From contig NZ_SMGE01000001.1 in assembly GCF_004339525.1 (NCBI RefSeq), positions 4,402,001 to 4,466,000 of the forward strand: a DNA stretch of 64,000 bases. The letters are read 5' to 3'. The position numbers were made by a program, and so were the translations under genes. This stretch comes from Flavobacterium sp. 90 (GTDB taxonomy: Bacteria; Bacteroidota; Bacteroidia; Flavobacteriales; Flavobacteriaceae). The first letter of the stretch is position 1. Every line of letters begins with the position of its first letter. The notes beneath the pieces were generated by a model. It did not search any database and was not told the DNA's origin. It was given only the letters and a program-made list of their open reading frames with translations. This document shows, piece after piece, positions 1 to 64,000 of the stretch.

Positions 1-1
1 A

Positions 2-601
2 GCGATGGTGATTTATTTTAGCAAAGACCTTTTTGGAAATTCTTTTTATGAATTACCGGAAGCTCAGGAAGTTAAAAAGTTTCTCTCTCAAGCCGTAAAA
101 GGAGTGTCGATTACCGGACAGACAAACGCAGTGGTTTCTAAAAAAATGGAAAAATTGCTCAAAAAGAAAGGTTTTGAAGTTATCATGGGACTTATTGAAA
201 TTTTGTTTCTTTTATCAAAAAGTAAAGATCTGAGGTTCATCAATGATAATTCGTATATCTCAGTTGATGAGGATAATAAAAATGACCGACTTGCGGAGGT
301 TTTTCAATATGTGAAGTCGAATTATAAAGAGGAAATATCGCTTGATGAAATCTCTAAAATTGCGAATCTGACACCTACATCTTTTTGTAGAATGTTTAAA
401 GCTAAAACCAAAAAACCTTTTGTAGAATATCTGAATGAAATCAGAGTGTCAAATGCTTGTAAATATCTAATTGAAACTGATTTAGGTATTTCGGAAATTG
501 CCTATGAATGTGGGTATAAAACAGCTTCAAACTTCAATAAGCTGTTCAAAAAATTAATAGGAACAACACCTAAGGAATACAGAAAAAATGCTGTAGCATA
601 A
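2..601 (+). CDS. AraC-family transcriptional regulator, 5'-truncated by window edge
   Basis: The reading frame is open to the left edge, so the gene probably begins outside the window; the first ATG visible is at 5. The last ~100 residues form a typical AraC/XylS double helix-turn-helix: a first HTH around SLDEISKIANLTPTSFCRMF and a second around GISEIAYECGYKTASNFNKL, ending in the family signature TPKEYRK. What is left of the N-terminus would be the end of a cupin or other effector domain, which cannot be assigned. It lies upstream of, and in the same direction as, the fucose genes, but 1.4 kb of repeat-filled DNA separates them, so a regulatory link is only a guess. Its 3' tail is duplicated at 1131-1273. 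Confidence 0.9.
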   Translation, partial: AMVIYFSKDLFGNSFYELPEAQEVKKFLSQAVKGVSITGQTNAVVSKKMEKLLKKKGFEVIMGLIEILFLLSKSKDLRFINDNSYISVDEDNKNDRLAEVFQYVKSNYKEEISLDEISKIANLTPTSFCRMFKAKTKKPFVEYLNEIRVSNACKYLIETDLGISEIAYECGYKTASNFNKLFKKLIGTTPKEYRKNAVA

Positions 602-856
602 TGTTATGCCGAATAAATCTCTCGTAAAGGCGTGAAGGTTTTTGTCATTTCATGATTACAATATTTGGTTTGCTATAAACTTCAAGGGATTGAAATCCCT
701 TGCTACAAAATAAATCATTCCTCTGGAATTTTATAAGGAGTTCCGGAGGAACAAAACATATTGTAGGGATGGATTTTAATCCATCATTCGCAATAGAAAC
801 CCAATATTGTCATTTCTCGGGATAACAAAAATGCGCAGACTCATTTTGAATATAAG
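602..856. repeat. Insertion-like spacer with small hairpin repeats
   Basis: This ~255 bp segment is bracketed by near-identical 15-mers (gtagcataatgttat near 594 and gtagcgtaatattat near 857), as if inserted or recombined just after the AraC stop codon. It contains short hairpins: aagggattgaaatccctt near 683-701, an interrupted cctctggaatt/ttccggagg pair near 719-749, and gatggattttaatccatc at 768-785. The last, with its leader attgtaggg, recurs at about 31553-31580, so it belongs to a dispersed family. No coding sequence is seen. Confidence 0.5.
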
Positions 857-933
857 TAGCGTAATATTATATACCTTTTTTGTAAACTGATATTTGTAAC
901 TGTTGATGTATTGTATGAATCAGGAATTGAAAT

Positions 934-1087
934 GTGCCGTTAGGTACTAAATATTGGTAGTCCTAATAGATTCGAAATTCGTTGGCGTGCCGTAGGTACG
1001 CAACAAAATGATAATTATTGCGTACCTACGGCACGCTAAATTTATTCTAATTCCCATTTTCTACCAATATTTAGTGCCTAACGGCAC
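934..1087. repeat. Palindromic intergenic element, copy A
   Basis: A 154 bp nested inverted repeat. The outer arms are gtgccgttaggtactaaata and its complement (ending tatttagtgcctaacggcac), and an inner stem pairs gcgtgccgtaggtacgcaa (985-1003) with its complement at 1018-1036. Related copies lie at 1345-1498, 14972-15120 and 50129-50282. No ORF is present; size and structure fit a REP/MITE-like non-autonomous element. Confidence 0.85.
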
Positions 1088-1130
1088 AAATTGTAAACTT
1101 TCAATTTTTGATTGGTATATATTATTAATA

Positions 1131-1273
1131 GTAAATATCTAATTGAAACTGATTTAGGTATTTCGGAAATTGCCTATGAATGTGGGTATAAAACAGCTTC
1201 AAACTTCAATAAGCTGTTCAAAAAATTAATAGGAACAACTCCTAAGGAATACAGAAAAAATGCTGTAGCGTAA
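1131..1273 (+). pseudogene. Duplicated 3' tail of the upstream AraC gene
   Basis: These 143 bases repeat positions 459-601 of the AraC gene with only about two or three substitutions, including the stop codon. No start codon or upstream part of the gene is present, so it is a remnant and not a gene. It lies exactly between two copies of the palindromic element. The block of tail plus element repeats with a period of 411 bp (for example 857-1128 against 1268-1539), so the tail was duplicated together with the element. Confidence 0.9.
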
Positions 1274-1344
1274 TATTATATACCTTTTTTGTAAACTGAT
1301 ATTTGATAACTGTTGATGTATTAATATGAATCAGGAATTGAAAT

Positions 1345-1498
1345 GTGCCGTTAGGTACTAAATATTGGTAGTCCTAATAGATTCGAAATTCGTTGGCGTG
1401 CCGTAGGTACGCAACAAAATGATAACTATTTCGTAACTACGGCACGCTAAATTTATTCTAATTCCCATTTTCTACCAATATTTAGTGCCTAACAGCAC
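1345..1498. repeat. Palindromic intergenic element, copy B
   Basis: Second copy of the 154 bp element, in the same orientation as copy A at an offset of 411 bp. It differs from A at a few positions that break pairing, such as gcgtaactacgg in the inner stem and aacagcac in the right outer arm. Flanking sequence on both sides also matches that of copy A. Confidence 0.85.
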
Positions 1499-1825
1499 AA
1501 ATTGTAAACTTTCAATTTTTGATTGGTATATATTATTAATTATGAATAGTATATAAGCTATGATCTAATGCTTTTTTTATTAAATCTATTTTATTTTTTC
1601 TGAAATTACGGATCAGTTTTTTGATCCTTTATTCGGTAAATTGATATTATTTTTTTAATTGATTCAAATTAATATTAAAATAGCTACTTATTTCGCTGTT
1701 TTTTATGAAATTAATTAAAAAGATAATAAATGCTTAATTAATGATAATTTTGACTTAAAATAAAACTTAATAATGCAATAATTTTATTTTTTTTAGATTG
1801 AAGCAAAATATTTTGTTCTATAAAT

Positions 1826-1969
1826 AAAACGATTTAGTAGATTCGTTTCTCTTTGCTAAAGATAAAAGGCATTGCGTTCCTGTTATAAGGAATTAGTTGT
1901 AAAATATAAAAGCATAAATCTAATAGATAGCGATTAATCTTTGTTTTTAATTGATAATCAAATCGTTTT
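1826..1969. promoter_or_regulatory. Candidate LacI-type operators upstream of the fucose operon
   Basis: Between the repeats and the mutarotase gene (1499-2002) the DNA is very AT-rich and non-coding. Two CG-centred near-palindromes stand out: AAAACGATTT at 1826-1835 and its reverse complement AAATCGTTTT at 1960-1969, the second 34 bp before the start codon. The same decamer occurs twice in the promoter of the LacI-family gene at 8640. A central CG with A/T arms is typical of LacI-family operators. That this regulator controls the fucose operon is inferred from the shared motif only. Confidence 0.4.
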
Positions 1970-2002
1970 AGGTTTTTAATCTGAGATTTTAAATAAAATA
2001 AT

Positions 2003-2350
2003 ATGATAACTCAAAAATATTGTCTTGCATTAGATTTGAATGACGATCCGGCATTGATGGCTGAATACAAGAAATATCATGAAAAGATTTGGCCGGAAAT
2101 CACAGAAAGTATCACCAAGTCGGGGATTGAAAATCTTGATATTTATTGCGTTGGTAACAGAATGTTTATGATTATTGAGGCGAATGAAACTTTTACTTTT
2201 GAAAGAAAAGGGCAAATGGACGCTAATAATCCGATAGTTCAGAAATGGGAAGAACTGATGTGGAAATATCAAAAGGCATTGCCTTGGGCGAAGGAAGGTG
2301 AAAAATGGATGCTAATGGATAAAATATTTGATTTGCATGAAAATAGATAG
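2003..2350 (+). CDS. L-rhamnose/L-fucose mutarotase family protein
   Basis: A 115-residue cytosolic protein that looks like the RhaM/DUF718 mutarotase family, small proteins that interconvert alpha and beta anomers of 6-deoxy sugars. The N-terminal YHEKIWPEI, the central LDIYCVGNRMFMIIEA and the C-terminal PWAKEGEKWMLMDKIFDL fit this fold, including its Trp/His-rich sugar pocket. Length is about normal for the family. It is first in an operon with a lactonase and a sugar dehydrogenase, so the likely substrate is L-fucose and not L-rhamnose: the dehydrogenase would act on one anomer and this enzyme would supply it. The substrate is inferred from context. It overlaps the next gene by 14 bp. Confidence 0.85.
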   Translation: MITQKYCLALDLNDDPALMAEYKKYHEKIWPEITESITKSGIENLDIYCVGNRMFMIIEANETFTFERKGQMDANNPIVQKWEELMWKYQKALPWAKEGEKWMLMDKIFDLHENR

Positions 2351-3170
2351 CCACCAACATTTTTGGAAATACGAGCCTGTAAAAGATGCTTGGATCAATG
2401 AAGAAATGAAAGTGATCAAACGTGATTTTTTACCTTCAGATGTAAAACCTTTATTGTTAGAAAATCAGATTGATGGTTGTGTGGCTGTTCAGGCAGATCA
2501 GAGTGAAGATGAAACTCGTTTTCTTTTGGATTTGGCAAAAGAGAATAATTTTATCAAAGGTGTTGTGGGTTGGGTAGATTTATGTGCTGAAAATATTGAA
2601 GAGCGTTTGGAATATTATATCAAATATGAAAAACTAAAAGGATTCAGACACATTGTTCAGGCCGAAGCAGATATTGATTTTATGTTGTCGGAAAAATTTC
2701 AAAATGGAATTTCGAAATTGCTAAAATATAGTTTCACTTATGATATTTTGATTTCTCCAAAACATTTGGAAAATGCAAGAAAACTTGTTGCAAAATTCCC
2801 GGAACAAAAGTTTGTTATCGATCATTTGGCGAAACCGGATTTCAAAAATAAAAAATTCAGTGATTGGGAAAAAGATGTCAGAGCTATAGCGCAATTTCCT
2901 AACGTGATGTGTAAGGTTTCAGGTTTAGTGACTGAAGCCGACTGGAATAATTGGACCGCTTCGGACTTTACTTATTGTTTAGATGTGGTTACTGAGGTAT
3001 TTGGAATTGATCGATTGATGTTTGGCAGTGATTGGCCGGTGAGTTTACTGGCAGCATCTTATGCAGAATCATGTGATATTGCAGAAGATTATTTTTCGAA
3101 ATTTTCGAAAGCAGATCAGGATAAATTCTGGAGCAAGAATGCAATAATTTTTTATGATTTAAATGATTAA
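2337..3170 (+). CDS. L-fuconolactonase-type amidohydrolase
   Basis: A member of the amidohydrolase superfamily (COG3618 type). The metal-binding HxH lies at the very N-terminus (KIDSHQHFWKYEP); further matches are GFRHIVQ, FVIDHLAKPD and the C-terminal FGSDWPV, whose Asp is the usual catalytic base. Proteins of this type hydrolyse L-fucono- or L-rhamnono-lactones to the aldonic acid. I chose the ATG at 2337, inside the end of the mutarotase gene (ATGA-type coupling), because the HxH motif then starts at residue 5; an upstream TTG at 2328 is less likely. Length is 277 aa, usual for the family. It would take the lactone made by the dehydrogenase encoded next. Confidence 0.9.
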   Translation: MKIDSHQHFWKYEPVKDAWINEEMKVIKRDFLPSDVKPLLLENQIDGCVAVQADQSEDETRFLLDLAKENNFIKGVVGWVDLCAENIEERLEYYIKYEKLKGFRHIVQAEADIDFMLSEKFQNGISKLLKYSFTYDILISPKHLENARKLVAKFPEQKFVIDHLAKPDFKNKKFSDWEKDVRAIAQFPNVMCKVSGLVTEADWNNWTASDFTYCLDVVTEVFGIDRLMFGSDWPVSLLAASYAESCDIAEDYFSKFSKADQDKFWSKNAIIFYDLND

Positions 3171-3234
3171 TAAACGGATATGTGTTTTATACACAACTAA
3201 AAAAAAATAACTATTCAACCTAATAGAGAACAAA

Positions 3235-4014
3235 ATGAACCTTAATCTTAAAGACAAAATAATTATTGTAACCGGTGGAGCAAAAGGAATAGGATTTGGG
3301 ATTTGCAAAGTTTTGGCTGCCGAAGGAGCTATTCCTGTAATAATTGGAAGAGCTGATACCGACAATCAAATTGCTGTTAAAGAAATCGAAGCTGAAGGAG
3401 GAAAAGTATTATCAGTCGTTGCTGAATTGACTCATCCGGAAGCTTGTAAAAATGCCGTCGACCAAGTAATTCAACTTTGCGGTCGCATTGATGGGTTAAT
3501 CAATAATGCTGGTGTCAATGATGGCGTTGGTTTGGAAAGTGGAGATTACGAAAGTTTTATGGCATCGATTCATAAAAACTTAGTTCATTATTATCTGATG
3601 GCGCAACATGCTTTGCCTGAGTTGAAAAAAACAAAAGGAGCAATTGTAAATATAGGTTCAAAAGTTGGAGATACCGGACAAGGAAGTACGTCAGCTTATG
3701 CGGCTTCAAATGGTGGACGCAATGCTTTAACCCGCGAATGGGCTGTCGAATTATTGAAGTACGGAATACGCGTCAATTCCGTAATTGTGGCGGAATGTTA
3801 TACGCCTTTATACGATACATGGATTAAAACACTTGAAAATCCGGAGCAAAAGTTAAAAGAAATTACAGCCAAAATTCCGTTAGGAAACAGAATGACAACC
3901 GCAGAAGAAATCGCCAATATGACCGTCTTCTTATTATCTGATAAATCAAGTCACACAACAGGTCAGTTGATTTATGTAGATGGAGGATATACACATTTAG
4001 ATCGTTCCTTATAG
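3235..4014 (+). CDS. SDR-family dehydrogenase, likely L-fucose dehydrogenase
   Basis: Classical short-chain dehydrogenase of 259 aa. It shows the TGGAKGIG cofactor-binding glycine motif near residue 14, NNAG in the middle, catalytic Ser142 (NIGSK), Tyr155 and the C-terminal VDGG motif. In the operon with a mutarotase and a fuconolactonase the expected reaction is NAD(P)-dependent oxidation of L-fucose to L-fuconolactone. Oddly, the position of the usual catalytic Lys in YxxxK is Asn here (YAASN, residues 155-159); the bases at 3697-3711 are unambiguous. A Lys follows Ser142 directly. The substrate is inferred from context; the SDR fold is certain. Confidence 0.85.
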   Translation: MNLNLKDKIIIVTGGAKGIGFGICKVLAAEGAIPVIIGRADTDNQIAVKEIEAEGGKVLSVVAELTHPEACKNAVDQVIQLCGRIDGLINNAGVNDGVGLESGDYESFMASIHKNLVHYYLMAQHALPELKKTKGAIVNIGSKVGDTGQGSTSAYAASNGGRNALTREWAVELLKYGIRVNSVIVAECYTPLYDTWIKTLENPEQKLKEITAKIPLGNRMTTAEEIANMTVFLLSDKSSHTTGQLIYVDGGYTHLDRSL

Positions 4015-4071
4015 TTTATAGTGGACTAACTGCGTTCGTTTTTGCGAACAAAACCAAAATAACCAACCAAA

Positions 4072-6627
4072 ATGAACATAACCAAAAAGATATTTTCGCT
4101 GAACAATTGCCTTGTTTTGCTGATCTCTTCGATGATCAGTTTTTCTGGATTTTCACAGAACACGCCGATAAAGAGAATGGGTTCGATTGATACTCAGTTA
4201 TTTGATGATAATTGGCTTTTTTCACGATACGGATCTCAGGCCGATGGATTAGTCAAAGAAGAACCAAAGAATTTAGAAGCCGTTTCTACGAATGAAACCA
4301 ACTGGGAAAAATTAAACTTGCCACATGATTGGGCGATCAAAGGACCTTTTAGAATTGAATTAAGAGGAGAAACAGGAAAATTGCCGTGGAAAGGAATTGG
4401 TTGGTATCGCAAACATTTTACTGTTCCGGCTTCAGACTCAGGGAAACAGATTTTTGTTGATTTTGATGGTGCTATGGCTAATGCCAAAATTTATTTGAAT
4501 GGAAATTATGTAGGAACCTGGCCTTATGGGTACAATTCTTTCCGAATGAATTTGACTCCATTTTTAAAATTTGGACAGGAAAATATCTTAGCCGTTCGTT
4601 TAGATACTGAAAACTGGGATTCTCGTTGGTATCCCGGCGCTGGAATTTATCGCCACGTTTGGTTGGTAAAAACCAATCCGGTACATGTTGGGCATTGGGG
4701 AACTTATGTTACAACTCCAAAAATTACCAAAGAAGCTGCTGATGTCAGAGTGCTGGTAAACGTTGAGAATGCCACAAATAAAACCGTAAAAGCCGTTGTT
4801 ACAACTGACTTATACGAGATAGATATCAATGACAAGCTTAAAACAAAAGTAGGTTCGTTAATTTCTTCAACTCTTGAAATCAAAGCTAACGGAACTGAAG
4901 AAGCAGAAACACATTCGGTTTTAAACAATCCTAAATTATGGGATTTAAAAACGCCAAATCGTTATGTGGCGCAAACTAAAGTTAGTGTTGACGGAAAAGT
5001 TGTTGACACTTATAATACGCCTTTCGGTGTTCGAACTATAGAATTTACAGCAAGAAACGGATTTCTTCTGAACGGGAAAAGAGTCGAAATCTTCGGAACT
5101 TGTAATCACCACGATTTAGGTGCTTTGGGAGCTGCAATCAATACTTCGGCATTAAAAAGACAATTGGTAATGTTGAAAGAAATGGGATGTAATTCTTTGC
5201 GTACTTCTCATAATCCTCCTGCTCCTGAATTGTTAGAATTAGCAGATAAAATGGGATTCCTGGTTTGGGACGAAGCTTTTGATGCGTGGAAAACAGGTAA
5301 GAAAAAATTAGATTATAATGTGATTTTTGATGAATGGCACGAAAAAGATCTAGTAGCGTTAGTACGCAGAGACAGAAATAATCCTTCGGTATTTATTTGG
5401 TCAATTGGAAATGAAATTCCAGATCAGCTGAACGTAAAAATGACCAAAGAATTGGCAGATATTATGCGTAGAGAAGATCCAACACGTCCAGTTTCAAATG
5501 GTTATAATGATCCTGATGGAGGAAGAGCATCTGGAGCTGCTGTTGCAATCGATGTTATGGGAATAAATTATTTTTTTAACCAACAACCAAAATGGGATGC
5601 TGATCCAAGATATGCGAATAAACCAACAATTGGAAGTGAAACAGCATCAACTGTAAGTTCTCGTGGAGAATATTTCTTTGACGATAAATACAACAAAACC
5701 TCCTGGCAAATTTCGTCTTATGACGACGCGTTTCCGGGATGGGGTTACTCGCCTGATGAACAATTTCGTATCAATGCAAAGTATCCACATTTATTGGGAG
5801 AATATGTTTGGACAGGTTTTGATTATTTAGGAGAACCAACACCTTACAATTCAGATGAAACGAACTTGCTGAATTTTAGAAGTGATCCTTCAAAGCAAGG
5901 AGAATTGGAGGCAAAATTAGCAGAATTGCAAAAAACTAATCCGCCATCAAGAAGTAGTTATTTCGGAATTATCGATTTGGCGGGTTTCCCAAAAGACCGC
6001 TATTATATTTACAAATCACATTGGAGACCAGATGTTCCAACGGCTCACATTCTTCCACATTGGAATTGGAGTGAACGTGTTGGACAAGTAGTTCCTGTAC
6101 ACGTTTATACTTCGGGAGATGAAGGAGAGTTGTTTCTTAACGGAAAAAGTCTTGGAAGAAAGAAAATGGAAGCAGGAAAAGATTTTCGTTTGACTTGGGA
6201 TGATGTGGTTTATGTTCCTGGTGAACTAAAAGTTGTTTGTTATAAAAAAGGTAAAAAATGGGCGACAGATATTGTCAAAACTACCGGAGCAGCAACAAAA
6301 TTGCAACTATCAGCAGATAGATCAGAAGTACTTGCAGACGATGTTGATTTGGTTTTCGTAACTGTTGATGTTGCTGATAAAGAGGGTTTAATGGTTCCTC
6401 GTACAAATCCATTAGTTAAATTTTCGATTGAAGGTGCAGGAGAAATCGTTGCCACTGATAATGGAGACGCAACTAGTTTTGTGCCTTTTCAAAGTACCGA
6501 AAAACCTGCTTATAACGGAAAAGTTTTGGTAATAGTTAAAGCGAAAAAAGGAGAAAAAGGACAATTTACGGTAAAAGCAGAAAGTGAAGGATTACAATCG
6601 GCAGCAACAACAATCAGAATCAAATAA
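4072..6627 (+). CDS. Glycoside hydrolase family 2, probable exported beta-galactosidase
   Basis: An 851-residue exported enzyme with a signal peptide of about 29 residues (ends SFSGFSQ). The order is: sugar-binding jelly roll (LPHDWAIKGPF, GWYRKHFTVP), Ig-like domain, TIM barrel, then DUF4982-like and Ig-like C-terminal domains. Catalytic residues are readable: acid/base Glu448 in SIGNE and nucleophile Glu523 in IGSET; TSHNPP is also conserved. The closest type appears to be Bacteroidota beta-galactosidases, which would remove terminal galactose from N-glycan antennae, but GH2 includes beta-mannosidases and glucuronidases. It follows the fucose genes by 57 bp and precedes GH29 by 19 bp, so the operon appears to couple glycan trimming with sugar catabolism. 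Confidence 0.9.
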   Translation: MNITKKIFSLNNCLVLLISSMISFSGFSQNTPIKRMGSIDTQLFDDNWLFSRYGSQADGLVKEEPKNLEAVSTNETNWEKLNLPHDWAIKGPFRIELRGETGKLPWKGIGWYRKHFTVPASDSGKQIFVDFDGAMANAKIYLNGNYVGTWPYGYNSFRMNLTPFLKFGQENILAVRLDTENWDSRWYPGAGIYRHVWLVKTNPVHVGHWGTYVTTPKITKEAADVRVLVNVENATNKTVKAVVTTDLYEIDINDKLKTKVGSLISSTLEIKANGTEEAETHSVLNNPKLWDLKTPNRYVAQTKVSVDGKVVDTYNTPFGVRTIEFTARNGFLLNGKRVEIFGTCNHHDLGALGAAINTSALKRQLVMLKEMGCNSLRTSHNPPAPELLELADKMGFLVWDEAFDAWKTGKKKLDYNVIFDEWHEKDLVALVRRDRNNPSVFIWSIGNEIPDQLNVKMTKELADIMRREDPTRPVSNGYNDPDGGRASGAAVAIDVMGINYFFNQQPKWDADPRYANKPTIGSETASTVSSRGEYFFDDKYNKTSWQISSYDDAFPGWGYSPDEQFRINAKYPHLLGEYVWTGFDYLGEPTPYNSDETNLLNFRSDPSKQGELEAKLAELQKTNPPSRSSYFGIIDLAGFPKDRYYIYKSHWRPDVPTAHILPHWNWSERVGQVVPVHVYTSGDEGELFLNGKSLGRKKMEAGKDFRLTWDDVVYVPGELKVVCYKKGKKWATDIVKTTGAATKLQLSADRSEVLADDVDLVFVTVDVADKEGLMVPRTNPLVKFSIEGAGEIVATDNGDATSFVPFQSTEKPAYNGKVLVIVKAKKGEKGQFTVKAESEGLQSAATTIRIK

Positions 6628-6646
6628 GGAATAATAAAAAAGAGAA

Positions 6647-7984
6647 ATGATTAAGAAAATAATTTTAACAGCTTTATTCGTTGGAACTACTATCACAGGT
6701 ATTGCGCAAAACAAAATTGCTGCAAAAGATATTGCTGAAAAAATGAAATGGTTTGAAGATGCTAAATTAGGAATCTTCATCCATGCCGGAATTTATTCAG
6801 TTGCCGATGTTTCTGAATCCTGGAGTTTTCACAACGGAAAAATTTCTGTTGAAGATTATATGAAGCAACAAAAAAGTTACACTTTGAGTAATTATGATCC
6901 TGCAGCTTGGGCTGATATGATTAAAGATTCAGGTGCAAAATATACGGTAATTACAACAAAACATCATGATGGTGTGGCGATGTATGATACTAAATTAGGA
7001 AAATTGAGTTCCGTAAAAACCTGCGCTGCTAAGAAAGACATGGTGAAACCTTTCTTTGAAGAATTACGAAAAAGAGATATTAAATGCGGTGCTTATTTCT
7101 CATTAATCGACTGGACACACAATGATTATCCGGGTTTTCTGAAAGATAAATCACGTTATGATATTAAAAAAGAGCCAGCTCGTTGGGAACGTTTCCAAAA
7201 GTTCTATCAAGGACAAATTAAAGAAATCTCTGATTGGTACAACCCGGATTTATGGTGGTTTGATGGTGATTGGGAACATAGCGCTGAGGAATGGCAAGCT
7301 GAAAAAACACGTAAGATGATGTTAGACAAAAATCCAAATACGATCATCAACGGGCGTCTACAGGGATATGGTGATTATGATACTCCAGAACAAAATTTTC
7401 CGGTGGTACGTCCTGCATTCAAATGGTGGGAATTATGTATGACGATGAATGAAAACTGGGGATATCGTGTGAGTGATACAAATTGGAAAACACCTTATGA
7501 AATCATCACAATTTTTGTGGATGCAGTTTCAAACGGAGGAAATTTATTATTAGATATAGGACCAAAACCTGATGGTACTTATCCTGAAACTGTTGTTTCT
7601 ACGCTAAAAGAACTTGGTGATTGGAACAGAAGAAACGGTGAGGGAATTTTTGGAACTATTCCCGGAATTCCGTTAGGGCATTTTTATGGGCCAACTACAC
7701 TTTCTAAAGATTCAAAAACGCTTTATTTATTTGTTCACGGAAAAACTTCAGGACAATTGATGTTGAAAGGACTTGATAATAAAATTCAGGATATTACTGT
7801 TTTGGGATCAAATATAAAGCTGACTCATAAAGTGGTCGGAAAAATTTCATGGAGTGCCGTTCCCGGATTAGTTTATATTGATTTGCCGGAAAATGTTGCT
7901 GATAAATATGTGACTTGCATTAAAGTTACATTAGACGCACCAATTAAATTATACAGAGGTCAGGGTGGTTTCCTGACAAACTAA
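6647..7984 (+). CDS. Glycoside hydrolase family 29 alpha-L-fucosidase
   Basis: A 445-residue exported enzyme with a short signal peptide (ends GIAQ). GH29 landmarks are KLGIFIHAGIYSV, TTKHHDGVAMYD, the nucleophile Asp206 in LWWFDGDW, and SNGGNLLLDIGPKPDG. A C-terminal beta domain follows. It should release alpha-linked L-fucose, which the upstream genes of the same operon would then oxidise. It resembles the other GH29 in the window (33475-34806) in architecture but is clearly a different sequence, suggesting that the two cut different fucose linkages. Which linkage each prefers cannot be told from sequence. It is the last gene before a long non-coding gap. Confidence 0.93.
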   Translation: MIKKIILTALFVGTTITGIAQNKIAAKDIAEKMKWFEDAKLGIFIHAGIYSVADVSESWSFHNGKISVEDYMKQQKSYTLSNYDPAAWADMIKDSGAKYTVITTKHHDGVAMYDTKLGKLSSVKTCAAKKDMVKPFFEELRKRDIKCGAYFSLIDWTHNDYPGFLKDKSRYDIKKEPARWERFQKFYQGQIKEISDWYNPDLWWFDGDWEHSAEEWQAEKTRKMMLDKNPNTIINGRLQGYGDYDTPEQNFPVVRPAFKWWELCMTMNENWGYRVSDTNWKTPYEIITIFVDAVSNGGNLLLDIGPKPDGTYPETVVSTLKELGDWNRRNGEGIFGTIPGIPLGHFYGPTTLSKDSKTLYLFVHGKTSGQLMLKGLDNKIQDITVLGSNIKLTHKVVGKISWSAVPGLVYIDLPENVADKYVTCIKVTLDAPIKLYRGQGGFLTN

Positions 7985-8557
7985 AAGAACTTAAAATGTC
8001 ATCTTCATTATTAGGTGATATTTTTTAGCTAATCTACTTAATCGATTTAGCAAATATTAGAATAATTTTTAATAACTAATGGAGAAATAAGCATTGTTAA
8101 TTAGAGATTTAAAGGAAGAATTAGAGAAATAATTAGCCCGTTTTGATGTTTTTTTTACGCTGAAAAAAAATAATTATAAAGAAAAAACTACATTTTTTAA
8201 AAAGGTAAAAAAAATGTGTAATGGGAGAAAAAATGATTTGGTTAATGATTTTCAAAATGAAGAAAAAATCATAAATGTTTCTTGATGAAAATCATGAAAT
8301 GAACCGCAAGGACGATTTATTGTATAAATTTTAGTTAACATATATTTATGTTAATTTTTTAATGGTTTTATTGATTTTAGTAAGCTCTTTTTTGCGATTT
8401 TAATTTTTCTTAAATTTAAAACAATTGTTGTTGTTTGAGAGAAAAATAGTACTCGCTTAATTGGGTGTATTCGTTTTGTTTTCAGGGTATTTGCAGGATA
8501 ATTTCGTTTTGTTATTTTTAAATGTTAAAAGTCATAATTATGTTTAAAAAAAATGCT
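7985..8557. other. AT-rich intergenic region
   Basis: This region, upstream of the lacI-type gene, holds no ORF or clear repeat. A CG-centred palindrome (taatcgattta, about 8039-8049) may be another binding site of the type described at 1826 and 8558. No convincing rho-independent terminator was seen after the fucosidase gene. Confidence 0.4.
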
Positions 8558-8595
8558 AAATCGTTTTTGTAAATCGTTTTATAACTATATATTTG
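8558..8595 (+). promoter_or_regulatory. Bacteroidota-type promoter with twin LacI-like operators
   Basis: A TTTG at 8566-8569 is followed after 18 bp by TATATTTG at 8588-8595, matching the Bacteroidota sigma-ABfr consensus (TTTG, then TAnnTTTG); the start codon lies 45 bp downstream. Two exact copies of AAATCGTTTT lie at 8558-8567 and 8571-8580; the first overlaps the upstream promoter box and the second lies between the boxes. That position fits autorepression by the encoded LacI-family protein. The promoter match is strong; operator identity is inferred. Confidence 0.6.
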
Positions 8596-8639
8596 TCAAT
8601 ATTGAATTAACTTAAATTTAAGATAACATTAACTTTTTG

Positions 8640-9653
8640 ATGAAAAAAAAGATCACTATTAAAGATATCGCAAAGGCTGCAAATGTATCCGTTACTACGG
8701 TTTCATTTGTTCTGAATGATAAAGGGGAGAAGATGGGGATCAGTAAAGAGGTGATTAAGAAAGTTCTTAAAGTTGCTGAAGAAATGAAGTTCAAACTCAA
8801 TATGATCGCAAGTAGTTTGAGGACTGGTAAAACAAGATCTATTGGGCTTATTGTTGAAGATATTTCAAATCAGTTTTTTTCTGATTTGGCAAGAGTAATT
8901 GAGAGGGAGGCAATAGGTTTAAATTATAGAGTTTTTTATTGTAGTACCGGCGGAGATGATGAGCGGGCGATTGAGTTAGTTAATAGTTTATTGCAGGCTA
9001 ATGTTGATGGTTTTATTATAACTCCTACTGAGAATATGAAAAAAACTATCGATCGATTGTTAGAACTTCAATGTCCGGTTGTTTTAGTTGACAGATATTT
9101 TGAAGAGCAGGAAGTAAGCCATGTTGTTCTCGATAATTTTGAAGGATCCCAAACTGCTGTCCATTATTTGTTGAAAAGAGGATTCAAAAAAATTGCATTT
9201 GTTACTAATTCTTCACAGTTGATTCAGATGAATTTAAGAAAGCAAGGATATGTGAATGCTCTGAGCGGAGTGGGTTTATATGATAGTTCCAGAATTCTGG
9301 ATTTGGAGTATCACGTCACTGAAGAGGAGCGAATAGAAAAGATCTCTGAATTTTTGAGTAATAATAAAGAAATTGACGCTGTTTTGTTTGGCGCAAATTA
9401 TTTGTTGCTTGCCGGTTTGCAGTCATTAAGAAGATTAGCGCTAACAATTCCTACTGATAAAGCAGTAATTAGTTTTGATGATCACGACAGTTTTAGACTG
9501 CATTCTCCTTCTATAACTGTTTTATCCCAGCCAATCGAAGAGATGGGGAAAAAAACTGTAATGTTATTGATGAAGCAAATGAATGAGGGAAGTAATTATA
9601 AGATTGAGAAAGAAAAGAAAAAAGGGACTCTAACTATAAGGGAATCAGTTTAA
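8640..9653 (+). CDS. LacI-family transcriptional regulator
   Basis: A 337-residue repressor-type protein. The N-terminal LacI helix-turn-helix (ITIKDIAKAANVSVTTVSFVLN) is followed by a periplasmic-binding-protein-like sensor domain (RSIGLIVEDISNQFFSDLA, VDGFIITPT, AVISFDDHD). The ATG at 8640 is preferred over a TTG one codon earlier. It sits alone in front of the first susC/susD pair and after the fucose/GH2/GH29 operon, so a free sugar such as fucose or galactose, or an intermediate, is a plausible effector; this is inference. Its own promoter carries two CG-centred decamers that also occur before the fucose operon and, as a variant, before the GH3 gene. Confidence 0.93.
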   Translation: MKKKITIKDIAKAANVSVTTVSFVLNDKGEKMGISKEVIKKVLKVAEEMKFKLNMIASSLRTGKTRSIGLIVEDISNQFFSDLARVIEREAIGLNYRVFYCSTGGDDERAIELVNSLLQANVDGFIITPTENMKKTIDRLLELQCPVVLVDRYFEEQEVSHVVLDNFEGSQTAVHYLLKRGFKKIAFVTNSSQLIQMNLRKQGYVNALSGVGLYDSSRILDLEYHVTEEERIEKISEFLSNNKEIDAVLFGANYLLLAGLQSLRRLALTIPTDKAVISFDDHDSFRLHSPSITVLSQPIEEMGKKTVMLLMKQMNEGSNYKIEKEKKKGTLTIRESV

Positions 9654-9917
9654 TGATTGTGCCCTTTTTTTAAAAATAAATTACTAAAACGTTATAGTAG
9701 TATATAGAAGAAACTCAGAATGACTAACCAAATTATTAAACAAAAAAACGCTTATGAGGTAAAAGAAATAAAGAAATGTTAAACGAAACTTAATTGTTAC
9801 CAAATCCTTGATCAGGAGAATTAGGTAATAGAAAATTAAAGGTTTTAGTTTCATATTTTTTAAGAAATCAAACCTTTTAATTAAAAAAATTACAAACCAA
9901 ACCAAACCAATTTAATT

Positions 9918-12900
9918 ATGAGAAAACTGTTATATGAATCACTATTAGTTTTTCTAATGGTATTGTGCTCTCAAGGAGTGAGCGCGCAAAACAAGACAAT
10001 CTCCGGAGTAATTACAGATAGTGCAAATATGCCTATTCCATTTGTTACTGTTAAAGAAAAAGGAACGAAAGTAGAAGCGTCTGCTGATGAAAATGGAGCA
10101 TTTAAAATTTCAGTAAAAGAAGGAGCTACTATCATCGTGAGCTTTATTGGCTTTAAAACAACAGAACTAAAAGCTGTTGATGGAATGAAAATTAAATTAG
10201 CAACTGCTACTAACGAACTTGATGGTGTTACAGTTACTGCTTTAGGACAAACTAAAAAGAACAAATCAATTGGGTATGCTACAAGTGTTATTAAAGCAGA
10301 TGCATTAGTAAAAACAGCTTCGCCTACCATTGCTAATGGTTTGTACGGTAAAGCACCAGGTGTGCGTATTAGTTCTACTCCGGGTGGAGCCGGAGCAATC
10401 AATATCCAGATTCGTGGTATAAACTCAATAACCGGTAGAAATCAGCCACTTATTATTTTGGATGGTGTACCTATTCGTGATGGAGAGGTTAATAATAATG
10501 ACTACTGGAACCAACAACGTGTAAAAAATAATGGTTTAGCCGATATTAATCCTGAAGATATTGAGAATATTTCGATTCTTAAAGGAGCTTCTGCTGCTGC
10601 ATTATATGGTTCTGAAGCTGTAAACGGAGTTGTATTGATTACTTCTAAATCAGGTAGAGGAAAAAAAGGTTTAGGTATTGACTTTAGTACTAGTTACTCG
10701 GGTAATGAAATTGCATACTTACCTAGATTTCAGTACGAAAGAGGTCCGGGTTGGACGAATGCGAATTATTCTACAGGATATTTAGCTCCAGACGGATTTG
10801 CTCATTATGATGTAGATGGTAATGGTACTTTTGAAACGAGAGGAGTTTCAAATAGTGGTAATAACTATGGTCCTTGGTTTGACGGTAAGCCTGTTATGAC
10901 TTGGGATGGAGTAATTCGTCCTTACTCAGCTCAAAAAGATGGATACAAAAATATGTTCCAGAATTCATGGGATTCAACAACAAACTTTGCGCTTACAAAT
11001 AGTACTGAAAACAGTAGTATTCGTTTTTCTTACACACGTATTGAATCAGAAGCATTAAGTATGGGTAACAATAACAAAAAGAATAATTTTAACCTAAATG
11101 CGTCATTCAAAACAGGTAAATTAAAAACGGATGTTATTGTGAGTTATATGAATCAAAATTTACAGAACCGTACATTTGCTACGGATCGTTTGGTAAATAA
11201 CTTTACTGGTATGCTTAGCCCATTTGATAATGGTGACTGGTACAAAGCGAAGTACAAAACTAGTTTAGGGTACAAATACGTGGTAGGTAAAGATACTCAA
11301 AGCTTAACTCCAAGTGAAAATATTTACCGTAATGGTTTCAGATCAGATATTGCTGATTATTTTTGGAATACAGGTGCTAAACAGCAAGACGAGATTACAA
11401 ACCGTTTAATAGCAAGTGTTACTGAAACGCTTTCTGTTACCAAAGATTTAACATTACGTGGTCGTGTTTCGACTGATTTAACTGCAATAAATATTGAAAA
11501 TAAAAATCCGGTAGAAGTACCTTTAGTTTATGAATTTGGAAACGAGGGAGATCGTTCAGGCTCTTTTATGATGGAGGGTCAGGATTATAACATTCTTTAT
11601 GGTGATTTATTAGCGACTTACAACAAAAAAATCAATGAAGATTTTGGTGTAAATGCTGTTGTTGGTTATTCTGCTACAAGAGAAACTTACAGAACGTTAT
11701 CTCGTTCTACTAAAGGTGGTTTAAGTGTTGAAGGATGGTATGATCTAAAATCTTCTATTGGTATAGCAACTAGTGACTCAAAAAGAGAAGAGACTTTGAA
11801 AGATGCCGTTTTTGGAACTTTAAGTGGTAGCTTCAGAAATTATTTATTCGTTGAAGGAACTATCAGAAGAGACCGTACTTCTACAATGAACCCAAATAAT
11901 AATGCCTTTACTTATCCTTCTGTAAATTCAAGTTTTGTATTATCAGATGCGGTAAAATTACCAGACTTTATCAGTTATGCAAAAATGCGTGGTTCTTGGG
12001 GTATCGTGGGTAGCTATCCTTCGCGTTATGGAGCAAATGTGGCATTCATACAAAATACATTGGGAACTCAGGGAACTTCAAATCCAGTGTTGACTACAAA
12101 TTCTCAAGACAAGTATGGAAATGAGGGAATCAAACCTGAAATGAAAAATGAATATGAGCTTGGTTTTGAAACTAAATTCTTCGACAGAAGATTAGGATTA
12201 GATTTTTCTTATTATAATGCAAAGATAAAGGATCAAATTCTTGATTTGACTTTGGCACCAACTACAGGAGCTAGTAGTATTCTGGCTAACGTAGGAGAGT
12301 TGAGTAATAAAGGATTTGAAGTTGCTTTGACAGGTTCTCCTTTCAGAACAGCGAATTTTTCTTGGGATGTTACTTTAAACTGGGCAAAAAATATCAACAA
12401 AGTTGTAAAATTGGCTAACGGTGCAACAGAATTATTACATGCTGACTATGATGGGTCTGCAGCTCAATTGAAATCTGTAGTAGGTGATCCAATGGGAGGT
12501 ATTTATGCACACCCTGTTAAAACGGATGCTAGTGGTAAAGATATGGTTGACTCTGATGGATTCTTAATGATTGATGGAGATAAATGGGTAAAATATGGAA
12601 GTGCTATACCTAAAGGTGTTGGAGGTTTGTTGAACTCATTTACCTATAAAAGTTTCACATTAGATGTAAATATAGATTATTCTTATGGAGGTTCTTTGAT
12701 GCCAACAGGAATTAACTGGATGACTGCAAGAGGATTGACAGAAGAATCATTGAAATACAGTACAAATGAGCGTGGTGGTTTAACGTATTATATGGACAAT
12801 GGCAAAGGAGTTCAGGTTCCTAATAGCGCAACTGCCGGACCAGGTGGTCAGGTATTGTACCGCGATGGTATGTTAATGAATGGTGTAACTGCAGATGGTT

Positions 12901-13253
12901 CTCCAAATACAAACGTAATTTCTCAGGCAGGTTATTATAACATGACTTACAACTGGGGAGGTCCTCAATACAGCAGCTCACGTTATGAATTGTATATTCA
13001 AAAAAATGATTATGTTAAATTAAGAGAGGTATCTCTTGCGTTTAATGTGCCAGCGGCTTATGCAAGTAAATTTGGCGCTACAAAATTGAGTTTGTCTTTC
13101 TTCGGTCGTAACTTGTTTTATATCTACAGAACAATTAAGGATATGGATGCTGAAGCAACTACTGCAGGAACAAAATGGACTCAAAACGTAAACAATGCAG
13201 GATTAACTCCTTCTACAAGAAGTTATGGAGTAATGTTAAGAGCATCTTTCTAA
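9918..13253 (+). CDS. SusC-type TonB-dependent outer-membrane transporter
   Basis: A 1111-residue SusC/RagA-family protein. A signal peptide (ends GVSAQ) is followed by a carboxypeptidase-regulatory-like beta domain (ISGVITDSANMPIPFVTVKEK), a TonB plug (IRGINSITGRNQPLIILDGVP, ALYGSEAVNGVVLIT) and a ~850-residue beta-barrel ending in an aromatic residue (MLRASF). It imports oligosaccharides across the outer membrane using TonB energy, with the SusD lipoprotein as lid. The susD gene follows after 31 bp. The 260 bp upstream has an A/C-rich leader (caaaccaaaccaatttaatt) just before the ATG, typical of the phylum. The substrate is presumably an N-glycan fragment given the neighbours, but the sequence alone does not show this. 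Confidence 0.95.
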   Translation: MRKLLYESLLVFLMVLCSQGVSAQNKTISGVITDSANMPIPFVTVKEKGTKVEASADENGAFKISVKEGATIIVSFIGFKTTELKAVDGMKIKLATATNELDGVTVTALGQTKKNKSIGYATSVIKADALVKTASPTIANGLYGKAPGVRISSTPGGAGAINIQIRGINSITGRNQPLIILDGVPIRDGEVNNNDYWNQQRVKNNGLADINPEDIENISILKGASAAALYGSEAVNGVVLITSKSGRGKKGLGIDFSTSYSGNEIAYLPRFQYERGPGWTNANYSTGYLAPDGFAHYDVDGNGTFETRGVSNSGNNYGPWFDGKPVMTWDGVIRPYSAQKDGYKNMFQNSWDSTTNFALTNSTENSSIRFSYTRIESEALSMGNNNKKNNFNLNASFKTGKLKTDVIVSYMNQNLQNRTFATDRLVNNFTGMLSPFDNGDWYKAKYKTSLGYKYVVGKDTQSLTPSENIYRNGFRSDIADYFWNTGAKQQDEITNRLIASVTETLSVTKDLTLRGRVSTDLTAINIENKNPVEVPLVYEFGNEGDRSGSFMMEGQDYNILYGDLLATYNKKINEDFGVNAVVGYSATRETYRTLSRSTKGGLSVEGWYDLKSSIGIATSDSKREETLKDAVFGTLSGSFRNYLFVEGTIRRDRTSTMNPNNNAFTYPSVNSSFVLSDAVKLPDFISYAKMRGSWGIVGSYPSRYGANVAFIQNTLGTQGTSNPVLTTNSQDKYGNEGIKPEMKNEYELGFETKFFDRRLGLDFSYYNAKIKDQILDLTLAPTTGASSILANVGELSNKGFEVALTGSPFRTANFSWDVTLNWAKNINKVVKLANGATELLHADYDGSAAQLKSVVGDPMGGIYAHPVKTDASGKDMVDSDGFLMIDGDKWVKYGSAIPKGVGGLLNSFTYKSFTLDVNIDYSYGGSLMPTGINWMTARGLTEESLKYSTNERGGLTYYMDNGKGVQVPNSATAGPGGQVLYRDGMLMNGVTADGSPNTNVISQAGYYNMTYNWGGPQYSSSRYELYIQKNDYVKLREVSLAFNVPAAYASKFGATKLSLSFFGRNLFYIYRTIKDMDAEATTAGTKWTQNVNNAGLTPSTRSYGVMLRASF

Positions 13254-13284
13254 TTGGATAAATTATAATTAAAAAATAGACAAC

Positions 13285-14850
13285 ATGAGAAAATTATTAT
13301 ATATATCATTTGCGACAGCAGCAATTTTTTTAGGCTCTTGTTCAGAGAGTGATTTTGCAGATGCGTATAGAGATCCGGAAACAGTAACAACGACAACTGT
13401 GCCTAAACAGTATGCCGGTTTCATGAAAATTAACTTTGAGGATGTAATCCCATCGTATTGGAATTATTTTACAGTAATAAGAACGACTTCTTTAAGTTAT
13501 ACTCAGGCTCATGGATTTGTCAATTCGACAGGTCGTTATGTTGTTGGAGAAGCTGGAAAAGACAGATGGAACAGGTATTACAAATTCATTGCTCAATATA
13601 GAGAGTTAGAAAAAGTGATGGCTTCTTTATCTCCTGCAGATCAGGCAGCAAATAGAATCTACACAATCACTTCAACAATTTATTTGTATGATCATACGTC
13701 AAAAATGATTGATAACTTTGGAGATATTCCTTTCTCTGAAGCAGGTAAAATTAGTTTGACAGGTGGTGATTATAGTAAAGCAGCTGCTAAGTATGACAGT
13801 CAAACAGAGCTTTATGTTAAGATGTTAGACGATTTGAAAGCTTTTTCTACTGAATTAAATACAATTACTTTGGCTACCGGAGTAGAAACAGTATTTAAAA
13901 ATCAAGACCTTATTAATAAAGGAAACCTGGTAAGCTGGAAAAACTACTGTAATTCTTTGCGTTTGAAAATGTTAAACAGAGTTTCTGCAGTTCCTACTTT
14001 ATCAGCCAGAGCTAGTACAGAAATGGCTGAGATCATTGCAGAAGGAAAACTTGTAGATGAAACCTCAGAGAATATTGCTTTCAAAGTTTATACTCAGGAT
14101 ACTGATTTAGATACAGCAGGTTTCTTTGATGCTTTAGAATCAGGAGGAAACAACATTGCTCCAAAACCAATGATTGATCACATGAATGCCAATAATGATC
14201 CGCGTGAACCTTGGTTGTTTGAAAAAGGAGCAAGTGCAACAGCTTATGTAGGACTTGATCCGGCATTGACATCCGGAGTTCAGGATCAGTTACTTGCTGA
14301 TACTAAAATCGCAATCTACAATAGATCTGTAATCAGTAAAAATAAATGGTTACCAGGAACAGTGATAAATGCTGCCGAAGTAAACTTGATTCTTGCGGAG
14401 TACTATTCAAGAAATGGAAATGCTGCTACAGCAAAAGTACATTTCGAGAAAGCGATCAGACAATCTATTGAATATTATGTAAGATTAGGAGATAAAGCTG
14501 ATGTTTTGACTTGGAAACCAACTACGGAGCCAACAGTGGCTGAGGTTGATGCTTATATTGCTAAAATTAACTTTGACGGAGCTACAACAGCTGCTGATCA
14601 ATTGAAGTTGATTGCTTTTCAAAAGTACATTCACTACAATGTAATGCAGGCTGATGAATCTTGGGCTGAACAAAGAAGATTAAAACTACCGGCGCTTTAT
14701 TTTATGGATGATGAGACAAGTTCAATTAGAAAAACTCCTCCAACTCGTTGGACATATCCAAATTCTGAAAGAGTTTATAATACAGATAATTATAATAAAG
14801 TTAAAGACAAAGACGATTTAAATACTAAAATTTTCTGGGACGTAAAATAA
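13285..14850 (+). CDS. SusD-like surface glycan-binding lipoprotein
   Basis: A 521-residue lipoprotein with the lipobox FLGSC (Cys19). It belongs to the divergent SusD-like group found beside large SusC proteins: helical TPR-type regions (INAAEVNLILAEYYSRNG) support a ligand-binding face, and the C-terminal half shows YIHYNVMQADESWAEQRR. It should cap the SusC barrel encoded 31 bp upstream and help capture glycan at the cell surface. The gene is followed by a strong hairpin terminator at 14886-14924, so susC-susD form a two-gene unit here. Confidence 0.93.
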   Translation: MRKLLYISFATAAIFLGSCSESDFADAYRDPETVTTTTVPKQYAGFMKINFEDVIPSYWNYFTVIRTTSLSYTQAHGFVNSTGRYVVGEAGKDRWNRYYKFIAQYRELEKVMASLSPADQAANRIYTITSTIYLYDHTSKMIDNFGDIPFSEAGKISLTGGDYSKAAAKYDSQTELYVKMLDDLKAFSTELNTITLATGVETVFKNQDLINKGNLVSWKNYCNSLRLKMLNRVSAVPTLSARASTEMAEIIAEGKLVDETSENIAFKVYTQDTDLDTAGFFDALESGGNNIAPKPMIDHMNANNDPREPWLFEKGASATAYVGLDPALTSGVQDQLLADTKIAIYNRSVISKNKWLPGTVINAAEVNLILAEYYSRNGNAATAKVHFEKAIRQSIEYYVRLGDKADVLTWKPTTEPTVAEVDAYIAKINFDGATTAADQLKLIAFQKYIHYNVMQADESWAEQRRLKLPALYFMDDETSSIRKTPPTRWTYPNSERVYNTDNYNKVKDKDDLNTKIFWDVK

Positions 14851-14885
14851 TTTCATTTTTAAGTTAAATTTTGGTTAGTAATGAG

Positions 14886-14924
14886 AAAACCCCAAAGTCA
14901 ATGTATAATTGACGATGGGGTTTT
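14886..14924 (+). terminator. Rho-independent terminator after susD
   Basis: AAAACCCC pairs with GGGGTTTT, extended by GTCAAT/ATTGAC around a short loop and followed by a T-rich run. It lies 35 bp after the susD stop codon. Confidence 0.85.
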
Positions 14925-14971
14925 CTTTATAATAAATGTATGTGTTAGGTATTTATGCCAATCAAGAAAAT

Positions 14972-15120
14972 GTGCCGTTAGGCACTAAATATTGGTAGAA
15001 AATAAGAATTGGAATAAGTTAAGTTTAGCGTGCCGTAGGTACGCAATATTTATCATTTTGTTGCGTATGCCAACGAATTTCGAACCGATATGACTACCAA
15101 TATTTAGTGCCTAATAGTAC
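14972..15120. repeat. Palindromic intergenic element, copy C
   Basis: About 149 bp with the same outer arms as copies A and B (gtgccgttaggcactaaata on the left), but with the interior in reverse orientation. The inner right stem is damaged (gcgtatgccaacg). It lies between the susD terminator and a second hairpin. Confidence 0.85.
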
Positions 15121-15166
15121 AAATTGTAGATTTTAAACTCTTGATTTGTATTATTTGTTATAGCAC

Positions 15167-15217
15167 AAAAAAATCGGCGAACTTGCTGTTGATTTTACCG
15201 CAGTTCGCCGATTTTTA
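15167..15217. terminator. Bidirectional terminator between convergent genes
   Basis: AAAAATCGGCGAACT pairs with AGTTCGCCGATTTTT around a ~15 base loop, with A and T runs on the two sides. It sits between the rightward susD and the leftward M28 peptidase gene and can serve both strands. Confidence 0.85.
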
Positions 15218-15288
15218 TTTTAAAAATATGCTTTTTACTTTTTTCAATAACTGCTCTAAGCAGCTATTAGAGATAATTCTGAAGTATT

Positions 15289-16257
15289 CTAGTCTTGCTT
15301 AATAAAGCTTAAAGATTGTCCGTAATTTGCAATAGAAGTCAAAGCATTGTAAATGTATTGACAAACCAAAACTGCTCCTTCGCTGTTAATCAAAGCCGTA
15401 TCGTCTTCCGGAGTGTGATATTGTGGATGTCCGCCAGTATGTAATCCAATAGCCGAAATATTATTTTTGTAGAACGTAACATGATCGGAACCACCTACAT
15501 CTCCTGCAAAAACAATTGGATTAAGTCCGCTGCCTTCACCTAGTTTTTTCATTAATTCTACACCGTCAGGAAAAGTACCGGCGCCGCCCATATACAATTC
15601 TTTTTTATCGTTTAATCGTCCTACCATATCCATGTTGATCATTACTTTTACAGCACTTTTATCTACTGGAAGGTGATTAACAAAATACTTAGAACCCAAT
15701 AAACCTTCTTCTTCACCGCTAAAAGAAATAAAGATGATACTTCTTTTTGGAGCAATTTTATTATGATGAAGTTCTTCCAAAATTGATAAAAGTGCCGAAA
15801 CACCAGAAGCATTATCATCGGCTCCATTATGAATTGCGATCGTATCTTTTTTCTTGCTGCCAGAACCTTTTCCGCCCCATCCCCAATGATCATAATGTGC
15901 TCCAATCACGATGAATTCTTTTTTTAGATTTTCATCAGAACCTTCCATATAACCTACCACATTTTGAGTTGATACACTATCCGATTTCATTTTGTTGATA
16001 TCGGGTTTTATGAATATTTTGAACGGCTGATAATAATTGTTGTTGAATTTTTTCAACCCAAATTTTTTGAAATATTTTTTGATGTAAGTTGCCGCTTCAT
16101 TGTTGCCCTTTGTTCCGGCAAGACGACCTTCTAATTTATCTGACGCCAAATAAGTATCGTGCTGAAGGAATCTTTGGGCTGAAAATGTTGATTGTGCGGT
16201 TCCTTTTTCAGTTGCTATAAAAGCGACAATAAAGAGGAAAATAATTTTTTTAAACAT
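15289..16257 (-). CDS. M28-family zinc aminopeptidase, exported
   Basis: A 322-residue metallopeptidase with a signal peptide (ends GTAQ). Zinc ligands and catalytic residues of family M28 can be read in order: GAHYDHWG, GADDNASG, SGEEEGLLGS, MDMVGR and the late His in YHTPEDD. Such enzymes remove N-terminal residues from peptides. It lies 112 bp downstream of the PNGase-like gene on the same strand, so the two are probably co-transcribed: glycans would be cut from glycopeptides and the peptides then digested. The terminator at 15167-15217 closes the unit. Confidence 0.93.
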   Translation of the reverse strand: MFKKIIFLFIVAFIATEKGTAQSTFSAQRFLQHDTYLASDKLEGRLAGTKGNNEAATYIKKYFKKFGLKKFNNNYYQPFKIFIKPDINKMKSDSVSTQNVVGYMEGSDENLKKEFIVIGAHYDHWGWGGKGSGSKKKDTIAIHNGADDNASGVSALLSILEELHHNKIAPKRSIIFISFSGEEEGLLGSKYFVNHLPVDKSAVKVMINMDMVGRLNDKKELYMGGAGTFPDGVELMKKLGEGSGLNPIVFAGDVGGSDHVTFYKNNISAIGLHTGGHPQYHTPEDDTALINSEGAVLVCQYIYNALTSIANYGQSLSFIKQD

Positions 16258-16369
16258 GTATCTAATGGAATTAATCTATATTTTTTTTAAAATTTTTAAC
16301 CCGGTTTTAAAATAAAAGAACTTTTAGTCCCTCGTAAAACAAACCTCTGAAATTTCGGTACAGAGTAGT

Positions 16370-18034
16370 TTATTTCTCTCCAATCAAAAATGCAGATACA
16401 TTCCAGGCGCTGCTGCTCGTTCCTTCAGGTTTTCCCATCGGAATCGAAACCCGAATCGTATGTTTTCCTGCCGGCAGATTTCCTAAATCAATCAGATTAG
16501 GATTGGTAGTTGTTCCCGGACACCAGTTAGAACGACTTAAATCTGATGATGACAATCCATTACCAAAATTCCCTGAAGCGGGATTACTTAATCTGTATGA
16601 ACCGCAATCAGTACGCCACGGAGTAAATCCAAAAACTTCTTTATTGTCAATAAAAATGGTGTTCTTTTTTTGTAAAAACTCATCGCCATTTTCCCAGCCT
16701 CCATGACCAGTTGTAGTGTAACTCAATTTAAAATTTTTGTAACCTTCTGGCACTTCAAAAGTCATTTCGAGTCCTTTTTCGTTGTCAAACATTGTTGCAT
16801 AATCCTGTCCTGCCATTTCCATTACATTCAAAGTATTGAAAAGCGGCAAAATAAAATCGCCTTTCTCATTGTTATCTTCCCCTTGGTGAATCGAAATATT
16901 CAAACTCGCTTTATGTCCGCCTGCATCATAATTGCCAATAAACATTCCAATATATACTTCCTGATTACTTAATTTAGGTTGTAATAGTGAAATGTCCTGA
17001 CGATAGAAAACACTATCCTGCCAAACCTTGTTTTTTAGTTGTAAATAATTGAAATGTTTCACACCAAAAGGAGTAAAAAAGCGCATCATTTCTAATAAAG
17101 GAGTATAGTCGTTAGTTCCCACAACACCTTGATATTTTTTACCGTTTCCGTTTTCATAAACCGGTAATGTCTGGACACCATTTTTTAATCCGTCCAGAAA
17201 AGAAGTTTTTTTATCTGTTGGAATCATAAAAACCGAACCAGTTCTGTCGTAAGCATCGCCATTTGATTGTTGAGTTACATCTGCAAAAATGGCACTTCCT
17301 TTTTTTATTTCAGGAAACTTTACTTTTCGGACAATTATAGTTCCGCTTGCAAATCTAAAAATGCTGTCATTTGATTTTGCATCGCCTGCAAAATGAATTT
17401 GTTCTTTATTGAAAACAGCGATATTTACAAAACGACTTTTCCATAAGAGATCTTTATAAGTCAATTGATCAACCGATTGAACCGCAGGGATTTTTAAAAT
17501 TGATGGATTTTTTTTTAAAATTTCGATTTTTGAAGCCGTAACTATAGAATTTCCATTGCGATTTGTTTCTAAAACCAAACCCAAGTCTTGTCCCAATACG
17601 CCAGGTCCTCCTTTTAATCCTAATTCATTCGTGTACCAAATTTCAATTTTATTTGAGTTGACAGAAGTAACAGCTTTTTTACAAACGTAGCCCAGAATTT
17701 TTTTGGTTTCAGTACTGAATTCAAATTTTTGCTTTTCTAAAGCTTCGGCGTCCTGACCTAAAATTGATTTGTTTACGGTTAGTTGCGCCAATTGAAAAAT
17801 AGTTTTGGTATTAAAATCTACAAAAGTCTGCTCGAATGGAAAATCTGCTTTTTGTTGCATGATTTTATCTGTAGTTATTAAACTCAAGTCTTTCGAAGTA
17901 TATAAAAATAATGGATCCTGATTCTCGATCAGTTTTCCGTTATAACTTCTTTGATAACTAACTTTAATTGTTTTTTGAGCAAATGACAAAGAGATTATGA
18001 AAAAGGCAAAGAATGTAAATAAAGTTTTTTTCAT
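16370..18034 (-). CDS. PNGase F-like peptide:N-glycosidase with N-terminal extra domain
   Basis: A 554-residue exported protein (signal peptide ends SLSFAQ). The C-terminal ~300 residues resemble PNGase F of Elizabethkingia: AYDRTG around Asp263 matches the catalytic CDEWDRY segment, Glu452 (GDEFLQKKNTI) matches the second acidic residue, and SNWCPG matches GWCPG near the end. The enzyme would cleave the bond between Asn and the first GlcNAc, releasing whole N-glycans. Residues ~20-160 form an extra domain resembling the GLPGLI family (ILGYVCKKA, GPGVLGQDLGLVLE). Length and layout recall the PNGase F-II type. The ATG at 18034 is chosen over 18073 because it gives a clean signal peptide and follows an A/C-rich leader. 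It heads the reverse unit with the M28 peptidase. Confidence 0.85.
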   Translation of the reverse strand: MKKTLFTFFAFFIISLSFAQKTIKVSYQRSYNGKLIENQDPLFLYTSKDLSLITTDKIMQQKADFPFEQTFVDFNTKTIFQLAQLTVNKSILGQDAEALEKQKFEFSTETKKILGYVCKKAVTSVNSNKIEIWYTNELGLKGGPGVLGQDLGLVLETNRNGNSIVTASKIEILKKNPSILKIPAVQSVDQLTYKDLLWKSRFVNIAVFNKEQIHFAGDAKSNDSIFRFASGTIIVRKVKFPEIKKGSAIFADVTQQSNGDAYDRTGSVFMIPTDKKTSFLDGLKNGVQTLPVYENGNGKKYQGVVGTNDYTPLLEMMRFFTPFGVKHFNYLQLKNKVWQDSVFYRQDISLLQPKLSNQEVYIGMFIGNYDAGGHKASLNISIHQGEDNNEKGDFILPLFNTLNVMEMAGQDYATMFDNEKGLEMTFEVPEGYKNFKLSYTTTGHGGWENGDEFLQKKNTIFIDNKEVFGFTPWRTDCGSYRLSNPASGNFGNGLSSSDLSRSNWCPGTTTNPNLIDLGNLPAGKHTIRVSIPMGKPEGTSSSAWNVSAFLIGEK

Positions 18035-18072
18035 GCTGTGGTTTTGTTTGGTTTTATTGGTTTTTCTAGTCA

Positions 18073-18220
18073 TTTTAACCGCAAAGTGCGTTAAGATTTA
18101 ATTTTACTTTACACATAGAAAGCACAAAGTTTGCAAAGCCAGGTTAACACAAAGCTTTGCGAACTTTGTGATTTTATAAAACGATACCTTTAAAAAAAAT
18201 TAGCGAACTTAGCGGTTAAA
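18073..18220. repeat. Imperfect palindromic repeat in divergent promoter region
   Basis: The outer arms ttttaaccgcaaagtgcg and agcgaacttagcggttaaa pair imperfectly, and the inner arms cacaaagtttgcaaagc (from 18123) and gctttgcgaactttgtg (to 18170) pair well. It lies just upstream of the PNGase gene and differs in sequence from the 154 bp element. It looks like a dispersed intergenic repeat; no ORF. The rest of 18221-18617 is AT-rich. Confidence 0.6.
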
Positions 18221-18274
18221 TCATCTTTAATTAATAGCGCTACAGGTTTTTTATTCCCCGTGGATTTATTTACT

Positions 18275-18284
18275 AAATCGATTT
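18275..18284. promoter_or_regulatory. CG-centred palindrome, possible LacI-type operator
   Basis: AAATCGATTT is a perfect 10 bp palindrome between the divergent PNGase and GH3 genes. It is one base from the decamer found twice in the lacI promoter and twice before the fucose operon. Short AT-rich motifs can occur by chance, so this is tentative. Confidence 0.3.
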
Positions 18285-18617
18285 TGTAAAAAACAAATAT
18301 AGATAAATATCTGTATTTGAAAGAACAAAGAATTGAATAATAAACAAACTTTGCTCTTTATATTTTATATAAATTAAGAATATGCTAAATAGAACCGGAA
18401 AAATGTTAAGGCAATTAATAATTAAATAAAGATAATATCGAATTATTATGTAAACGGAAGTAATTATATCTTTCAGTTTCTAAAAGAACAGGAATTTAAT
18501 AGAAAATCTATCAGAATAATTTTTTGTCTGTGAGAGAAAGAAGTTATTTTTAAGAAGAATTTTTTTTTAGTTTTTTTAATAAAAAGTAAGTGTTTGTATA
18601 ATTAAAATAGATCAATA

Positions 18618-20801
18618 ATGAATTGTTTAAAAAGCTACAGGTTTATAATGTTTTTTTGTTTTTGTGCAGGGATTATAAATGCACAACAAAAAGCATTTTC
18701 GTATAAAAATCAGAATTTATCGATTGATAAAAGAGTAGACGATTTATTGAAACAATTGACTACCGAAGAGAAAATTTCTTTGTTAGGATTTGAAAGCAAA
18801 GAGGTAAAGCGATTGGATATTCCGCAATATAATTGGTGGAATGAATCTTTACACGGAATAGCCAGAGCAGGAAAGGCAACCGTTTTTCCACAAGCTATCG
18901 GAATGGCGGCTTCTTTTAATGATAATTTATTAAATGAAGTGGCGAATGCTATTTCAACTGAGGCAAGAGCTAAGAATAATATGGCTGTTGCCAAAGACCG
19001 CCGTTTGCAATATATGGGATTGAATTTTTGGTCACCAAATATTAATATTTTCAGAGATCCGCGTTGGGGAAGAGGACAGGAAACCTATGGAGAAGATCCT
19101 TTCCTTACCGGAAAAATGGGAACAGCTTACGTCAAAGGATTACAAGGAACTGATTCAAAATACATGAAAACAGCGGCTTGTGCCAAACATTTTGCCGTGC
19201 ACAGCGGACCTGAAAAAACAAGGCATTCGATTGATGTTATTGTAGACGAAAAAGATTTAAGAGAAACCTATTTATATGCTTTCAAAAAACTGGTTGATGC
19301 CCATGTAGAAACTGTTATGTGTGCTTATAATCGAGTAAATTCAGAACCTTGTTGTACCGGGAAAACCTTATTGAAGGATATTTTGCGCAATGAATGGAAA
19401 TTTGGCGGGCATGTTGTGACCGATTGTTGGGCATTACAGGATATTTACGAAAGTCATAAAACCTTGCCAAATAGTGTAACTGTTGCAGCGGCAGCAATTA
19501 AAGCCGGTGTAAATATGGATTGCAGCGGATTATTGCAAAAAGATGCAATCAATGCATTGAATCAGAAGTTGATTTCCCTAAAAGATATCGATAATGCATT
19601 AGCTCCAACTTTACGTACACAGTTCAAATTAGGATTTTATGACAAAGCAGAGGATAATCCGTATAGAAAATATGGAATAGACAGTATTGCCAATACGTAC
19701 CACAGAAATCTTAGCCGAAAAATGGCAGAGCAAAGTATGGTTTTGTTGAAAAATGGAGAAGTAGGCGAGAAAAAAACAAAACTGCTTCCTTTGAAAAAAG
19801 AGGATTATAAATCGTTGATGGTTGTTGGTCCAAATGCAGCTTCGTTAGATGCTTTGCTGGGAAATTACCATGGAATCACCGATAAAGCCGTAAATTTTGT
19901 AGAAGGAATTGCCGGAGCTGTAGATCCTGATACTCGTATAGAATATGATATGGGTTGCGATTTTAACGATACAACTAATTTTGGCGGAGTTTGGGCTGCT
20001 TCAATGGCCGATTTGACGATTGCAGTAATTGGTTTTACACCAGTTTATGAAGGCGAAGAAGGCGATGCTTTTTTGGCTGATGGTAAAGGTGATAGAAAAA
20101 ATATGGATTTACCAGCTTCGCATATTGCATACATCAAAGCACTTCGAAAAGGAACTAAAACGCCTCTTGTAGCTGTGGTAACAGGTGGTAGCGCTGTTGA
20201 TATTTCGGCGATTGAACCTTATGTTGATGCAATTGTTTTTGCGTGGTATCCGGGTGAACAAGGCGGAACAGCTTTAGCTAATCTTCTTTTTGGAAAAGTA
20301 TCTCCTTCAGGACATTTACCAATTAGTTTTTATAAATCTTTTAGCGATTTACCGGATTATAGTAGTTATGCGATGAAAGGCAGAACCTATCGTTATTTTG
20401 ATAAAGAAGTACAATATCCTTTCGGATTTGGATTAAGTTATAGCACTTTTGGATACAATTGGGTTCAAAAGCCAGAGAATATTAAAACTACTTCGGATAA
20501 AATTTCGATGCAAATTAAAATTGAAAACACCGGGCAATATAATGCAGATGAAGTAGCTCAGCTGTATATCGAATATCCAAATGTAGACAGAATGCCTTTG
20601 AAAGAATTGAAAGCTTTCAAACGAGTGTCAATTTCTAAAGGAGATTCTAAAACAATCACGTTAGAAATTCCGTTGGAAGAACTTCAAAAATGGGATGATG
20701 CTAAAAAACAATTCAAAATCTACGAAGGGAAATACAATGTAAGAATTGGTTCGAATTCCAGAGATGCAATGTTAGAAGCGAGTTTCGAAATTGTGAAGTA
20801 G
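18618..20801 (+). CDS. Glycoside hydrolase family 3 enzyme, beta-xylosidase/glucosidase-like
   Basis: A 727-residue exported GH3 enzyme: signal peptide (ends IINAQ), TIM-barrel domain with WWNESLHGIARAG, FRDPRWGRGQETYGEDP, KHFAVHSGPE and nucleophile Asp269 in VVTDCW, then the alpha/beta sandwich with its Glu-containing loop and a fibronectin-III-like C-terminus (VQYPFGFGLSYSTF). The pattern is closest to the plant/bacterial beta-xylosidase-like branch, but specificity in GH3 is hard to read. Core beta-1,2-xylose on plant N-glycans would fit the neighbouring genes, yet this is speculation. It is followed by a 14-bp tandem repeat and then GH92. Confidence 0.9.
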   Translation: MNCLKSYRFIMFFCFCAGIINAQQKAFSYKNQNLSIDKRVDDLLKQLTTEEKISLLGFESKEVKRLDIPQYNWWNESLHGIARAGKATVFPQAIGMAASFNDNLLNEVANAISTEARAKNNMAVAKDRRLQYMGLNFWSPNINIFRDPRWGRGQETYGEDPFLTGKMGTAYVKGLQGTDSKYMKTAACAKHFAVHSGPEKTRHSIDVIVDEKDLRETYLYAFKKLVDAHVETVMCAYNRVNSEPCCTGKTLLKDILRNEWKFGGHVVTDCWALQDIYESHKTLPNSVTVAAAAIKAGVNMDCSGLLQKDAINALNQKLISLKDIDNALAPTLRTQFKLGFYDKAEDNPYRKYGIDSIANTYHRNLSRKMAEQSMVLLKNGEVGEKKTKLLPLKKEDYKSLMVVGPNAASLDALLGNYHGITDKAVNFVEGIAGAVDPDTRIEYDMGCDFNDTTNFGGVWAASMADLTIAVIGFTPVYEGEEGDAFLADGKGDRKNMDLPASHIAYIKALRKGTKTPLVAVVTGGSAVDISAIEPYVDAIVFAWYPGEQGGTALANLLFGKVSPSGHLPISFYKSFSDLPDYSSYAMKGRTYRYFDKEVQYPFGFGLSYSTFGYNWVQKPENIKTTSDKISMQIKIENTGQYNADEVAQLYIEYPNVDRMPLKELKAFKRVSISKGDSKTITLEIPLEELQKWDDAKKQFKIYEGKYNVRIGSNSRDAMLEASFEIVK

Positions 20802-20806
20802 GGAGA

Positions 20807-20974
20807 AGATCGTAGAGGAAAGATTATAGAAGCAAGATTTTAGAGGGAAGATTATAGAGGGAAGATTGTAGAAGCAAGATTATAGAAGCAAGATTATAGA
20901 AGCAAGATTATAGAGGGAAGATTATAGAGGGAAGATTATAGAGGGAAGATTGTAGGTGGAAGATTGTAGAGGGA
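20807..20974. repeat. 14-bp tandem repeat, about 12 copies
   Basis: Twelve consecutive 14-bp units begin 5 bp after the GH3 stop codon. Each starts with agat; most read agattata or agattgta followed by one of two endings, gaagca or gaggga, and the two endings are grouped in blocks. The period is not a multiple of 3, and no ORF spans it. It is a minisatellite between two glycosidase genes and may vary in length between strains. Confidence 0.95.
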
Positions 20975-21079
20975 AGAGGAGCAGGTTTGGGGTTATTTGA
21001 AATTAGCGCAAATTCGTGTAATTCGTGGCGAAAAAAAAAATCAGATGTTACAACAGATGAAAATATCAAATTATAAAAG

Positions 21080-23338
21080 ATGAATAAAAATTTAAAATCG
21101 GCATTTTTTGCAATTTTAGCGCTTTGCTATCTGCAAATGCAAAGTCAGAGTATTAAACAAAATTTGACACAATATGTAGATCCTTTTATTGGTACAGGAT
21201 TTCACGGACACGTTTTCATGGGAGCAAATGTGCCTTTTGGAGCGGTTCAGTTGGGACCTGTAAACATATCACAAGGTTGGGATTGGTGCTCGGGTTATCA
21301 TTATTCTGATCCTACTATTATTGGATTTTCACACACACATTTGAGCGGAACCGGAATTGGTGATCTTGGAGATTTACTTTTTATGCCAGCCGTTGGTAAA
21401 ATCAATTTGAAAAAAGGAACTGCCAAAGACATGGAAAACGGATATATTTCAGGTTTTGATCATAAAGATGAGGTAGCAAAACCAGGATATTATTCGGTTA
21501 TTTTGAAGAAAAACGGAATCAAAGCCGAAATGACTGCTTCTGAAAGAGTTGGTTTTCAAAAATACACTTTCCCGGCTTCAGATAAATCACATATTATTTT
21601 AGATCTGGTTGAAGGAATTGGTTGGGATAAAGCCGTAGATACTTATATCAGAGTTAAAAATGATACTTTAATAGAAGGTTATCGTTTCTCAAAAGGCTGG
21701 GCTCCTGATCAAAGGATTTATTTTGCAGCAATTTTATCAAAACCGGCTAAAAAAATCCAATTGTATAACAATACAAAAGAGATGATAAATAAAGTGGTTT
21801 TGGGCGACAGTGCAAAAGCGGTGATTCAATTTTCGACTTTAAAAGATGAAGTGATTAAAATTAAAGTGGGAATTTCGGCAGTTAGCACTGAAAATGCTTT
21901 GATGAACATTAAAAAAGAAATTTCGGGTTGGAACTTCGAAAAAACAGCAACTGAGGCTGATGAAAAATGGAATAAAGAGCTGAATAAAATTGCAGTAAAA
22001 TCGAATGATATTGCCAAAATGAAAACGTTTTATACCGCATTATACCACACCATGATTGCGCCTTCTACTTACAATGACAGCAATGGCGATTATTATGGTT
22101 CGGACAAACAAGTTCATAAAGCAGCCGGATTTACAAATTTGACAACTTTTTCATTATGGGATACTTATAGAGGCGCAAATCCTTTGTTTACATTAACTCA
22201 AACCGAAAAAGTTTCGGATATAATCAATTCGATGTTGGCGATTTATCAGGAAACAGGACATCTTCCGGTTTGGCATTTAATGGGCAATGAAACGTATTGT
22301 ATGCCTGGAAACAGTGCCATTCAGATTGTTGCCGATGCGTATCTAAAAGGAATCAAAGGAATTGACGGAGAATTGGCTTTCGAAGCGGTAAAAGCAACAG
22401 CAATGCAAGATGATCGTGGATTAAATTTTGTTAAAAAAATAGGCTACATTCCGGCAGATAGTTTGAGAGAATCGGTAGCAATTGGAATGGAATATGCAAT
22501 TTCAGACGGTGCAATTGCTATGATGGCTAAAAAAATGGGAAAAACAGAAGATTATAATTATTTCTATAACCGCTCAAAAGCATACAAGAAATATTACGAT
22601 GCTTCGACCACTTTTGTACGTGGAAAAGTGAGCGATACAGAATGGAGGACACCTTTTGATCCGTTTAAATCGGCGCATATGAAAGATGATTTTGCCGAAG
22701 GAAATGCCTGGCAATACACTTGGTTAGTGCCTCATGATGTAGAAGGATTGATTGCAATGTTGGGAGGAGAAAAACCGTTTACGAAAAAACTGGATACTTT
22801 ATTTACTATTAAAGGAGATATGGGAGCTGAGGCTTCAAACGATATTACAGGTTTGATTGGACAGTATGCTCACGGAAACGAGCCAAGTCATCACATTACA
22901 TATTTGTATAATTTCGTGGGACAACCTTGGAAAACTGCTGAGAAAGTACGTTACATCATTGATAATTTATATAGCGACAAACAGGACGGATTGTGTGGAA
23001 ACGAAGACGTAGGACAAATGTCGGCTTGGTACGTTTGGAGCGCCATGGGAATGTATTCTGTAAATCCATTCAACGGAATTTACGTTTTTGGAAGTCCAAC
23101 TATGGATGAATCAGTATTGAATTTGGCTGATGGAAAAAGCTTTATTGTGAAAGCCGTAAACAATACTCCAAAGAATATCTACATTCAAAAAGCAACTTTA
23201 AACGGAAAGGATTATACTAAAAGTTATATCCTTCATTCGGATATCATGAAAGGTGGTGAATTGATTTTTACAATGGGAGACAAACCTTCAAAATCTTGGG
23301 GAGTTTCTCCTAAAGACAGACCTTATTCTGTGAAATAA
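21080..23338 (+). CDS. Glycoside hydrolase family 92 alpha-mannosidase
   Basis: A 752-residue exported GH92 enzyme (signal peptide ends LQMQSQS). The family start is classic: QYVDPFIGTGFHGHVFMGANVP, then SGYHYSDPTIIGFSHTHLSGTG. The catalytic region shows Glu601 in HGNEPSHH (expected general acid) and GNEDVGQMSAW with Asp643 (expected base/metal region). GH92 enzymes are calcium-dependent exo-alpha-mannosidases acting on N-glycan mannose, commonly alpha-1,2 linkages. Together with the PNGase-like protein this is the best evidence that the region targets N-glycans. Two hairpins follow the gene. Confidence 0.95.
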   Translation: MNKNLKSAFFAILALCYLQMQSQSIKQNLTQYVDPFIGTGFHGHVFMGANVPFGAVQLGPVNISQGWDWCSGYHYSDPTIIGFSHTHLSGTGIGDLGDLLFMPAVGKINLKKGTAKDMENGYISGFDHKDEVAKPGYYSVILKKNGIKAEMTASERVGFQKYTFPASDKSHIILDLVEGIGWDKAVDTYIRVKNDTLIEGYRFSKGWAPDQRIYFAAILSKPAKKIQLYNNTKEMINKVVLGDSAKAVIQFSTLKDEVIKIKVGISAVSTENALMNIKKEISGWNFEKTATEADEKWNKELNKIAVKSNDIAKMKTFYTALYHTMIAPSTYNDSNGDYYGSDKQVHKAAGFTNLTTFSLWDTYRGANPLFTLTQTEKVSDIINSMLAIYQETGHLPVWHLMGNETYCMPGNSAIQIVADAYLKGIKGIDGELAFEAVKATAMQDDRGLNFVKKIGYIPADSLRESVAIGMEYAISDGAIAMMAKKMGKTEDYNYFYNRSKAYKKYYDASTTFVRGKVSDTEWRTPFDPFKSAHMKDDFAEGNAWQYTWLVPHDVEGLIAMLGGEKPFTKKLDTLFTIKGDMGAEASNDITGLIGQYAHGNEPSHHITYLYNFVGQPWKTAEKVRYIIDNLYSDKQDGLCGNEDVGQMSAWYVWSAMGMYSVNPFNGIYVFGSPTMDESVLNLADGKSFIVKAVNNTPKNIYIQKATLNGKDYTKSYILHSDIMKGGELIFTMGDKPSKSWGVSPKDRPYSVK

Positions 23339-23378
23339 ATTTTTTATTGAGTTTTTGTTGGATTAGATTCAATTTTTT

Positions 23379-23413
23379 AAAACCTACAATGTTTTCAAAA
23401 CCTTGTAGGTTTT
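23379..23413 (+). terminator. Terminator after the GH92 gene
   Basis: AAAACCTACAA pairs with TTGTAGGTTTT around a 13-base loop and is followed by a T-rich tail. It lies 41 bp after the stop codon. Confidence 0.75.
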
Positions 23414-23432
23414 ATTGTTTGTGTATCAAATA

Positions 23433-23461
23433 CCTGCAAGGTCTAAAAAAGACCTTGCAGG
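23433..23461. repeat. Second hairpin after GH92
   Basis: CCTGCAAGGTC pairs perfectly with GACCTTGCAGG across taaaaaa. It lacks a T run, so it is either a back-up terminator or a short dispersed repeat. The rest of the gap up to 23815 is AT-rich and contains the fucP leader; I could not fix a promoter there. Confidence 0.5.
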
Positions 23462-23815
23462 AAAATCCAAAAAAGGCGTTTCACTTGCATTAACATATCC
23501 CGATAGTTAATAGGAATATGTGCGATAAAGGAGTTTCTTTTTGATTTACTTTTTTCAAAAACATAAAATCTATGTTTATATGTGTTTTAAAAATTATTTT
23601 TTGCGTGTTACACTCAACGGGTTAGATAGAATTAATAAATCACAATATTAATAATCAATATTTTTCCCATTCTTTTTGAGTATTTAAAAAATAAAACTTC
23701 ATAATTTTCAAAAAAGACAATTACTAATTAAATAATGGTAATATTGAATTAATAAGTATACTGCAATCATTATAATTTTATAGTTCTAAAATAGAATAAA
23801 TTTAATAAAAAACAT

Positions 23816-25105
23816 ATGGCATTAATAACTCAGTTGGATGTTGAAAAAGATGTTAGTTCTGTAGCAAATAAAAAATGGTTGTTTCCTTTTATATTGGTAA
23901 CCAGTTTGTTTTTTTTCTGGGGATTCGTACATAATTTAGATCCAATACTTATTCCTCATTTAAGAAAAGCATTTAATCTTACCGATTTAGAATCTTCTTT
24001 GATTGATTCATCGGTCTTTATTGCCTATTTTGTTATGGCTTTGCCAGCCGGTTATATCATGAGAAAATACGGTTATAAATCCGGTATTATGATAGGATTG
24101 GTTTTGTTTGGTATTGGTTCAATTTTGTTTGTTCCGGCTGCCAATTCACTACAATATATTTACTTTTTAGGAGCGTTATTTGTTATAGCCTGCGGATTAA
24201 CTTTCTTAGAAACGGCTGCAAATCCTTATGTTACAATATTAGGTCCGTCTGAAACGGCGACCAAAAGACTAAATTTTTCACAATCATTTAACGGACTCGC
24301 TGCTTTTATTGCTCCCGCATATATTGGTCCGATGATTTTATCCGGAAAAAATTTAACTCAGGCGCAAATGGATGCGATGGCACCGGCAGAATTGCATGCT
24401 TATGTTTTGGAAGAAGCAGCAAGTGTAAAAATGCCTTATCTAATTTTGGGACTGATTATTTTGGCTGTAGCCTTAGTATTTTATTTTACTAATATGCCTG
24501 ATGTAAAAGATGAAGATAAAGAAGGAGCAGAGGGAGCAAGTTTTGCCGGAGCCTTGAAATCGATGCGTTTAAGATGGGGAATTTTAGCTCAGTTTTTTTA
24601 TGTAGGAGCACAGGTTTGCGTTGGAAGTTTTTTTATTAAAATGGCAACTACTTCGGCAGGTCTGGAAGAAGGTGTTGCAGCCAAATATTTAGGTTTTTAT
24701 GGTCTGGCATTTATGATAGGACGTTTTGCCGGAACATTTTTGATGCAATATATAAAGCCAAGAAAATTATTAATCATTTATACAATTATTAATATTCTAT
24801 TATCAATATTAGCGATAGTGGGAACAGGAATGATAGTAGTCTATACTTTAATAGCGATCGCGTTTTTTATGAGCATCATGTTTCCTACTATTTTTTCAAT
24901 GGGTATTGACGGACTCGGACATAATACAAAAATCGGATCTTCATTGATCGTAATGTCAATAGTTGGAGGAGCTTTACTTCCTCCGGTTTTAGGATTTATT
25001 TCGGATGTTACAGGAAGTATTCAAAATGGATACGTTGTTCCGTTGACTTGTTTTTCAGTAATACTATTGTTCGCATTTAACGGACACAAAACAAATAAAG
25101 CATAA
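23816..25105 (+). CDS. fucP: L-fucose:proton symporter
   Basis: A 429-residue, 12-helix major facilitator superfamily protein of the FucP/GluP type. FFFWGFVHNLDPILIPHLRK in helix 1 carries the Asp, and LTFLETAANPYV carries the Glu, that correspond to the proton/sugar-coupling acidic residues known from E. coli FucP (Asp46, Glu135). It would bring free fucose released in the periplasm into the cytosol. It is first of seven closely spaced genes for fucose breakdown; the next gene follows after 16 bp. FucP relatives can carry other hexoses, but the operon argues for fucose. Confidence 0.88.
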   Translation: MALITQLDVEKDVSSVANKKWLFPFILVTSLFFFWGFVHNLDPILIPHLRKAFNLTDLESSLIDSSVFIAYFVMALPAGYIMRKYGYKSGIMIGLVLFGIGSILFVPAANSLQYIYFLGALFVIACGLTFLETAANPYVTILGPSETATKRLNFSQSFNGLAAFIAPAYIGPMILSGKNLTQAQMDAMAPAELHAYVLEEAASVKMPYLILGLIILAVALVFYFTNMPDVKDEDKEGAEGASFAGALKSMRLRWGILAQFFYVGAQVCVGSFFIKMATTSAGLEEGVAAKYLGFYGLAFMIGRFAGTFLMQYIKPRKLLIIYTIINILLSILAIVGTGMIVVYTLIAIAFFMSIMFPTIFSMGIDGLGHNTKIGSSLIVMSIVGGALLPPVLGFISDVTGSIQNGYVVPLTCFSVILLFAFNGHKTNKA

Positions 25106-25121
25106 ATTCTATTTATATAAT

Positions 25122-26777
25122 ATGTTAGAAAACGAAGTAAAAAGATTAGTGGTGAAAATGCACCCGGAAGATAATGTGCTTGTAGCTTTAACAGATTTGG
25201 TAAAAGGAGAAAGTGTGATTTTTGACAATCAGACTTATATACTTCAAGATACTATTAAGGCAAAACATAAATTTTATACAGCAGATTTAAAATCAGGAGC
25301 TGAAATAACGATGTATGGTGTTTTGGTTGGAAAAGTGCAAAATGATGTTGCTAGGGGAAGCCTGATGACAACAGATAATCTTAAACATGCCGCAGAACCT
25401 TATCAGTATCGTGATGTTGATTTTGAATGGAAAGCTCCAGATGTTTCAAAGTATAAAGACAGAACTTTTAAAGGATATAAAAGAAATGACGGTCGCGTAG
25501 GAACTGCCAATTATTGGTTGTTTGTACCAACAGTATTTTGCGAAAATAGAAATCTTGATGTAATCCGTGAAGCTTTGCATAATGAGTTGGGATATTCAGT
25601 AAGCGATAAATACACGCAATATACGCATAGTTTATTGGAGGCATTTAAAAAAGGAGAAAGTCTGGATACCATAAATGTTCAATTGGCTCCGGATACAAAT
25701 ACGAACCGCGCGTTTAAAAACGTAGATGGAATTAAATTTCTAAACCATCAGGGAGGTTGCGGAGGTACACGTCAGGATGCGGCTACTTTGAGCGCGTTAT
25801 TGGCTTCCTATGCAAATCATCCAAACGTAGCAGGTATAACAGTATTGAGTTTGGGATGCCAACATTTGCAAGTGCAGGATTTTACAAATGATGTTAAAAA
25901 ACAAAATGCATCTTTTGATAAACCATTATTTATTTTTGAGCAGCAACAATCAAAAAGTGAAGAACAATTAGTTGCCGATGCCATTAAAAAAACATTTGAA
26001 GGCTTAATCGAAATAAACAAACACGAACGAGTTTCGGCGCCATTGAGCGAATTATGTTTGGGAGTTAAATGCGGAGGAAGCGATGGCTTTAGCGGAGTTT
26101 CTGCTAATCCGGCTGTAGGTTATGCTTCAGATTTATTGGTGGCTTTGGGCGGTAAAGTTTTGTTAGCAGAATTTCCTGAATTATGTGGAGTAGAACAGAA
26201 TCTGATTGATCGTTGTACAACAGAAACGGTAGCTAATAAATTCATTGATTTAATGCAGTCTTATGATGCTTTGGCACATAAAGTAGGTTCAGGATTTCAC
26301 ATGAATCCATCGCCGGGAAACATCAAAGACGGATTAATAACCGATGCCATAAAAAGTGCCGGAGCAGCTAAAAAAGGAGGTACAGCGCCAGTCGTTGATG
26401 TATTAGATTATACGGAACCGGCGACAAAAGCAGGTTTGAGTTTGGTTTGTACACCAGGAAATGATGTTGAAGCAACAACAGGAAAAGCGGCATCCGGAGC
26501 AACATTAATATTATTTACAACAGGATTAGGAACGCCAACAGGTAATCCGGTTTGTCCTGTTATTAAAGTAGCCACAAATTCTATTTTAGCGCAAAAAATG
26601 AGCGATATTATTGATATTGATTGCGGTCCGATAATTAGTGGCGAAAAAACCATTGAAGAAATGGGCGAAGATATTTTGGAATATTGCATTAAAGCGGCAA
26701 GTGGAGAAATTATTCCAAAAGCAGTGTTGTTAAACCAAGATGATTTTATTCCGTGGAAACGTGGAGTATCATTGTAA
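25122..26777 (+). CDS. UxaA-family dehydratase, probable L-fuconate dehydratase
   Basis: A 551-residue protein of the altronate/galactarate dehydratase family: an N-terminal SAF-like domain (residues ~1-95) and a large catalytic domain with GYKRNDGRVGTANYW, HQGGCGGTRQDA, LSLGCQH and LGVKCGGSDGFSG, including the conserved Cys residues expected for metal or cluster binding. Family members dehydrate sugar acids to 2-keto-3-deoxy acids. Here the step missing from the fucose route is fuconate to 2-keto-3-deoxy-fuconate, done in Xanthomonas by an unrelated enolase-superfamily enzyme. The family is clear; use of L-fuconate is inferred from its position between fucP and the next dehydrogenase. Confidence 0.88.
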   Translation: MLENEVKRLVVKMHPEDNVLVALTDLVKGESVIFDNQTYILQDTIKAKHKFYTADLKSGAEITMYGVLVGKVQNDVARGSLMTTDNLKHAAEPYQYRDVDFEWKAPDVSKYKDRTFKGYKRNDGRVGTANYWLFVPTVFCENRNLDVIREALHNELGYSVSDKYTQYTHSLLEAFKKGESLDTINVQLAPDTNTNRAFKNVDGIKFLNHQGGCGGTRQDAATLSALLASYANHPNVAGITVLSLGCQHLQVQDFTNDVKKQNASFDKPLFIFEQQQSKSEEQLVADAIKKTFEGLIEINKHERVSAPLSELCLGVKCGGSDGFSGVSANPAVGYASDLLVALGGKVLLAEFPELCGVEQNLIDRCTTETVANKFIDLMQSYDALAHKVGSGFHMNPSPGNIKDGLITDAIKSAGAAKKGGTAPVVDVLDYTEPATKAGLSLVCTPGNDVEATTGKAASGATLILFTTGLGTPTGNPVCPVIKVATNSILAQKMSDIIDIDCGPIISGEKTIEEMGEDILEYCIKAASGEIIPKAVLLNQDDFIPWKRGVSL

Positions 26778-26851
26778 TAATTATGAGTTATAAATTACGA
26801 ACTCTCTAGACCTAAAAGTCTAATAATCTAAAGATCTAAAAATCTAAATAT

Positions 26852-27616
26852 ATGTTTTCATTACAAAACAAAAAAGCGGTTGTTACTGGTGGTGGCAGCG
26901 GAATTGGAAAAGCCATTTCAGTCTTATTTGCAAAGCAAGGAGCTGAGGTACATATTATTGAATTAACAGAAGAAAGTGCTAAAACGGCTGTTGAAGAAAT
27001 AAAAACAAACGGAGGAAAAGTTTTTTCACATGCTTGTAATGTAGCCAATCAGGAAGAAGTATTAGCAACATTCGGAAAAATTGGAAACATTAATATTCTG
27101 GTAAATAATGCGGGAATTGCTCATGTTGGAAAAGTAGAAACCACTCCTGAAGCAGATTTTGACCGAATTATGAATGTGAATGTAAAAGGAGTTTACAATT
27201 GTTTGCATGCTTCAATACCACATTTTCGAAATACAGGCGGAGGCGTTATTTTAAATATGGCTTCGATTGCTGCCTGGGTCGGTATTCCGGATCGATTTGC
27301 TTATTCTACCGCCAAAGGAGCTGTAATGGCAATGACCTTGTCGATAGCCAGAGATTATATGAGTGAAAATATCCGTTGTAATTCTGTTTCTCCGGCGCGT
27401 GTGCATACACCTTTTGTAGATGGATTTATTGCAAAGAATTATCCGGGTCAGGAAGCTGAAATGTTCGAAAAATTATCAAAATCTCAACCTATCGGACGTA
27501 TGGCAAAACCGGATGAAGTTGCAGCTTTAGCTTTGTTTTTATGCAGCGATGAATCTGGTTTTGTTACTGGTTGTGATTATCCTATTGATGGAGGTTTTAT
27601 TAAATTAAATAACTAA
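26852..27616 (+). CDS. SDR dehydrogenase, probable 2-keto-3-deoxy-L-fuconate dehydrogenase
   Basis: A 254-residue classical SDR with TGGGSGIG near residue 11, NNAG, Ser in NMASIAA, intact YSTAK and CDYPIDGGF near the end. In the known oxidative fucose route an SDR oxidises 2-keto-3-deoxy-L-fuconate at C4 to the 2,4-diketo acid; this gene lies between the dehydratase and the hydrolase genes, which fits that step. Unlike the other SDR (3235-4014) it has the full catalytic YxxxK, so the two dehydrogenases are clearly not duplicates. The next gene starts 6 bp after its stop. Confidence 0.85.
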   Translation: MFSLQNKKAVVTGGGSGIGKAISVLFAKQGAEVHIIELTEESAKTAVEEIKTNGGKVFSHACNVANQEEVLATFGKIGNINILVNNAGIAHVGKVETTPEADFDRIMNVNVKGVYNCLHASIPHFRNTGGGVILNMASIAAWVGIPDRFAYSTAKGAVMAMTLSIARDYMSENIRCNSVSPARVHTPFVDGFIAKNYPGQEAEMFEKLSKSQPIGRMAKPDEVAALALFLCSDESGFVTGCDYPIDGGFIKLNN

Positions 27617-27622
27617 TTTATA

Positions 27623-28360
27623 ATGAAGGTTGCCTTATTCATACCCTGTTATATAGACCAGTTTTACCCTAATGTGGGTATTGCTACTTTGCAGGTATTA
27701 GAAAAATTAGGCTGCGATGTCACTTTTCCGTTACAGCAAACTTGCTGTGGTCAACCTATGGCTAACAGTGGTTTTGCAAGTTTGAGTAAGGGTTGCGATA
27801 TCAATTTTGTTCAAAATTTTGCAGGATTTGATTATATAGTTGCTCCTTCGGGAAGTTGCGTTTTGCATGTAAAAGAACATTTGCAAGATGACAAACATCC
27901 GCAAGAAGCATTACAGATTCGTAATACTATTTATGAATTCACCGAGTTTTTAACTGACATCTTAAAGGTGGAAAGTATTAATGCCAGTTTTCCTTTTAAA
28001 GTTGGGATGCACAACAGTTGCCACGGACAGAGAGGATTAAACCTTTCATCAATGACAGAAAGAATGTTACCGGAATTTTCAAAACCGGAACAATTATTAA
28101 ATATGGTCAAAGACATTACCCTGACTAAAGCAAAACGAAATGATGAATGTTGCGGTTTTGGAGGTACTTTTTGCGTGTTTGAAGAAGCAGTAAGCGTAAA
28201 AATGGGTAAGGACAGAATAAAAGAACACGAAGATAATGAGGTTGATTATATTACTGGAGGAGATACCAGCTGTTTAATGCATCTGGAAGGAATATTAAAG
28301 CGACAAGGAAGTACCACTAAAACGATTCATATTGCTGAAATATTGAATGGTTTTTTATAA
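27623..28360 (+). CDS. lutA: L-lactate oxidation protein LutA
   Basis: A 245-residue cytosolic protein with two cysteine-rich CCG domains (QTCCGQPMANSG and DECCGFGGTFC), which bind iron-sulfur clusters or act as heterodisulfide-reductase-like modules. It matches LutA/YkgE, a subunit of the flavin-independent L-lactate dehydrogenase LutABC. The neighbours lutB and lutC follow in the usual order. In this operon its substrate would be the L-lactate released by cleavage of the 2,4-diketo acid from fucose. Confidence 0.92.
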   Translation: MKVALFIPCYIDQFYPNVGIATLQVLEKLGCDVTFPLQQTCCGQPMANSGFASLSKGCDINFVQNFAGFDYIVAPSGSCVLHVKEHLQDDKHPQEALQIRNTIYEFTEFLTDILKVESINASFPFKVGMHNSCHGQRGLNLSSMTERMLPEFSKPEQLLNMVKDITLTKAKRNDECCGFGGTFCVFEEAVSVKMGKDRIKEHEDNEVDYITGGDTSCLMHLEGILKRQGSTTKTIHIAEILNGFL

Positions 28361-28446
28361 AAATTGTAGTTTGAATATATTTTTTAAACACATAGAAACA
28401 TGCGTTGAAATAATTATAATCAACAGGATAGAATAAATATAAAAGT

Positions 28447-29820
28447 ATGACGGTAAAACACGCTGCATTAGCGGAAAAGTTTATAGCTGACGAGCCTAGA
28501 ACCGACTGGCACGACGAAACTTTGTGGTTCGTTCGTGAAAAGCGCGATAAGGCTGCTCATGGTTTACCGGAATGGGAGCAATTAAGAGAATGGGGTTCGC
28601 AGATAAAGAACAACACGCTTTCAAACCTTTCCAGTTATTTAAAAGAATTTGAAGAAAAAGCTACAGCCAATGGCATAAAAGTGCACTGGGCTTCAGATGC
28701 CAAAGAGCACAATGAGATAATTCATAAAATCATCAAAAAACACGGTATTCAGAAAATTGTGAAGAGCAAGAGTATGTTAACCGAAGAATGTCATTTGAAT
28801 GAATATTTACAGCATAATGGAATAGAAGTGGTCGATACTGATCTGGGAGAACGTATAGTTCAATTCAGAAAAGAACCTCCAAGTCATATTGTGTTGCCTG
28901 CAATTCACTTAAAAAAAGAAGATGTAAGTACTACTTTTCATGACCATTTGCAAACTGAAAAAGGAAATAACGATCCACAATATTTAACCGAAGCAGCGAG
29001 ACAACACTTGCGTAATAAGTTTGTAGAATCGGAATTAGCGATTACAGGAGTCAATTTTGCGATTGCTGAAACAGGAGGTTTTGTAGTTTGTACCAATGAA
29101 GGAAATGCTGATATGGGAGCTCATACAGCGCCTGTACACATTGCGTGTATGGGTTTTGAAAAGTTAATTCCAAAAGCAGAACACCTTTCTGTGTTTTTGA
29201 GATTATTAGCCAGAAGCGCCACAGGTCAGCCTATTACAACTTATTCAAGTCATTTTCATAAACCGAGACCAAATCAGGAAATGCATATTGTGATTGTAGA
29301 TAATGGTCGCAGTAAACAACTGGGAAGAGAAGACTTTAGAAATTCATTAAAATGTATTCGTTGCGCAGCCTGTTTTAACACTTGTCCGGTATATCGAAGA
29401 AGTGGCGGACATAGTTATCATACAGCTGTTGCAGGTCCAATTGGTTCTATCTTAAATCCGAATTTAGATATGAAAGCCAATGCCGATTTGCCTTTTGCAT
29501 CAACTTTATGTGGTAGTTGTACCAATGTATGTCCGGTTAAAATCAATATACACGAACAGTTATGGAAATGGAGACAAGTAATTGTTGCTGAAGGATATGT
29601 AGACACAAGTAAAAAACTGGGAATGAAAGGAATGAGTTTTGTATTCTCGAATCCTAAAGTGTATCGTTTCATGGGAAAAATGGGAAGAGGCGTAATGCAT
29701 TTATTCCCTTTTATGGTAAATAATAAATTAAATATTTGGTCTAAACAACGTGAAATGCCAGTCGCTCCAAAGGAATCATTCCGGGATTGGTATTTGAAAA
29801 ACGGGAAAAACCAAAAATAA
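28447..29820 (+). CDS. lutB: L-lactate oxidation iron-sulfur protein LutB
   Basis: A 457-residue protein matching LutB/YkgF. An N-terminal LUD-type domain is followed by two 4Fe-4S ferredoxin motifs, CIRCAACFNTCPVYRR and CGSCTNVCPVKI, and a C-terminal tail. Length is normal for the family. It should pass electrons from lactate to the respiratory chain together with LutA and LutC. The 86 bp gap to lutA is non-coding; lutC starts 19 bp downstream. Confidence 0.93.
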   Translation: MTVKHAALAEKFIADEPRTDWHDETLWFVREKRDKAAHGLPEWEQLREWGSQIKNNTLSNLSSYLKEFEEKATANGIKVHWASDAKEHNEIIHKIIKKHGIQKIVKSKSMLTEECHLNEYLQHNGIEVVDTDLGERIVQFRKEPPSHIVLPAIHLKKEDVSTTFHDHLQTEKGNNDPQYLTEAARQHLRNKFVESELAITGVNFAIAETGGFVVCTNEGNADMGAHTAPVHIACMGFEKLIPKAEHLSVFLRLLARSATGQPITTYSSHFHKPRPNQEMHIVIVDNGRSKQLGREDFRNSLKCIRCAACFNTCPVYRRSGGHSYHTAVAGPIGSILNPNLDMKANADLPFASTLCGSCTNVCPVKINIHEQLWKWRQVIVAEGYVDTSKKLGMKGMSFVFSNPKVYRFMGKMGRGVMHLFPFMVNNKLNIWSKQREMPVAPKESFRDWYLKNGKNQK

Positions 29821-29839
29821 AATAGCAGAGAAAGAGCGT

Positions 29840-30424
29840 ATGAGTGCAAGAGAAAATATATTGAATGCCATAGCGATGAATCAGCCTGAATTGGTTGAAC
29901 TTCCTGTTATTGATCTCAATTCTGTTATTCATTATGAAGATGCCTTTGCACAGTTTAAAACTGTATTGGAGAGCATTGGTGGTAAAGTAGAATTGATTTC
30001 GGATATAGCAGTGCTTAAAGATCAGTTAATTGCTGATAAAACAAGCGGAAGTTTTATTGTAAATACTATAGCAGCACTTGGAGATATAGACGAACAAGTA
30101 GCTTTTTTGTCGGCAATTGAATTAGAAAAAGTCGAAAAAGCATACATAAAAGGTACAATTGGAGTGGCAGAAAATGGCGCTGTCTGGGTTTATGAAAGTC
30201 AAATGATAAACAGACTTATTCCTTTTATATGTCAGCATTTGATTTTGGTAATCGAGAAAAAAAACATTGTAAACACGTTACATCAGGCATACGAAAAAAT
30301 AGAAGTATCAAAAGAAGGATTTGGTGCATTTATAGCCGGACCTTCTAAAACGGCCGATATAGAACAATCATTGGTAATAGGAGCGCATGGCGCAAGAAGT
30401 GCTGTGATTTATGTAATTGAATAA
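29840..30424 (+). CDS. lutC: L-lactate oxidation protein LutC
   Basis: A 194-residue LUD-domain protein of the LutC/YkgG family. The conserved GTIGVAENGAVWV and the C-terminal GPSKTADIEQSLVIGAHG are readable. It is the third subunit expected after lutA and lutB. Location within a fucose operon, rather than beside a lactate permease, supports use on lactate made inside the cell. Confidence 0.92.
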   Translation: MSARENILNAIAMNQPELVELPVIDLNSVIHYEDAFAQFKTVLESIGGKVELISDIAVLKDQLIADKTSGSFIVNTIAALGDIDEQVAFLSAIELEKVEKAYIKGTIGVAENGAVWVYESQMINRLIPFICQHLILVIEKKNIVNTLHQAYEKIEVSKEGFGAFIAGPSKTADIEQSLVIGAHGARSAVIYVIE

Positions 30425-30485
30425 CGACAAGGATAATGTTGTCTGAATAAATAAAAGAAGTATAATATATTTAAAAGTAATAAAA

Positions 30486-31340
30486 ATGAAACTAATACGA
30501 TTTGGAGAAGCCGGTAAAGAAAAACCAGGTATTTTAATAGGAGAAAAAAGATTTGATGTCTCTTCAATAGTAACGGATTACAACGAAACGTTTTTTGAAG
30601 AAAACGGATTAGAAAAATTAAAAAAAGCATTAGAAAATAATCCGGTATTACCGGAAGTTGACGCAAATGTACGTTTAGGTTCTCCGGTGGCGAGACCTTC
30701 AAAAATAATATGTATTGGTTTAAATTATGTAGATCATTGTTTAGAAACCAATGCGCCAATTCCGGCAGAGCCAATTATCTTTTTTAAATCAACTACCTCT
30801 TTATGCGGACCAAATGATGATTTGATAATCCCAAAGAACAGTGAAAAAACAGATTGGGAAATTGAGTTGGCTTTTATAGTGGGTAAAAAAGCAAGTTATG
30901 TAGAAGAAGCCGATGCTTTAGATTATGTTGCCGGTTATGCTTTACTGAATGATTATAGTGAAAGAGCTTTTCAAATAGAGCGTGGTGGACAATGGGCAAA
31001 AGGAAAAGGCTGCGATACATTTGCACCACTTGGACCCTTTTTGGCAACTCAGGACGAAATCGCAGACGTGAATAATATACCAATGTGGTTAACAGTTAAC
31101 GGGAAAAAATTCCAAAATAGTAATACTTCTAATCTGGTATTTAAAATTCCATTTTTAGTGCATTATTTAAGTCAGTTTATGACGTTGCTTCCTGGTGATA
31201 TCATTAGTACAGGAACTCCTCCGGGTGTTGGTTTAGGAATTAAACCAGATCCTATTTACATCAAAGCAGGAGATGTAATCGAATTAGGAATGGACGGTTT
31301 AGGCAGCAGTAAACAACACGCTGTGGCTTACACAAAATAG
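30486..31340 (+). CDS. FAH-family 2,4-diketo-3-deoxy-L-fuconate hydrolase
   Basis: A 284-residue fumarylacetoacetate-hydrolase-family protein: KIICIGLNYVDHCLE, PIIFFKSTTSLCGPND, the metal-binding DWEIELAFIVG and LNDYSERAFQ, GCDTFAPLGP, and STGTPPGVG near the end. FAH enzymes use Mg2+ or Mn2+ to break C-C bonds of diketo acids. In the oxidative fucose route it would split 2,4-diketo-3-deoxy-L-fuconate to pyruvate and L-lactate, which explains the lutABC genes just before it. The family is certain and the substrate is strongly suggested by the operon. Confidence 0.9.
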   Translation: MKLIRFGEAGKEKPGILIGEKRFDVSSIVTDYNETFFEENGLEKLKKALENNPVLPEVDANVRLGSPVARPSKIICIGLNYVDHCLETNAPIPAEPIIFFKSTTSLCGPNDDLIIPKNSEKTDWEIELAFIVGKKASYVEEADALDYVAGYALLNDYSERAFQIERGGQWAKGKGCDTFAPLGPFLATQDEIADVNNIPMWLTVNGKKFQNSNTSNLVFKIPFLVHYLSQFMTLLPGDIISTGTPPGVGLGIKPDPIYIKAGDVIELGMDGLGSSKQHAVAYTK

Positions 31341-31372
31341 AATAACATAATTCGTTAATTATAACACATAGT

Positions 31373-31660
31373 CCCGAAGCTTTGAGCTTCGGGAACAAAG
31401 CATTAAACACAATATTGTCATTTCGACGAAGGAGAAATCTTCGCAAGTAACTCCGCAACGAGAATCCAATCTTTGGCGAGCTTCTCGTGGAGATTTCTCC
31501 TTCGTCGAAATGACAAAAATGTGTAAAAGTAAAGAGCCTTTGGCTCGATTTATATTGTAGGGATGGATTTTAATCCGTCCTTCGTAATCAAAATCGCCAA
31601 TCTTTGTAGAGTTACACGTGGAGATTTCTCCTTCGTCGAAATGACAAAAATGTGTAGATT
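31373..31660. repeat. Cluster of palindromic repeats between FAH and GH20 genes
   Basis: Four hairpin modules sit in this gap. CCCGAAGC/GCTTCGGG at 31373-31393 is a short stem. A ~100 bp element at 31416-31515 has 25-bp perfect arms starting tgtcatttcgacgaaggaga. The hairpin ggatggattttaatccgtcc lies near 31561-31580 and is related to 768-785. A second, lone right arm of the 100 bp element lies at about 31617-31660. No ORF is present. The remaining 31661-31805 is the AT-rich leader of the GH20 gene. Confidence 0.85.
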
Positions 31661-31805
31661 AATTTTGATCTAAAATTTGTCCTATCCCGAAGTTTAGGAA
31701 TCAGGACTACGATATTAAGTAAATTTATTATGAATTGATCTTAAAGTGTTATCGTACACAAGGCATTTTTTTTTAGTTTTAACAATAATTAATTAAATAG
31801 TAAAC

Positions 31806-33440
31806 ATGATGAAATCATTTTTCTTTTCACTTCTTTTATGCAGTACATTGTCGTTTGCACAAGAAGTAAATATCATTCCTCAGCCAGTGGAAGTTGTTAG
31901 AAATAGCGGAAATTTTGTGATTAATTCGGAAACCAGCTTGGTTGTTATCAATAAAGAAGATAATGCTACGGCTACTTTTTTGAATGATTATTTGTTTAAT
32001 TATTATGGTTTTAAGTTGTCTGTGGTAAAAAAGGCAAATAAAAATGCCATTAAATTAATAAGTCAAAAGAATATTGAAGGACTTAAAAGTGAAGGCTATA
32101 AGTTAAAATCAGATCAAAATGGTGTCGAAATTAACGGTAATTCACCAATGGGAACTTTCTACGGAATGCAAACCCTTATTCAATTGCTTCCTGTAGAAAA
32201 AAGTAATAATCTGGCAATTGCAGCAGTAGAGGTTAAAGATCAACCACGTTTTGCTTACAGAGGAGCTATGCTTGATGTTGGACGTCATTTTTTTTCGGTT
32301 GAATTTGTAAAAAAGTATATTGATTATTTAGCCTTACATAAAATGAATTATTTTCATTGGCATTTAACCGAAGACCAAGGTTGGAGAATTGAAATAAAAA
32401 AATATCCAAAACTTACTGAAATAGGTTCTAAAAGAAATGGAAGTATTATTGGAAGTTATCCGGGTAAAGGAAGTGATAATACACCAGAAGGAGGTTTTTA
32501 TACTCAGGAAGAGGTAAAAGATATTGTAAAATATGCTTCAGATCGTTTTATAACGGTAATTCCGGAAATTGAAATGCCGGGACACAGTAGCGCTGCTATT
32601 GCCGCTTATCCGGAGTTGAGTTGTTTTCCAGACGAGAAAACTAATCTTTCGGATAATATGATCTCTGATAAGAGCAAGCAGGAAATGGCAAACGGAAGAA
32701 ATAAAATTGTTCAGGAAACCTGGGGAGTTCATACAGATGTGTTTGTTCCAACAGAAAATACGTTTAAATTTCTGGAAAATGTTCTTGATGAAGTGATCGC
32801 TTTATTTCCATCAAAATACATTCACGTAGGTGGAGATGAATCTCCTAAAGATGCCTGGAAAAGAAGTGCATTTTGTCAGCAAATGATAAAAGACAAAAAT
32901 TTGAAGGATGAGCATGGTCTTCAAAGTTATTTCATCCAACGCATGGAAAAATACATTAATAAAAAAGGCAGAACCTTAATTGGCTGGGACGAAATTTTAG
33001 AAGGCGGTCTTGCGCCAAATGCTATCGTAATGAGCTGGAGAGGTGAAGAAGGCGGAATTGCAGCTGCAAAAGAAAAGCATCAGGTAATTATGACTCCGGG
33101 AAGCCATGTTTATTTAGATCATTCTCAAACTAAGAACGAAAAACAAGTTACTATAGGAGGGTTTTTGCCATTGGAAACAGTTTATGGTTATGAGCCAATT
33201 CCGAAAGAGTTGAACGAGCAACAAGCAAAATACGTTTTGGGAGCTCAGGCAAATGTCTGGACAGAATATATGGCTAATCCTGCCAAAGTAGAATATATGA
33301 TATTTCCTCGTTTAAGCGCTTTAAGCGAAGTATTGTGGTCTTCAAAAGAAAGTAAAAATTGGACTGAATTTCAAACAAAAATTGAAACGATGAAAAAGCG
33401 ATATACGATTTGGGGAGCTAACTATTTTAAAGAGGATTAA
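31806..33440 (+). CDS. Glycoside hydrolase family 20 beta-N-acetylhexosaminidase
   Basis: A 544-residue exported GH20 enzyme (signal peptide ends LSFAQ). An N-terminal GH20b domain (NIIPQPVEVV) leads into the catalytic barrel: FAYRGAMLDVGRHFF, YFHWHLTEDQGWRIEIKKYP, EIEMPGHS and the catalytic Asp344-Glu345 pair in HVGGDES. It should remove terminal beta-GlcNAc or GalNAc from glycan chains, exposing the N-glycan core for other enzymes. The GH29 gene follows after 34 bp and is probably in the same unit. Confidence 0.95.
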   Translation: MMKSFFFSLLLCSTLSFAQEVNIIPQPVEVVRNSGNFVINSETSLVVINKEDNATATFLNDYLFNYYGFKLSVVKKANKNAIKLISQKNIEGLKSEGYKLKSDQNGVEINGNSPMGTFYGMQTLIQLLPVEKSNNLAIAAVEVKDQPRFAYRGAMLDVGRHFFSVEFVKKYIDYLALHKMNYFHWHLTEDQGWRIEIKKYPKLTEIGSKRNGSIIGSYPGKGSDNTPEGGFYTQEEVKDIVKYASDRFITVIPEIEMPGHSSAAIAAYPELSCFPDEKTNLSDNMISDKSKQEMANGRNKIVQETWGVHTDVFVPTENTFKFLENVLDEVIALFPSKYIHVGGDESPKDAWKRSAFCQQMIKDKNLKDEHGLQSYFIQRMEKYINKKGRTLIGWDEILEGGLAPNAIVMSWRGEEGGIAAAKEKHQVIMTPGSHVYLDHSQTKNEKQVTIGGFLPLETVYGYEPIPKELNEQQAKYVLGAQANVWTEYMANPAKVEYMIFPRLSALSEVLWSSKESKNWTEFQTKIETMKKRYTIWGANYFKED

Positions 33441-33474
33441 ATCTAATACTATCTACTTAAAACCATAAATAACC

Positions 33475-34806
33475 ATGAAAAAAATAACACTTTATGTACT
33501 TTTCCTCTCGATGAGCTGGATAGGAATGATGGCACAAACCTATACTCCTTCGGAAGGAAATATTAAGAATAGAAAAGAATTTCAAGACGATAAATTTGGG
33601 ATGTTCATTCACTTTGGACCCTATAGCGTTCTGGGAAATGGCGAATGGGTTATGAACACTGAAAACATCAGAGTAACCGAATACGGAAGATTAATTAACG
33701 TTTTTAATCCTCAGGATTTTGATGCTAAAAAATGGGTTGGTATTGCAAAAGCAGCGGGAATGAAATACATCACTTTTACCACGCGTCACCACGATGGTTT
33801 TAGCAATTTTGACACCAAATTATCAGATTGGAAAATTACAAATACACATTTTAAAAGAGATTTATTAAAAGAATTGGCTGAAGAATGCCATAAAGAAGGT
33901 ATTAAGTTGTTCTGTTATTATTCGCTTTTAGACTGGACTAGAACCGATTACCAATACGAAACAGGAAAAACAGGGAAAGGAACAGGAAGAACTGCAAAAA
34001 GTGATTGGGATAGCTATATCCGTTTTATGAAAGGACAGTTAACAGAATTGCTGACCAATTACGGAGAAATCGGTGGTATTTGGTTCGACGGACATTGGGA
34101 CCAATTAGATAATGATACTGATAAAACATTAACATCAAAAGTAAACTGGCATTATGATGAAATTTACAAATTGATTCATACACTTCAACCTAACTGTTTG
34201 ATTTCAAACAATCACCATTTAACGCCTATTCAAGGAGAAGATTTTCAAGCATTTGAAAAAGATTTACCTGGCGGAAATACCTCTGGATTTGGAGGACAAT
34301 CTGTTTCTCAATTGCCTTTGGAAACATGCGAAACGATGAACAATTCCTGGGGATTTGATATAAATGACAGAAAATATAAATCGACCAAAGATTTACTGCA
34401 TTATATGATAAATGCAGCCAGTTTGAATGCTAATTTCCTTTTGAATGTTGGACCAATGGCTGACGGATCAATCCAACCGGAATTTGTGGCAACTTTGAAA
34501 GAAATAGGAATCTGGATGGATAAAAACGGAAAAAGTATTTACGGAACAAGAGGCAATGTGATAAAACCGCAAGATTGGGGCGTATTTACGGCCAAAGACA
34601 AAACCTTGTTTGCACACATCATAAAAACACCGAATCAGGCGGAGTATATTTTCATCCCGGAGATGAAACAAAAAATCAAAAAATGTTATTTGATGGAGAG
34701 CAAAAAGGAGCTTAAATTCAAACAACAACCTGAAGGTACTTTTGTGTATTTGAATGGTGAGAAATTGGATGAAATAGATACGATAATTGAAATGCAAATA
34801 CAGTAA
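33475..34806 (+). CDS. Second GH29 alpha-L-fucosidase
   Basis: A 443-residue exported GH29 protein (signal peptide ends GMMAQ). Landmarks: DKFGMFIHFGPYSV, TTRHHDGFSNFDTK, nucleophile Asp205 in IWFDGHWD, MNNSWGFD and NFLLNVGPMADG. It is similar in length to the GH29 at 6647-7984, but the loops differ: its WFDGHWD replaces WWFDGDW and the C-terminal domain is shorter. It probably shares a transcript with the upstream GH20 and ends at the terminator 34873-34904. Linkage preference is not readable. Confidence 0.93.
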   Translation: MKKITLYVLFLSMSWIGMMAQTYTPSEGNIKNRKEFQDDKFGMFIHFGPYSVLGNGEWVMNTENIRVTEYGRLINVFNPQDFDAKKWVGIAKAAGMKYITFTTRHHDGFSNFDTKLSDWKITNTHFKRDLLKELAEECHKEGIKLFCYYSLLDWTRTDYQYETGKTGKGTGRTAKSDWDSYIRFMKGQLTELLTNYGEIGGIWFDGHWDQLDNDTDKTLTSKVNWHYDEIYKLIHTLQPNCLISNNHHLTPIQGEDFQAFEKDLPGGNTSGFGGQSVSQLPLETCETMNNSWGFDINDRKYKSTKDLLHYMINAASLNANFLLNVGPMADGSIQPEFVATLKEIGIWMDKNGKSIYGTRGNVIKPQDWGVFTAKDKTLFAHIIKTPNQAEYIFIPEMKQKIKKCYLMESKKELKFKQQPEGTFVYLNGEKLDEIDTIIEMQIQ

Positions 34807-34872
34807 GTAACTGATTTTTGAATTAATATAAAATTCGAATTTAAAATTTTCAGTATTGAAATTTAGCGATAT

Positions 34873-34904
34873 AAAAGCCCTAATGAAAATTAGGGCTTTT
34901 TTTA
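34873..34904 (+). terminator. Terminator after GH29
   Basis: AAAAGCCCTAAT and ATTAGGGCTTTT form a perfect 12-bp stem with a gaaa tetraloop and a run of Ts. The stem-loop core CCTAATGAAAATTAGG is the same as in the terminator at 52737-52769. Confidence 0.92.
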
Positions 34905-35055
34905 TGGAAAGAACAGAATTCTAACCTTAAACTCAGAAACCATAATAGTCAGATTTAAATTTTTACAAGATAAAAATTACAGATTATTTTTCTTACAATT
35001 TTAAAATTTAGAATAATTTAAAAAAAAGGCTGAAACTGCTTGACACATCAATTTT

Positions 35056-35096
35056 AATGTGCTCGTACACATAAATTTAATGTGCACGAGCACATT
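35056..35096. promoter_or_regulatory. Large hairpin/palindrome upstream of the sugar kinase
   Basis: AATGTGCTCGT pairs perfectly with ACGAGCACATT, with a further CACAT/ATGTG pairing inside, then T8 follows. It could be a terminator, but it lies in the middle of a 640 bp gap, and its halves (tgtgctcgtacacat and tgtgcacgagcaca) each look like palindromic operators. The rest of 34905-35540 is AT-rich with no ORF or other repeat that I recognise. Confidence 0.45.
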
Positions 35097-35540
35097 TTTT
35101 TTGATTTTTGTTTTATATGTAAAAAAAAAAATATAGTTTAGTCATGTAATTATGAAAAATAGTGTTTAATTCTTAAGTTAATAATCCTAAAACTATTATT
35201 TGTTTACTATTCTGTCCTACTTTAAGTTTTTTTTAAGAATTGAAAAAATGACGAATAATAGCGGTTTACAGTATTTTTTAAAATTGTAGAATAACAGCAT
35301 CAAAATGAGCCTTTTTTATGGTACAACAAAGGGTTTTTAAATGATAAAAAAGTAAAAAACAGAATGATAAAACAAAAAATATTTATTCATGAAGTAACAG
35401 CCTTAAAGTTTAGAATAGAACAAGTTAAGGTTTGCTTTTAGTATAAAGTAGTAAAAAACAAAAGTAGATGAAGTCAACATTCGGAGTGGTTGAAGTAAAA
35501 CTAAAAAAAATACAGAATCAAGACAATTATAAAAAAAAGC

Positions 35541-36587
35541 ATGGAAGAATTAATTAAAACTGTCTTTAAAGATTTTTATCCCAATAAAACAATCCTTACT
35601 TATTCGGCCATACAATTTGGTCTGATCAATAGCACTTATAAAATTGAGACTGCTGATGGCGATTATATCTTGCAAAAAATGAATCAGGTTGTGTTTCCCA
35701 ATATAAAATCGTTATTGAACAACAAGATAAAAACCACTTGGTATTTGAACGCAAACGGGTTTCCCACTTTAAAATTTATAGCAAATAGTGAGGGACATTT
35801 TTATTCACAACAAGGCCAGGCGATTTGGCAGCTTTCAACTTATATTCCTTCCGTGGTTTTAGATCGGATTGATTCAAACACAGTTGCAAATCAGGTTGGC
35901 GCTTATTTGGCAAAGTTTCATAAAGCATTGCTCGGTTTTCCAATTTCGGAATTAGAGTACACAATTCCGGATTTTCATAACACTATAAAAAGGTTTTCTG
36001 ATTTTGAAGAAAGTGTAAACAATGCTTCACCGGAAAGGTTGTCCAAAGCAAAAGAATCAATTGTGTTTTTAGAATCTAATTTTAAAACGATACAACGTGT
36101 TGCCAATGCAATAAATACGCAAAAAATACCTGTGAGAGTTGTGCATAACGATACTAAAATAGGGAATATGCTTTTTGATGAAGATAAAAATATTTTATGC
36201 ATCATTGATTTTGATACGGTAATGCCCGGAAGTATTTTTCATGATGTAGGTGATAGCTTAAGAACGGGAGCCAATAAAGCTACAGAAGAAGAAAAAGATT
36301 TATCAAAAGTATGTTTCGACATCGAAATCTATGAGGCTTTTATGAAAGCTTATGTTGCCGAAGCTTCTTGTTTTATGTCTGAAGAAGAAGCAGATAATAT
36401 TCATCTAAGTTTACCACTAATCCTTTTTGAACAAGCCTGTCGTTTTTTGGGAGATTATTTAAATAATGACAGTTATTATACTACAACATACCAAGATCAG
36501 AATCTGGTAAGAGCAAAAACGCAGATTAAGCTTATGGATGATGTACAGTTGTATTTAAAGACAAAAAAACAAGTCATCTTCAAGTAA
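35541..36587 (+). CDS. Phosphotransferase-family kinase, probable N-acetylhexosamine kinase
   Basis: A 348-residue cytosolic protein of the aminoglycoside/choline phosphotransferase fold: N-lobe FGLINSTYKIET and YILQKMN, catalytic loop VVHNDTKIGNML (Asp base) and metal-binding CIIDFDTVMPG. This combination resembles NahK-type kinases that phosphorylate GlcNAc/GalNAc at C1. Placed between GH20/GH29 and a SusC/SusD system, a role in salvaging GlcNAc released by the two GH20 enzymes is sensible. The kinase fold is sure; the substrate is inferred. It is not expected to be an antibiotic-resistance gene. Confidence 0.8.
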   Translation: MEELIKTVFKDFYPNKTILTYSAIQFGLINSTYKIETADGDYILQKMNQVVFPNIKSLLNNKIKTTWYLNANGFPTLKFIANSEGHFYSQQGQAIWQLSTYIPSVVLDRIDSNTVANQVGAYLAKFHKALLGFPISELEYTIPDFHNTIKRFSDFEESVNNASPERLSKAKESIVFLESNFKTIQRVANAINTQKIPVRVVHNDTKIGNMLFDEDKNILCIIDFDTVMPGSIFHDVGDSLRTGANKATEEEKDLSKVCFDIEIYEAFMKAYVAEASCFMSEEEADNIHLSLPLILFEQACRFLGDYLNNDSYYTTTYQDQNLVRAKTQIKLMDDVQLYLKTKKQVIFK

Positions 36588-36995
36588 GATTTTAAAATTT
36601 TCGAAAATCATATTGCCGTTAACCAAAGTAGAAACCAAAAAATCAATAACCAATGAATATAGTTTATTAAAGTTAAAAGGAAAAAAAACAGAGCAATAAA
36701 AGTACTTTTTTAGATCGTTCTGATTCCTGCAAATCAAAAAAAACAGCTTGTTTTTAATGTCTGATTTTAAGAAGGTAAAGTCATATTTGATTTTGCTACG
36801 GTACTTTCTATGCCTTTTTTTAAAATAAATAAAAGCAAATTATTGAAAATAATACTGTCTCATTTTGATTCTGATTTTTGATTTTGAAATAAAATGTAAA
36901 ACGCCAACAACGTGCCAGATAAGGCAATTGTACTCTTTATTATGTTATTAACCATTTGATTAAAAAGACTTATTAACCAATAAACAACCAATTTT
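36588..36995. other. AT-rich gap upstream of second susC
   Basis: A 408 bp non-coding stretch holding the leader of the second susC gene, with a typical A/C-rich segment (accaataaacaaccaatttt) just before the ATG. No repeat, RNA gene or clear promoter box was recognised. Confidence 0.5.
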
Positions 36996-39900
36996 ATGAA
37001 AAACCAATTTAACCCGGTAAATGCCGAGCTATTAACCAAACAAAAAAAGATATTTCTCTGGACCAAGAAGAATTCGATATTCTTTTTTGTCACCTTATGT
37101 AGTATTTCCTCTTTTGGGCATACAGTAAAATTAGAAAGAGTTGAAGTAATAAATCATGCTAAGGAAACAAAAGCAGAAAGTAATCTGAATTTTGCTGTTG
37201 ATGTTGATCCCATTACCGGAAAAGTGACGGGTGAACTTGGCGAAAGCTTATTTGGAGCTTCTGTTAAAATTAAAGGAACAAACAAGGTAGAATCTACAGA
37301 TGTTGACGGAAGCTTTTCTATTGCGGCAAAAGAAGGTGATGTTTTGATTGTTTCTTATGTTGGATTTATTACTAAAGAAGTAACAGTTGGCAATCAGAAG
37401 CAATTAAATATTAGACTTAAATCAGCCCAAAATGATTTAAGTGACGTTGTTATTATTGGTTATCAAAAAGTACATAAAAAAAATGTCAACGCTGCCGTAT
37501 CAACTATTAGCAGTAAAGATTTGCAGGATATTCCGGTGATTAGTGTTTCTTCGATCATTGGTAGTTTGGCCACAGGAATACAAACGCCTACTCAAACGGG
37601 TGCGCCTGGAGGAAGAGGATCTTTGGTTATTCGTGGAAACACCAGCATGTCAGGTTCTGGTTATAGTAGTCCGCTTTATGTAATTGACGGAGTACAAACA
37701 TCTTTAGAAGATTTAGCCGGATATAATACTTCCAATACCGATTTTTTGGCGTCTTTGAATCCAAATGATATTGAAAAAATAGATTTCCTAAAAGATGCTT
37801 CTGCGGCTGCGATTTATGGATCACGCGGAGCAAATGGAGTTATTATTATTACGACCAAAAAAGGTGGAGCTTTGGATAAACCCGAATTTACTTTTTCATT
37901 AAACACAGGAATATCTCCTATTCCAAATTTAGTGACAATGAATATCGGTTCTGCCGAAAGAAATGCCAAGATGGGAATGCTTTATAAATGGTGGAAATCT
38001 GATGACGTACAGACATCGCATGTACCAATGGTTTTATCGGATAGTTTGAATCCTGCATTTAATAATAAAGTTGATTATCAGGGATTATTTTATAGAACGG
38101 GAATTTCTAACAAGTATAATTTAAGTATGCGAGGCGGAAGCGAAACTACAAACTATAGATTATCATTAGGATATGATAATGTAGAAGGAGTTATTAAAAA
38201 CTCAGGTTTTAAGCGTTATACTTTTTCGGGAAACATTAATTCTAAAGTTGGACAAAATTTCGAGAATCAATTTCGAGTTAATTTATTGCAAACGGACAAT
38301 CAAACAGGTCAGGGAAATCCTGATGGAGGAAGATTTCAATTCAATAATACGTTACCTACTGATCCTTCGAACTTAAATTCTTCTTTGTTTTATGTTTCGG
38401 ATGATAAAATTAAATCGTTACAAGGAGAATTATCAGATAAACTGAATACAGATGAAACTATACAAGTAACGCTTTCTGATTTTATGAAATATGATTTCAC
38501 GCCTGCTTTTTCAATTAATGCACAATTTAATTACGTGTATAGTTCTGAAAAGAAAAATTATTATGAGCCTTCAACAGTGCGTGAAGAAGGAGATGGTTTT
38601 GCCAGTTATGCCTTATATAATCGAAAAAATTTATCATCAGATCTTTATGCTAACTACTATAAGAAATTTGGTAACCATACTGTTACAGGTGTCTTAGGAC
38701 AAAAAACAGATTATAATAAATATGAAGATATGTTTATGTATGCCAAAGGTTTTGGTGTAGATGCAATCAAGGTTATCAATGATCGCTATACTCAAGGTCA
38801 AATTAATGGTTACACAAGTATAGAATCCAACGCTTTACTGTCTTATTTTGGGCGTTTAGGATATCGTTTTAAAGAACGTTATATGGTTGATGTTGCCTTT
38901 AGTAGAGATGGATCTTCTCGTTTTGGAGAAGATGTTCGCTATGCTAATTTCTCTTCTATAGCGTTGGGTTGGATTATTTCTGATGAGCCTTTCATCAAAA
39001 AAATCACCGGAAATGTTTTGAGTTACGCAAAATTAAGAGCCAGTTATGGAGTAAATGGAAACGAAATTGATGAGAATTTCCTGAGATACGGATCTTACAG
39101 ATTAGGTTATGGCGGAAATCCATTGTGGTCTAATTTAATGAATGTTTCTACTTATGGAGGCACAACGGGAGTTGTAACCGATTATAATACTATCGGGAAT
39201 CCGAATCTTTCCTGGGTAAATTCAAAACAATGGGATATAGGTTTTGATATGGATTTGTTTAATAACCGAATCAATATAACTTTTGATGCTTACAACAAGA
39301 AAACAGAAAATCTATTATTCGAAACTCTTTTTCCTGCTTATTCAGGATTCAATCAGGCAAAATCAAATGTAGCAGGTGTAATGAATTATGGTTGGGAAGC
39401 AATGGTTAAATGGCAAATCTTTTCAGTTGGAAATCCTTGGAAACTTGAAATAAGCACGGGAATGAGCCAAAACAAAAACTTCGTAACTAAGCTTCCTAAC
39501 GGAAACAAAGATTATTACGGATATGATGCAGGCAGAGACAGAAGTTATGGATATGTGGTAGGAATGCCATTGATTCTTCCTGTACAATTCAAAAACGAAT
39601 ATATTGTCGATAATCTAAGTCAGTTACCAATAAATCCATACACTGGAGAAATACTGCACGGTAAATCTGCTTGGGGAACTATTGCACCGGGAACACCAAT
39701 CTGGAAAGATTATAACGGGGATTATTTATTAGATGAAGCCGGCGATTATAAATTGGACACTTCATTTAAACCAACACCTGATTTTACAGGATTATTCAAT
39801 ATAAATTTAAAATACAAAGGTTGGTATTTACAAGCTTATAGCCAATTCTCATTTGGTTCTGATATTATAGATTCGTCTACACAAAAATATTTAGATAATT

Positions 39901-40313
39901 ACGACAGAGGAGATGATTGGGCTGTTAAAGGTTTACAAGATCTAAGCGGATTGTCTTTTTGGGAAAACCCGGGAGATGGAGCAGCAGGTGCACATTATCC
40001 GGCTTTGTATCCGGCTCGTCCTAATACTACGCCTTATTACAGATTTAGAAGCGGTCAGTCTCTGTGGAAAGAAAGTGGTGATTATTGGAAAATATCAAAC
40101 GCTTCTATTGGATATACAATTGACAAAAGTCGTGTTTTAGAGCAAATACATATTTCTCGTGTACGTATTTATGGTTCGGTAATAAATCCATACCAATGGC
40201 AACGTTCTAAAGTTGTTGCAGATGCTTCTCAAGTTGATGAAATGGGATACACGCTTGGTAATGGATATCCACAATCGAAAACATTTTCACTTGGATTGGA
40301 TATTAAATTTTAA
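36996..40313 (+). CDS. SusC-type TonB-dependent transporter, second system
   Basis: A 1105-residue SusC-family protein with an unusually long N-terminus (about 40 residues before the signal cleavage region, TLCSISSFG), a carboxypeptidase-regulatory-like domain (KVTGELGESLFGASVKIKG), a plug (VIRGNTSMSGSGYSSPLYVID, SRGANGVIIITTKKGG) and a C-terminal barrel ending LGLDIKF. It transports oligosaccharides together with the SusD encoded 11 bp downstream. It is clearly different from the first SusC (9918-13253), so the region has two import systems. The downstream fasciclin and unknown lipoproteins probably belong to the same complex or operon. Confidence 0.95.
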   Translation: MKNQFNPVNAELLTKQKKIFLWTKKNSIFFFVTLCSISSFGHTVKLERVEVINHAKETKAESNLNFAVDVDPITGKVTGELGESLFGASVKIKGTNKVESTDVDGSFSIAAKEGDVLIVSYVGFITKEVTVGNQKQLNIRLKSAQNDLSDVVIIGYQKVHKKNVNAAVSTISSKDLQDIPVISVSSIIGSLATGIQTPTQTGAPGGRGSLVIRGNTSMSGSGYSSPLYVIDGVQTSLEDLAGYNTSNTDFLASLNPNDIEKIDFLKDASAAAIYGSRGANGVIIITTKKGGALDKPEFTFSLNTGISPIPNLVTMNIGSAERNAKMGMLYKWWKSDDVQTSHVPMVLSDSLNPAFNNKVDYQGLFYRTGISNKYNLSMRGGSETTNYRLSLGYDNVEGVIKNSGFKRYTFSGNINSKVGQNFENQFRVNLLQTDNQTGQGNPDGGRFQFNNTLPTDPSNLNSSLFYVSDDKIKSLQGELSDKLNTDETIQVTLSDFMKYDFTPAFSINAQFNYVYSSEKKNYYEPSTVREEGDGFASYALYNRKNLSSDLYANYYKKFGNHTVTGVLGQKTDYNKYEDMFMYAKGFGVDAIKVINDRYTQGQINGYTSIESNALLSYFGRLGYRFKERYMVDVAFSRDGSSRFGEDVRYANFSSIALGWIISDEPFIKKITGNVLSYAKLRASYGVNGNEIDENFLRYGSYRLGYGGNPLWSNLMNVSTYGGTTGVVTDYNTIGNPNLSWVNSKQWDIGFDMDLFNNRINITFDAYNKKTENLLFETLFPAYSGFNQAKSNVAGVMNYGWEAMVKWQIFSVGNPWKLEISTGMSQNKNFVTKLPNGNKDYYGYDAGRDRSYGYVVGMPLILPVQFKNEYIVDNLSQLPINPYTGEILHGKSAWGTIAPGTPIWKDYNGDYLLDEAGDYKLDTSFKPTPDFTGLFNINLKYKGWYLQAYSQFSFGSDIIDSSTQKYLDNYDRGDDWAVKGLQDLSGLSFWENPGDGAAGAHYPALYPARPNTTPYYRFRSGQSLWKESGDYWKISNASIGYTIDKSRVLEQIHISRVRIYGSVINPYQWQRSKVVADASQVDEMGYTLGNGYPQSKTFSLGLDIKF

Positions 40314-40324
40314 ATGAATTAAAA

Positions 40325-41860
40325 ATGAAAAAGTATACATACAATAAAATAACGATTCTGACTTTTTGTTTGTTTAGCCTTTTTGGCTGTACAGATATGT
40401 TGGATCAAGAACCAATGGGTTTGGCAACTCCGCAAAATTTTTGGGTTTCTCAGGCCAATGTTGAATCAGCATTAGCAGGAGATTATGCGTTGCTAAAAGA
40501 GGCTTTGACCAAAGATTCAAACTTCTTGTTATGGGGAGAATTTACCGGAATGACTTTTATGAACAGTCAATTCTGGATTGTAGATTATATCGAAGGAAAC
40601 GGAAATTATGTTTTGGCGTATCGTGATGATTCGCGCAATTGGAAAGGTTTTTACAGAGCGGCAAACTGGGCTCTTTCTATCGAAAAACACGTGAGTGAAA
40701 TGCCGGATAACGCTTTCAAATCAAAAGCCGAAAAAAACAGGCTTATTGGCGAAGCAGCTTTTGTAAGATCATTATCCTATTTCTATTTGGCTCGTATCTG
40801 GGGAGATGCGCCAATTGTAGATGAGGTTATAGAGACTTCAGATCAATTGATTAAGGACGGTAACATTGTTACAAAACCAAGAGAGAATGAACTTAAAGTC
40901 CTGGATTTTTCTTTGGCTGCAGCCAATAAAGCAATTGGTTTATTAGAATACTCTACTCCCGGTGCTCCTAAATGGGCTATTACTGCCAATAAAGCAAGTG
41001 CCGAAGCCCTAAAAGCACATATCACGCTTTGGTACGCGAGTAGAGATCATGGTAATAATGCTATGATTACTCAGGCTCTTGCGGCTGCCAATTCAGTGAT
41101 TCAAAACAGTCATGCGTCACTTATTGATTATGTAAATGAAGGCGTAGATGGATTTAATGATATGTGTATCGGGCAATCTAAAACGGGTCTTTTTGAAATT
41201 AATATCAGTGCTGCCATGAACGAATCATATCGTGTGGACGGAGGAGATACCACTCCGACAGGATTAACGTTAACGAATCCGTTTTTTCTAAATCCTAATT
41301 CAAATGCGCCTATTATTAGTGACGATTTTTATGGTAAGGATATGATGAATTCAGATTCGGACAGAGACAATGATAAACGTAAAGAATTGTTTTTTAGCAA
41401 TTTTGATTCAAATGAACAATCTTCTTTAATGAAATATTCTCAGGCAACTCGCGATGGTCAGGCGTCTGATCCTTATGCGAGATTTTCAGAATCCAACATC
41501 TTAATTTTCAGATTAGCGGATATCTACCTTCTTAGAGCTGAAGCAAATATGAAACTAGGAAATACTTCCGCTGCTGTTGCCGATATTAATACAATCAGAT
41601 CTAAAGCTAATGTACCTAATTATACCGGTGCTACTGACAATGAATCACTTACGAAAGCCATTTTTGACGAGCGTGCTATTGAATTGGTAGGCGAAGGACA
41701 ATCAGGATTTGACAGAATCAGAATGAATTATTTTGCGGGAGTAAGCTGGATGAACCCAACCAGAATTGCTCATAAAGGCTGTTTTTGGCCAATTGATCCA
41801 TCTGTAATCTCTATTAATTCTGCCATTATTCAAACCGACTTTTGGAAAGGTAAGTTGTAA
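40325..41860 (+). CDS. SusD/RagB-family glycan-binding lipoprotein
   Basis: A 511-residue lipoprotein (lipobox LFGC, Cys about 22). It has the classical RagB/SusD layout: the N-terminal LDQEPMGLATPQNFW, the TPR-like AEKNRLIGEAAFVRSLSYFYL, the C-terminal LADIYLLRAEANMKLGN and the final domain IFDERAIELVGEGQSGFDRIR. It should sit on top of the SusC encoded 11 bp upstream and bind the incoming glycan. Four further surface lipoprotein genes follow in the same direction. Confidence 0.96.
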   Translation: MKKYTYNKITILTFCLFSLFGCTDMLDQEPMGLATPQNFWVSQANVESALAGDYALLKEALTKDSNFLLWGEFTGMTFMNSQFWIVDYIEGNGNYVLAYRDDSRNWKGFYRAANWALSIEKHVSEMPDNAFKSKAEKNRLIGEAAFVRSLSYFYLARIWGDAPIVDEVIETSDQLIKDGNIVTKPRENELKVLDFSLAAANKAIGLLEYSTPGAPKWAITANKASAEALKAHITLWYASRDHGNNAMITQALAAANSVIQNSHASLIDYVNEGVDGFNDMCIGQSKTGLFEINISAAMNESYRVDGGDTTPTGLTLTNPFFLNPNSNAPIISDDFYGKDMMNSDSDRDNDKRKELFFSNFDSNEQSSLMKYSQATRDGQASDPYARFSESNILIFRLADIYLLRAEANMKLGNTSAAVADINTIRSKANVPNYTGATDNESLTKAIFDERAIELVGEGQSGFDRIRMNYFAGVSWMNPTRIAHKGCFWPIDPSVISINSAIIQTDFWKGKL

Positions 41861-41890
41861 TTTATTTAATAATTTTTAAAGAACATAAAC

Positions 41891-42526
41891 ATGAAATATA
41901 TAGTAATAATAATAGTGCTTTTCAGTATGTATTCCTGTTCAAACGACGACTATTTAATTGATGGTGGTCTTGCCAATCAAAATGTTGGAATGTCTACTTA
42001 TGATTTTCTAAAATCACATAAACAACTGGACACATTGGCTTTATTGATTCAAAAAGCAGGTATGATTGATGTGGTTAATGCGAAATCAACGACTCTTTTT
42101 GCTCCGAATAATTTGTCTATCAAGAATTATATTTTTTATAAGAAAGATATCGAAGAAAATCCAAATTATGGTATAAACGATATTCCTGTAGATGAGTTGA
42201 AAGAAATATTAGGAGGATATATTTTCGATCAAAGTCTGGATCGCAGCAAATTGGTAAAAGAAGGGAGAGTTTATCTAGCCCATAATGGGGAAGAGAGAGG
42301 GATTTCTCTTATACCTGTTGAAGAATATAAGGATCAATTAGATCAATTTCCGGAGTATGTGGTTTATTCTTTCAAAGGATTGGATAATTATTGGGGGACT
42401 AATCCAGATGATGGCAGCAATGACGATGTTCATACTATCGTCAGAACCTCCAATTTAATTTCTACCAACGGAGTAATTCATGTGCTGCAAGGGTCTCATC
42501 ATTTTTCGAATTATATCATCAATTAA
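41891..42526 (+). CDS. Fasciclin-domain lipoprotein
   Basis: A 211-residue lipoprotein (lipobox SMYSC) with one FAS1-like domain: LDTLALLIQKAGMIDVVN, the TLFAPNNLSI motif, and TNGVIHVLQG near the end. Such proteins occur after susC/susD in many Bacteroidota loci and probably act as surface adhesion or glycan-binding parts; an exact role is unknown. It starts 30 bp after susD. Confidence 0.8.
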   Translation: MKYIVIIIVLFSMYSCSNDDYLIDGGLANQNVGMSTYDFLKSHKQLDTLALLIQKAGMIDVVNAKSTTLFAPNNLSIKNYIFYKKDIEENPNYGINDIPVDELKEILGGYIFDQSLDRSKLVKEGRVYLAHNGEERGISLIPVEEYKDQLDQFPEYVVYSFKGLDNYWGTNPDDGSNDDVHTIVRTSNLISTNGVIHVLQGSHHFSNYIIN

Positions 42527-42629
42527 TCGCTCATTTTGAGGAAACAATGTTCGATCAAAAATGAAATAGAAAGACTCAATTTTTGAAACCTATTTCTAAG
42601 AAAATTTTAAAAAAATAATATATCTACAT

Positions 42630-43709
42630 ATGAAAAAGATAATTTGTTTATTAGGGATTACCCTGTTTATATTGTCCTGTGAGCAGCCAGAAGTGGGCTA
42701 TATCAGCGATAATATACATTCACTACAAGACACAATCACCGTTCCTCGCGGCGTGTTTTTTTCTTCTGTGCCGCCGGCAGTAGAAGGATCAACATATCCA
42801 ATGGAATGGGCAATTACAAGTATTACGGATAAAAATGGTAAAGTAACTACTGAATTGCAGGATAAACATGAGATTTTGACCTGGACAGCTCCATTTGATC
42901 CTACTACGGATACTACGTTGGAATTGGCTATGAAAAAATTAAAACTGAGTCCGCAACCGTCTATTATAATGAATCCCGTAAGCGGGGAATTTGTCTTCAC
43001 ACAAGCCTCTAAATCGGTTGTTGAGGACAATTTTATAGTCAATGTCAGTGCAAAAAATGTTCGTGGAGAACGTCAGTTAGATAATTTCACACGCGTGAAA
43101 ATGGGTCCATTTGTTCCTGTAGAATTCAAAACAGAGATGAGGTCAAGACTACAGTTAGGCAAAGGAGCAGGTGCTTATGATACCGGTTACACGTATTCTG
43201 TACTAAACGATAGTGATCCAAAAGTTGCGGGTGTTTTAAACGGAACCGATCCTTATATCACGATTACAAAAATAAGCGAAGAACCAAAATTAGCCATAAA
43301 AGTAAAAATGATTATTGCAGACAGTCATGGAGCAGCTCTTGATCCTAATAAAGTAGTTTTTAATTATAGCGGATCTGCACCTTTACAAAATTATCATGAT
43401 AATACTATAGGAACCGTATTGGATTCAGAAAGTACGACTTTTGGATTACCGGCTCCGCCATTCCCCCAATACGCCAGAAATTACACAGGTAATGATGCTT
43501 ACTTAATGTATTATTTGACAACAGCAGATGCTTTTACAGTTGATAAAGCAGCTTTTGAAGCAGCAAATGGCGTAAAGGACTGGAGTAAATATATCGATCC
43601 TGCTACTGGTCAAATTAGAAACAGAGCTTACATACGATGGGGAATGAAAATTAATGATTCCGGCACTTGGGAAATTAGAATGAAAATCCCCTATACAACC
43701 AAGAAATAG
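42630..43709 (+). CDS. SusE/F-position lipoprotein of unknown function
   Basis: A 359-residue lipoprotein (lipobox ILSC). The sequence is mostly beta-rich, with a probable Ig-like N-terminal part (about residues 25-140) and a C-terminal part ending GTWEIRMKIPYTTKK. It resembles the DUF5007-type proteins that follow susC-susD-fasciclin sets, but I am not sure of the family name. Position suggests an accessory surface glycan-binding protein. It lies 103 bp after the fasciclin gene. Confidence 0.7.
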   Translation: MKKIICLLGITLFILSCEQPEVGYISDNIHSLQDTITVPRGVFFSSVPPAVEGSTYPMEWAITSITDKNGKVTTELQDKHEILTWTAPFDPTTDTTLELAMKKLKLSPQPSIIMNPVSGEFVFTQASKSVVEDNFIVNVSAKNVRGERQLDNFTRVKMGPFVPVEFKTEMRSRLQLGKGAGAYDTGYTYSVLNDSDPKVAGVLNGTDPYITITKISEEPKLAIKVKMIIADSHGAALDPNKVVFNYSGSAPLQNYHDNTIGTVLDSESTTFGLPAPPFPQYARNYTGNDAYLMYYLTTADAFTVDKAAFEAANGVKDWSKYIDPATGQIRNRAYIRWGMKINDSGTWEIRMKIPYTTKK

Positions 43710-43963
43710 CTTTGTATGATAAGTAAGCATCTGCATACTTGATTGTGCGAAATCCTATTTAACAATGTCCCGGTTCGAAAGTAAAGTTTTGAAAATTTTT
43801 TATCACTGGGACATTAAAATGCATAAGTATTAAAAAATAAACATATTAGATATCAGCCTGTTGTAATAATTTTTAAGCAGTTAATTTATTGAGAAGTAAA
43901 GAATTACATTTTTTGAAACGTATCAAATAAAAACAATATTAACAATTAATCAACTTTAAAACT

Positions 43964-45628
43964 ATGAGATCAAATACCCTTTTTTCCGCCCCATTAGTGG
44001 CTATGTTTTTCCTTTTATCTGTTGTAATGTCTTGTCAGGAAGACACTGCTAAAGAAAGTCCGCAAGCATCAAATTCGGGCAAAAGTTCTGCAAAAGCCGC
44101 TGCGGCAAGCGGAGAAAATGCAGCACCATCAGAGCATCTTTATTTTTCTTTTCCATCCGATGCAATTGTCAAACTGCACAAAATAAAAATTACGCAATCG
44201 GCGAATGCTGAGTATTTCTCTGTTCACAATTATTCAGGAGGTTATGCAGGTTTACAACAAACTCCCGATACGTCTTTTGGCACACCCAATATTCTGATTT
44301 CATCACTTTGGGATCCTAATACCGCCGGAGGAGTTTTTTCTGAAGTGGCTTACGCGGATCCTGCAACTTTAACTAGTAGATTTGGAGGTGAAGGTGACGG
44401 ATACAAAACAATTAATCCGTATCAATGGGCACTTAACACCTGGTATAATATAGCTTTAAGAGCCTGGAAATTAAACGGAAAATTATACATCGGTACTTTT
44501 ATCCAAAATCAAACTACCGGAAATTGGTTTCATACCTCGACATTAGCGATTCCTGACAGAACCACTTTTTTAGGGTCAAGCAACGATGCCTTTTTAGAAA
44601 ACTGGACAGGATCTGATCCGGCTTATGATGGTAGCTTTATTAGAAAAGCCTTTTTTAAAGATTGTTGGAATTTAAGCACCACAAATACGTGGGAAAAACA
44701 CGCCAGCAGAAGTTTTAGCGCTAATGACGGTGATCAGGGTAGAAACGGAATATACGACAGAGCTTTCAACTCAGGTTATGATGCCACAGAAGATGCTTAT
44801 TTTATGGAACATGGAGGAACTGTTCAACCTAGTGCCGGATTTGGAACAGGACGAACATTAGCTCTTCCGGCGCAAACGAATCAGGGAAGCGCTCCGGTTT
44901 TGACAATTGCTCAGGTTCAATCGGCTACAGCAATTAGCAGTGGGAATACAGTAACGGTAAATTGGACAAACAATCCAACCAAAAGCCCACAATTTTCTTC
45001 AAAAGTAGAATTACTTGATCCTTCGGGAACTGTTGTGAGCACCGTAAACGAAGTATTACCTCAAAAAAGAGCAGCGACGATTACAAGCACATTAGGTACC
45101 GGAAGTTATTCAGTAAGAATTACCATTACAGATATTTTCAACCAAAATTCTACACCATTAGTAGTACCGGTTACGGTTAATTCCGGTCCAACAGCAGGGA
45201 CTTGGTATAAAATTAAAAATGTAGCGAGCGGTCTTTATCTGGCTATTGCGAGTAACAGTACGGCAAATAGCGCTTTTCTTGTAGAAAGCACAAGTGCGAC
45301 TGGAAACGGACAAAAATGGAAGTTTAATGCACAAGGAACTGCTTACGTAATTGTGAATGCCAATAGTAATAAAGCACTCGATATTTCAGGCGGAACACAA
45401 ACATTAGGCGGAAATATTATTCAATATACGATCTCAAATGGTGCAAATCAGCAATGGAATCTGATTGCGGCGGGTTCTGGTAAATATGTAATTCAAAGTA
45501 ATTTGTCGAATCATTATGTACTGGATAATCCGGGAAGCAGCACAACAAGCGGAACTAAGATTGTTCAATATAGTATTAATGGTACAACGGGAAGTCCAAA
45601 TCAACAATGGATATTGGAAGCACAATAA
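43964..45628 (+). CDS. DUF3472 lipoprotein with C-terminal ricin-type lectin domain
   Basis: A 554-residue lipoprotein (lipobox VVMSC). After an Ala/Ser-rich linker (residues 30-65) comes a DUF3472-like domain (~66-310; GGYAGLQQTP, WYNIALRAW), a fibronectin/Ig-like stretch (~315-410) and a ricin-B-like beta-trefoil (~420-554; WYKIKNVASGLYLAI, QWNLI, QQWILEA). The trefoil should bind galactose- or GalNAc-type sugars. It probably holds glycoprotein substrate at the surface; no catalytic residues can be named. A terminator follows directly. Confidence 0.82.
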   Translation: MRSNTLFSAPLVAMFFLLSVVMSCQEDTAKESPQASNSGKSSAKAAAASGENAAPSEHLYFSFPSDAIVKLHKIKITQSANAEYFSVHNYSGGYAGLQQTPDTSFGTPNILISSLWDPNTAGGVFSEVAYADPATLTSRFGGEGDGYKTINPYQWALNTWYNIALRAWKLNGKLYIGTFIQNQTTGNWFHTSTLAIPDRTTFLGSSNDAFLENWTGSDPAYDGSFIRKAFFKDCWNLSTTNTWEKHASRSFSANDGDQGRNGIYDRAFNSGYDATEDAYFMEHGGTVQPSAGFGTGRTLALPAQTNQGSAPVLTIAQVQSATAISSGNTVTVNWTNNPTKSPQFSSKVELLDPSGTVVSTVNEVLPQKRAATITSTLGTGSYSVRITITDIFNQNSTPLVVPVTVNSGPTAGTWYKIKNVASGLYLAIASNSTANSAFLVESTSATGNGQKWKFNAQGTAYVIVNANSNKALDISGGTQTLGGNIIQYTISNGANQQWNLIAAGSGKYVIQSNLSNHYVLDNPGSSTTSGTKIVQYSINGTTGSPNQQWILEAQ

Positions 45629-45639
45629 AATAAAAAAGC

Positions 45640-45667
45640 AAAAGAGATGGGTTAGACCATCTCTTTT
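45640..45667 (+). terminator. Terminator after DUF3472-ricin gene
   Basis: AAAAGAGATGG pairs with CCATCTCTTTT around gttaga, 12 bp after the stop codon. The T run is short, but the stem is perfect. Confidence 0.85.
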
Positions 45668-45840
45668 GTATTTGACAAATGTACAGCTTGCTTCATAGAG
45701 AATAAATATTAAAAAGGCAATGCAAGTAAAAACTGGTAAGCGTATCAAATTATAAAGGCTCACAAGTTCTTGAAAGATTAGTAATGAGATGTTTTTTTAA
45801 ACACCAATGATATTATGATTAACTATTAATAAACCAAATT

Positions 45841-47451
45841 ATGAAACTAAATTATATTTTTTTATTGTCCTTAATTCTTATGGCAGGTTTTCAGTCTTGT
45901 TCTAAGGACGACGTGACTGGTTCCAAACAAAATCCAGACTCTCAGGAATCAAATTTTAATTATACAAGTGAAAAGGCACACAATCTTAATGTTGTTTATT
46001 TTATTCCAAATGATGTAACTGAGCCTGCTGATTATCATCGTCGAATAAGTGAAATACTTTTAAATCTGCAAGTTTTTTACAGCACAGAAATGCAGCGCAA
46101 TGGTTATGGAAATAAAACTTTTGGACTGTTAAAAGATGATGCTAAAAAAAGAATTAAACTGATTGTAGTAAGAGGAAGTCAGGGAAAATCAGCATATCCT
46201 TATAATGGTGGAGCCGATGCTATGATAACAGATATCAATAATTATAAAGCAACACATGCAACTGAGTTTACTTCAGATCATTATTTGGTAATAACACCAG
46301 TTACAGTGGATCAAAATGGCAATGCTGAGGGCGAAGGCGTTCCTTTTTACGGTTTAGGTAAGTTTTGTTTTGCACTTGACTATGCCAATCAGGATATAAA
46401 ATATTTAGGAGTTGGCGGAACATCAGGCGAAATAGCTACCAAATGGATTGGCGGTATGGTACATGAACTCGGTCATGGATTAAATTTACCACATAATCGT
46501 CAAAAATTTTCATCTGAAACAACATTGGGAATGGCATTAATGTGGGCAGGCAACAGCACTTGGGGTATTTCCAAGACATTTCTAACTGCCGCAGATTGTG
46601 CAGTTCTAAATGTTAATCAGATTTTTAATAATGATAACAAAGCTTATTATGAAACAAGTACTGCTTCTATTTCAGAAATACATGCCAACTATGACGTTGC
46701 TAAAGGAGCTATTATTGTTTCAGGAAACTACAACAGTTCTTTAGCAGTTAAAGATGTTTTGTTTTTTAATGATCCTAATGTAAATAATGAAGGAACAGGC
46801 GTGAACAGGGATTATAATGCTATTGCCTGGACATCAAAACCGGTCAATTCCAATAGCTTTTACATTGAAATGCCGATTTCGGATTTGGAATTCAAAACGG
46901 ATAATATACCTTATGAATTAAAAGTGAAGCTTGTGCAAGAGAACGGTAATGTAATAGAGACTATTTATTTCTATACTTTTTTAAATGGCAAACCAGTTTT
47001 GAATTTTAGTACCAGAAACGAAATCAGTAAACAAGGATGGAGTGTTGCTTCTTTCAGCTCAGAGGAAACTAGTGGTGAACCTGCTCCAAACGGATTGGCT
47101 GTAAATTTAATCGACGGGAATGCTGCTACCTATTGGCATTCTAATTGGTCCGGCACTGCAGCAAATTATCCTCATCAATTTGTAATTGATATGGGCGGCA
47201 GTAAAATAGCCAATGGTTTAACAATTACACAAAGATCAGGTTTACAGCGCGCTATAAAAGATGCGGAACTCTTTACCAGTCTTGACGGAGTCAACTTCAT
47301 TTCTGCTGGAACTTATGTGTTTGCCAATACAAATGGTGCACAGTATTTTGATTTTTCTGCATCAAAAACTTTCAGATACTTCAAAATAGTTGCGAGCACA
47401 TCTTGGGATGGAGAGCCATTTGCCGCCCTTGGAGAAATAGGAATGTATTAA
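45841..47451 (+). CDS. Metzincin-like zinc protease with discoidin (F5/8C) domain, lipoprotein
   Basis: A 536-residue lipoprotein (lipobox FQSC). The catalytic part carries HELGHGLNLPH at residues 208-218, which fits the HExxHxxxxxH zinc signature of metzincins, with Asn at the position usually Gly; a candidate Met-turn is LGMALMW shortly after. An Ig-like segment follows, and the last ~140 residues (LIDGNAATYWHSNWSG, YPHQFVIDMGG, RYFKIVAST) form an F5/8C or CBM32-type sugar-binding domain. A surface protease carrying a carbohydrate-binding domain, inside a glycan locus, points to glycoprotein substrates. The exact peptidase family is not recognised. Confidence 0.8.
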   Translation: MKLNYIFLLSLILMAGFQSCSKDDVTGSKQNPDSQESNFNYTSEKAHNLNVVYFIPNDVTEPADYHRRISEILLNLQVFYSTEMQRNGYGNKTFGLLKDDAKKRIKLIVVRGSQGKSAYPYNGGADAMITDINNYKATHATEFTSDHYLVITPVTVDQNGNAEGEGVPFYGLGKFCFALDYANQDIKYLGVGGTSGEIATKWIGGMVHELGHGLNLPHNRQKFSSETTLGMALMWAGNSTWGISKTFLTAADCAVLNVNQIFNNDNKAYYETSTASISEIHANYDVAKGAIIVSGNYNSSLAVKDVLFFNDPNVNNEGTGVNRDYNAIAWTSKPVNSNSFYIEMPISDLEFKTDNIPYELKVKLVQENGNVIETIYFYTFLNGKPVLNFSTRNEISKQGWSVASFSSEETSGEPAPNGLAVNLIDGNAATYWHSNWSGTAANYPHQFVIDMGGSKIANGLTITQRSGLQRAIKDAELFTSLDGVNFISAGTYVFANTNGAQYFDFSASKTFRYFKIVASTSWDGEPFAALGEIGMY

Positions 47452-47481
47452 AAAAGAAATATATCATTGAAAACTTTTTCT

Positions 47482-47516
47482 ACTAAATATTAGTGGTTTT
47501 TCTGCTAATATTTAGT
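47482..47516. repeat. Short hairpin resembling the ends of the palindromic element
   Basis: ACTAAATATTAG pairs with CTAATATTTAGT around an 11-base loop. The arms are close to the outer arms of the 154 bp element (actaaatattggtag), so this may be a decayed or minimal version lacking the middle. It could also act as a terminator for the protease gene. Confidence 0.5.
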
Positions 47517-47660
47517 GAATCAGGAAGTGATTAAGCTGTTAACGTATTTGATATTTCTGCGAAAGAAAAATAGATATGAAAACGACTTAACATTGACAGG
47601 AAAGGAAAACAATCTTATTTGTTTAGACCTTGGGAAAAATAACTATTATGATTAATTAAA

Positions 47661-49976
47661 ATGAAAATACTTTATCTGACATTAAGCTTAGCGACAATAG
47701 CTTGTGTTAATATAAACGCCCAGCAAATCTCAGACAAGAATGAGATTGTTGCGAAACATGAACTTAATTTCAAGGAACTCTCTACAACTTGGGATGAAGG
47801 TATTCCGCTGGGAAATGGAACAATCGGCGCCTTAGTATGGCAAAAAGGTAATAATCTACACATGTCCTTAGATCGCGCTGATTTATGGGATATGCGACCA
47901 ATGAAAGATTTGCACCGTAAAGAGTTTAGTTACAAATGGGTGCAAGGACAAGTGCAGAAGAATGATTATGGCATTGTACAAAAATATTTTGATGAACCTT
48001 ATGATACAGAACCCGCTCCAAGCAAAATACCCGGAGGTGCATTAGAATTTGAAATTCAAAATTGGGGATCGATTTCTAATGTGAATCTTTCGATTGAAGC
48101 TGCAGTATGTGAAGTAAAATGGGAAAACGGAACTGTTTTAAAAACATTTGTTCATGCTTTAAAACCCGTTGGATGGTTTCGTTTTGAGAATTTAAAAAAA
48201 GGATTTATCCCTCATTTGGTGCCTCCTAGATATCAGGGAGAAGTAAAAGTATCAGGTGATCCCGTAGGTGGCGATGATTTAGCCCGTCTGGGATATAAAC
48301 AAGGAAAAGTAACCGAAAAAGGCAATACCATATCATACGAACAAGAAGGTTGGGGAGGATTTAAGTATCAGATTAGTGTGAGTTGGAAGAAAATAAATGA
48401 CACAACTATTGAAGGTGTTTGGAGCATTACGTCTCAATATCCCAACAAAAAAATAAACAATGTTGCAGAAAATGTTGTCAAAAAAACATTAGAAGAGGGA
48501 TATAATAAAGATTTGGCAAGTCATATTTTGTGGTGGAAAAAATTCTGGAACCAATCCAGTATTCAGGTACCGGATGCTTTATTAGAAAAACAATGGTATT
48601 TGGAACAATATAAATTTGGTTCTGCAGCCAGAAGAGGAGCTCCGCCTATTTCTTTGCAAGCTGTCTGGACTGCAGATAATGGACGTTTACCGCCTTGGAA
48701 AGGCGATTATCATCATGATCTAAATACACAATTAAGTTATTGGCCTTCGTACAGTGGCAATCACATGGAGGAAGCGATGGGATATATCGATCATCTTGAG
48801 GAAAATAAAGCTAATTATAAACGCTATACCAAAATGTATTTTGCCAATGATGGTCTCGCCGTACCGGGTGTTACAACACTTGATGGTACAGAAATGGGAG
48901 GTTGGATTCAGTATTCTTTTTCGCCTACCGTATCGGCCTGGTTGAGTCAGCATTATTATTTGCAATGGCGCTATAGCATGGATCGCAAATTTTTGAAAGA
49001 AAAAGCATATCCATGGATAAAAGATGTTGCCAGACATTTAGAACAAATTACAATAAAAGACGAAAAAGGCTTTAGAAAATTGCCGATTAGTTCAAGTCCT
49101 GAAATGAATGATAATGATATTAGTGCCTGGTTTAGCCAAAGTTCGAATTATGATTTGGCATTAATGACTTTCACTTTTAAAACAGCAGCAGAATTGGCAA
49201 ATGAACTAGGATTGAAGCAAGAAGCAAATCATTGGAAACAAATATTAAATGAATTTCCTGATTTTGCGCGTACGGCAAATAATGAAATGATGGTTACACC
49301 AACAATGCCCTACACGGAATCTCACAGACATTTTTCGCATTTGATGGCAATTCATCCGCTTGGTCTGATTAAATGGGAAGATGGTGAAAAATCGCAAGCA
49401 ACTATTAAAAACACGATTAGTCTGGTAGATAAAATTGGACCGGATTACTGGTGTGGATATTCTTATTCCTGGATGGCAAATCTTAAAGCCAGAGCAAAAG
49501 ATGGAGAAGGCGCTACCAAAGATTTAGAAATTTTTGCTAAAGCATTTTGTCTTAAAAATAGTTTTCATGCAAATGGAGATCAGACAAAATCCGGTTATTC
49601 AAAATTTCAGTATCGTCCATTTACATTGGAAGGAAACTTTGCGTTTGCAGCCGGTTTACAGGAAATGTTATTACAAAGTTATGCCGGTTTTATAGAAATC
49701 ATGCCCGCCGTACCAGTTATGTGGAAAGATATTTCTTTTAATACATTGAGAGCAGAAGGCGCATTTCTGGTTAGTGCTTCAAAGAAAGATGGAATTATAA
49801 CAGAAATTAAAATCGTAGCAGAGCAAGGAGGAATAACCAAATTAAAATTACCCTTTAAAAACTGGAAAGTTGAGTCAAGTCATCTTGCAAAAACAAAACA
49901 GGTTTCAGAGGAATTTGTAGAACTGGAATTTGATAAAGAAGGCTGGATTATTTTAAAAAATAAAGAGACAAAATAA
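47661..49976 (+). CDS. GH95-like glycoside hydrolase, divergent alpha-L-fucosidase family member
   Basis: A 771-residue exported enzyme (signal peptide ends INAQ). Layout fits GH95: N-terminal beta domain (EGIPLGNGTIGALVW, LHMSLDRADLWD), an (alpha/alpha)6 barrel (SLQAVWTADN, HHDLNTQLSYWPS, HRHFSHLMAIHP) and a C-terminal beta domain. Residues aligning with known GH95 catalytic positions appear as Asn355, Glu481 and, where an Asp is expected in the DGNFG motif, Glu657 (LEGNFAF). GH95 enzymes are inverting alpha-1,2-fucosidases or alpha-L-galactosidases; this divergent member may have other specificity. Its 3' end is partly duplicated 119 bp downstream. Confidence 0.75.
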   Translation: MKILYLTLSLATIACVNINAQQISDKNEIVAKHELNFKELSTTWDEGIPLGNGTIGALVWQKGNNLHMSLDRADLWDMRPMKDLHRKEFSYKWVQGQVQKNDYGIVQKYFDEPYDTEPAPSKIPGGALEFEIQNWGSISNVNLSIEAAVCEVKWENGTVLKTFVHALKPVGWFRFENLKKGFIPHLVPPRYQGEVKVSGDPVGGDDLARLGYKQGKVTEKGNTISYEQEGWGGFKYQISVSWKKINDTTIEGVWSITSQYPNKKINNVAENVVKKTLEEGYNKDLASHILWWKKFWNQSSIQVPDALLEKQWYLEQYKFGSAARRGAPPISLQAVWTADNGRLPPWKGDYHHDLNTQLSYWPSYSGNHMEEAMGYIDHLEENKANYKRYTKMYFANDGLAVPGVTTLDGTEMGGWIQYSFSPTVSAWLSQHYYLQWRYSMDRKFLKEKAYPWIKDVARHLEQITIKDEKGFRKLPISSSPEMNDNDISAWFSQSSNYDLALMTFTFKTAAELANELGLKQEANHWKQILNEFPDFARTANNEMMVTPTMPYTESHRHFSHLMAIHPLGLIKWEDGEKSQATIKNTISLVDKIGPDYWCGYSYSWMANLKARAKDGEGATKDLEIFAKAFCLKNSFHANGDQTKSGYSKFQYRPFTLEGNFAFAAGLQEMLLQSYAGFIEIMPAVPVMWKDISFNTLRAEGAFLVSASKKDGIITEIKIVAEQGGITKLKLPFKNWKVESSHLAKTKQVSEEFVELEFDKEGWIILKNKETK

Positions 49977-50050
49977 GAATGCTAATCAAGATTTGAAAGT
50001 CTATAATTTGTGCCATCAGGCACTAAGTATTGTCGGAAAACAGGAATATT
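49932..50050. repeat. 119-bp tandem duplication unit spanning the GH95 gene end
   Basis: Positions 49932 onward repeat at 50051 onward with a 119 bp offset and only a few substitutions. The unit contains the last 14 codons of the GH95 gene, its stop, a ~33 bp tail and the first arm of the palindromic element. In this first unit the element is truncated after ~40 bp (50010-50050) and its interior reads in reverse orientation compared with copy D. Confidence 0.9.
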
Positions 50051-50095
50051 GATAAAGAAGGCTGGATTGTTTTAAAAAATAAAGAGAAAAAATAA
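50051..50095 (+). pseudogene. Duplicated 3' tail of the GH95-like gene
   Basis: Fourteen codons plus stop (DKEGWIVLKNKEKK) copy the end of the GH95-like protein (DKEGWIILKNKETK). There is no start codon; it is a remnant created by the 119 bp duplication and lies directly before element copy D. Confidence 0.9.
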
Positions 50096-50128
50096 GAATG
50101 CCAATCAAGATTTGAAAGTCTATAATTT

Positions 50129-50282
50129 GTGCCGTTAGGCACTAAGTATTGGTAGTCCTAATAGATTCAAAATTCATTGGCGTGCCGTAGGTACGCAACA
50201 AAACGATAACTATTGCGTACCTACGGCACGCTAAATCTATAACGATTCCTGTTTTCTACCAATATTTAGTGCCAAACGGCAC
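50129..50282. repeat. Palindromic intergenic element, copy D
   Basis: A 154 bp copy with near-perfect inner stem (gcgtgccgtaggtacgcaa and complement) and outer arms starting gtgccgttaggcactaagta. It is in the same orientation as copies A and B and ends 37 bp before the GH20 start codon, so it may lie in that gene's leader or promoter. Confidence 0.88.
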
Positions 50283-50319
50283 ATTTTAACCTTTGATTCG
50301 CATTAATAACAATAATAAT

Positions 50320-52704
50320 ATGAGTTACAAATTTTATACGGGAGTTGTTTTTTCTTTGTTGATTTCAATGCAGGCATTAGCACAATCCAAAATGATTAAA
50401 TCAGACTCGATTTATCTGGTAGAAAAAATAATAGTGGAACCTTTTATTTCAAAAGAGACTTCAACTTATAAAATGCCGGTTAGTCCTGAAGGATATGAAT
50501 TGAAACTAATAGGATCTGATAATCTTTCGGTAATAACCAAGTCGGGAATTATTTTCAGACCGTTACAAAATACTACAGTTAATTTGTTGTTTAAAGCAAG
50601 TAAAAAAAGTGATGGTTCGGCTATTGAGATTCCTTATTCAATAAAAGTAGAAGGGACTTACAAAGATCAGGGAAAGAATGCGAAACCCTTTGTGATTCCT
50701 TCATTACGCGAGTGGCATGGAGACGAAGATAATTTTGTATTGACAACTAAGTCAAGAATTGTGTTGGATGCAAAATATGCAGATGTACTTAAACAAGCGG
50801 TAAATATTTTTCAAAATGATTTAGTTGAACTTTGCAAAATCAAGCCAACTATTGTTTCGGGAACTCCAAAAGCCGGCGATATTTTTATTTCTTTAAATGG
50901 CAATAAAGAAGAATTAGGATCAGAAGGTTATTCTCTTTCGATAAAAGATTATGTTTCGATCAATGCAGCCGAATATAAAGGAGCTTTTTGGGCAACGCGT
51001 ACTATTTTGCAACTATTAGAAAGAGATCCAAAGCATTGTTTTTTGCCTAGGGGAATTTCCAGGGATTATCCTAAATATGAAGTAAGAGGATTTTTACTGG
51101 ATGTTGGAAGAAAGTACTTCAAAATTGAATTTTTGCGTGATTATGTAAAGATGATGTCTTATTACAAAATGAGTGATTTTCAGTTGCATCTTAGCGATAA
51201 TGGTTTTGTAAAACAGTTCGACAATAATTGGGACAATACTTATAGCGGATTTCGATTAGAAAACGAAAGATATCCGCAATTACCTACCAAAGGAGAATTT
51301 TATACCAAAAAAGAGTTTGTTGATTTGCAAATACTTGCTGAGAATTATGCTGTGAATATTATTCCTGAGATTGATGTTCCTGCTCATTCTTTGGCTATTT
51401 CAAAAGCATTTCCACAAATTGCAAGTAGAGAATTTGGAAAAGACCATCTGGACATTAAAAATCCGGAAACTTATACAATCGTAGAAAATATATTTAAAGA
51501 ATATTTAGAAGGAGAAAATCCGGTTTTTCGTTTTAAAGAAGTACATATCGGAACTGACGAATATGACAAAAAAGAAGCAGAACCTTTTAGAAAGTTCACA
51601 GATCATTTTATAAAATACGTACAAACTTTTGGCAAAGAAGTCAGGGTTTGGGGCGCTTTAACTCATGCACAAGGAATTACTCCGGTGACCTCAAAAGGAG
51701 TTACGATGAATGCGTGGTACAACGGTTATGCTGATCCTTTCAAAATGAAAGAATTGGGTTATCCTTTAATCAGTACGCCAGATGGTTTGCTTTATATTGT
51801 GCCTGCTGCGGGTTATTATTATGATTATTTAGACCTGAAATATTTATATGATAAATGGGAACCGGTTGTTATTGGAGATGCCGTTTTCAAAATGGGAGAT
51901 CCTTTTGTAAGAGGCGGAATGTTTGCGGTATGGAATGATGTTCCAAAAAACGGAATCACCGCTCAGGATGTAACAGACAGAGTATTTCCGGCACTTCAGG
52001 TATTGAGTGAGAAAATGTGGAGTGGCGTTGATATCGCAGTAGATTTTAATGAGTTTTCGGGCAAAGCCAAAGATATAAACGAAGGTCCCGGGCTTAATTT
52101 GAGAGGGAAAATTTCTGCTAAGGATTCTTTAGTTTTAAATTGTAAAATGAAAGGTGATGATAAAGAAATAAAGAAACTACAGCATGCGAATTACGTACTT
52201 GACGGAAACAGAAAAGTATTAAATTTTAAAAATAGTAAAAGTTCTGCGAAACTTCCGTATAACGAAATTGGATATAATTATACCGTTAGTTTTAAAATAA
52301 ATCCTTCTCAAAATAATGCTGCCAATGCAGTACTTTTTGAATCAAATCATGCTATTGTAAAGTTAAAACAAGGAAATACGTCAAATCTTGGTTTTTCTCA
52401 CGAAGGAAAAGATTATGATTTTGGTGTTGCTATTCCGGAAAATAAATGGACAAGTATTGCTATAAGCGGAGATAATAACTCAACGACTTTATATCTAAAC
52501 GGAGAATTGGTTAAAAAACTCACAAGAGAAAAAATTCCAACCGGGTATCAAAAAGACTCGATTTGGGTGATGAAAACCTTATTTTTTCCTCTCGATAAAA
52601 TTGGAGGCGGCAACAATTCTTTTATCGGAAAAATCAAAGATTTGAAAGTATTCAATCAGATTTTATCAGAAAAACAAATTCAAGCCATAAAGGAAGAAGA
52701 ATAA
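50320..52704 (+). CDS. GH20 hexosaminidase with C-terminal LamG-like domain
   Basis: A 794-residue exported enzyme. The ATG at 50320 gives a clean signal peptide (MSYKFYTGVV to ALAQ); an upstream TTG at 50293 is unlikely. Domains: beta-rich N-terminus (~20-120), GH20b-like domain (~125-235), GH20 barrel (~245-590) with YEVRGFLLDVGRKYF, FQLHLSDNGF, EIDVPAHS and the catalytic pair Asp413-Glu414 in HIGTDEYD, then a concanavalin/LamG-like domain (~650-794; TVSFKINPSQNN, TLYLNGELV, GKIKDLKVFN). The barrel is distant from the GH20 at 31806, closer to lacto-N-biosidase-like forms, so its product may differ. It ends at the terminator 52737-52769. Confidence 0.9.
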   Translation: MSYKFYTGVVFSLLISMQALAQSKMIKSDSIYLVEKIIVEPFISKETSTYKMPVSPEGYELKLIGSDNLSVITKSGIIFRPLQNTTVNLLFKASKKSDGSAIEIPYSIKVEGTYKDQGKNAKPFVIPSLREWHGDEDNFVLTTKSRIVLDAKYADVLKQAVNIFQNDLVELCKIKPTIVSGTPKAGDIFISLNGNKEELGSEGYSLSIKDYVSINAAEYKGAFWATRTILQLLERDPKHCFLPRGISRDYPKYEVRGFLLDVGRKYFKIEFLRDYVKMMSYYKMSDFQLHLSDNGFVKQFDNNWDNTYSGFRLENERYPQLPTKGEFYTKKEFVDLQILAENYAVNIIPEIDVPAHSLAISKAFPQIASREFGKDHLDIKNPETYTIVENIFKEYLEGENPVFRFKEVHIGTDEYDKKEAEPFRKFTDHFIKYVQTFGKEVRVWGALTHAQGITPVTSKGVTMNAWYNGYADPFKMKELGYPLISTPDGLLYIVPAAGYYYDYLDLKYLYDKWEPVVIGDAVFKMGDPFVRGGMFAVWNDVPKNGITAQDVTDRVFPALQVLSEKMWSGVDIAVDFNEFSGKAKDINEGPGLNLRGKISAKDSLVLNCKMKGDDKEIKKLQHANYVLDGNRKVLNFKNSKSSAKLPYNEIGYNYTVSFKINPSQNNAANAVLFESNHAIVKLKQGNTSNLGFSHEGKDYDFGVAIPENKWTSIAISGDNNSTTLYLNGELVKKLTREKIPTGYQKDSIWVMKTLFFPLDKIGGGNNSFIGKIKDLKVFNQILSEKQIQAIKEEE

Positions 52705-52736
52705 AAGAATAAGGAGATAGTTTGAATTTTGAGTAT

Positions 52737-52769
52737 AAAAAAAGTCCTAATGAAAATTAGGACTTTTTT
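52737..52769 (+). terminator. Terminator after the second GH20 gene
   Basis: AAAAAAGTCCTAAT and ATTAGGACTTTTTT form a perfect stem with a gaaa loop. It marks the end of the glycan region. Confidence 0.93.
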
Positions 52770-52978
52770 GCAGAGAGTACGATTCGAATCTTAAGCTTGA
52801 AACCTGCTTATTTCCTGTGTTTTTGTCAATTTTTTTAACCACAGTGCCACGATCTTGCCACGAAACTAAAAACAACAATATTTAAGATGAAAAAAAACTT
52901 AACTTGTTTAAAATGAATCTTGTTTTTTTTTGAAAAGTGAAATTAAGCACAAACAGAAAATAATTTAATTTACTATTT

Positions 52979-53653
52979 TTATAACAAGCCCAATTTTTTA
53001 GCTTTCTCAATTAAATCCTTATCGCTTCCCTTTCCCAGTAAAAGCTGGTCTTTGATGTTTGCTTTTCTTTTTTCTATAGCGCTCATAGAGAGAGGGATAT
53101 ATTCAGGAAGATTAACAGTTTTAACTCCTTGAGAAATTAGGGTTAAAATTTGATTATCGTGGTTATCCCAATTTATATTTCTTTTAAATAATTCTCTTTG
53201 AGATTCTATTATGGTATTACTTCGGAAGATATCGCCTTCAAGAATTTTTTTGCAAATAATAGGAAACAATTCAAAGTTAATGTCGCTTTTTGATATGAAA
53301 CCTTCAGGTTTTATCCCTTTAATAATTTTGTCCACCGTTAAAGGTTCACTGTGCATTGTAAGCAATACGATTTTGCAATTTGGAAACTTTTCTCTAATAA
53401 GTAATGCCAAATCGATACCGTTAAAAATATTGTGCTCTTTATAAGGAGGAAGGTTGATGTCTAGTAATGCAAAATCAATTTTTGCGTTTTTTTTTTGTTG
53501 AAAATTTATTTTGTTGTATGCATCTTCACAATTATAGCTTTTAATGAAACTTGGTTCGTTTTTTTGAAAATCGGTGTAGGATAAGAGATTTATATAACTA
53601 TCGACTGTCATAGGGTGATCATCGACTATCAAAACAGTAAGAGACATATTCAT
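52979..53653 (-). CDS. Response regulator with LuxR/NarL-like DNA-binding domain
   Basis: A 224-residue protein: receiver domain with acidic pair Asp11-Asp12, phospho-acceptor Asp65 (ALLDINLPP), Thr in VLLTMHSE and Lys in GFISKSD; then a LuxR-like C-terminal HTH (about residues 155-215; QILTLISQGVKTVNLPEYIPLSMSAIEKRKANI), somewhat degenerate. It is transcribed away from a small lipoprotein and a HisKA_3-type kinase, the type that usually pairs with NarL/LuxR regulators, so the kinase at 54146 is the likely partner. An inverted repeat lies in its promoter. Confidence 0.9.
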   Translation of the reverse strand: MNMSLTVLIVDDHPMTVDSYINLLSYTDFQKNEPSFIKSYNCEDAYNKINFQQKKNAKIDFALLDINLPPYKEHNIFNGIDLALLIREKFPNCKIVLLTMHSEPLTVDKIIKGIKPEGFISKSDINFELFPIICKKILEGDIFRSNTIIESQRELFKRNINWDNHDNQILTLISQGVKTVNLPEYIPLSMSAIEKRKANIKDQLLLGKGSDKDLIEKAKKLGLL

Positions 53654-53670
53654 TTTTATACAATTTCACA

Positions 53671-53707
53671 CAAAATTAATTAAATTTTACGGTTATTCCG
53701 TAAAATT
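53671..53707. promoter_or_regulatory. Inverted repeat and promoter between response regulator and lipoprotein genes
   Basis: AATTTTACGG (53683-53692) and CCGTAAAATT (53698-53707) form a perfect inverted repeat with a 5 bp spacer. On the minus strand TAATTTTG (53678-53671) matches the Bacteroidota -7 box, and the inverted repeat sits where the -33 box would be. This suggests control of the regulator's own gene by a dimeric DNA-binding protein, possibly itself. The half-site core CCGTAA also occurs upstream of the NRPS gene. Confidence 0.5.
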
Positions 53708-53757
53708 GTAGGAAATGATTGCTCTTTATTTGTTAGATATATTAAAATTAAATTTTT

Positions 53758-54039
53758 ATGAAAAACAAAATATTTATTGCAGGGCTTATTTTTATTTCAT
53801 TATTTATGTACTCATGTTCAAATGATGATGAGTTTGGAGTACCAGATAGTAAAAATAATAATTTTAAAATTAAACCAGAAAATAATTTAAAAAATGAAAT
53901 TGAACAAAAAAGAATTGATTCAACGACAATAAATTTTCGCGAAGTAAACGCTATAGAAGGAGATCCAACAAACGGAAATGGTCCGGTGTTAAATGCTGCT
54001 CACGGAGACCCAAGTAATCCAAAGCCACCTAGACCTTAA
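53758..54039 (+). CDS. Small lipoprotein of unknown function
   Basis: A 93-residue protein with a clear lipoprotein signal (KIFIAGLIFISLFMYSCSNDD, Cys20) and a hydrophilic, Asn/Asp/Pro-rich remainder that ends in two similar segments (EGDPTNGNGP and HGDPSNPKPPRP). No family is recognised. It lies between a response regulator gene (divergent) and a sensor kinase gene (same strand) and has its own terminator, so it may be a sensed or regulated envelope component of that system; this is a guess from position. Confidence 0.75.
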   Translation: MKNKIFIAGLIFISLFMYSCSNDDEFGVPDSKNNNFKIKPENNLKNEIEQKRIDSTTINFREVNAIEGDPTNGNGPVLNAAHGDPSNPKPPRP

Positions 54040-54061
54040 CTTCTTATTACCGTAATTATTT

Positions 54062-54101
54062 AAAGAAGACTATGATTATTTGTAATTACATAGTCTTCTT
54101 T
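54062..54101 (+). terminator. Terminator after the small lipoprotein gene
   Basis: AAAGAAGACTATG pairs perfectly with CATAGTCTTCTTT around a 14-base loop. The 5' side overlaps a short stretch, ttaccgtaatt at about 54047-54057, that contains the CCGTAA core. Confidence 0.85.
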
Positions 54102-54145
54102 GTTTCAAAATACTATATTTGAAATTATAAAAAAATAATTACATT

Positions 54146-56155
54146 TTGATTACTCCTACTAAAATTGTTTGTTTGTTTCTGATGTTTTTTCTTTTTTCAT
54201 GCAAAAAACACACCACTGTTTTATTTGACAAAAGTCATATTGATGACTTATCGTTAGATAAAAAAGAAAAATATTTAGATTCAATTGTTGATTTGTTAAA
54301 ATATAAAAAGAATGATTCTGTTATCATAGATTTATATTTAAAGATAGCTTCAGAATATTATTATATCAATAATTCTAAAAAATCTCTAAATGTTAGTTTG
54401 AAATCTTTGCAGTTATCTGAGCAATCAAAAGATAGTATTAGAATGGCAAAGTCATTATATTTTGTGGGTGATTCTTATGAAAACTCCAGAAAAGATAGTG
54501 CTTACTTTTATTATCTGCAAGCTCAAAAAGTATACACAAAAATTCATGACTATGATAATGTTGGTCGAATGTTATTTAATAAAGCCCACGTTTTATTTTA
54601 TGACGGGAATTATATAGAATGTGAAGTTGAAGTTTCGAAAGCATTACAATATTTAAAAAAATCTAAAAATCATTGTTTGATTTATACTTGTAATAACTTA
54701 ATGGGAAATTGTTTAGAGAAATTACTTAATTACGATCAGGCATTACTTTATCATAAATTGGCATTAGATGAAGTAGAAAAAATGAAATTTTATGATAATG
54801 ACAAAAACGAAATAAATAATTATAATGTAACTTCTACTATCAATATTTGCAATTTATATGACTTAAAAGGAGAATTTCCAAAGTCTATAAAAAAATTACA
54901 AAGTTTGCTTTCGGAAGATTTGAAGAAAAATTCACCTCGGTTATATGCTAATGTTTTAAGCAATTTAGCCTATTCAAAGATGAGAAATGGAGACTATAAA
55001 AATGTTGAATCCATGTTTTTCGAATCTTTAAAAATTGTTGAAGGCATTGGAGTAGACTCTGATATCTTGTATAAAAAGATTCGTATAGGAGAATATTTTT
55101 TAACTCAGAATGATACTTTAAAATCAATTCAAAGTTTAAACCAGGCGAATCAACTGGCAATTAAAACAAAAAGCAGTAACGAAGTTTTGACTTCATTAAA
55201 ATTACTCTCTGCAATTGACAAAAAGAATAGTTTATTTTATACCAATCAATACATTAAGGTAAGTGACAGTATTAATGCAGTTCAAAAAAACACACATGAT
55301 AAGTATGCCAGAATTGAATATGAAACTTCAAGAATTGAAGATGAAAATAAAATTTTGACCACGAGTAATTTTTACATTTTAATTGTTTCATTTGGACTGA
55401 TTTTATTATTGGTTGTGTTTTTTGTTATGAGATATTTAAAATACAAAATTAAAGAAGTGCAGTTTTTACAGCAACAGCAAGAAGCTAATGAGGAGATATA
55501 TCTGTTGTTAACTGAGCAACATAAAAAAATAAATATTGCAAAAGAAAATGAGAAAACTAAAATAGCAAAGGAATTGCATGATGGCATAATGAATAAAATT
55601 TATGGTGTCCGAATGAATTTAGGCTTTTTTAATTCTAAGGTAGATGAAGCTATAATTGAAAAAAGGAAAGAGTATATTTTTGAATTACAAAACATTGAGA
55701 ATGAGATTAGAACGATATCGCATGACTTAAGCCGAAGTTCTTTTTTTGACGACAATGATTTTAATGTACTGTTATCAAGTTTAATTGAAAATCAAAAAGA
55801 TATAAGCAGTACTCACTTTAAATATTTGAAGGATGAAAAATTTGAATGGGCTACTATTCAAAATATATATAAGATTAATGTATATCGTATAATTCAAGAG
55901 GCGATTTTGAATATTAATAAATATTCAAATGCAGAAAATTGCGATATAAAAATCCAAAGGAAGGAAGGAAATCTTTTAAAAGTTAGCATTACCGATGACG
56001 GGGATGGATTTGATATTAAAAATAAAAAAAATGGTATTGGATTAAATAATATGAGGGAAAGAGCTAATTCCTTAAATAGTAAATTAAAAATTGAATCAAA
56101 AATAGGGAAAGGGACAAAAATTGAAGTCACATTTAATTTTCAGACACCAACTTAA
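54146..56155 (+). CDS. TPR-containing sensor histidine kinase (HisKA_3 type)
   Basis: A 669-residue kinase. The TTG at 54146 is taken as start because only then is a full lipoprotein-like signal present (KIVCLFLMFFLFSC); the next ATG (54182) would cut it. Residues ~40-390 are helical TPR repeats facing outside, a membrane helix spans ~408-430 (FYILIVSFGLILLLVVFF), then a coiled coil, the HisKA_3 phospho-acceptor His478 in KELHDGI, and an ATPase domain (DDGDGFDI, GIGLNNMRERA, GKGTKIEVTF). This architecture is common for Bacteroidota kinases that pair with LuxR-type regulators, here probably that at 52979-53653. The large NRPS gene follows 619 bp downstream. Confidence 0.9.
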   Translation: MITPTKIVCLFLMFFLFSCKKHTTVLFDKSHIDDLSLDKKEKYLDSIVDLLKYKKNDSVIIDLYLKIASEYYYINNSKKSLNVSLKSLQLSEQSKDSIRMAKSLYFVGDSYENSRKDSAYFYYLQAQKVYTKIHDYDNVGRMLFNKAHVLFYDGNYIECEVEVSKALQYLKKSKNHCLIYTCNNLMGNCLEKLLNYDQALLYHKLALDEVEKMKFYDNDKNEINNYNVTSTINICNLYDLKGEFPKSIKKLQSLLSEDLKKNSPRLYANVLSNLAYSKMRNGDYKNVESMFFESLKIVEGIGVDSDILYKKIRIGEYFLTQNDTLKSIQSLNQANQLAIKTKSSNEVLTSLKLLSAIDKKNSLFYTNQYIKVSDSINAVQKNTHDKYARIEYETSRIEDENKILTTSNFYILIVSFGLILLLVVFFVMRYLKYKIKEVQFLQQQQEANEEIYLLLTEQHKKINIAKENEKTKIAKELHDGIMNKIYGVRMNLGFFNSKVDEAIIEKRKEYIFELQNIENEIRTISHDLSRSSFFDDNDFNVLLSSLIENQKDISSTHFKYLKDEKFEWATIQNIYKINVYRIIQEAILNINKYSNAENCDIKIQRKEGNLLKVSITDDGDGFDIKNKKNGIGLNNMRERANSLNSKLKIESKIGKGTKIEVTFNFQTPT

Positions 56156-56220
56156 CAAGATTATTCAAAAAATGTAGCGTTAAGTTGCGTTTATCTGAAA
56201 TTGATAATGTTTTGGACTTC

Positions 56221-56247
56221 TATTATTATTATTATTATTATTATTAT
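56221..56247. repeat. (TAT)9 trinucleotide microsatellite
   Basis: Nine perfect TAT units lie 65 bp after the kinase stop and ~530 bp before the NRPS start. Such runs can change length by slippage. It is not in a reading frame, so an effect could only be through promoter spacing or transcript structure. Confidence 0.9.
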
Positions 56248-56496
56248 TTCGAAATTTATAAGTTTCAATAAATCTTTCTAATTGATTTCTCATTCGATTT
56301 GAGGTAGAACTTCCATAAAAGCAAATAATTCTCATTATACAATCCCGGTCCATTCTTCATGGAAACAGGATAAAATTGCATAAATAATTATGTGATGTTT
56401 CCCTGTATTTAGCACTTCTTAAAATCAAAAAAACGGTATCTCTTTCTTTCCATAAAATTAATTGGAGTGAATAATTATTGCTTTGCATTCGCAGGT

Positions 56497-56536
56497 AAAA
56501 GTCCGTAATTTTTATATCAAAAGTCCGTAATTTTTA
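56497..56536 (+). promoter_or_regulatory. Direct repeat upstream of NRPS, possible activator site
   Basis: AAAAGTCCGTAATTTTTA occurs twice, at 56497-56514 and 56519-56536, exactly 22 bp apart (two DNA turns). That spacing is expected when two protein subunits bind the same DNA face. The core TCCGTAA is shared with the inverted repeat before the response regulator gene. It lies ~77 bp upstream of a candidate promoter, a usual position for an activator. Confidence 0.5.
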
Positions 56537-56612
56537 GATAATTGTTACTGCTATTTTAGCATACAACCTATTGTGTTTTTACTGTTGAAAATTAACATTT
56601 AGATGTAGATTC

Positions 56613-56640
56613 TTGTAACTGAGACAGCAAACTATATTTT
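56613..56640 (+). promoter_or_regulatory. Candidate NRPS promoter
   Basis: TTG (56613-56615), 17 bp, then TATATTTT (56633-56640) is one mismatch from the TAnnTTTG box. It would give a leader of about 130 bases before the ATG at 56775. A weak call, based on spacing and similarity only. Confidence 0.3.
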
Positions 56641-56774
56641 AAATACGTATTGTATTACTTGTAAAAATTATTACGAGTTGATGTTACACTAGTTAAATTT
56701 TGTCATAAAAAAAAGCATAACAAGGTCTGGCTACTTATTTAATAAACTAATTGGTATAAAAGAATTACAGTACA

Positions 56775-59700
56775 ATGGATCACATCAACGACAAAATAGC
56801 TAAAGACTATTGGCATAAAAAAAACAATAGGATTGTTCATTCTAAGGAAAGTTTTTCAGGAAGTTTTTTTATGGATTTTATTATAGTTGATGCCGCTGAA
56901 CTTTCTTATTTCTATAAATTGACAGCGGAAAATTCAGTTGCAGAATTTACGGTGTTAATGGCACTTTATAATATGCTGCTTCAACGATATTTTGAAGATT
57001 ATAATGTTTTGTCTTTGAAGTCATTTTTAGCGTCTCAAAAAACACTTTTGTGTTATGAATTTCAATCGATTGGTCAAAAAACGATAAAGGAGTTTATACA
57101 AGAAACTAAAGAAGAAGTTCAGGAAGTCTATAAGTATGCTCCTTATTACGCAGATGCTATTATCGAGCAAACTTCGTATGTAAATTATATTCCTTTTCAA
57201 TTTAATTATGGAGCGAATAATGAGCCTGCTGAATCTTATCAAGGATTGTCATTTCATATTGAAAAGCTTGAAAATAAGGATTTACGTGTTTCATTACATT
57301 ATTCTGAGAAATTTACAGAGAATAATATTGTGCTGCATTTTTTAAAGAATTTTAAAAGATGGCTTGAAGAATTAGAGGAAAATATTAATATATCGGCATC
57401 TAAAATACCTTTAATTTCAAAAGAGGAACAAAAAGCCCTATTGCATACATTAAGCACGGAGAAATGCGACTACGACTACACTATAACACTAGCTGGAATT
57501 GTCGAAAGACAAGCAAATAAAACTCCTCAAAATATTGCTGTTGTCTGTGGGGAAACGGCACTTACTTATGAATCTCTTAATGAACAGGCAAACCAGCTTT
57601 CTCATTATTTTATTAAAGAGCATGGCGTTTTAGAAGGTGATTTTGTTGGGGTTAAATTAGAAAGAAGTGAAAAACTGATTATAGCAATATTGGCTGTTTT
57701 AAAGGCAGGAGCGACTTATGTTCCAATAGATGTTAACTATCCCGAAGAAAGAATTGCCTATATCGAAAAAGATAGTAAGTGCAAGCTGGTTATTGATGTT
57801 GCGATATACAGTGATTTTCAGAAAAACCAAGTTAAATACGCTACTGAAAATCCATTATCTAACAGAAAACCAGATGATCTGGCGTATATTATCTATACTT
57901 CGGGTACTACAGGTAATCCAAAAGGAGTGATGATTACGCATCAAAATGCCGTAGCTTTGATTTATTGGGCACAAGAAGAATTCAATTTAGAAAGTTTTGA
58001 TATTGTTTATGCTGCTACATCACATTGTTTTGATCTCTCAGTGTATGAAATGTTCTATCCACTTTCTGTTGGAAAAAAAATAAAAGTATTAAATAATGCT
58101 TTAGAGATTGGGGCAGAATTAGCCAAAGATCATAAGATTTTATTGAATACAGTTCCTTCGAGTATTCGAAATATTTTAGAAGAAGGTTTTTCGCTTGATA
58201 ACGTTAGTGTAATTAATCTTGCAGGCGAGCCCTTTCCGGTAGATATTGCTAAAAAGCTTCTACAAACCAATGCTGAAATTAGAAATTTATACGGTCCTTC
58301 AGAAGATACAACTTATAGTACTTGTTATCAGTTGTCTTCAGAAAAAGTATATCAGAGCATTCCAATTGGTAAACCTATTACCAATACACGAGGTTATATC
58401 TTAGATGAAGAGCTGCAATTAGTGCCGGCTGGTATTATGGGGAAATTATATCTTTCGGGAGATGGAGTTGCTAAAGGTTATCTCAATCAGCCAGAATTAA
58501 CCACAGCAAAATTTATAGAAAATCCTTTTGAAGAAGGGGAAAAGATGTATGACACAGGTGATTTGGCAAAATGGATGCCTGATGGAAATCTTGCTTATCT
58601 GGGGAGAAAAGATCATCAAATAAAACTGAGAGGTTATCGTATTGAACTTGGAGAAATAGAAAATGTTATGCTTTCGTTTTCTGAAAACATGCTGCAAGCA
58701 GTTGTTGCTGTTAAAAAAAATAGAGGCGAAGATGTTTTAGTGGGATATTATATAGAAAACATCGCTTTAGATAAAACACATTTGAGAGCCTATTTAGAAA
58801 AACAGCTCCCGGCTTATATGATTCCCTCATATTTTATAAAAGTAGAAACTGTTCCGTTAACTCCTAACGGAAAAGTAAACAAGAATGCTCTTCCTGAAAT
58901 AGAAGATAATAGCATTGTTAAAAAAGAATATGTTGCACCTGTTGATGCCTTAGAAAAAGAATTAGTTCAAATTTGGGAACAAACTCTGGGAACTTCACCC
59001 ATAGGTATGAACGATCATTTCTTTGAATTGGGAGGTCATAGTCTAATGATTTCGCAAATTATTAATGCTGTCTATAAAAAGCTTCATATGAGTGTTCCGT
59101 ATAAAGTGTTTTATACTAATCCTACTCTAAGTGATTTAAGAAAAGTATTGAAGAATCAGGAGTATTTGTCAATTCCTGTGGCTCCTTATTCAGAATCGTA
59201 TCCATTGACACATTCGCAAAACCGATTGTGGCTATTAAGTCAACTGGAAGGTGGGAACGAAGCTTATCAAATCTCAGGCGCAGTATTACTAAAAGGAAAT
59301 GTTGACGACGTTAACTTTACTAAAGCATTCAATAAGATTGTTGAACGTCACGAAATTCTGAGGACTTTCTTTAAAAAAGAGGAAGAAGGAGTTGTGAAGC
59401 AATTTATTGTTCCAAATCACGAATTTCAATTTGTGATAGAAACCAAAGATTTCTCTCAGGAGAAATCGCCCTATCATAATGTGCAGGATTATATTGCAGA
59501 AAAAGACAAACTAAGCTATAATCTTACTGAAGCACCTTTATTTAGAGCTTCATTACTAAAAATAAAGGATGATAATTTTGTCTTTTATTTATCAATTCAT
59601 CATCTTATAAGTGATGGTTGGTCTCTTAAAGTATTGACCGATCAGGTTTTAGAATGTTATGATGCTTTACAGATTGGAGAAACAATCTCTTTGCCTGAAA

Positions 59701-62700
59701 ATCCTGTTCAATTTAAAGATTATGCAATATGGCAACTCGAAGAGCAGAAAAAAGAAAAATATCAGATTGCAAAAGAATTTTGGATCAAACAATTTGAAGA
59801 AACAATACCAGCGCTTCAATTGCCAGGTTATACTAACCGCCCTGTGGTAAAAACATATTGTGGGAATCAGTTGCGTCATGTTTTCTCTACAGAATTACTT
59901 ACCGAACTACAAAACCTATCCAAAGATTCTCAGGTGACACTATTTGCAGTGTTGATGACCGGAGTAAAAACACTATTGTCAAGATACAGCAATCAGGATG
60001 ATATTGTTATTGGAACTCCTATAGCCGGACGTGAACATCCGGATTTAGAACACCAGATAGGTTTGTATATTAATACACTTGCAATACGAACATCGGTAAA
60101 CCAGAAAGAAGGATTTTCGGCATTGCTTCAAAGAGAAGGAAAACAACTTTTGGAAGCCTATGAACATCAAAGCTTTCCATTTGATGTTTTGATTGAGCAG
60201 TTAAAAATTTCCAGAGATACATCAAGATCTGCTTTGTTTGACATTATGGTGGTGCTGCAGAATCAACATCAGATATCCAACTTTAAAAATAAATTTTCGT
60301 CTGATATTGCCATAGAAGAATTTGAAATAGACAGAAATGTAGCTCCTTTTGATATTGTATTTACTTTTACAGAAAAAGAAACACTTCACTTAGAAATTCT
60401 TTACAATTCAGATCTTTATAGCTCGGATTTTGTTCAGGGAATAATCAAGCATCTGGAGAATCTATTCTATCAGATAGTTCAAAAACCTGAAATACTTCTG
60501 GAAGAAATAGATTTAGTTTCCGAAGATGAAAAAGAAATCCTATTACATACCTTTAATAATACCGATGTAGATTTTGATACTGAAAAAACGGTAATAAATT
60601 TGTTTTTGGAGCAAGTAGCAAAAACACCTCAAAACAAGGCTGTAATAGCAAATGATGGAGCGCTAAGCTATGCGGAATTAGATGAATTATCCAATAGATT
60701 AGCAAATTATCTCATTCAAAATTATAAGATCGCTCAGTATGATTTGGTGGCCGTAAAACTAGAGAGAGGGGAACGACTGCTTATATCATTACTGGGGATC
60801 TTAAAAACAGGTGCTGCCTATGTGCCTGTAGATACCAACTATCCTGAAAACAGGATCAGGGATATCTTAAATGATGTTACCGGCAAGGTGGTTATAGATG
60901 ATACTTTTCTGGATGACTTTTATTGCCAGGAAGAACTGTCTGCTGTACAACCGCAAATACAAGCTAAAAGCACGGATCTGGCTTATGTAATTTATACTTC
61001 CGGATCTACAGGAAAACCAAAAGGAGTGATGATTGCGCATCAGAGTTTGGTGAATCTGTGTTTTTGGCATAAAGAAACCTATGGCGTTAATGAAACCAGC
61101 AGAGGAACTTTGTTTTCAGGAGTTGCTTTTGATGCGTCCGTTTGGGAAATTTACCCATATCTGATATCTGGAGCCACACTTTATCCGATTCAAAAAGAAG
61201 AAATACGTCTTCAGATACCAATGTTAGTTAGCTTTTTACAAAAAAATGGAATAACGCATTCTTATCTGCCTTCCAAAATATGTCAGGATATCATGGCAGA
61301 AGACGGTTTAGAATTGTCTACAATCATCCTTACAGGAGGCGAAAGTCTGAATTATTCTACAACCACTTCTTTACAAATATATAATAACTACGGACCAACT
61401 GAAAATACAGTAGTAACGACTTATTATGATTGCAAAAAAGCTGTAAAAGAAAAGGTTTCCATAGGCAGTCCCATATCAAATACCCGAGTTTATATTCTGT
61501 CTGAAAACCTAAAATTACAACCAATTGGTGTTATAGGAGAGTTGTGTGTTTCCGGAATTGGACTTTCAAAAGGTTATTTGCATCAACCGGAACTTACGGC
61601 AGAGAAATTTATTCAAAACCCATTTAAAGGAGAAGGAAAACTATATAAAACCGGAGATTTAGCCCGATGGCTTCCTGATGGCACTCTTGAATTTGCAGGC
61701 AGAAAAGATAATCAGGTAAAAATACGAGGCAATAGGGTTGAATTGAGCGAAATTGAACATGTTATTAGAGAATATGAGCCTGCAATTGCCAATGCTTTGG
61801 TATTGGTAAAAGAGATAAATAAAGAACCTGCTATAATTGCCTATTATACCACGAAAGTAGCTATAGATAAAAAATTACTTCGAGATTACTTAAAAGAACA
61901 GTTAGCAGACTATATGGTTCCCAGTTATTACATCGCTCTGGAAACGTTACCGTTGAATGCAAACGGGAAAGTAGACATTTCAAAATTGCCAACTATTTCG
62001 GAAGCAGATATCCTGAAAAAAGAATATGTTGCACCAGAAAACAATACTCAGGCAAAGATTGCTGTAATCTGGCAAGAACTTTTAGGGCATCAAAAAATAG
62101 GTATTACTGACGATTTCTTTGAACTTGGAGGACATAGCTTACTGCTAACTAAACTACTAAGCGAATATCAGAAAACATTTAAAGTATCAATTGACCTTAA
62201 AACACTCTACGCAAATACCACTTTAAAAAATCATGCAGTTCTTTTAAATGATTCGGCAGAAGAAGTGCTGGAGATTGAAAAATTAGCTCATCAGGAATAT
62301 TATGATTTATCTCCTTCACAAATTCGATATTGGTTACTTTATAAAATACACGGAAAATCCAGAGAATTCAATATTTACAGCACGTTTGAATTGCCGGATG
62401 ATTTAAATGCTGTCGCTTTTGAAGAAGCGTTTAATATCCTTTTGAAGCGTCATGAGATTTTAACGAGCATATTTGTTGAAGACGCCGGTATTCCTAAACA
62501 AAAAGTCTTGTCAAATTTGTTGATGTCCATTCCTTTCTTTGAATCAGAAGCAGCAATTAAAAAAGAGGTGTTTGAGCATGAGTTTGATCTTGAAGTGTGT
62601 CCTTTATTTAAAGTAGCCATTTTAAAAGTAGCCACTACGCATACATTGTATTTCAATATGCACCACAGTATTGGCGACGGTTGGTCTATGGGAATTATAT

Positions 62701-64000
62701 CGAGAGATTTAATGGATATTTATAATGCCATAATAGCGGGCAAAACTGTAGAACTTCCAGAATTGTCAATACAATATAAAGAGTATGCACAATGGCAAAA
62801 TAAGCTGCTGCAATCGCCGGAAGTTACTGTTCAGGAAAATTATTGGAAAGAAAAACTTGCCGGACCTTTATCTTATTTGCAGTTACCATTAGATTATAAT
62901 TCAAAATTAAAAAAGGCAGAAACCTCTTCTTCATATACCGTATATATTACAGAAGAAAGAAAGAAAAAAATAGAGGAATTATCCAGAAAAAATGGCATTA
63001 GTGTATTTGCAGTATTTGTTGCAACGCTTAAAATGCTATTGTTCAGACTTACTTCAGAAGAAGATATTATTATAGGAATCCCCGTGGCAAACCGAAACCA
63101 TTATCAATTAAAAGACTTGGTAGGTTGTTTTATTAATACGTTGATGCTGCGCGATAAAATAAGCGAAAATATATCCTTTCAGACATGGCTGCAAGAGGTT
63201 AATGATACATTAGTAAATGCTTTAGTGCACCAAAACTATCCTTTTGAACAGTTATTAGAACTGATCGATGCTCCTCAAAATGACAATCGTTTTCCGTTAA
63301 GTCCGGTATTTTTAAATATGGTTGATTTTGATGGAAAAGTGCTTGAAACAATAACAGAATTTAGTCCAAATCACAAACTTTTGGAAGCAACTCCAAAATT
63401 TGATATGGAATGCTACATAAAAAGTTTTGCAAATGGATATAGTATTAACTGTGTATATGATCATGAACTCTTTAAAAAAGAAACGATTCAATATTGGATA
63501 AATGCCTATTTATCAATCATTGATCAGGTAATAGAGAATGACAAAGTAACATTACAGACTATAAAAGTATTTGAAGATTATATTTCTCAGGAAGAAGATT
63601 TAAAACCTGCAAATGATTTTGAATTTTTTGAGGCAGACGAAATCCAACAAAGTATAGCAAAACGATTTGAAAAACAAGTAGAGCGATTTCCAAATCATAC
63701 AGCAGTTTTTGCCAATCAGACCGCACTTAGTTATAAGATGCTGAATAATTGTGCTAATCATTTGGCGAGACAAATCAATGAAAAAGCCAATCCTGATACA
63801 AAACGAGTAGCGCTGCTTTTAAATCACAATGAAACCTGTGTAATAGGAATGCTGGGAGTTCTTAAAGCCGGATATGCCTATGTGCCTATAGATGCCAACA
63901 GTCCTTTAAGCAGGATTCAGTACATAATTGAAGATTCTGGGTGTAACCAGTTGGTTTGTAATGATGCTACTGTAGAAAAAGCGCAACAATTACAACAAGA
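56775..64000 (+). CDS. Nonribosomal peptide synthetase, 3'-truncated by window edge
   Basis: The frame stays open from the ATG at 56775 to the window end (over 2400 residues; no stop). Domains: a half condensation domain without its active-site half (~1-225); A1 (~235-690, YTSGTTGNPKG at 374); carrier T1 (GGHSL, Ser756); C (~800-1220, HHLISDG at 942); A2 (~1260-1740, YTSGSTGKPKG at 1407); T2 (Ser1788); C (~1830-2240, HHSIGDG at 1963); and the start of A3 (from ~2295). By alignment to GrsA, I read the A1 pocket as D-L-Y-N-N-A-L-T-Y, like alanine-type codes, and A2 as D-A-W-Y-L-G-N-V-V, like leucine codes; both are hand readings. It makes a peptide starting on this protein. The product is unknown. 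Confidence 0.95.
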   Translation, partial: MDHINDKIAKDYWHKKNNRIVHSKESFSGSFFMDFIIVDAAELSYFYKLTAENSVAEFTVLMALYNMLLQRYFEDYNVLSLKSFLASQKTLLCYEFQSIGQKTIKEFIQETKEEVQEVYKYAPYYADAIIEQTSYVNYIPFQFNYGANNEPAESYQGLSFHIEKLENKDLRVSLHYSEKFTENNIVLHFLKNFKRWLEELEENINISASKIPLISKEEQKALLHTLSTEKCDYDYTITLAGIVERQANKTPQNIAVVCGETALTYESLNEQANQLSHYFIKEHGVLEGDFVGVKLERSEKLIIAILAVLKAGATYVPIDVNYPEERIAYIEKDSKCKLVIDVAIYSDFQKNQVKYATENPLSNRKPDDLAYIIYTSGTTGNPKGVMITHQNAVALIYWAQEEFNLESFDIVYAATSHCFDLSVYEMFYPLSVGKKIKVLNNALEIGAELAKDHKILLNTVPSSIRNILEEGFSLDNVSVINLAGEPFPVDIAKKLLQTNAEIRNLYGPSEDTTYSTCYQLSSEKVYQSIPIGKPITNTRGYILDEELQLVPAGIMGKLYLSGDGVAKGYLNQPELTTAKFIENPFEEGEKMYDTGDLAKWMPDGNLAYLGRKDHQIKLRGYRIELGEIENVMLSFSENMLQAVVAVKKNRGEDVLVGYYIENIALDKTHLRAYLEKQLPAYMIPSYFIKVETVPLTPNGKVNKNALPEIEDNSIVKKEYVAPVDALEKELVQIWEQTLGTSPIGMNDHFFELGGHSLMISQIINAVYKKLHMSVPYKVFYTNPTLSDLRKVLKNQEYLSIPVAPYSESYPLTHSQNRLWLLSQLEGGNEAYQISGAVLLKGNVDDVNFTKAFNKIVERHEILRTFFKKEEEGVVKQFIVPNHEFQFVIETKDFSQEKSPYHNVQDYIAEKDKLSYNLTEAPLFRASLLKIKDDNFVFYLSIHHLISDGWSLKVLTDQVLECYDALQIGETISLPENPVQFKDYAIWQLEEQKKEKYQIAKEFWIKQFEETIPALQLPGYTNRPVVKTYCGNQLRHVFSTELLTELQNLSKDSQVTLFAVLMTGVKTLLSRYSNQDDIVIGTPIAGREHPDLEHQIGLYINTLAIRTSVNQKEGFSALLQREGKQLLEAYEHQSFPFDVLIEQLKISRDTSRSALFDIMVVLQNQHQISNFKNKFSSDIAIEEFEIDRNVAPFDIVFTFTEKETLHLEILYNSDLYSSDFVQGIIKHLENLFYQIVQKPEILLEEIDLVSEDEKEILLHTFNNTDVDFDTEKTVINLFLEQVAKTPQNKAVIANDGALSYAELDELSNRLANYLIQNYKIAQYDLVAVKLERGERLLISLLGILKTGAAYVPVDTNYPENRIRDILNDVTGKVVIDDTFLDDFYCQEELSAVQPQIQAKSTDLAYVIYTSGSTGKPKGVMIAHQSLVNLCFWHKETYGVNETSRGTLFSGVAFDASVWEIYPYLISGATLYPIQKEEIRLQIPMLVSFLQKNGITHSYLPSKICQDIMAEDGLELSTIILTGGESLNYSTTTSLQIYNNYGPTENTVVTTYYDCKKAVKEKVSIGSPISNTRVYILSENLKLQPIGVIGELCVSGIGLSKGYLHQPELTAEKFIQNPFKGEGKLYKTGDLARWLPDGTLEFAGRKDNQVKIRGNRVELSEIEHVIREYEPAIANALVLVKEINKEPAIIAYYTTKVAIDKKLLRDYLKEQLADYMVPSYYIALETLPLNANGKVDISKLPTISEADILKKEYVAPENNTQAKIAVIWQELLGHQKIGITDDFFELGGHSLLLTKLLSEYQKTFKVSIDLKTLYANTTLKNHAVLLNDSAEEVLEIEKLAHQEYYDLSPSQIRYWLLYKIHGKSREFNIYSTFELPDDLNAVAFEEAFNILLKRHEILTSIFVEDAGIPKQKVLSNLLMSIPFFESEAAIKKEVFEHEFDLEVCPLFKVAILKVATTHTLYFNMHHSIGDGWSMGIISRDLMDIYNAIIAGKTVELPELSIQYKEYAQWQNKLLQSPEVTVQENYWKEKLAGPLSYLQLPLDYNSKLKKAETSSSYTVYITEERKKKIEELSRKNGISVFAVFVATLKMLLFRLTSEEDIIIGIPVANRNHYQLKDLVGCFINTLMLRDKISENISFQTWLQEVNDTLVNALVHQNYPFEQLLELIDAPQNDNRFPLSPVFLNMVDFDGKVLETITEFSPNHKLLEATPKFDMECYIKSFANGYSINCVYDHELFKKETIQYWINAYLSIIDQVIENDKVTLQTIKVFEDYISQEEDLKPANDFEFFEADEIQQSIAKRFEKQVERFPNHTAVFANQTALSYKMLNNCANHLARQINEKANPDTKRVALLLNHNETCVIGMLGVLKAGYAYVPIDANSPLSRIQYIIEDSGCNQLVCNDATVEKAQQLQQ

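Follow-up and report, generated by a model that had tools for sequence, protein, structure and literature searches.

The end of a GH95-family glycoside hydrolase gene in Flavobacterium sp. 90 is duplicated beside a multicopy palindromic element, and we give somewhat better than even chances to the reading that a replicative template switch at one arm of the element caused this duplication and that the element is a REPIN/MITE-like relative of a Y1-transposase unit. This reading is supported by the anatomy of the locus, the likeness of the element to the ends of tnpA loci, relatives free of the duplication, similar cases elsewhere, a microhomology at the junction and flips of the element interior.

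Anatomy of the GH95 tail duplication and of its element

The locus lies in the window, by which we mean the whole 64,000-nt stretch of DNA analysed. The gene was assigned to GH95 from its matches to PF22124 (177 bits) and PF21307, the GH95 catalytic and C-terminal domains. Its end and the repeats behind it are laid out as follows.

47661..49976, + strand: GH95-family glycoside hydrolase gene, the last 47 bp of which are duplicated
49930..50032, + strand: unit 1, made of the GH95 tail (last 47 bases), the outer arm AATCAAGATTTGAAAGTC and the hairpin-1 arm (103-nt direct repeat)
50036..50047, - strand: truncated interior of unit 1, reversed, GAAAACAGGAAT (exact 12-nt match)
50043..50050, + strand: junction back into the GH95 tail (letter comparison)
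50049..50151, + strand: unit 2, the second GH95 tail copy and left arm, running into the full element (103-nt direct repeat)
50098..50301, + strand: full element with its outer arms, core 50123-50288 (self-folding, multicopy)
50129..50155, + strand: left end, hairpin 1 (GTGCC-GTTA-GGCAC), 8-nt spacer and GGTAG (pattern search and spacing)
50177..50234, + strand: inner palindrome, the hairpin-2 pair with arms 50177-50198 and 50213-50234 (repeat search)
50256..50282, - strand: right end, an inverted copy of the hairpin-1/GGTAG arm (repeat and pattern searches)

The sequence-only reading had described the gene end as duplicated with a 119-bp period, and the two units (49930-50032 and 50049-50151) indeed form a direct repeat of 103 nt with 95% identity and a period of 119; over the full 119-nt period 102 of 119 letters are equal, and the outside DNA copied beside the lone arm matches its source at 84 of 89 letters. 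That reading had further taken the copied stretch to be the 3' end plus its downstream flank: the duplication stands, but part of this "flank" is the element's own outer arm. Unit 1 was correctly seen as a truncated element with a reversed interior and unit 2 as full-length, as GAAAACAGGAAT, which follows the unit 1 arm, occurs letter for letter (12 nt) on the reverse complement of the full element but not on its forward strand, while the full element follows unit 2. At the junction (50043..50050) we found a 5-nt microhomology, GGAAT, with its source at 49925, and one extra A; this is the one junction whose microhomology was examined in detail.

In the proposed mechanism, the growing strand would copy the GH95 tail and the left arm, switch to the inverted right arm, copy about a dozen interior bases backwards, fall back at the 5-nt match GGAAT, 118 bases upstream, and recopy the GH95 tail and the whole element. 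One such compound switch accounts for the tail, the arm, the reversed scrap and the second full copy in a single event. We infer both the order of these events and replication, rather than a transposase, as their driver; as mechanisms, replication is rated first and the transposase second.

The GH95 region was matched in 8 of 398 genomes of the genus, the own genome included. Flavobacterium saccharophilum, F. sp. LC2016-12 and F. cutihirudinis (loci L084, L085 and L086) have a single GH95 tail, with no element within the 400 nt behind it. Because the nearest relatives carry other DNA downstream, a two-sided empty site is unreadable at this locus.

The element is a nested palindrome of about 160-200 bp without a gene of its own, which folds as single-stranded DNA at -56.6 kcal/mol (z -11.6). 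Each end runs from hairpin 1 over 8 nt to GGTAG and, after about 24 nt more, to hairpin 2: among the 84 ends scored from 102 examined, hairpin 1 lies 8 nt from GGTAG in 68, and GGTAG lies 22-26 nt from hairpin 2 in 77. The own 6.65-Mb genome holds about 62 copies, some of them shortened, at 52 places and 10 further loci. The 52 places were hand-picked from 106 matches, with 40 of 89 candidates scored, and one of them is a 72-nt piece; an arm-pattern search gave 109 matches (0 for the reversed-pattern control), and those listed, with their fetched flanks, add at least 10 element loci, some with a shortened interior. The 10 added loci are left out of the tandem-cluster, orientation, direct-repeat-enrichment and gene-context counts. 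The element is intergenic by a simple ORF rule, and its usual site is downstream of genes: by the same rule 36 of 39 own loci touch a gene 3' end, with 13 between two gene 3' ends, 23 between same-direction genes, 2 between two starts (divergent) and 1 unclassified. A survey for presence only, with two candidates scored per genome, placed the element in 44 of the 398 genomes, own included.

Copied flanks and reversed interiors at other element copies

The duplication is tied to the element, and it recurs beside other copies of it. A second case within the window, also claimed from the letters alone, proved real: 459-607 repeats at 1131-1279, and 914-1137 repeats at 1325-1548. The features of this case, and of a further element in the window, are listed below.

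933..1088, + strand: element of this case, copy 1 (genome and window element matches)
1131..1279, + strand: second copy of the 3' end of an AraC-type gene (5..601), source 459-607 (98% direct repeat)
1344..1499, + strand: element of this case, copy 2 (genome and window element matches)
14967..15125, - strand: single element with reversed interior (compared with the orthologous G249 site)

The AraC-type gene tail is single in the relatives G249 and G424; G249, which is 90% identical to the own genome across window positions 4072-6627, has at this site one AraC-type gene tail and a lone right arm. A third case was found at the G249 orthologue of the element at 14967, where a truncated arm and a copied terminator-like flank stand with a full element whose interior is forward; there (L259 in G249) the outside DNA copied beside a lone arm matches at 112 of 126 letters. 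Recurrence at another site in this separately assembled relative, the single contig of the own genome and the 5% divergence between the copies make it extremely improbable that the pattern is an assembly artefact. For G249, both flanks were found for 9 of 39 own loci within 1,250 kb: the counterparts of 723868, 4308386, 4589164 and 124461 carry no element, with flanks too diverged for a precise join, and the counterpart of 131742 is too rearranged to read.

Lone arms stand beside a full element in five arrays, three of which also repeat DNA from outside the array, the G249 case at the orthologue of 14967 being one of the three. In the own genome, a full element is adjoined by two or three consecutive lone arms at 4161.5-4162.1 kb and 6040.4-6040.8 kb; at 6040.6 kb outside DNA is copied next to the full element (29/30 letters), and the 4161-kb arrays have no long outside copy (at most 8 matching letters on the left side and at most 15 on the right). 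Local direct repeats occur at 11 of 39 own element loci (40 kb), compared with 8 sites over 1,250 kb in a related genome, where one of the 8 is itself an element. They exceed chance at element loci, with the qualification that the control comes from another species and that 9 of the 11 own loci are runs of adjacent element copies.

Two of the four direct-repeat sites in the window (20799 and 31466) are not at this element. Positions 20799-20977 hold a 14-bp tandem repeat array at the end of the ORF 18618-20801, and 31405-31656 hold a cluster of direct and inverted repeats of the GTCATTTCGACGAAGGAGAAATC type; in G249, the site corresponding to the 124461 element carries a similar sequence. Repeated stretches with a period of about 3.1 kb at 57681-63916 resemble what we take to be adenylation-domain motifs of a peptide synthetase. 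Elsewhere in the genus, a 375-bp unit with a full element and its flank is duplicated at 98% in genome G083 (locus L170).

Four of the 9 tandem clusters of the own genome have a copied unit that clearly contains DNA present outside the cluster as well: at 131742 this is a terminator-like hairpin (by eye), at 4402933 the AraC-type gene 3' end, and at 4781995 and 5988905 intergenic DNA. The earlier proposal that gene 3' ends are what is copied goes too far, as nothing singles them out: the copied DNA is whatever adjoins an arm, be it a gene tail (of GH95 or of the AraC-type regulator), a hairpin resembling a terminator (by eye, at 131742 and in G249) or intergenic sequence. The DNA between copies has no clear match to outside DNA in the other 5 of 9 clusters, and these, together with both 4161-kb arrays, which lack a long outside copy, may have another origin. 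Independent adjacent insertions, with the repeated gene tail as an incidental feature, would suit such clusters and an element so numerous and intergenic; we regard them as very unlikely, given that 4 of 9 clusters and the GH95 case carry outside DNA copied along with the element, that adjacent copies have the same called orientation in all nine clusters compared and that the gene tail is duplicated at the GH95 locus itself. Template switching, which the sequence-only reading had already offered among its mechanisms, is partly supported as first worded: it fits the GH95 junction with its GGAAT microhomology, and its stress on gene 3' ends goes beyond the data.

Reversed interiors, first noticed in unit 1, were found across the family. 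With the linkers fixed, alignment scores gave 13 copies with the longer outer arm at left, 13 with it at right, 16 with it on neither side and 9 unclear or double (n=51); in 5 of these 51 the inner loop is turned around with respect to the linkers. At both sites that are occupied in the two species (4364630 and 4416967; read by eye against G249) the linkers are inverted but the outer arms keep their orientation; the inner loop at 4364630 does not change direction between the species, also by eye. Such flips exist, as do whole-element tandem duplications with flanks (131742, 4402933, 4781995 and 5988905), and both are ingredients of an alternative history of the GH95 locus in which an element with reversed interior was tandemly duplicated with its flank, most of copy 1 was then deleted and copy 2 was inverted. 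This succession needs more steps, plus a deletion in G249 that again ends near GGTAG, and we think it rather unlikely.

A Y1 transposase gene with similar ends

As suggested from the window alone, a TnpA-like gene with matching repeats does exist elsewhere in the genome, at 376.4 kb; three full Y1_Tnp genes, plus two weaker matches, were identified in the genome. Upstream of the 376.4-kb tnpA lie five arms of the form GTTCC-nnTA-GGAAC-TAAATrTyGGTAr, and arms are found on the upstream side only. The strict arm motif occurs 51 times in 30 loci of this tnpA and its close relatives (99.7 kb; 23 of 30 with one or more), against 4 times in 80 control loci (693 kb, mostly from other genera), 0 times in 52.5 kb of Flavobacterium control sequence and a mean of 0.7 (maximum 3) in block shuffles. 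The arm motif is missing from 28 of 30 loci fetched around other Y1 genes of element-bearing genomes; the remaining 2 are pieces of one broken close relative.

The plan of the upstream end, present in the own and in related Flavobacterium genomes, was scored in 24 of the 30 tnpA loci and reads hairpin 1, GGTAG, hairpin 2, as in the element. Hairpin 1 is 8 nt from GGTAG in 14 of the 24 and 5-10 nt in the rest, and GGTAG is 21-28 nt from hairpin 2 in 21 of the 24; loci L216 and L222 could not be parsed for end spacing. A mirrored downstream end is present at 6 of 30 loci. Because the same end plan is found at the tnpA loci and in the element, the element is read as a gene-less form of the tnpA unit: it looks like a MITE/REPIN-like, presumably non-autonomous relative of a Y1-transposase unit with double-hairpin ends.

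Across the 398 genomes, 31 have a match to tnpA at 72% identity or more over its length, and 17 of these carry the element (one of them, G334, has an internal stop in tnpA); with 44 element genomes the co-occurrence gives a Fisher p of 2e-10, for which shared ancestry is a confounder. The 27 of 44 element genomes without a close full-length tnpA include five without any match at E 1e-4 and five that hold tnpA fragments at 72-89% identity (G209, G214, G281, G335 and G373). Stems also differ, with GTGCC in the element and GTTCC at the own tnpA locus, although the relative L217 has GTGCC at the gene. The differing stems and the 27 genomes suggest that a simple pairing of element and tnpA would not hold.

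The protein scores 105.8 bits against PF01797 and 83.1 against the IS200 model NF033573 (cut-off 55), but 27.5 against REP_Tyr_transpos (cut-off 80). It carries the HUH and Tyr motifs and is similar to transposases of solved structure, ISHp608 TnpA among them. The motifs DHIH, FEWQ and YIQNQEAHH of the translated gene correspond to the subclass 1.2 signature DH[IV]H, WQ, Y---Q--HH, by which, rather than by the survey's clustering, we class it as a predicted TnpA_Y1 subclass 1.2 transposase.

Such an enzyme could itself be the cause. TnpA would cut the single-stranded hairpin-1 arm immediately behind GGTAG, the 3' end released there would be re-joined or re-primed in the upstream flank, adding arm-plus-flank units, and cuts at both GGTAG would flip the interior. 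Beyond the catalytic motifs and the likeness to ISHp608 TnpA, this agrees with the short interior kept after GGTAG (1-3 nt at L259 in G249, 6-7 nt at 6040.6 kb and 11 nt in the GH95 case), with both 4161-kb arrays, which keep AAA after GGTAG before non-element DNA begins, and with two G249 lone arms without duplication that also stop a few nt from GGTAG (by eye). The ends of lone arms lie near GGTAG more frequently than would be expected from simple slippage, which counts against template switching; several ends near GGTAG leave room for transposase nicking. The position of the break varies, however, from 1 to 11 nt after GGTAG, the GH95 case reads GTCGG in place of GGTAG and has its microhomology deeper in the interior, inspection by eye showed no shared motif at the outer break, and the A-run after GGTAG is an alternative possible cause. 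We consider transposase cutting a possible explanation, though not a probable one, and keep the replicative template switch as the preferred account.

Relation to known repeat systems and significance

Like REPINs and BIMEs with their RAYT, the element consists of short palindromic intergenic inverted pairs with related repeats beside a Y1 gene, and like REPINs it forms tandem clusters that take in flanking DNA (excerpts of PMC3116915 and PMC3733652). There is precedent for this in the tandem REPINs including flanks described for P. fluorescens in excerpts of PMC3116915 and in the GTAG REPs reiterated with flanking DNA in those of PMC3733652. The element shares with GTAG REPs and REPINs the inverted, dispersed, intergenic, multicopy pair but not the 5' GTAG at the hairpin foot, its GGTAG lying 8 nt 3' of a 5-bp hairpin; its double-hairpin ends also set it apart from REPINs, and it has no cognate class 2 RAYT, the TnpA scoring below the NCBIfam cut-off for REP-associated tyrosine transposases and above that for IS200. 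The likeness to TIRtrons with their TIRYT is partial: as excerpted in PMC3733652, these have a Y1 gene bounded by inverted repeats that are in part self-complementary, and copies of the ends are dispersed; here the upstream end was scored at 24 of 30 tnpA loci and the downstream end at 6 of 30; those excerpts name Bacteroidetes only for CGTC repeats. With IS200/IS605 the unit shares the HUH and Tyr transposase and hairpins near the ends, but IS200/IS605 have no terminal inverted repeats, while the ends of the element and of 6 tnpA loci are inverted, and the own genome has many gene-less copies versus one close gene copy. As in MITEs, there is no own gene, and the ends share their plan with those of a transposase-bearing unit.

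The signature DH[IV]H, WQ, Y---Q--HH, the length of about 150 aa and the Bacteroidetes host agree with TnpA_Y1 subclass 1.2 as given in excerpts of Quentin et al. 2018 (PMC6006769). In those excerpts the subclass is without REPs and generally without IS200 end structures; unlike the surveyed members, for which no REP is listed there, the genes with its motifs here adjoin hairpin repeats. We found no published account of this Flavobacterium repeat family, or of a REP link for subclass 1.2, in the open-licence papers searched. Relative to the precedents, the novelty lies in the bacterial host group, in how the ends are built, in the probable tie to subclass 1.2 and in interiors that flip from one species to the other.

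Further repeats were seen near Y1 genes and in the window. A canonical GTAG-footed repeat, GTAGGGATGGATTTTAATCC, lies at window positions 758-799 and 31552-31593, with 37 pattern matches in the genome and 0 in the control; two of these matches flank a second Y1 transposase gene (2416.6 kb) as inverted copies. In the flanks of L033 another Y1 transposase gene, the third, is closely followed by a CCCAAGGTT-AACCTTGGG palindrome, which may represent a third repeat family.

These comparisons suggest that a single genome has at least two repeat families belonging to TnpA_Y1 subclass 1.2, for which the survey lists no REP. How REPIN-like repeats build tandem clusters with flanks is unsettled in the literature covered; with small arrays, sister-species comparisons and one candidate enzyme at hand in environmental bacteria, the replication and transposase models are therefore separable. 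A bolder and distinctly tentative idea, to which we give little credence for now, is that subclass 1.2 enzymes may be working single-strand recombinases of Bacteroidota with repeat families of their own, which would cut near GGTAG, turn interiors around in situ and build up arm-plus-flank arrays from neighbouring DNA step by step. If this were true, a host-resident transposase would repeatedly copy gene ends and terminators.
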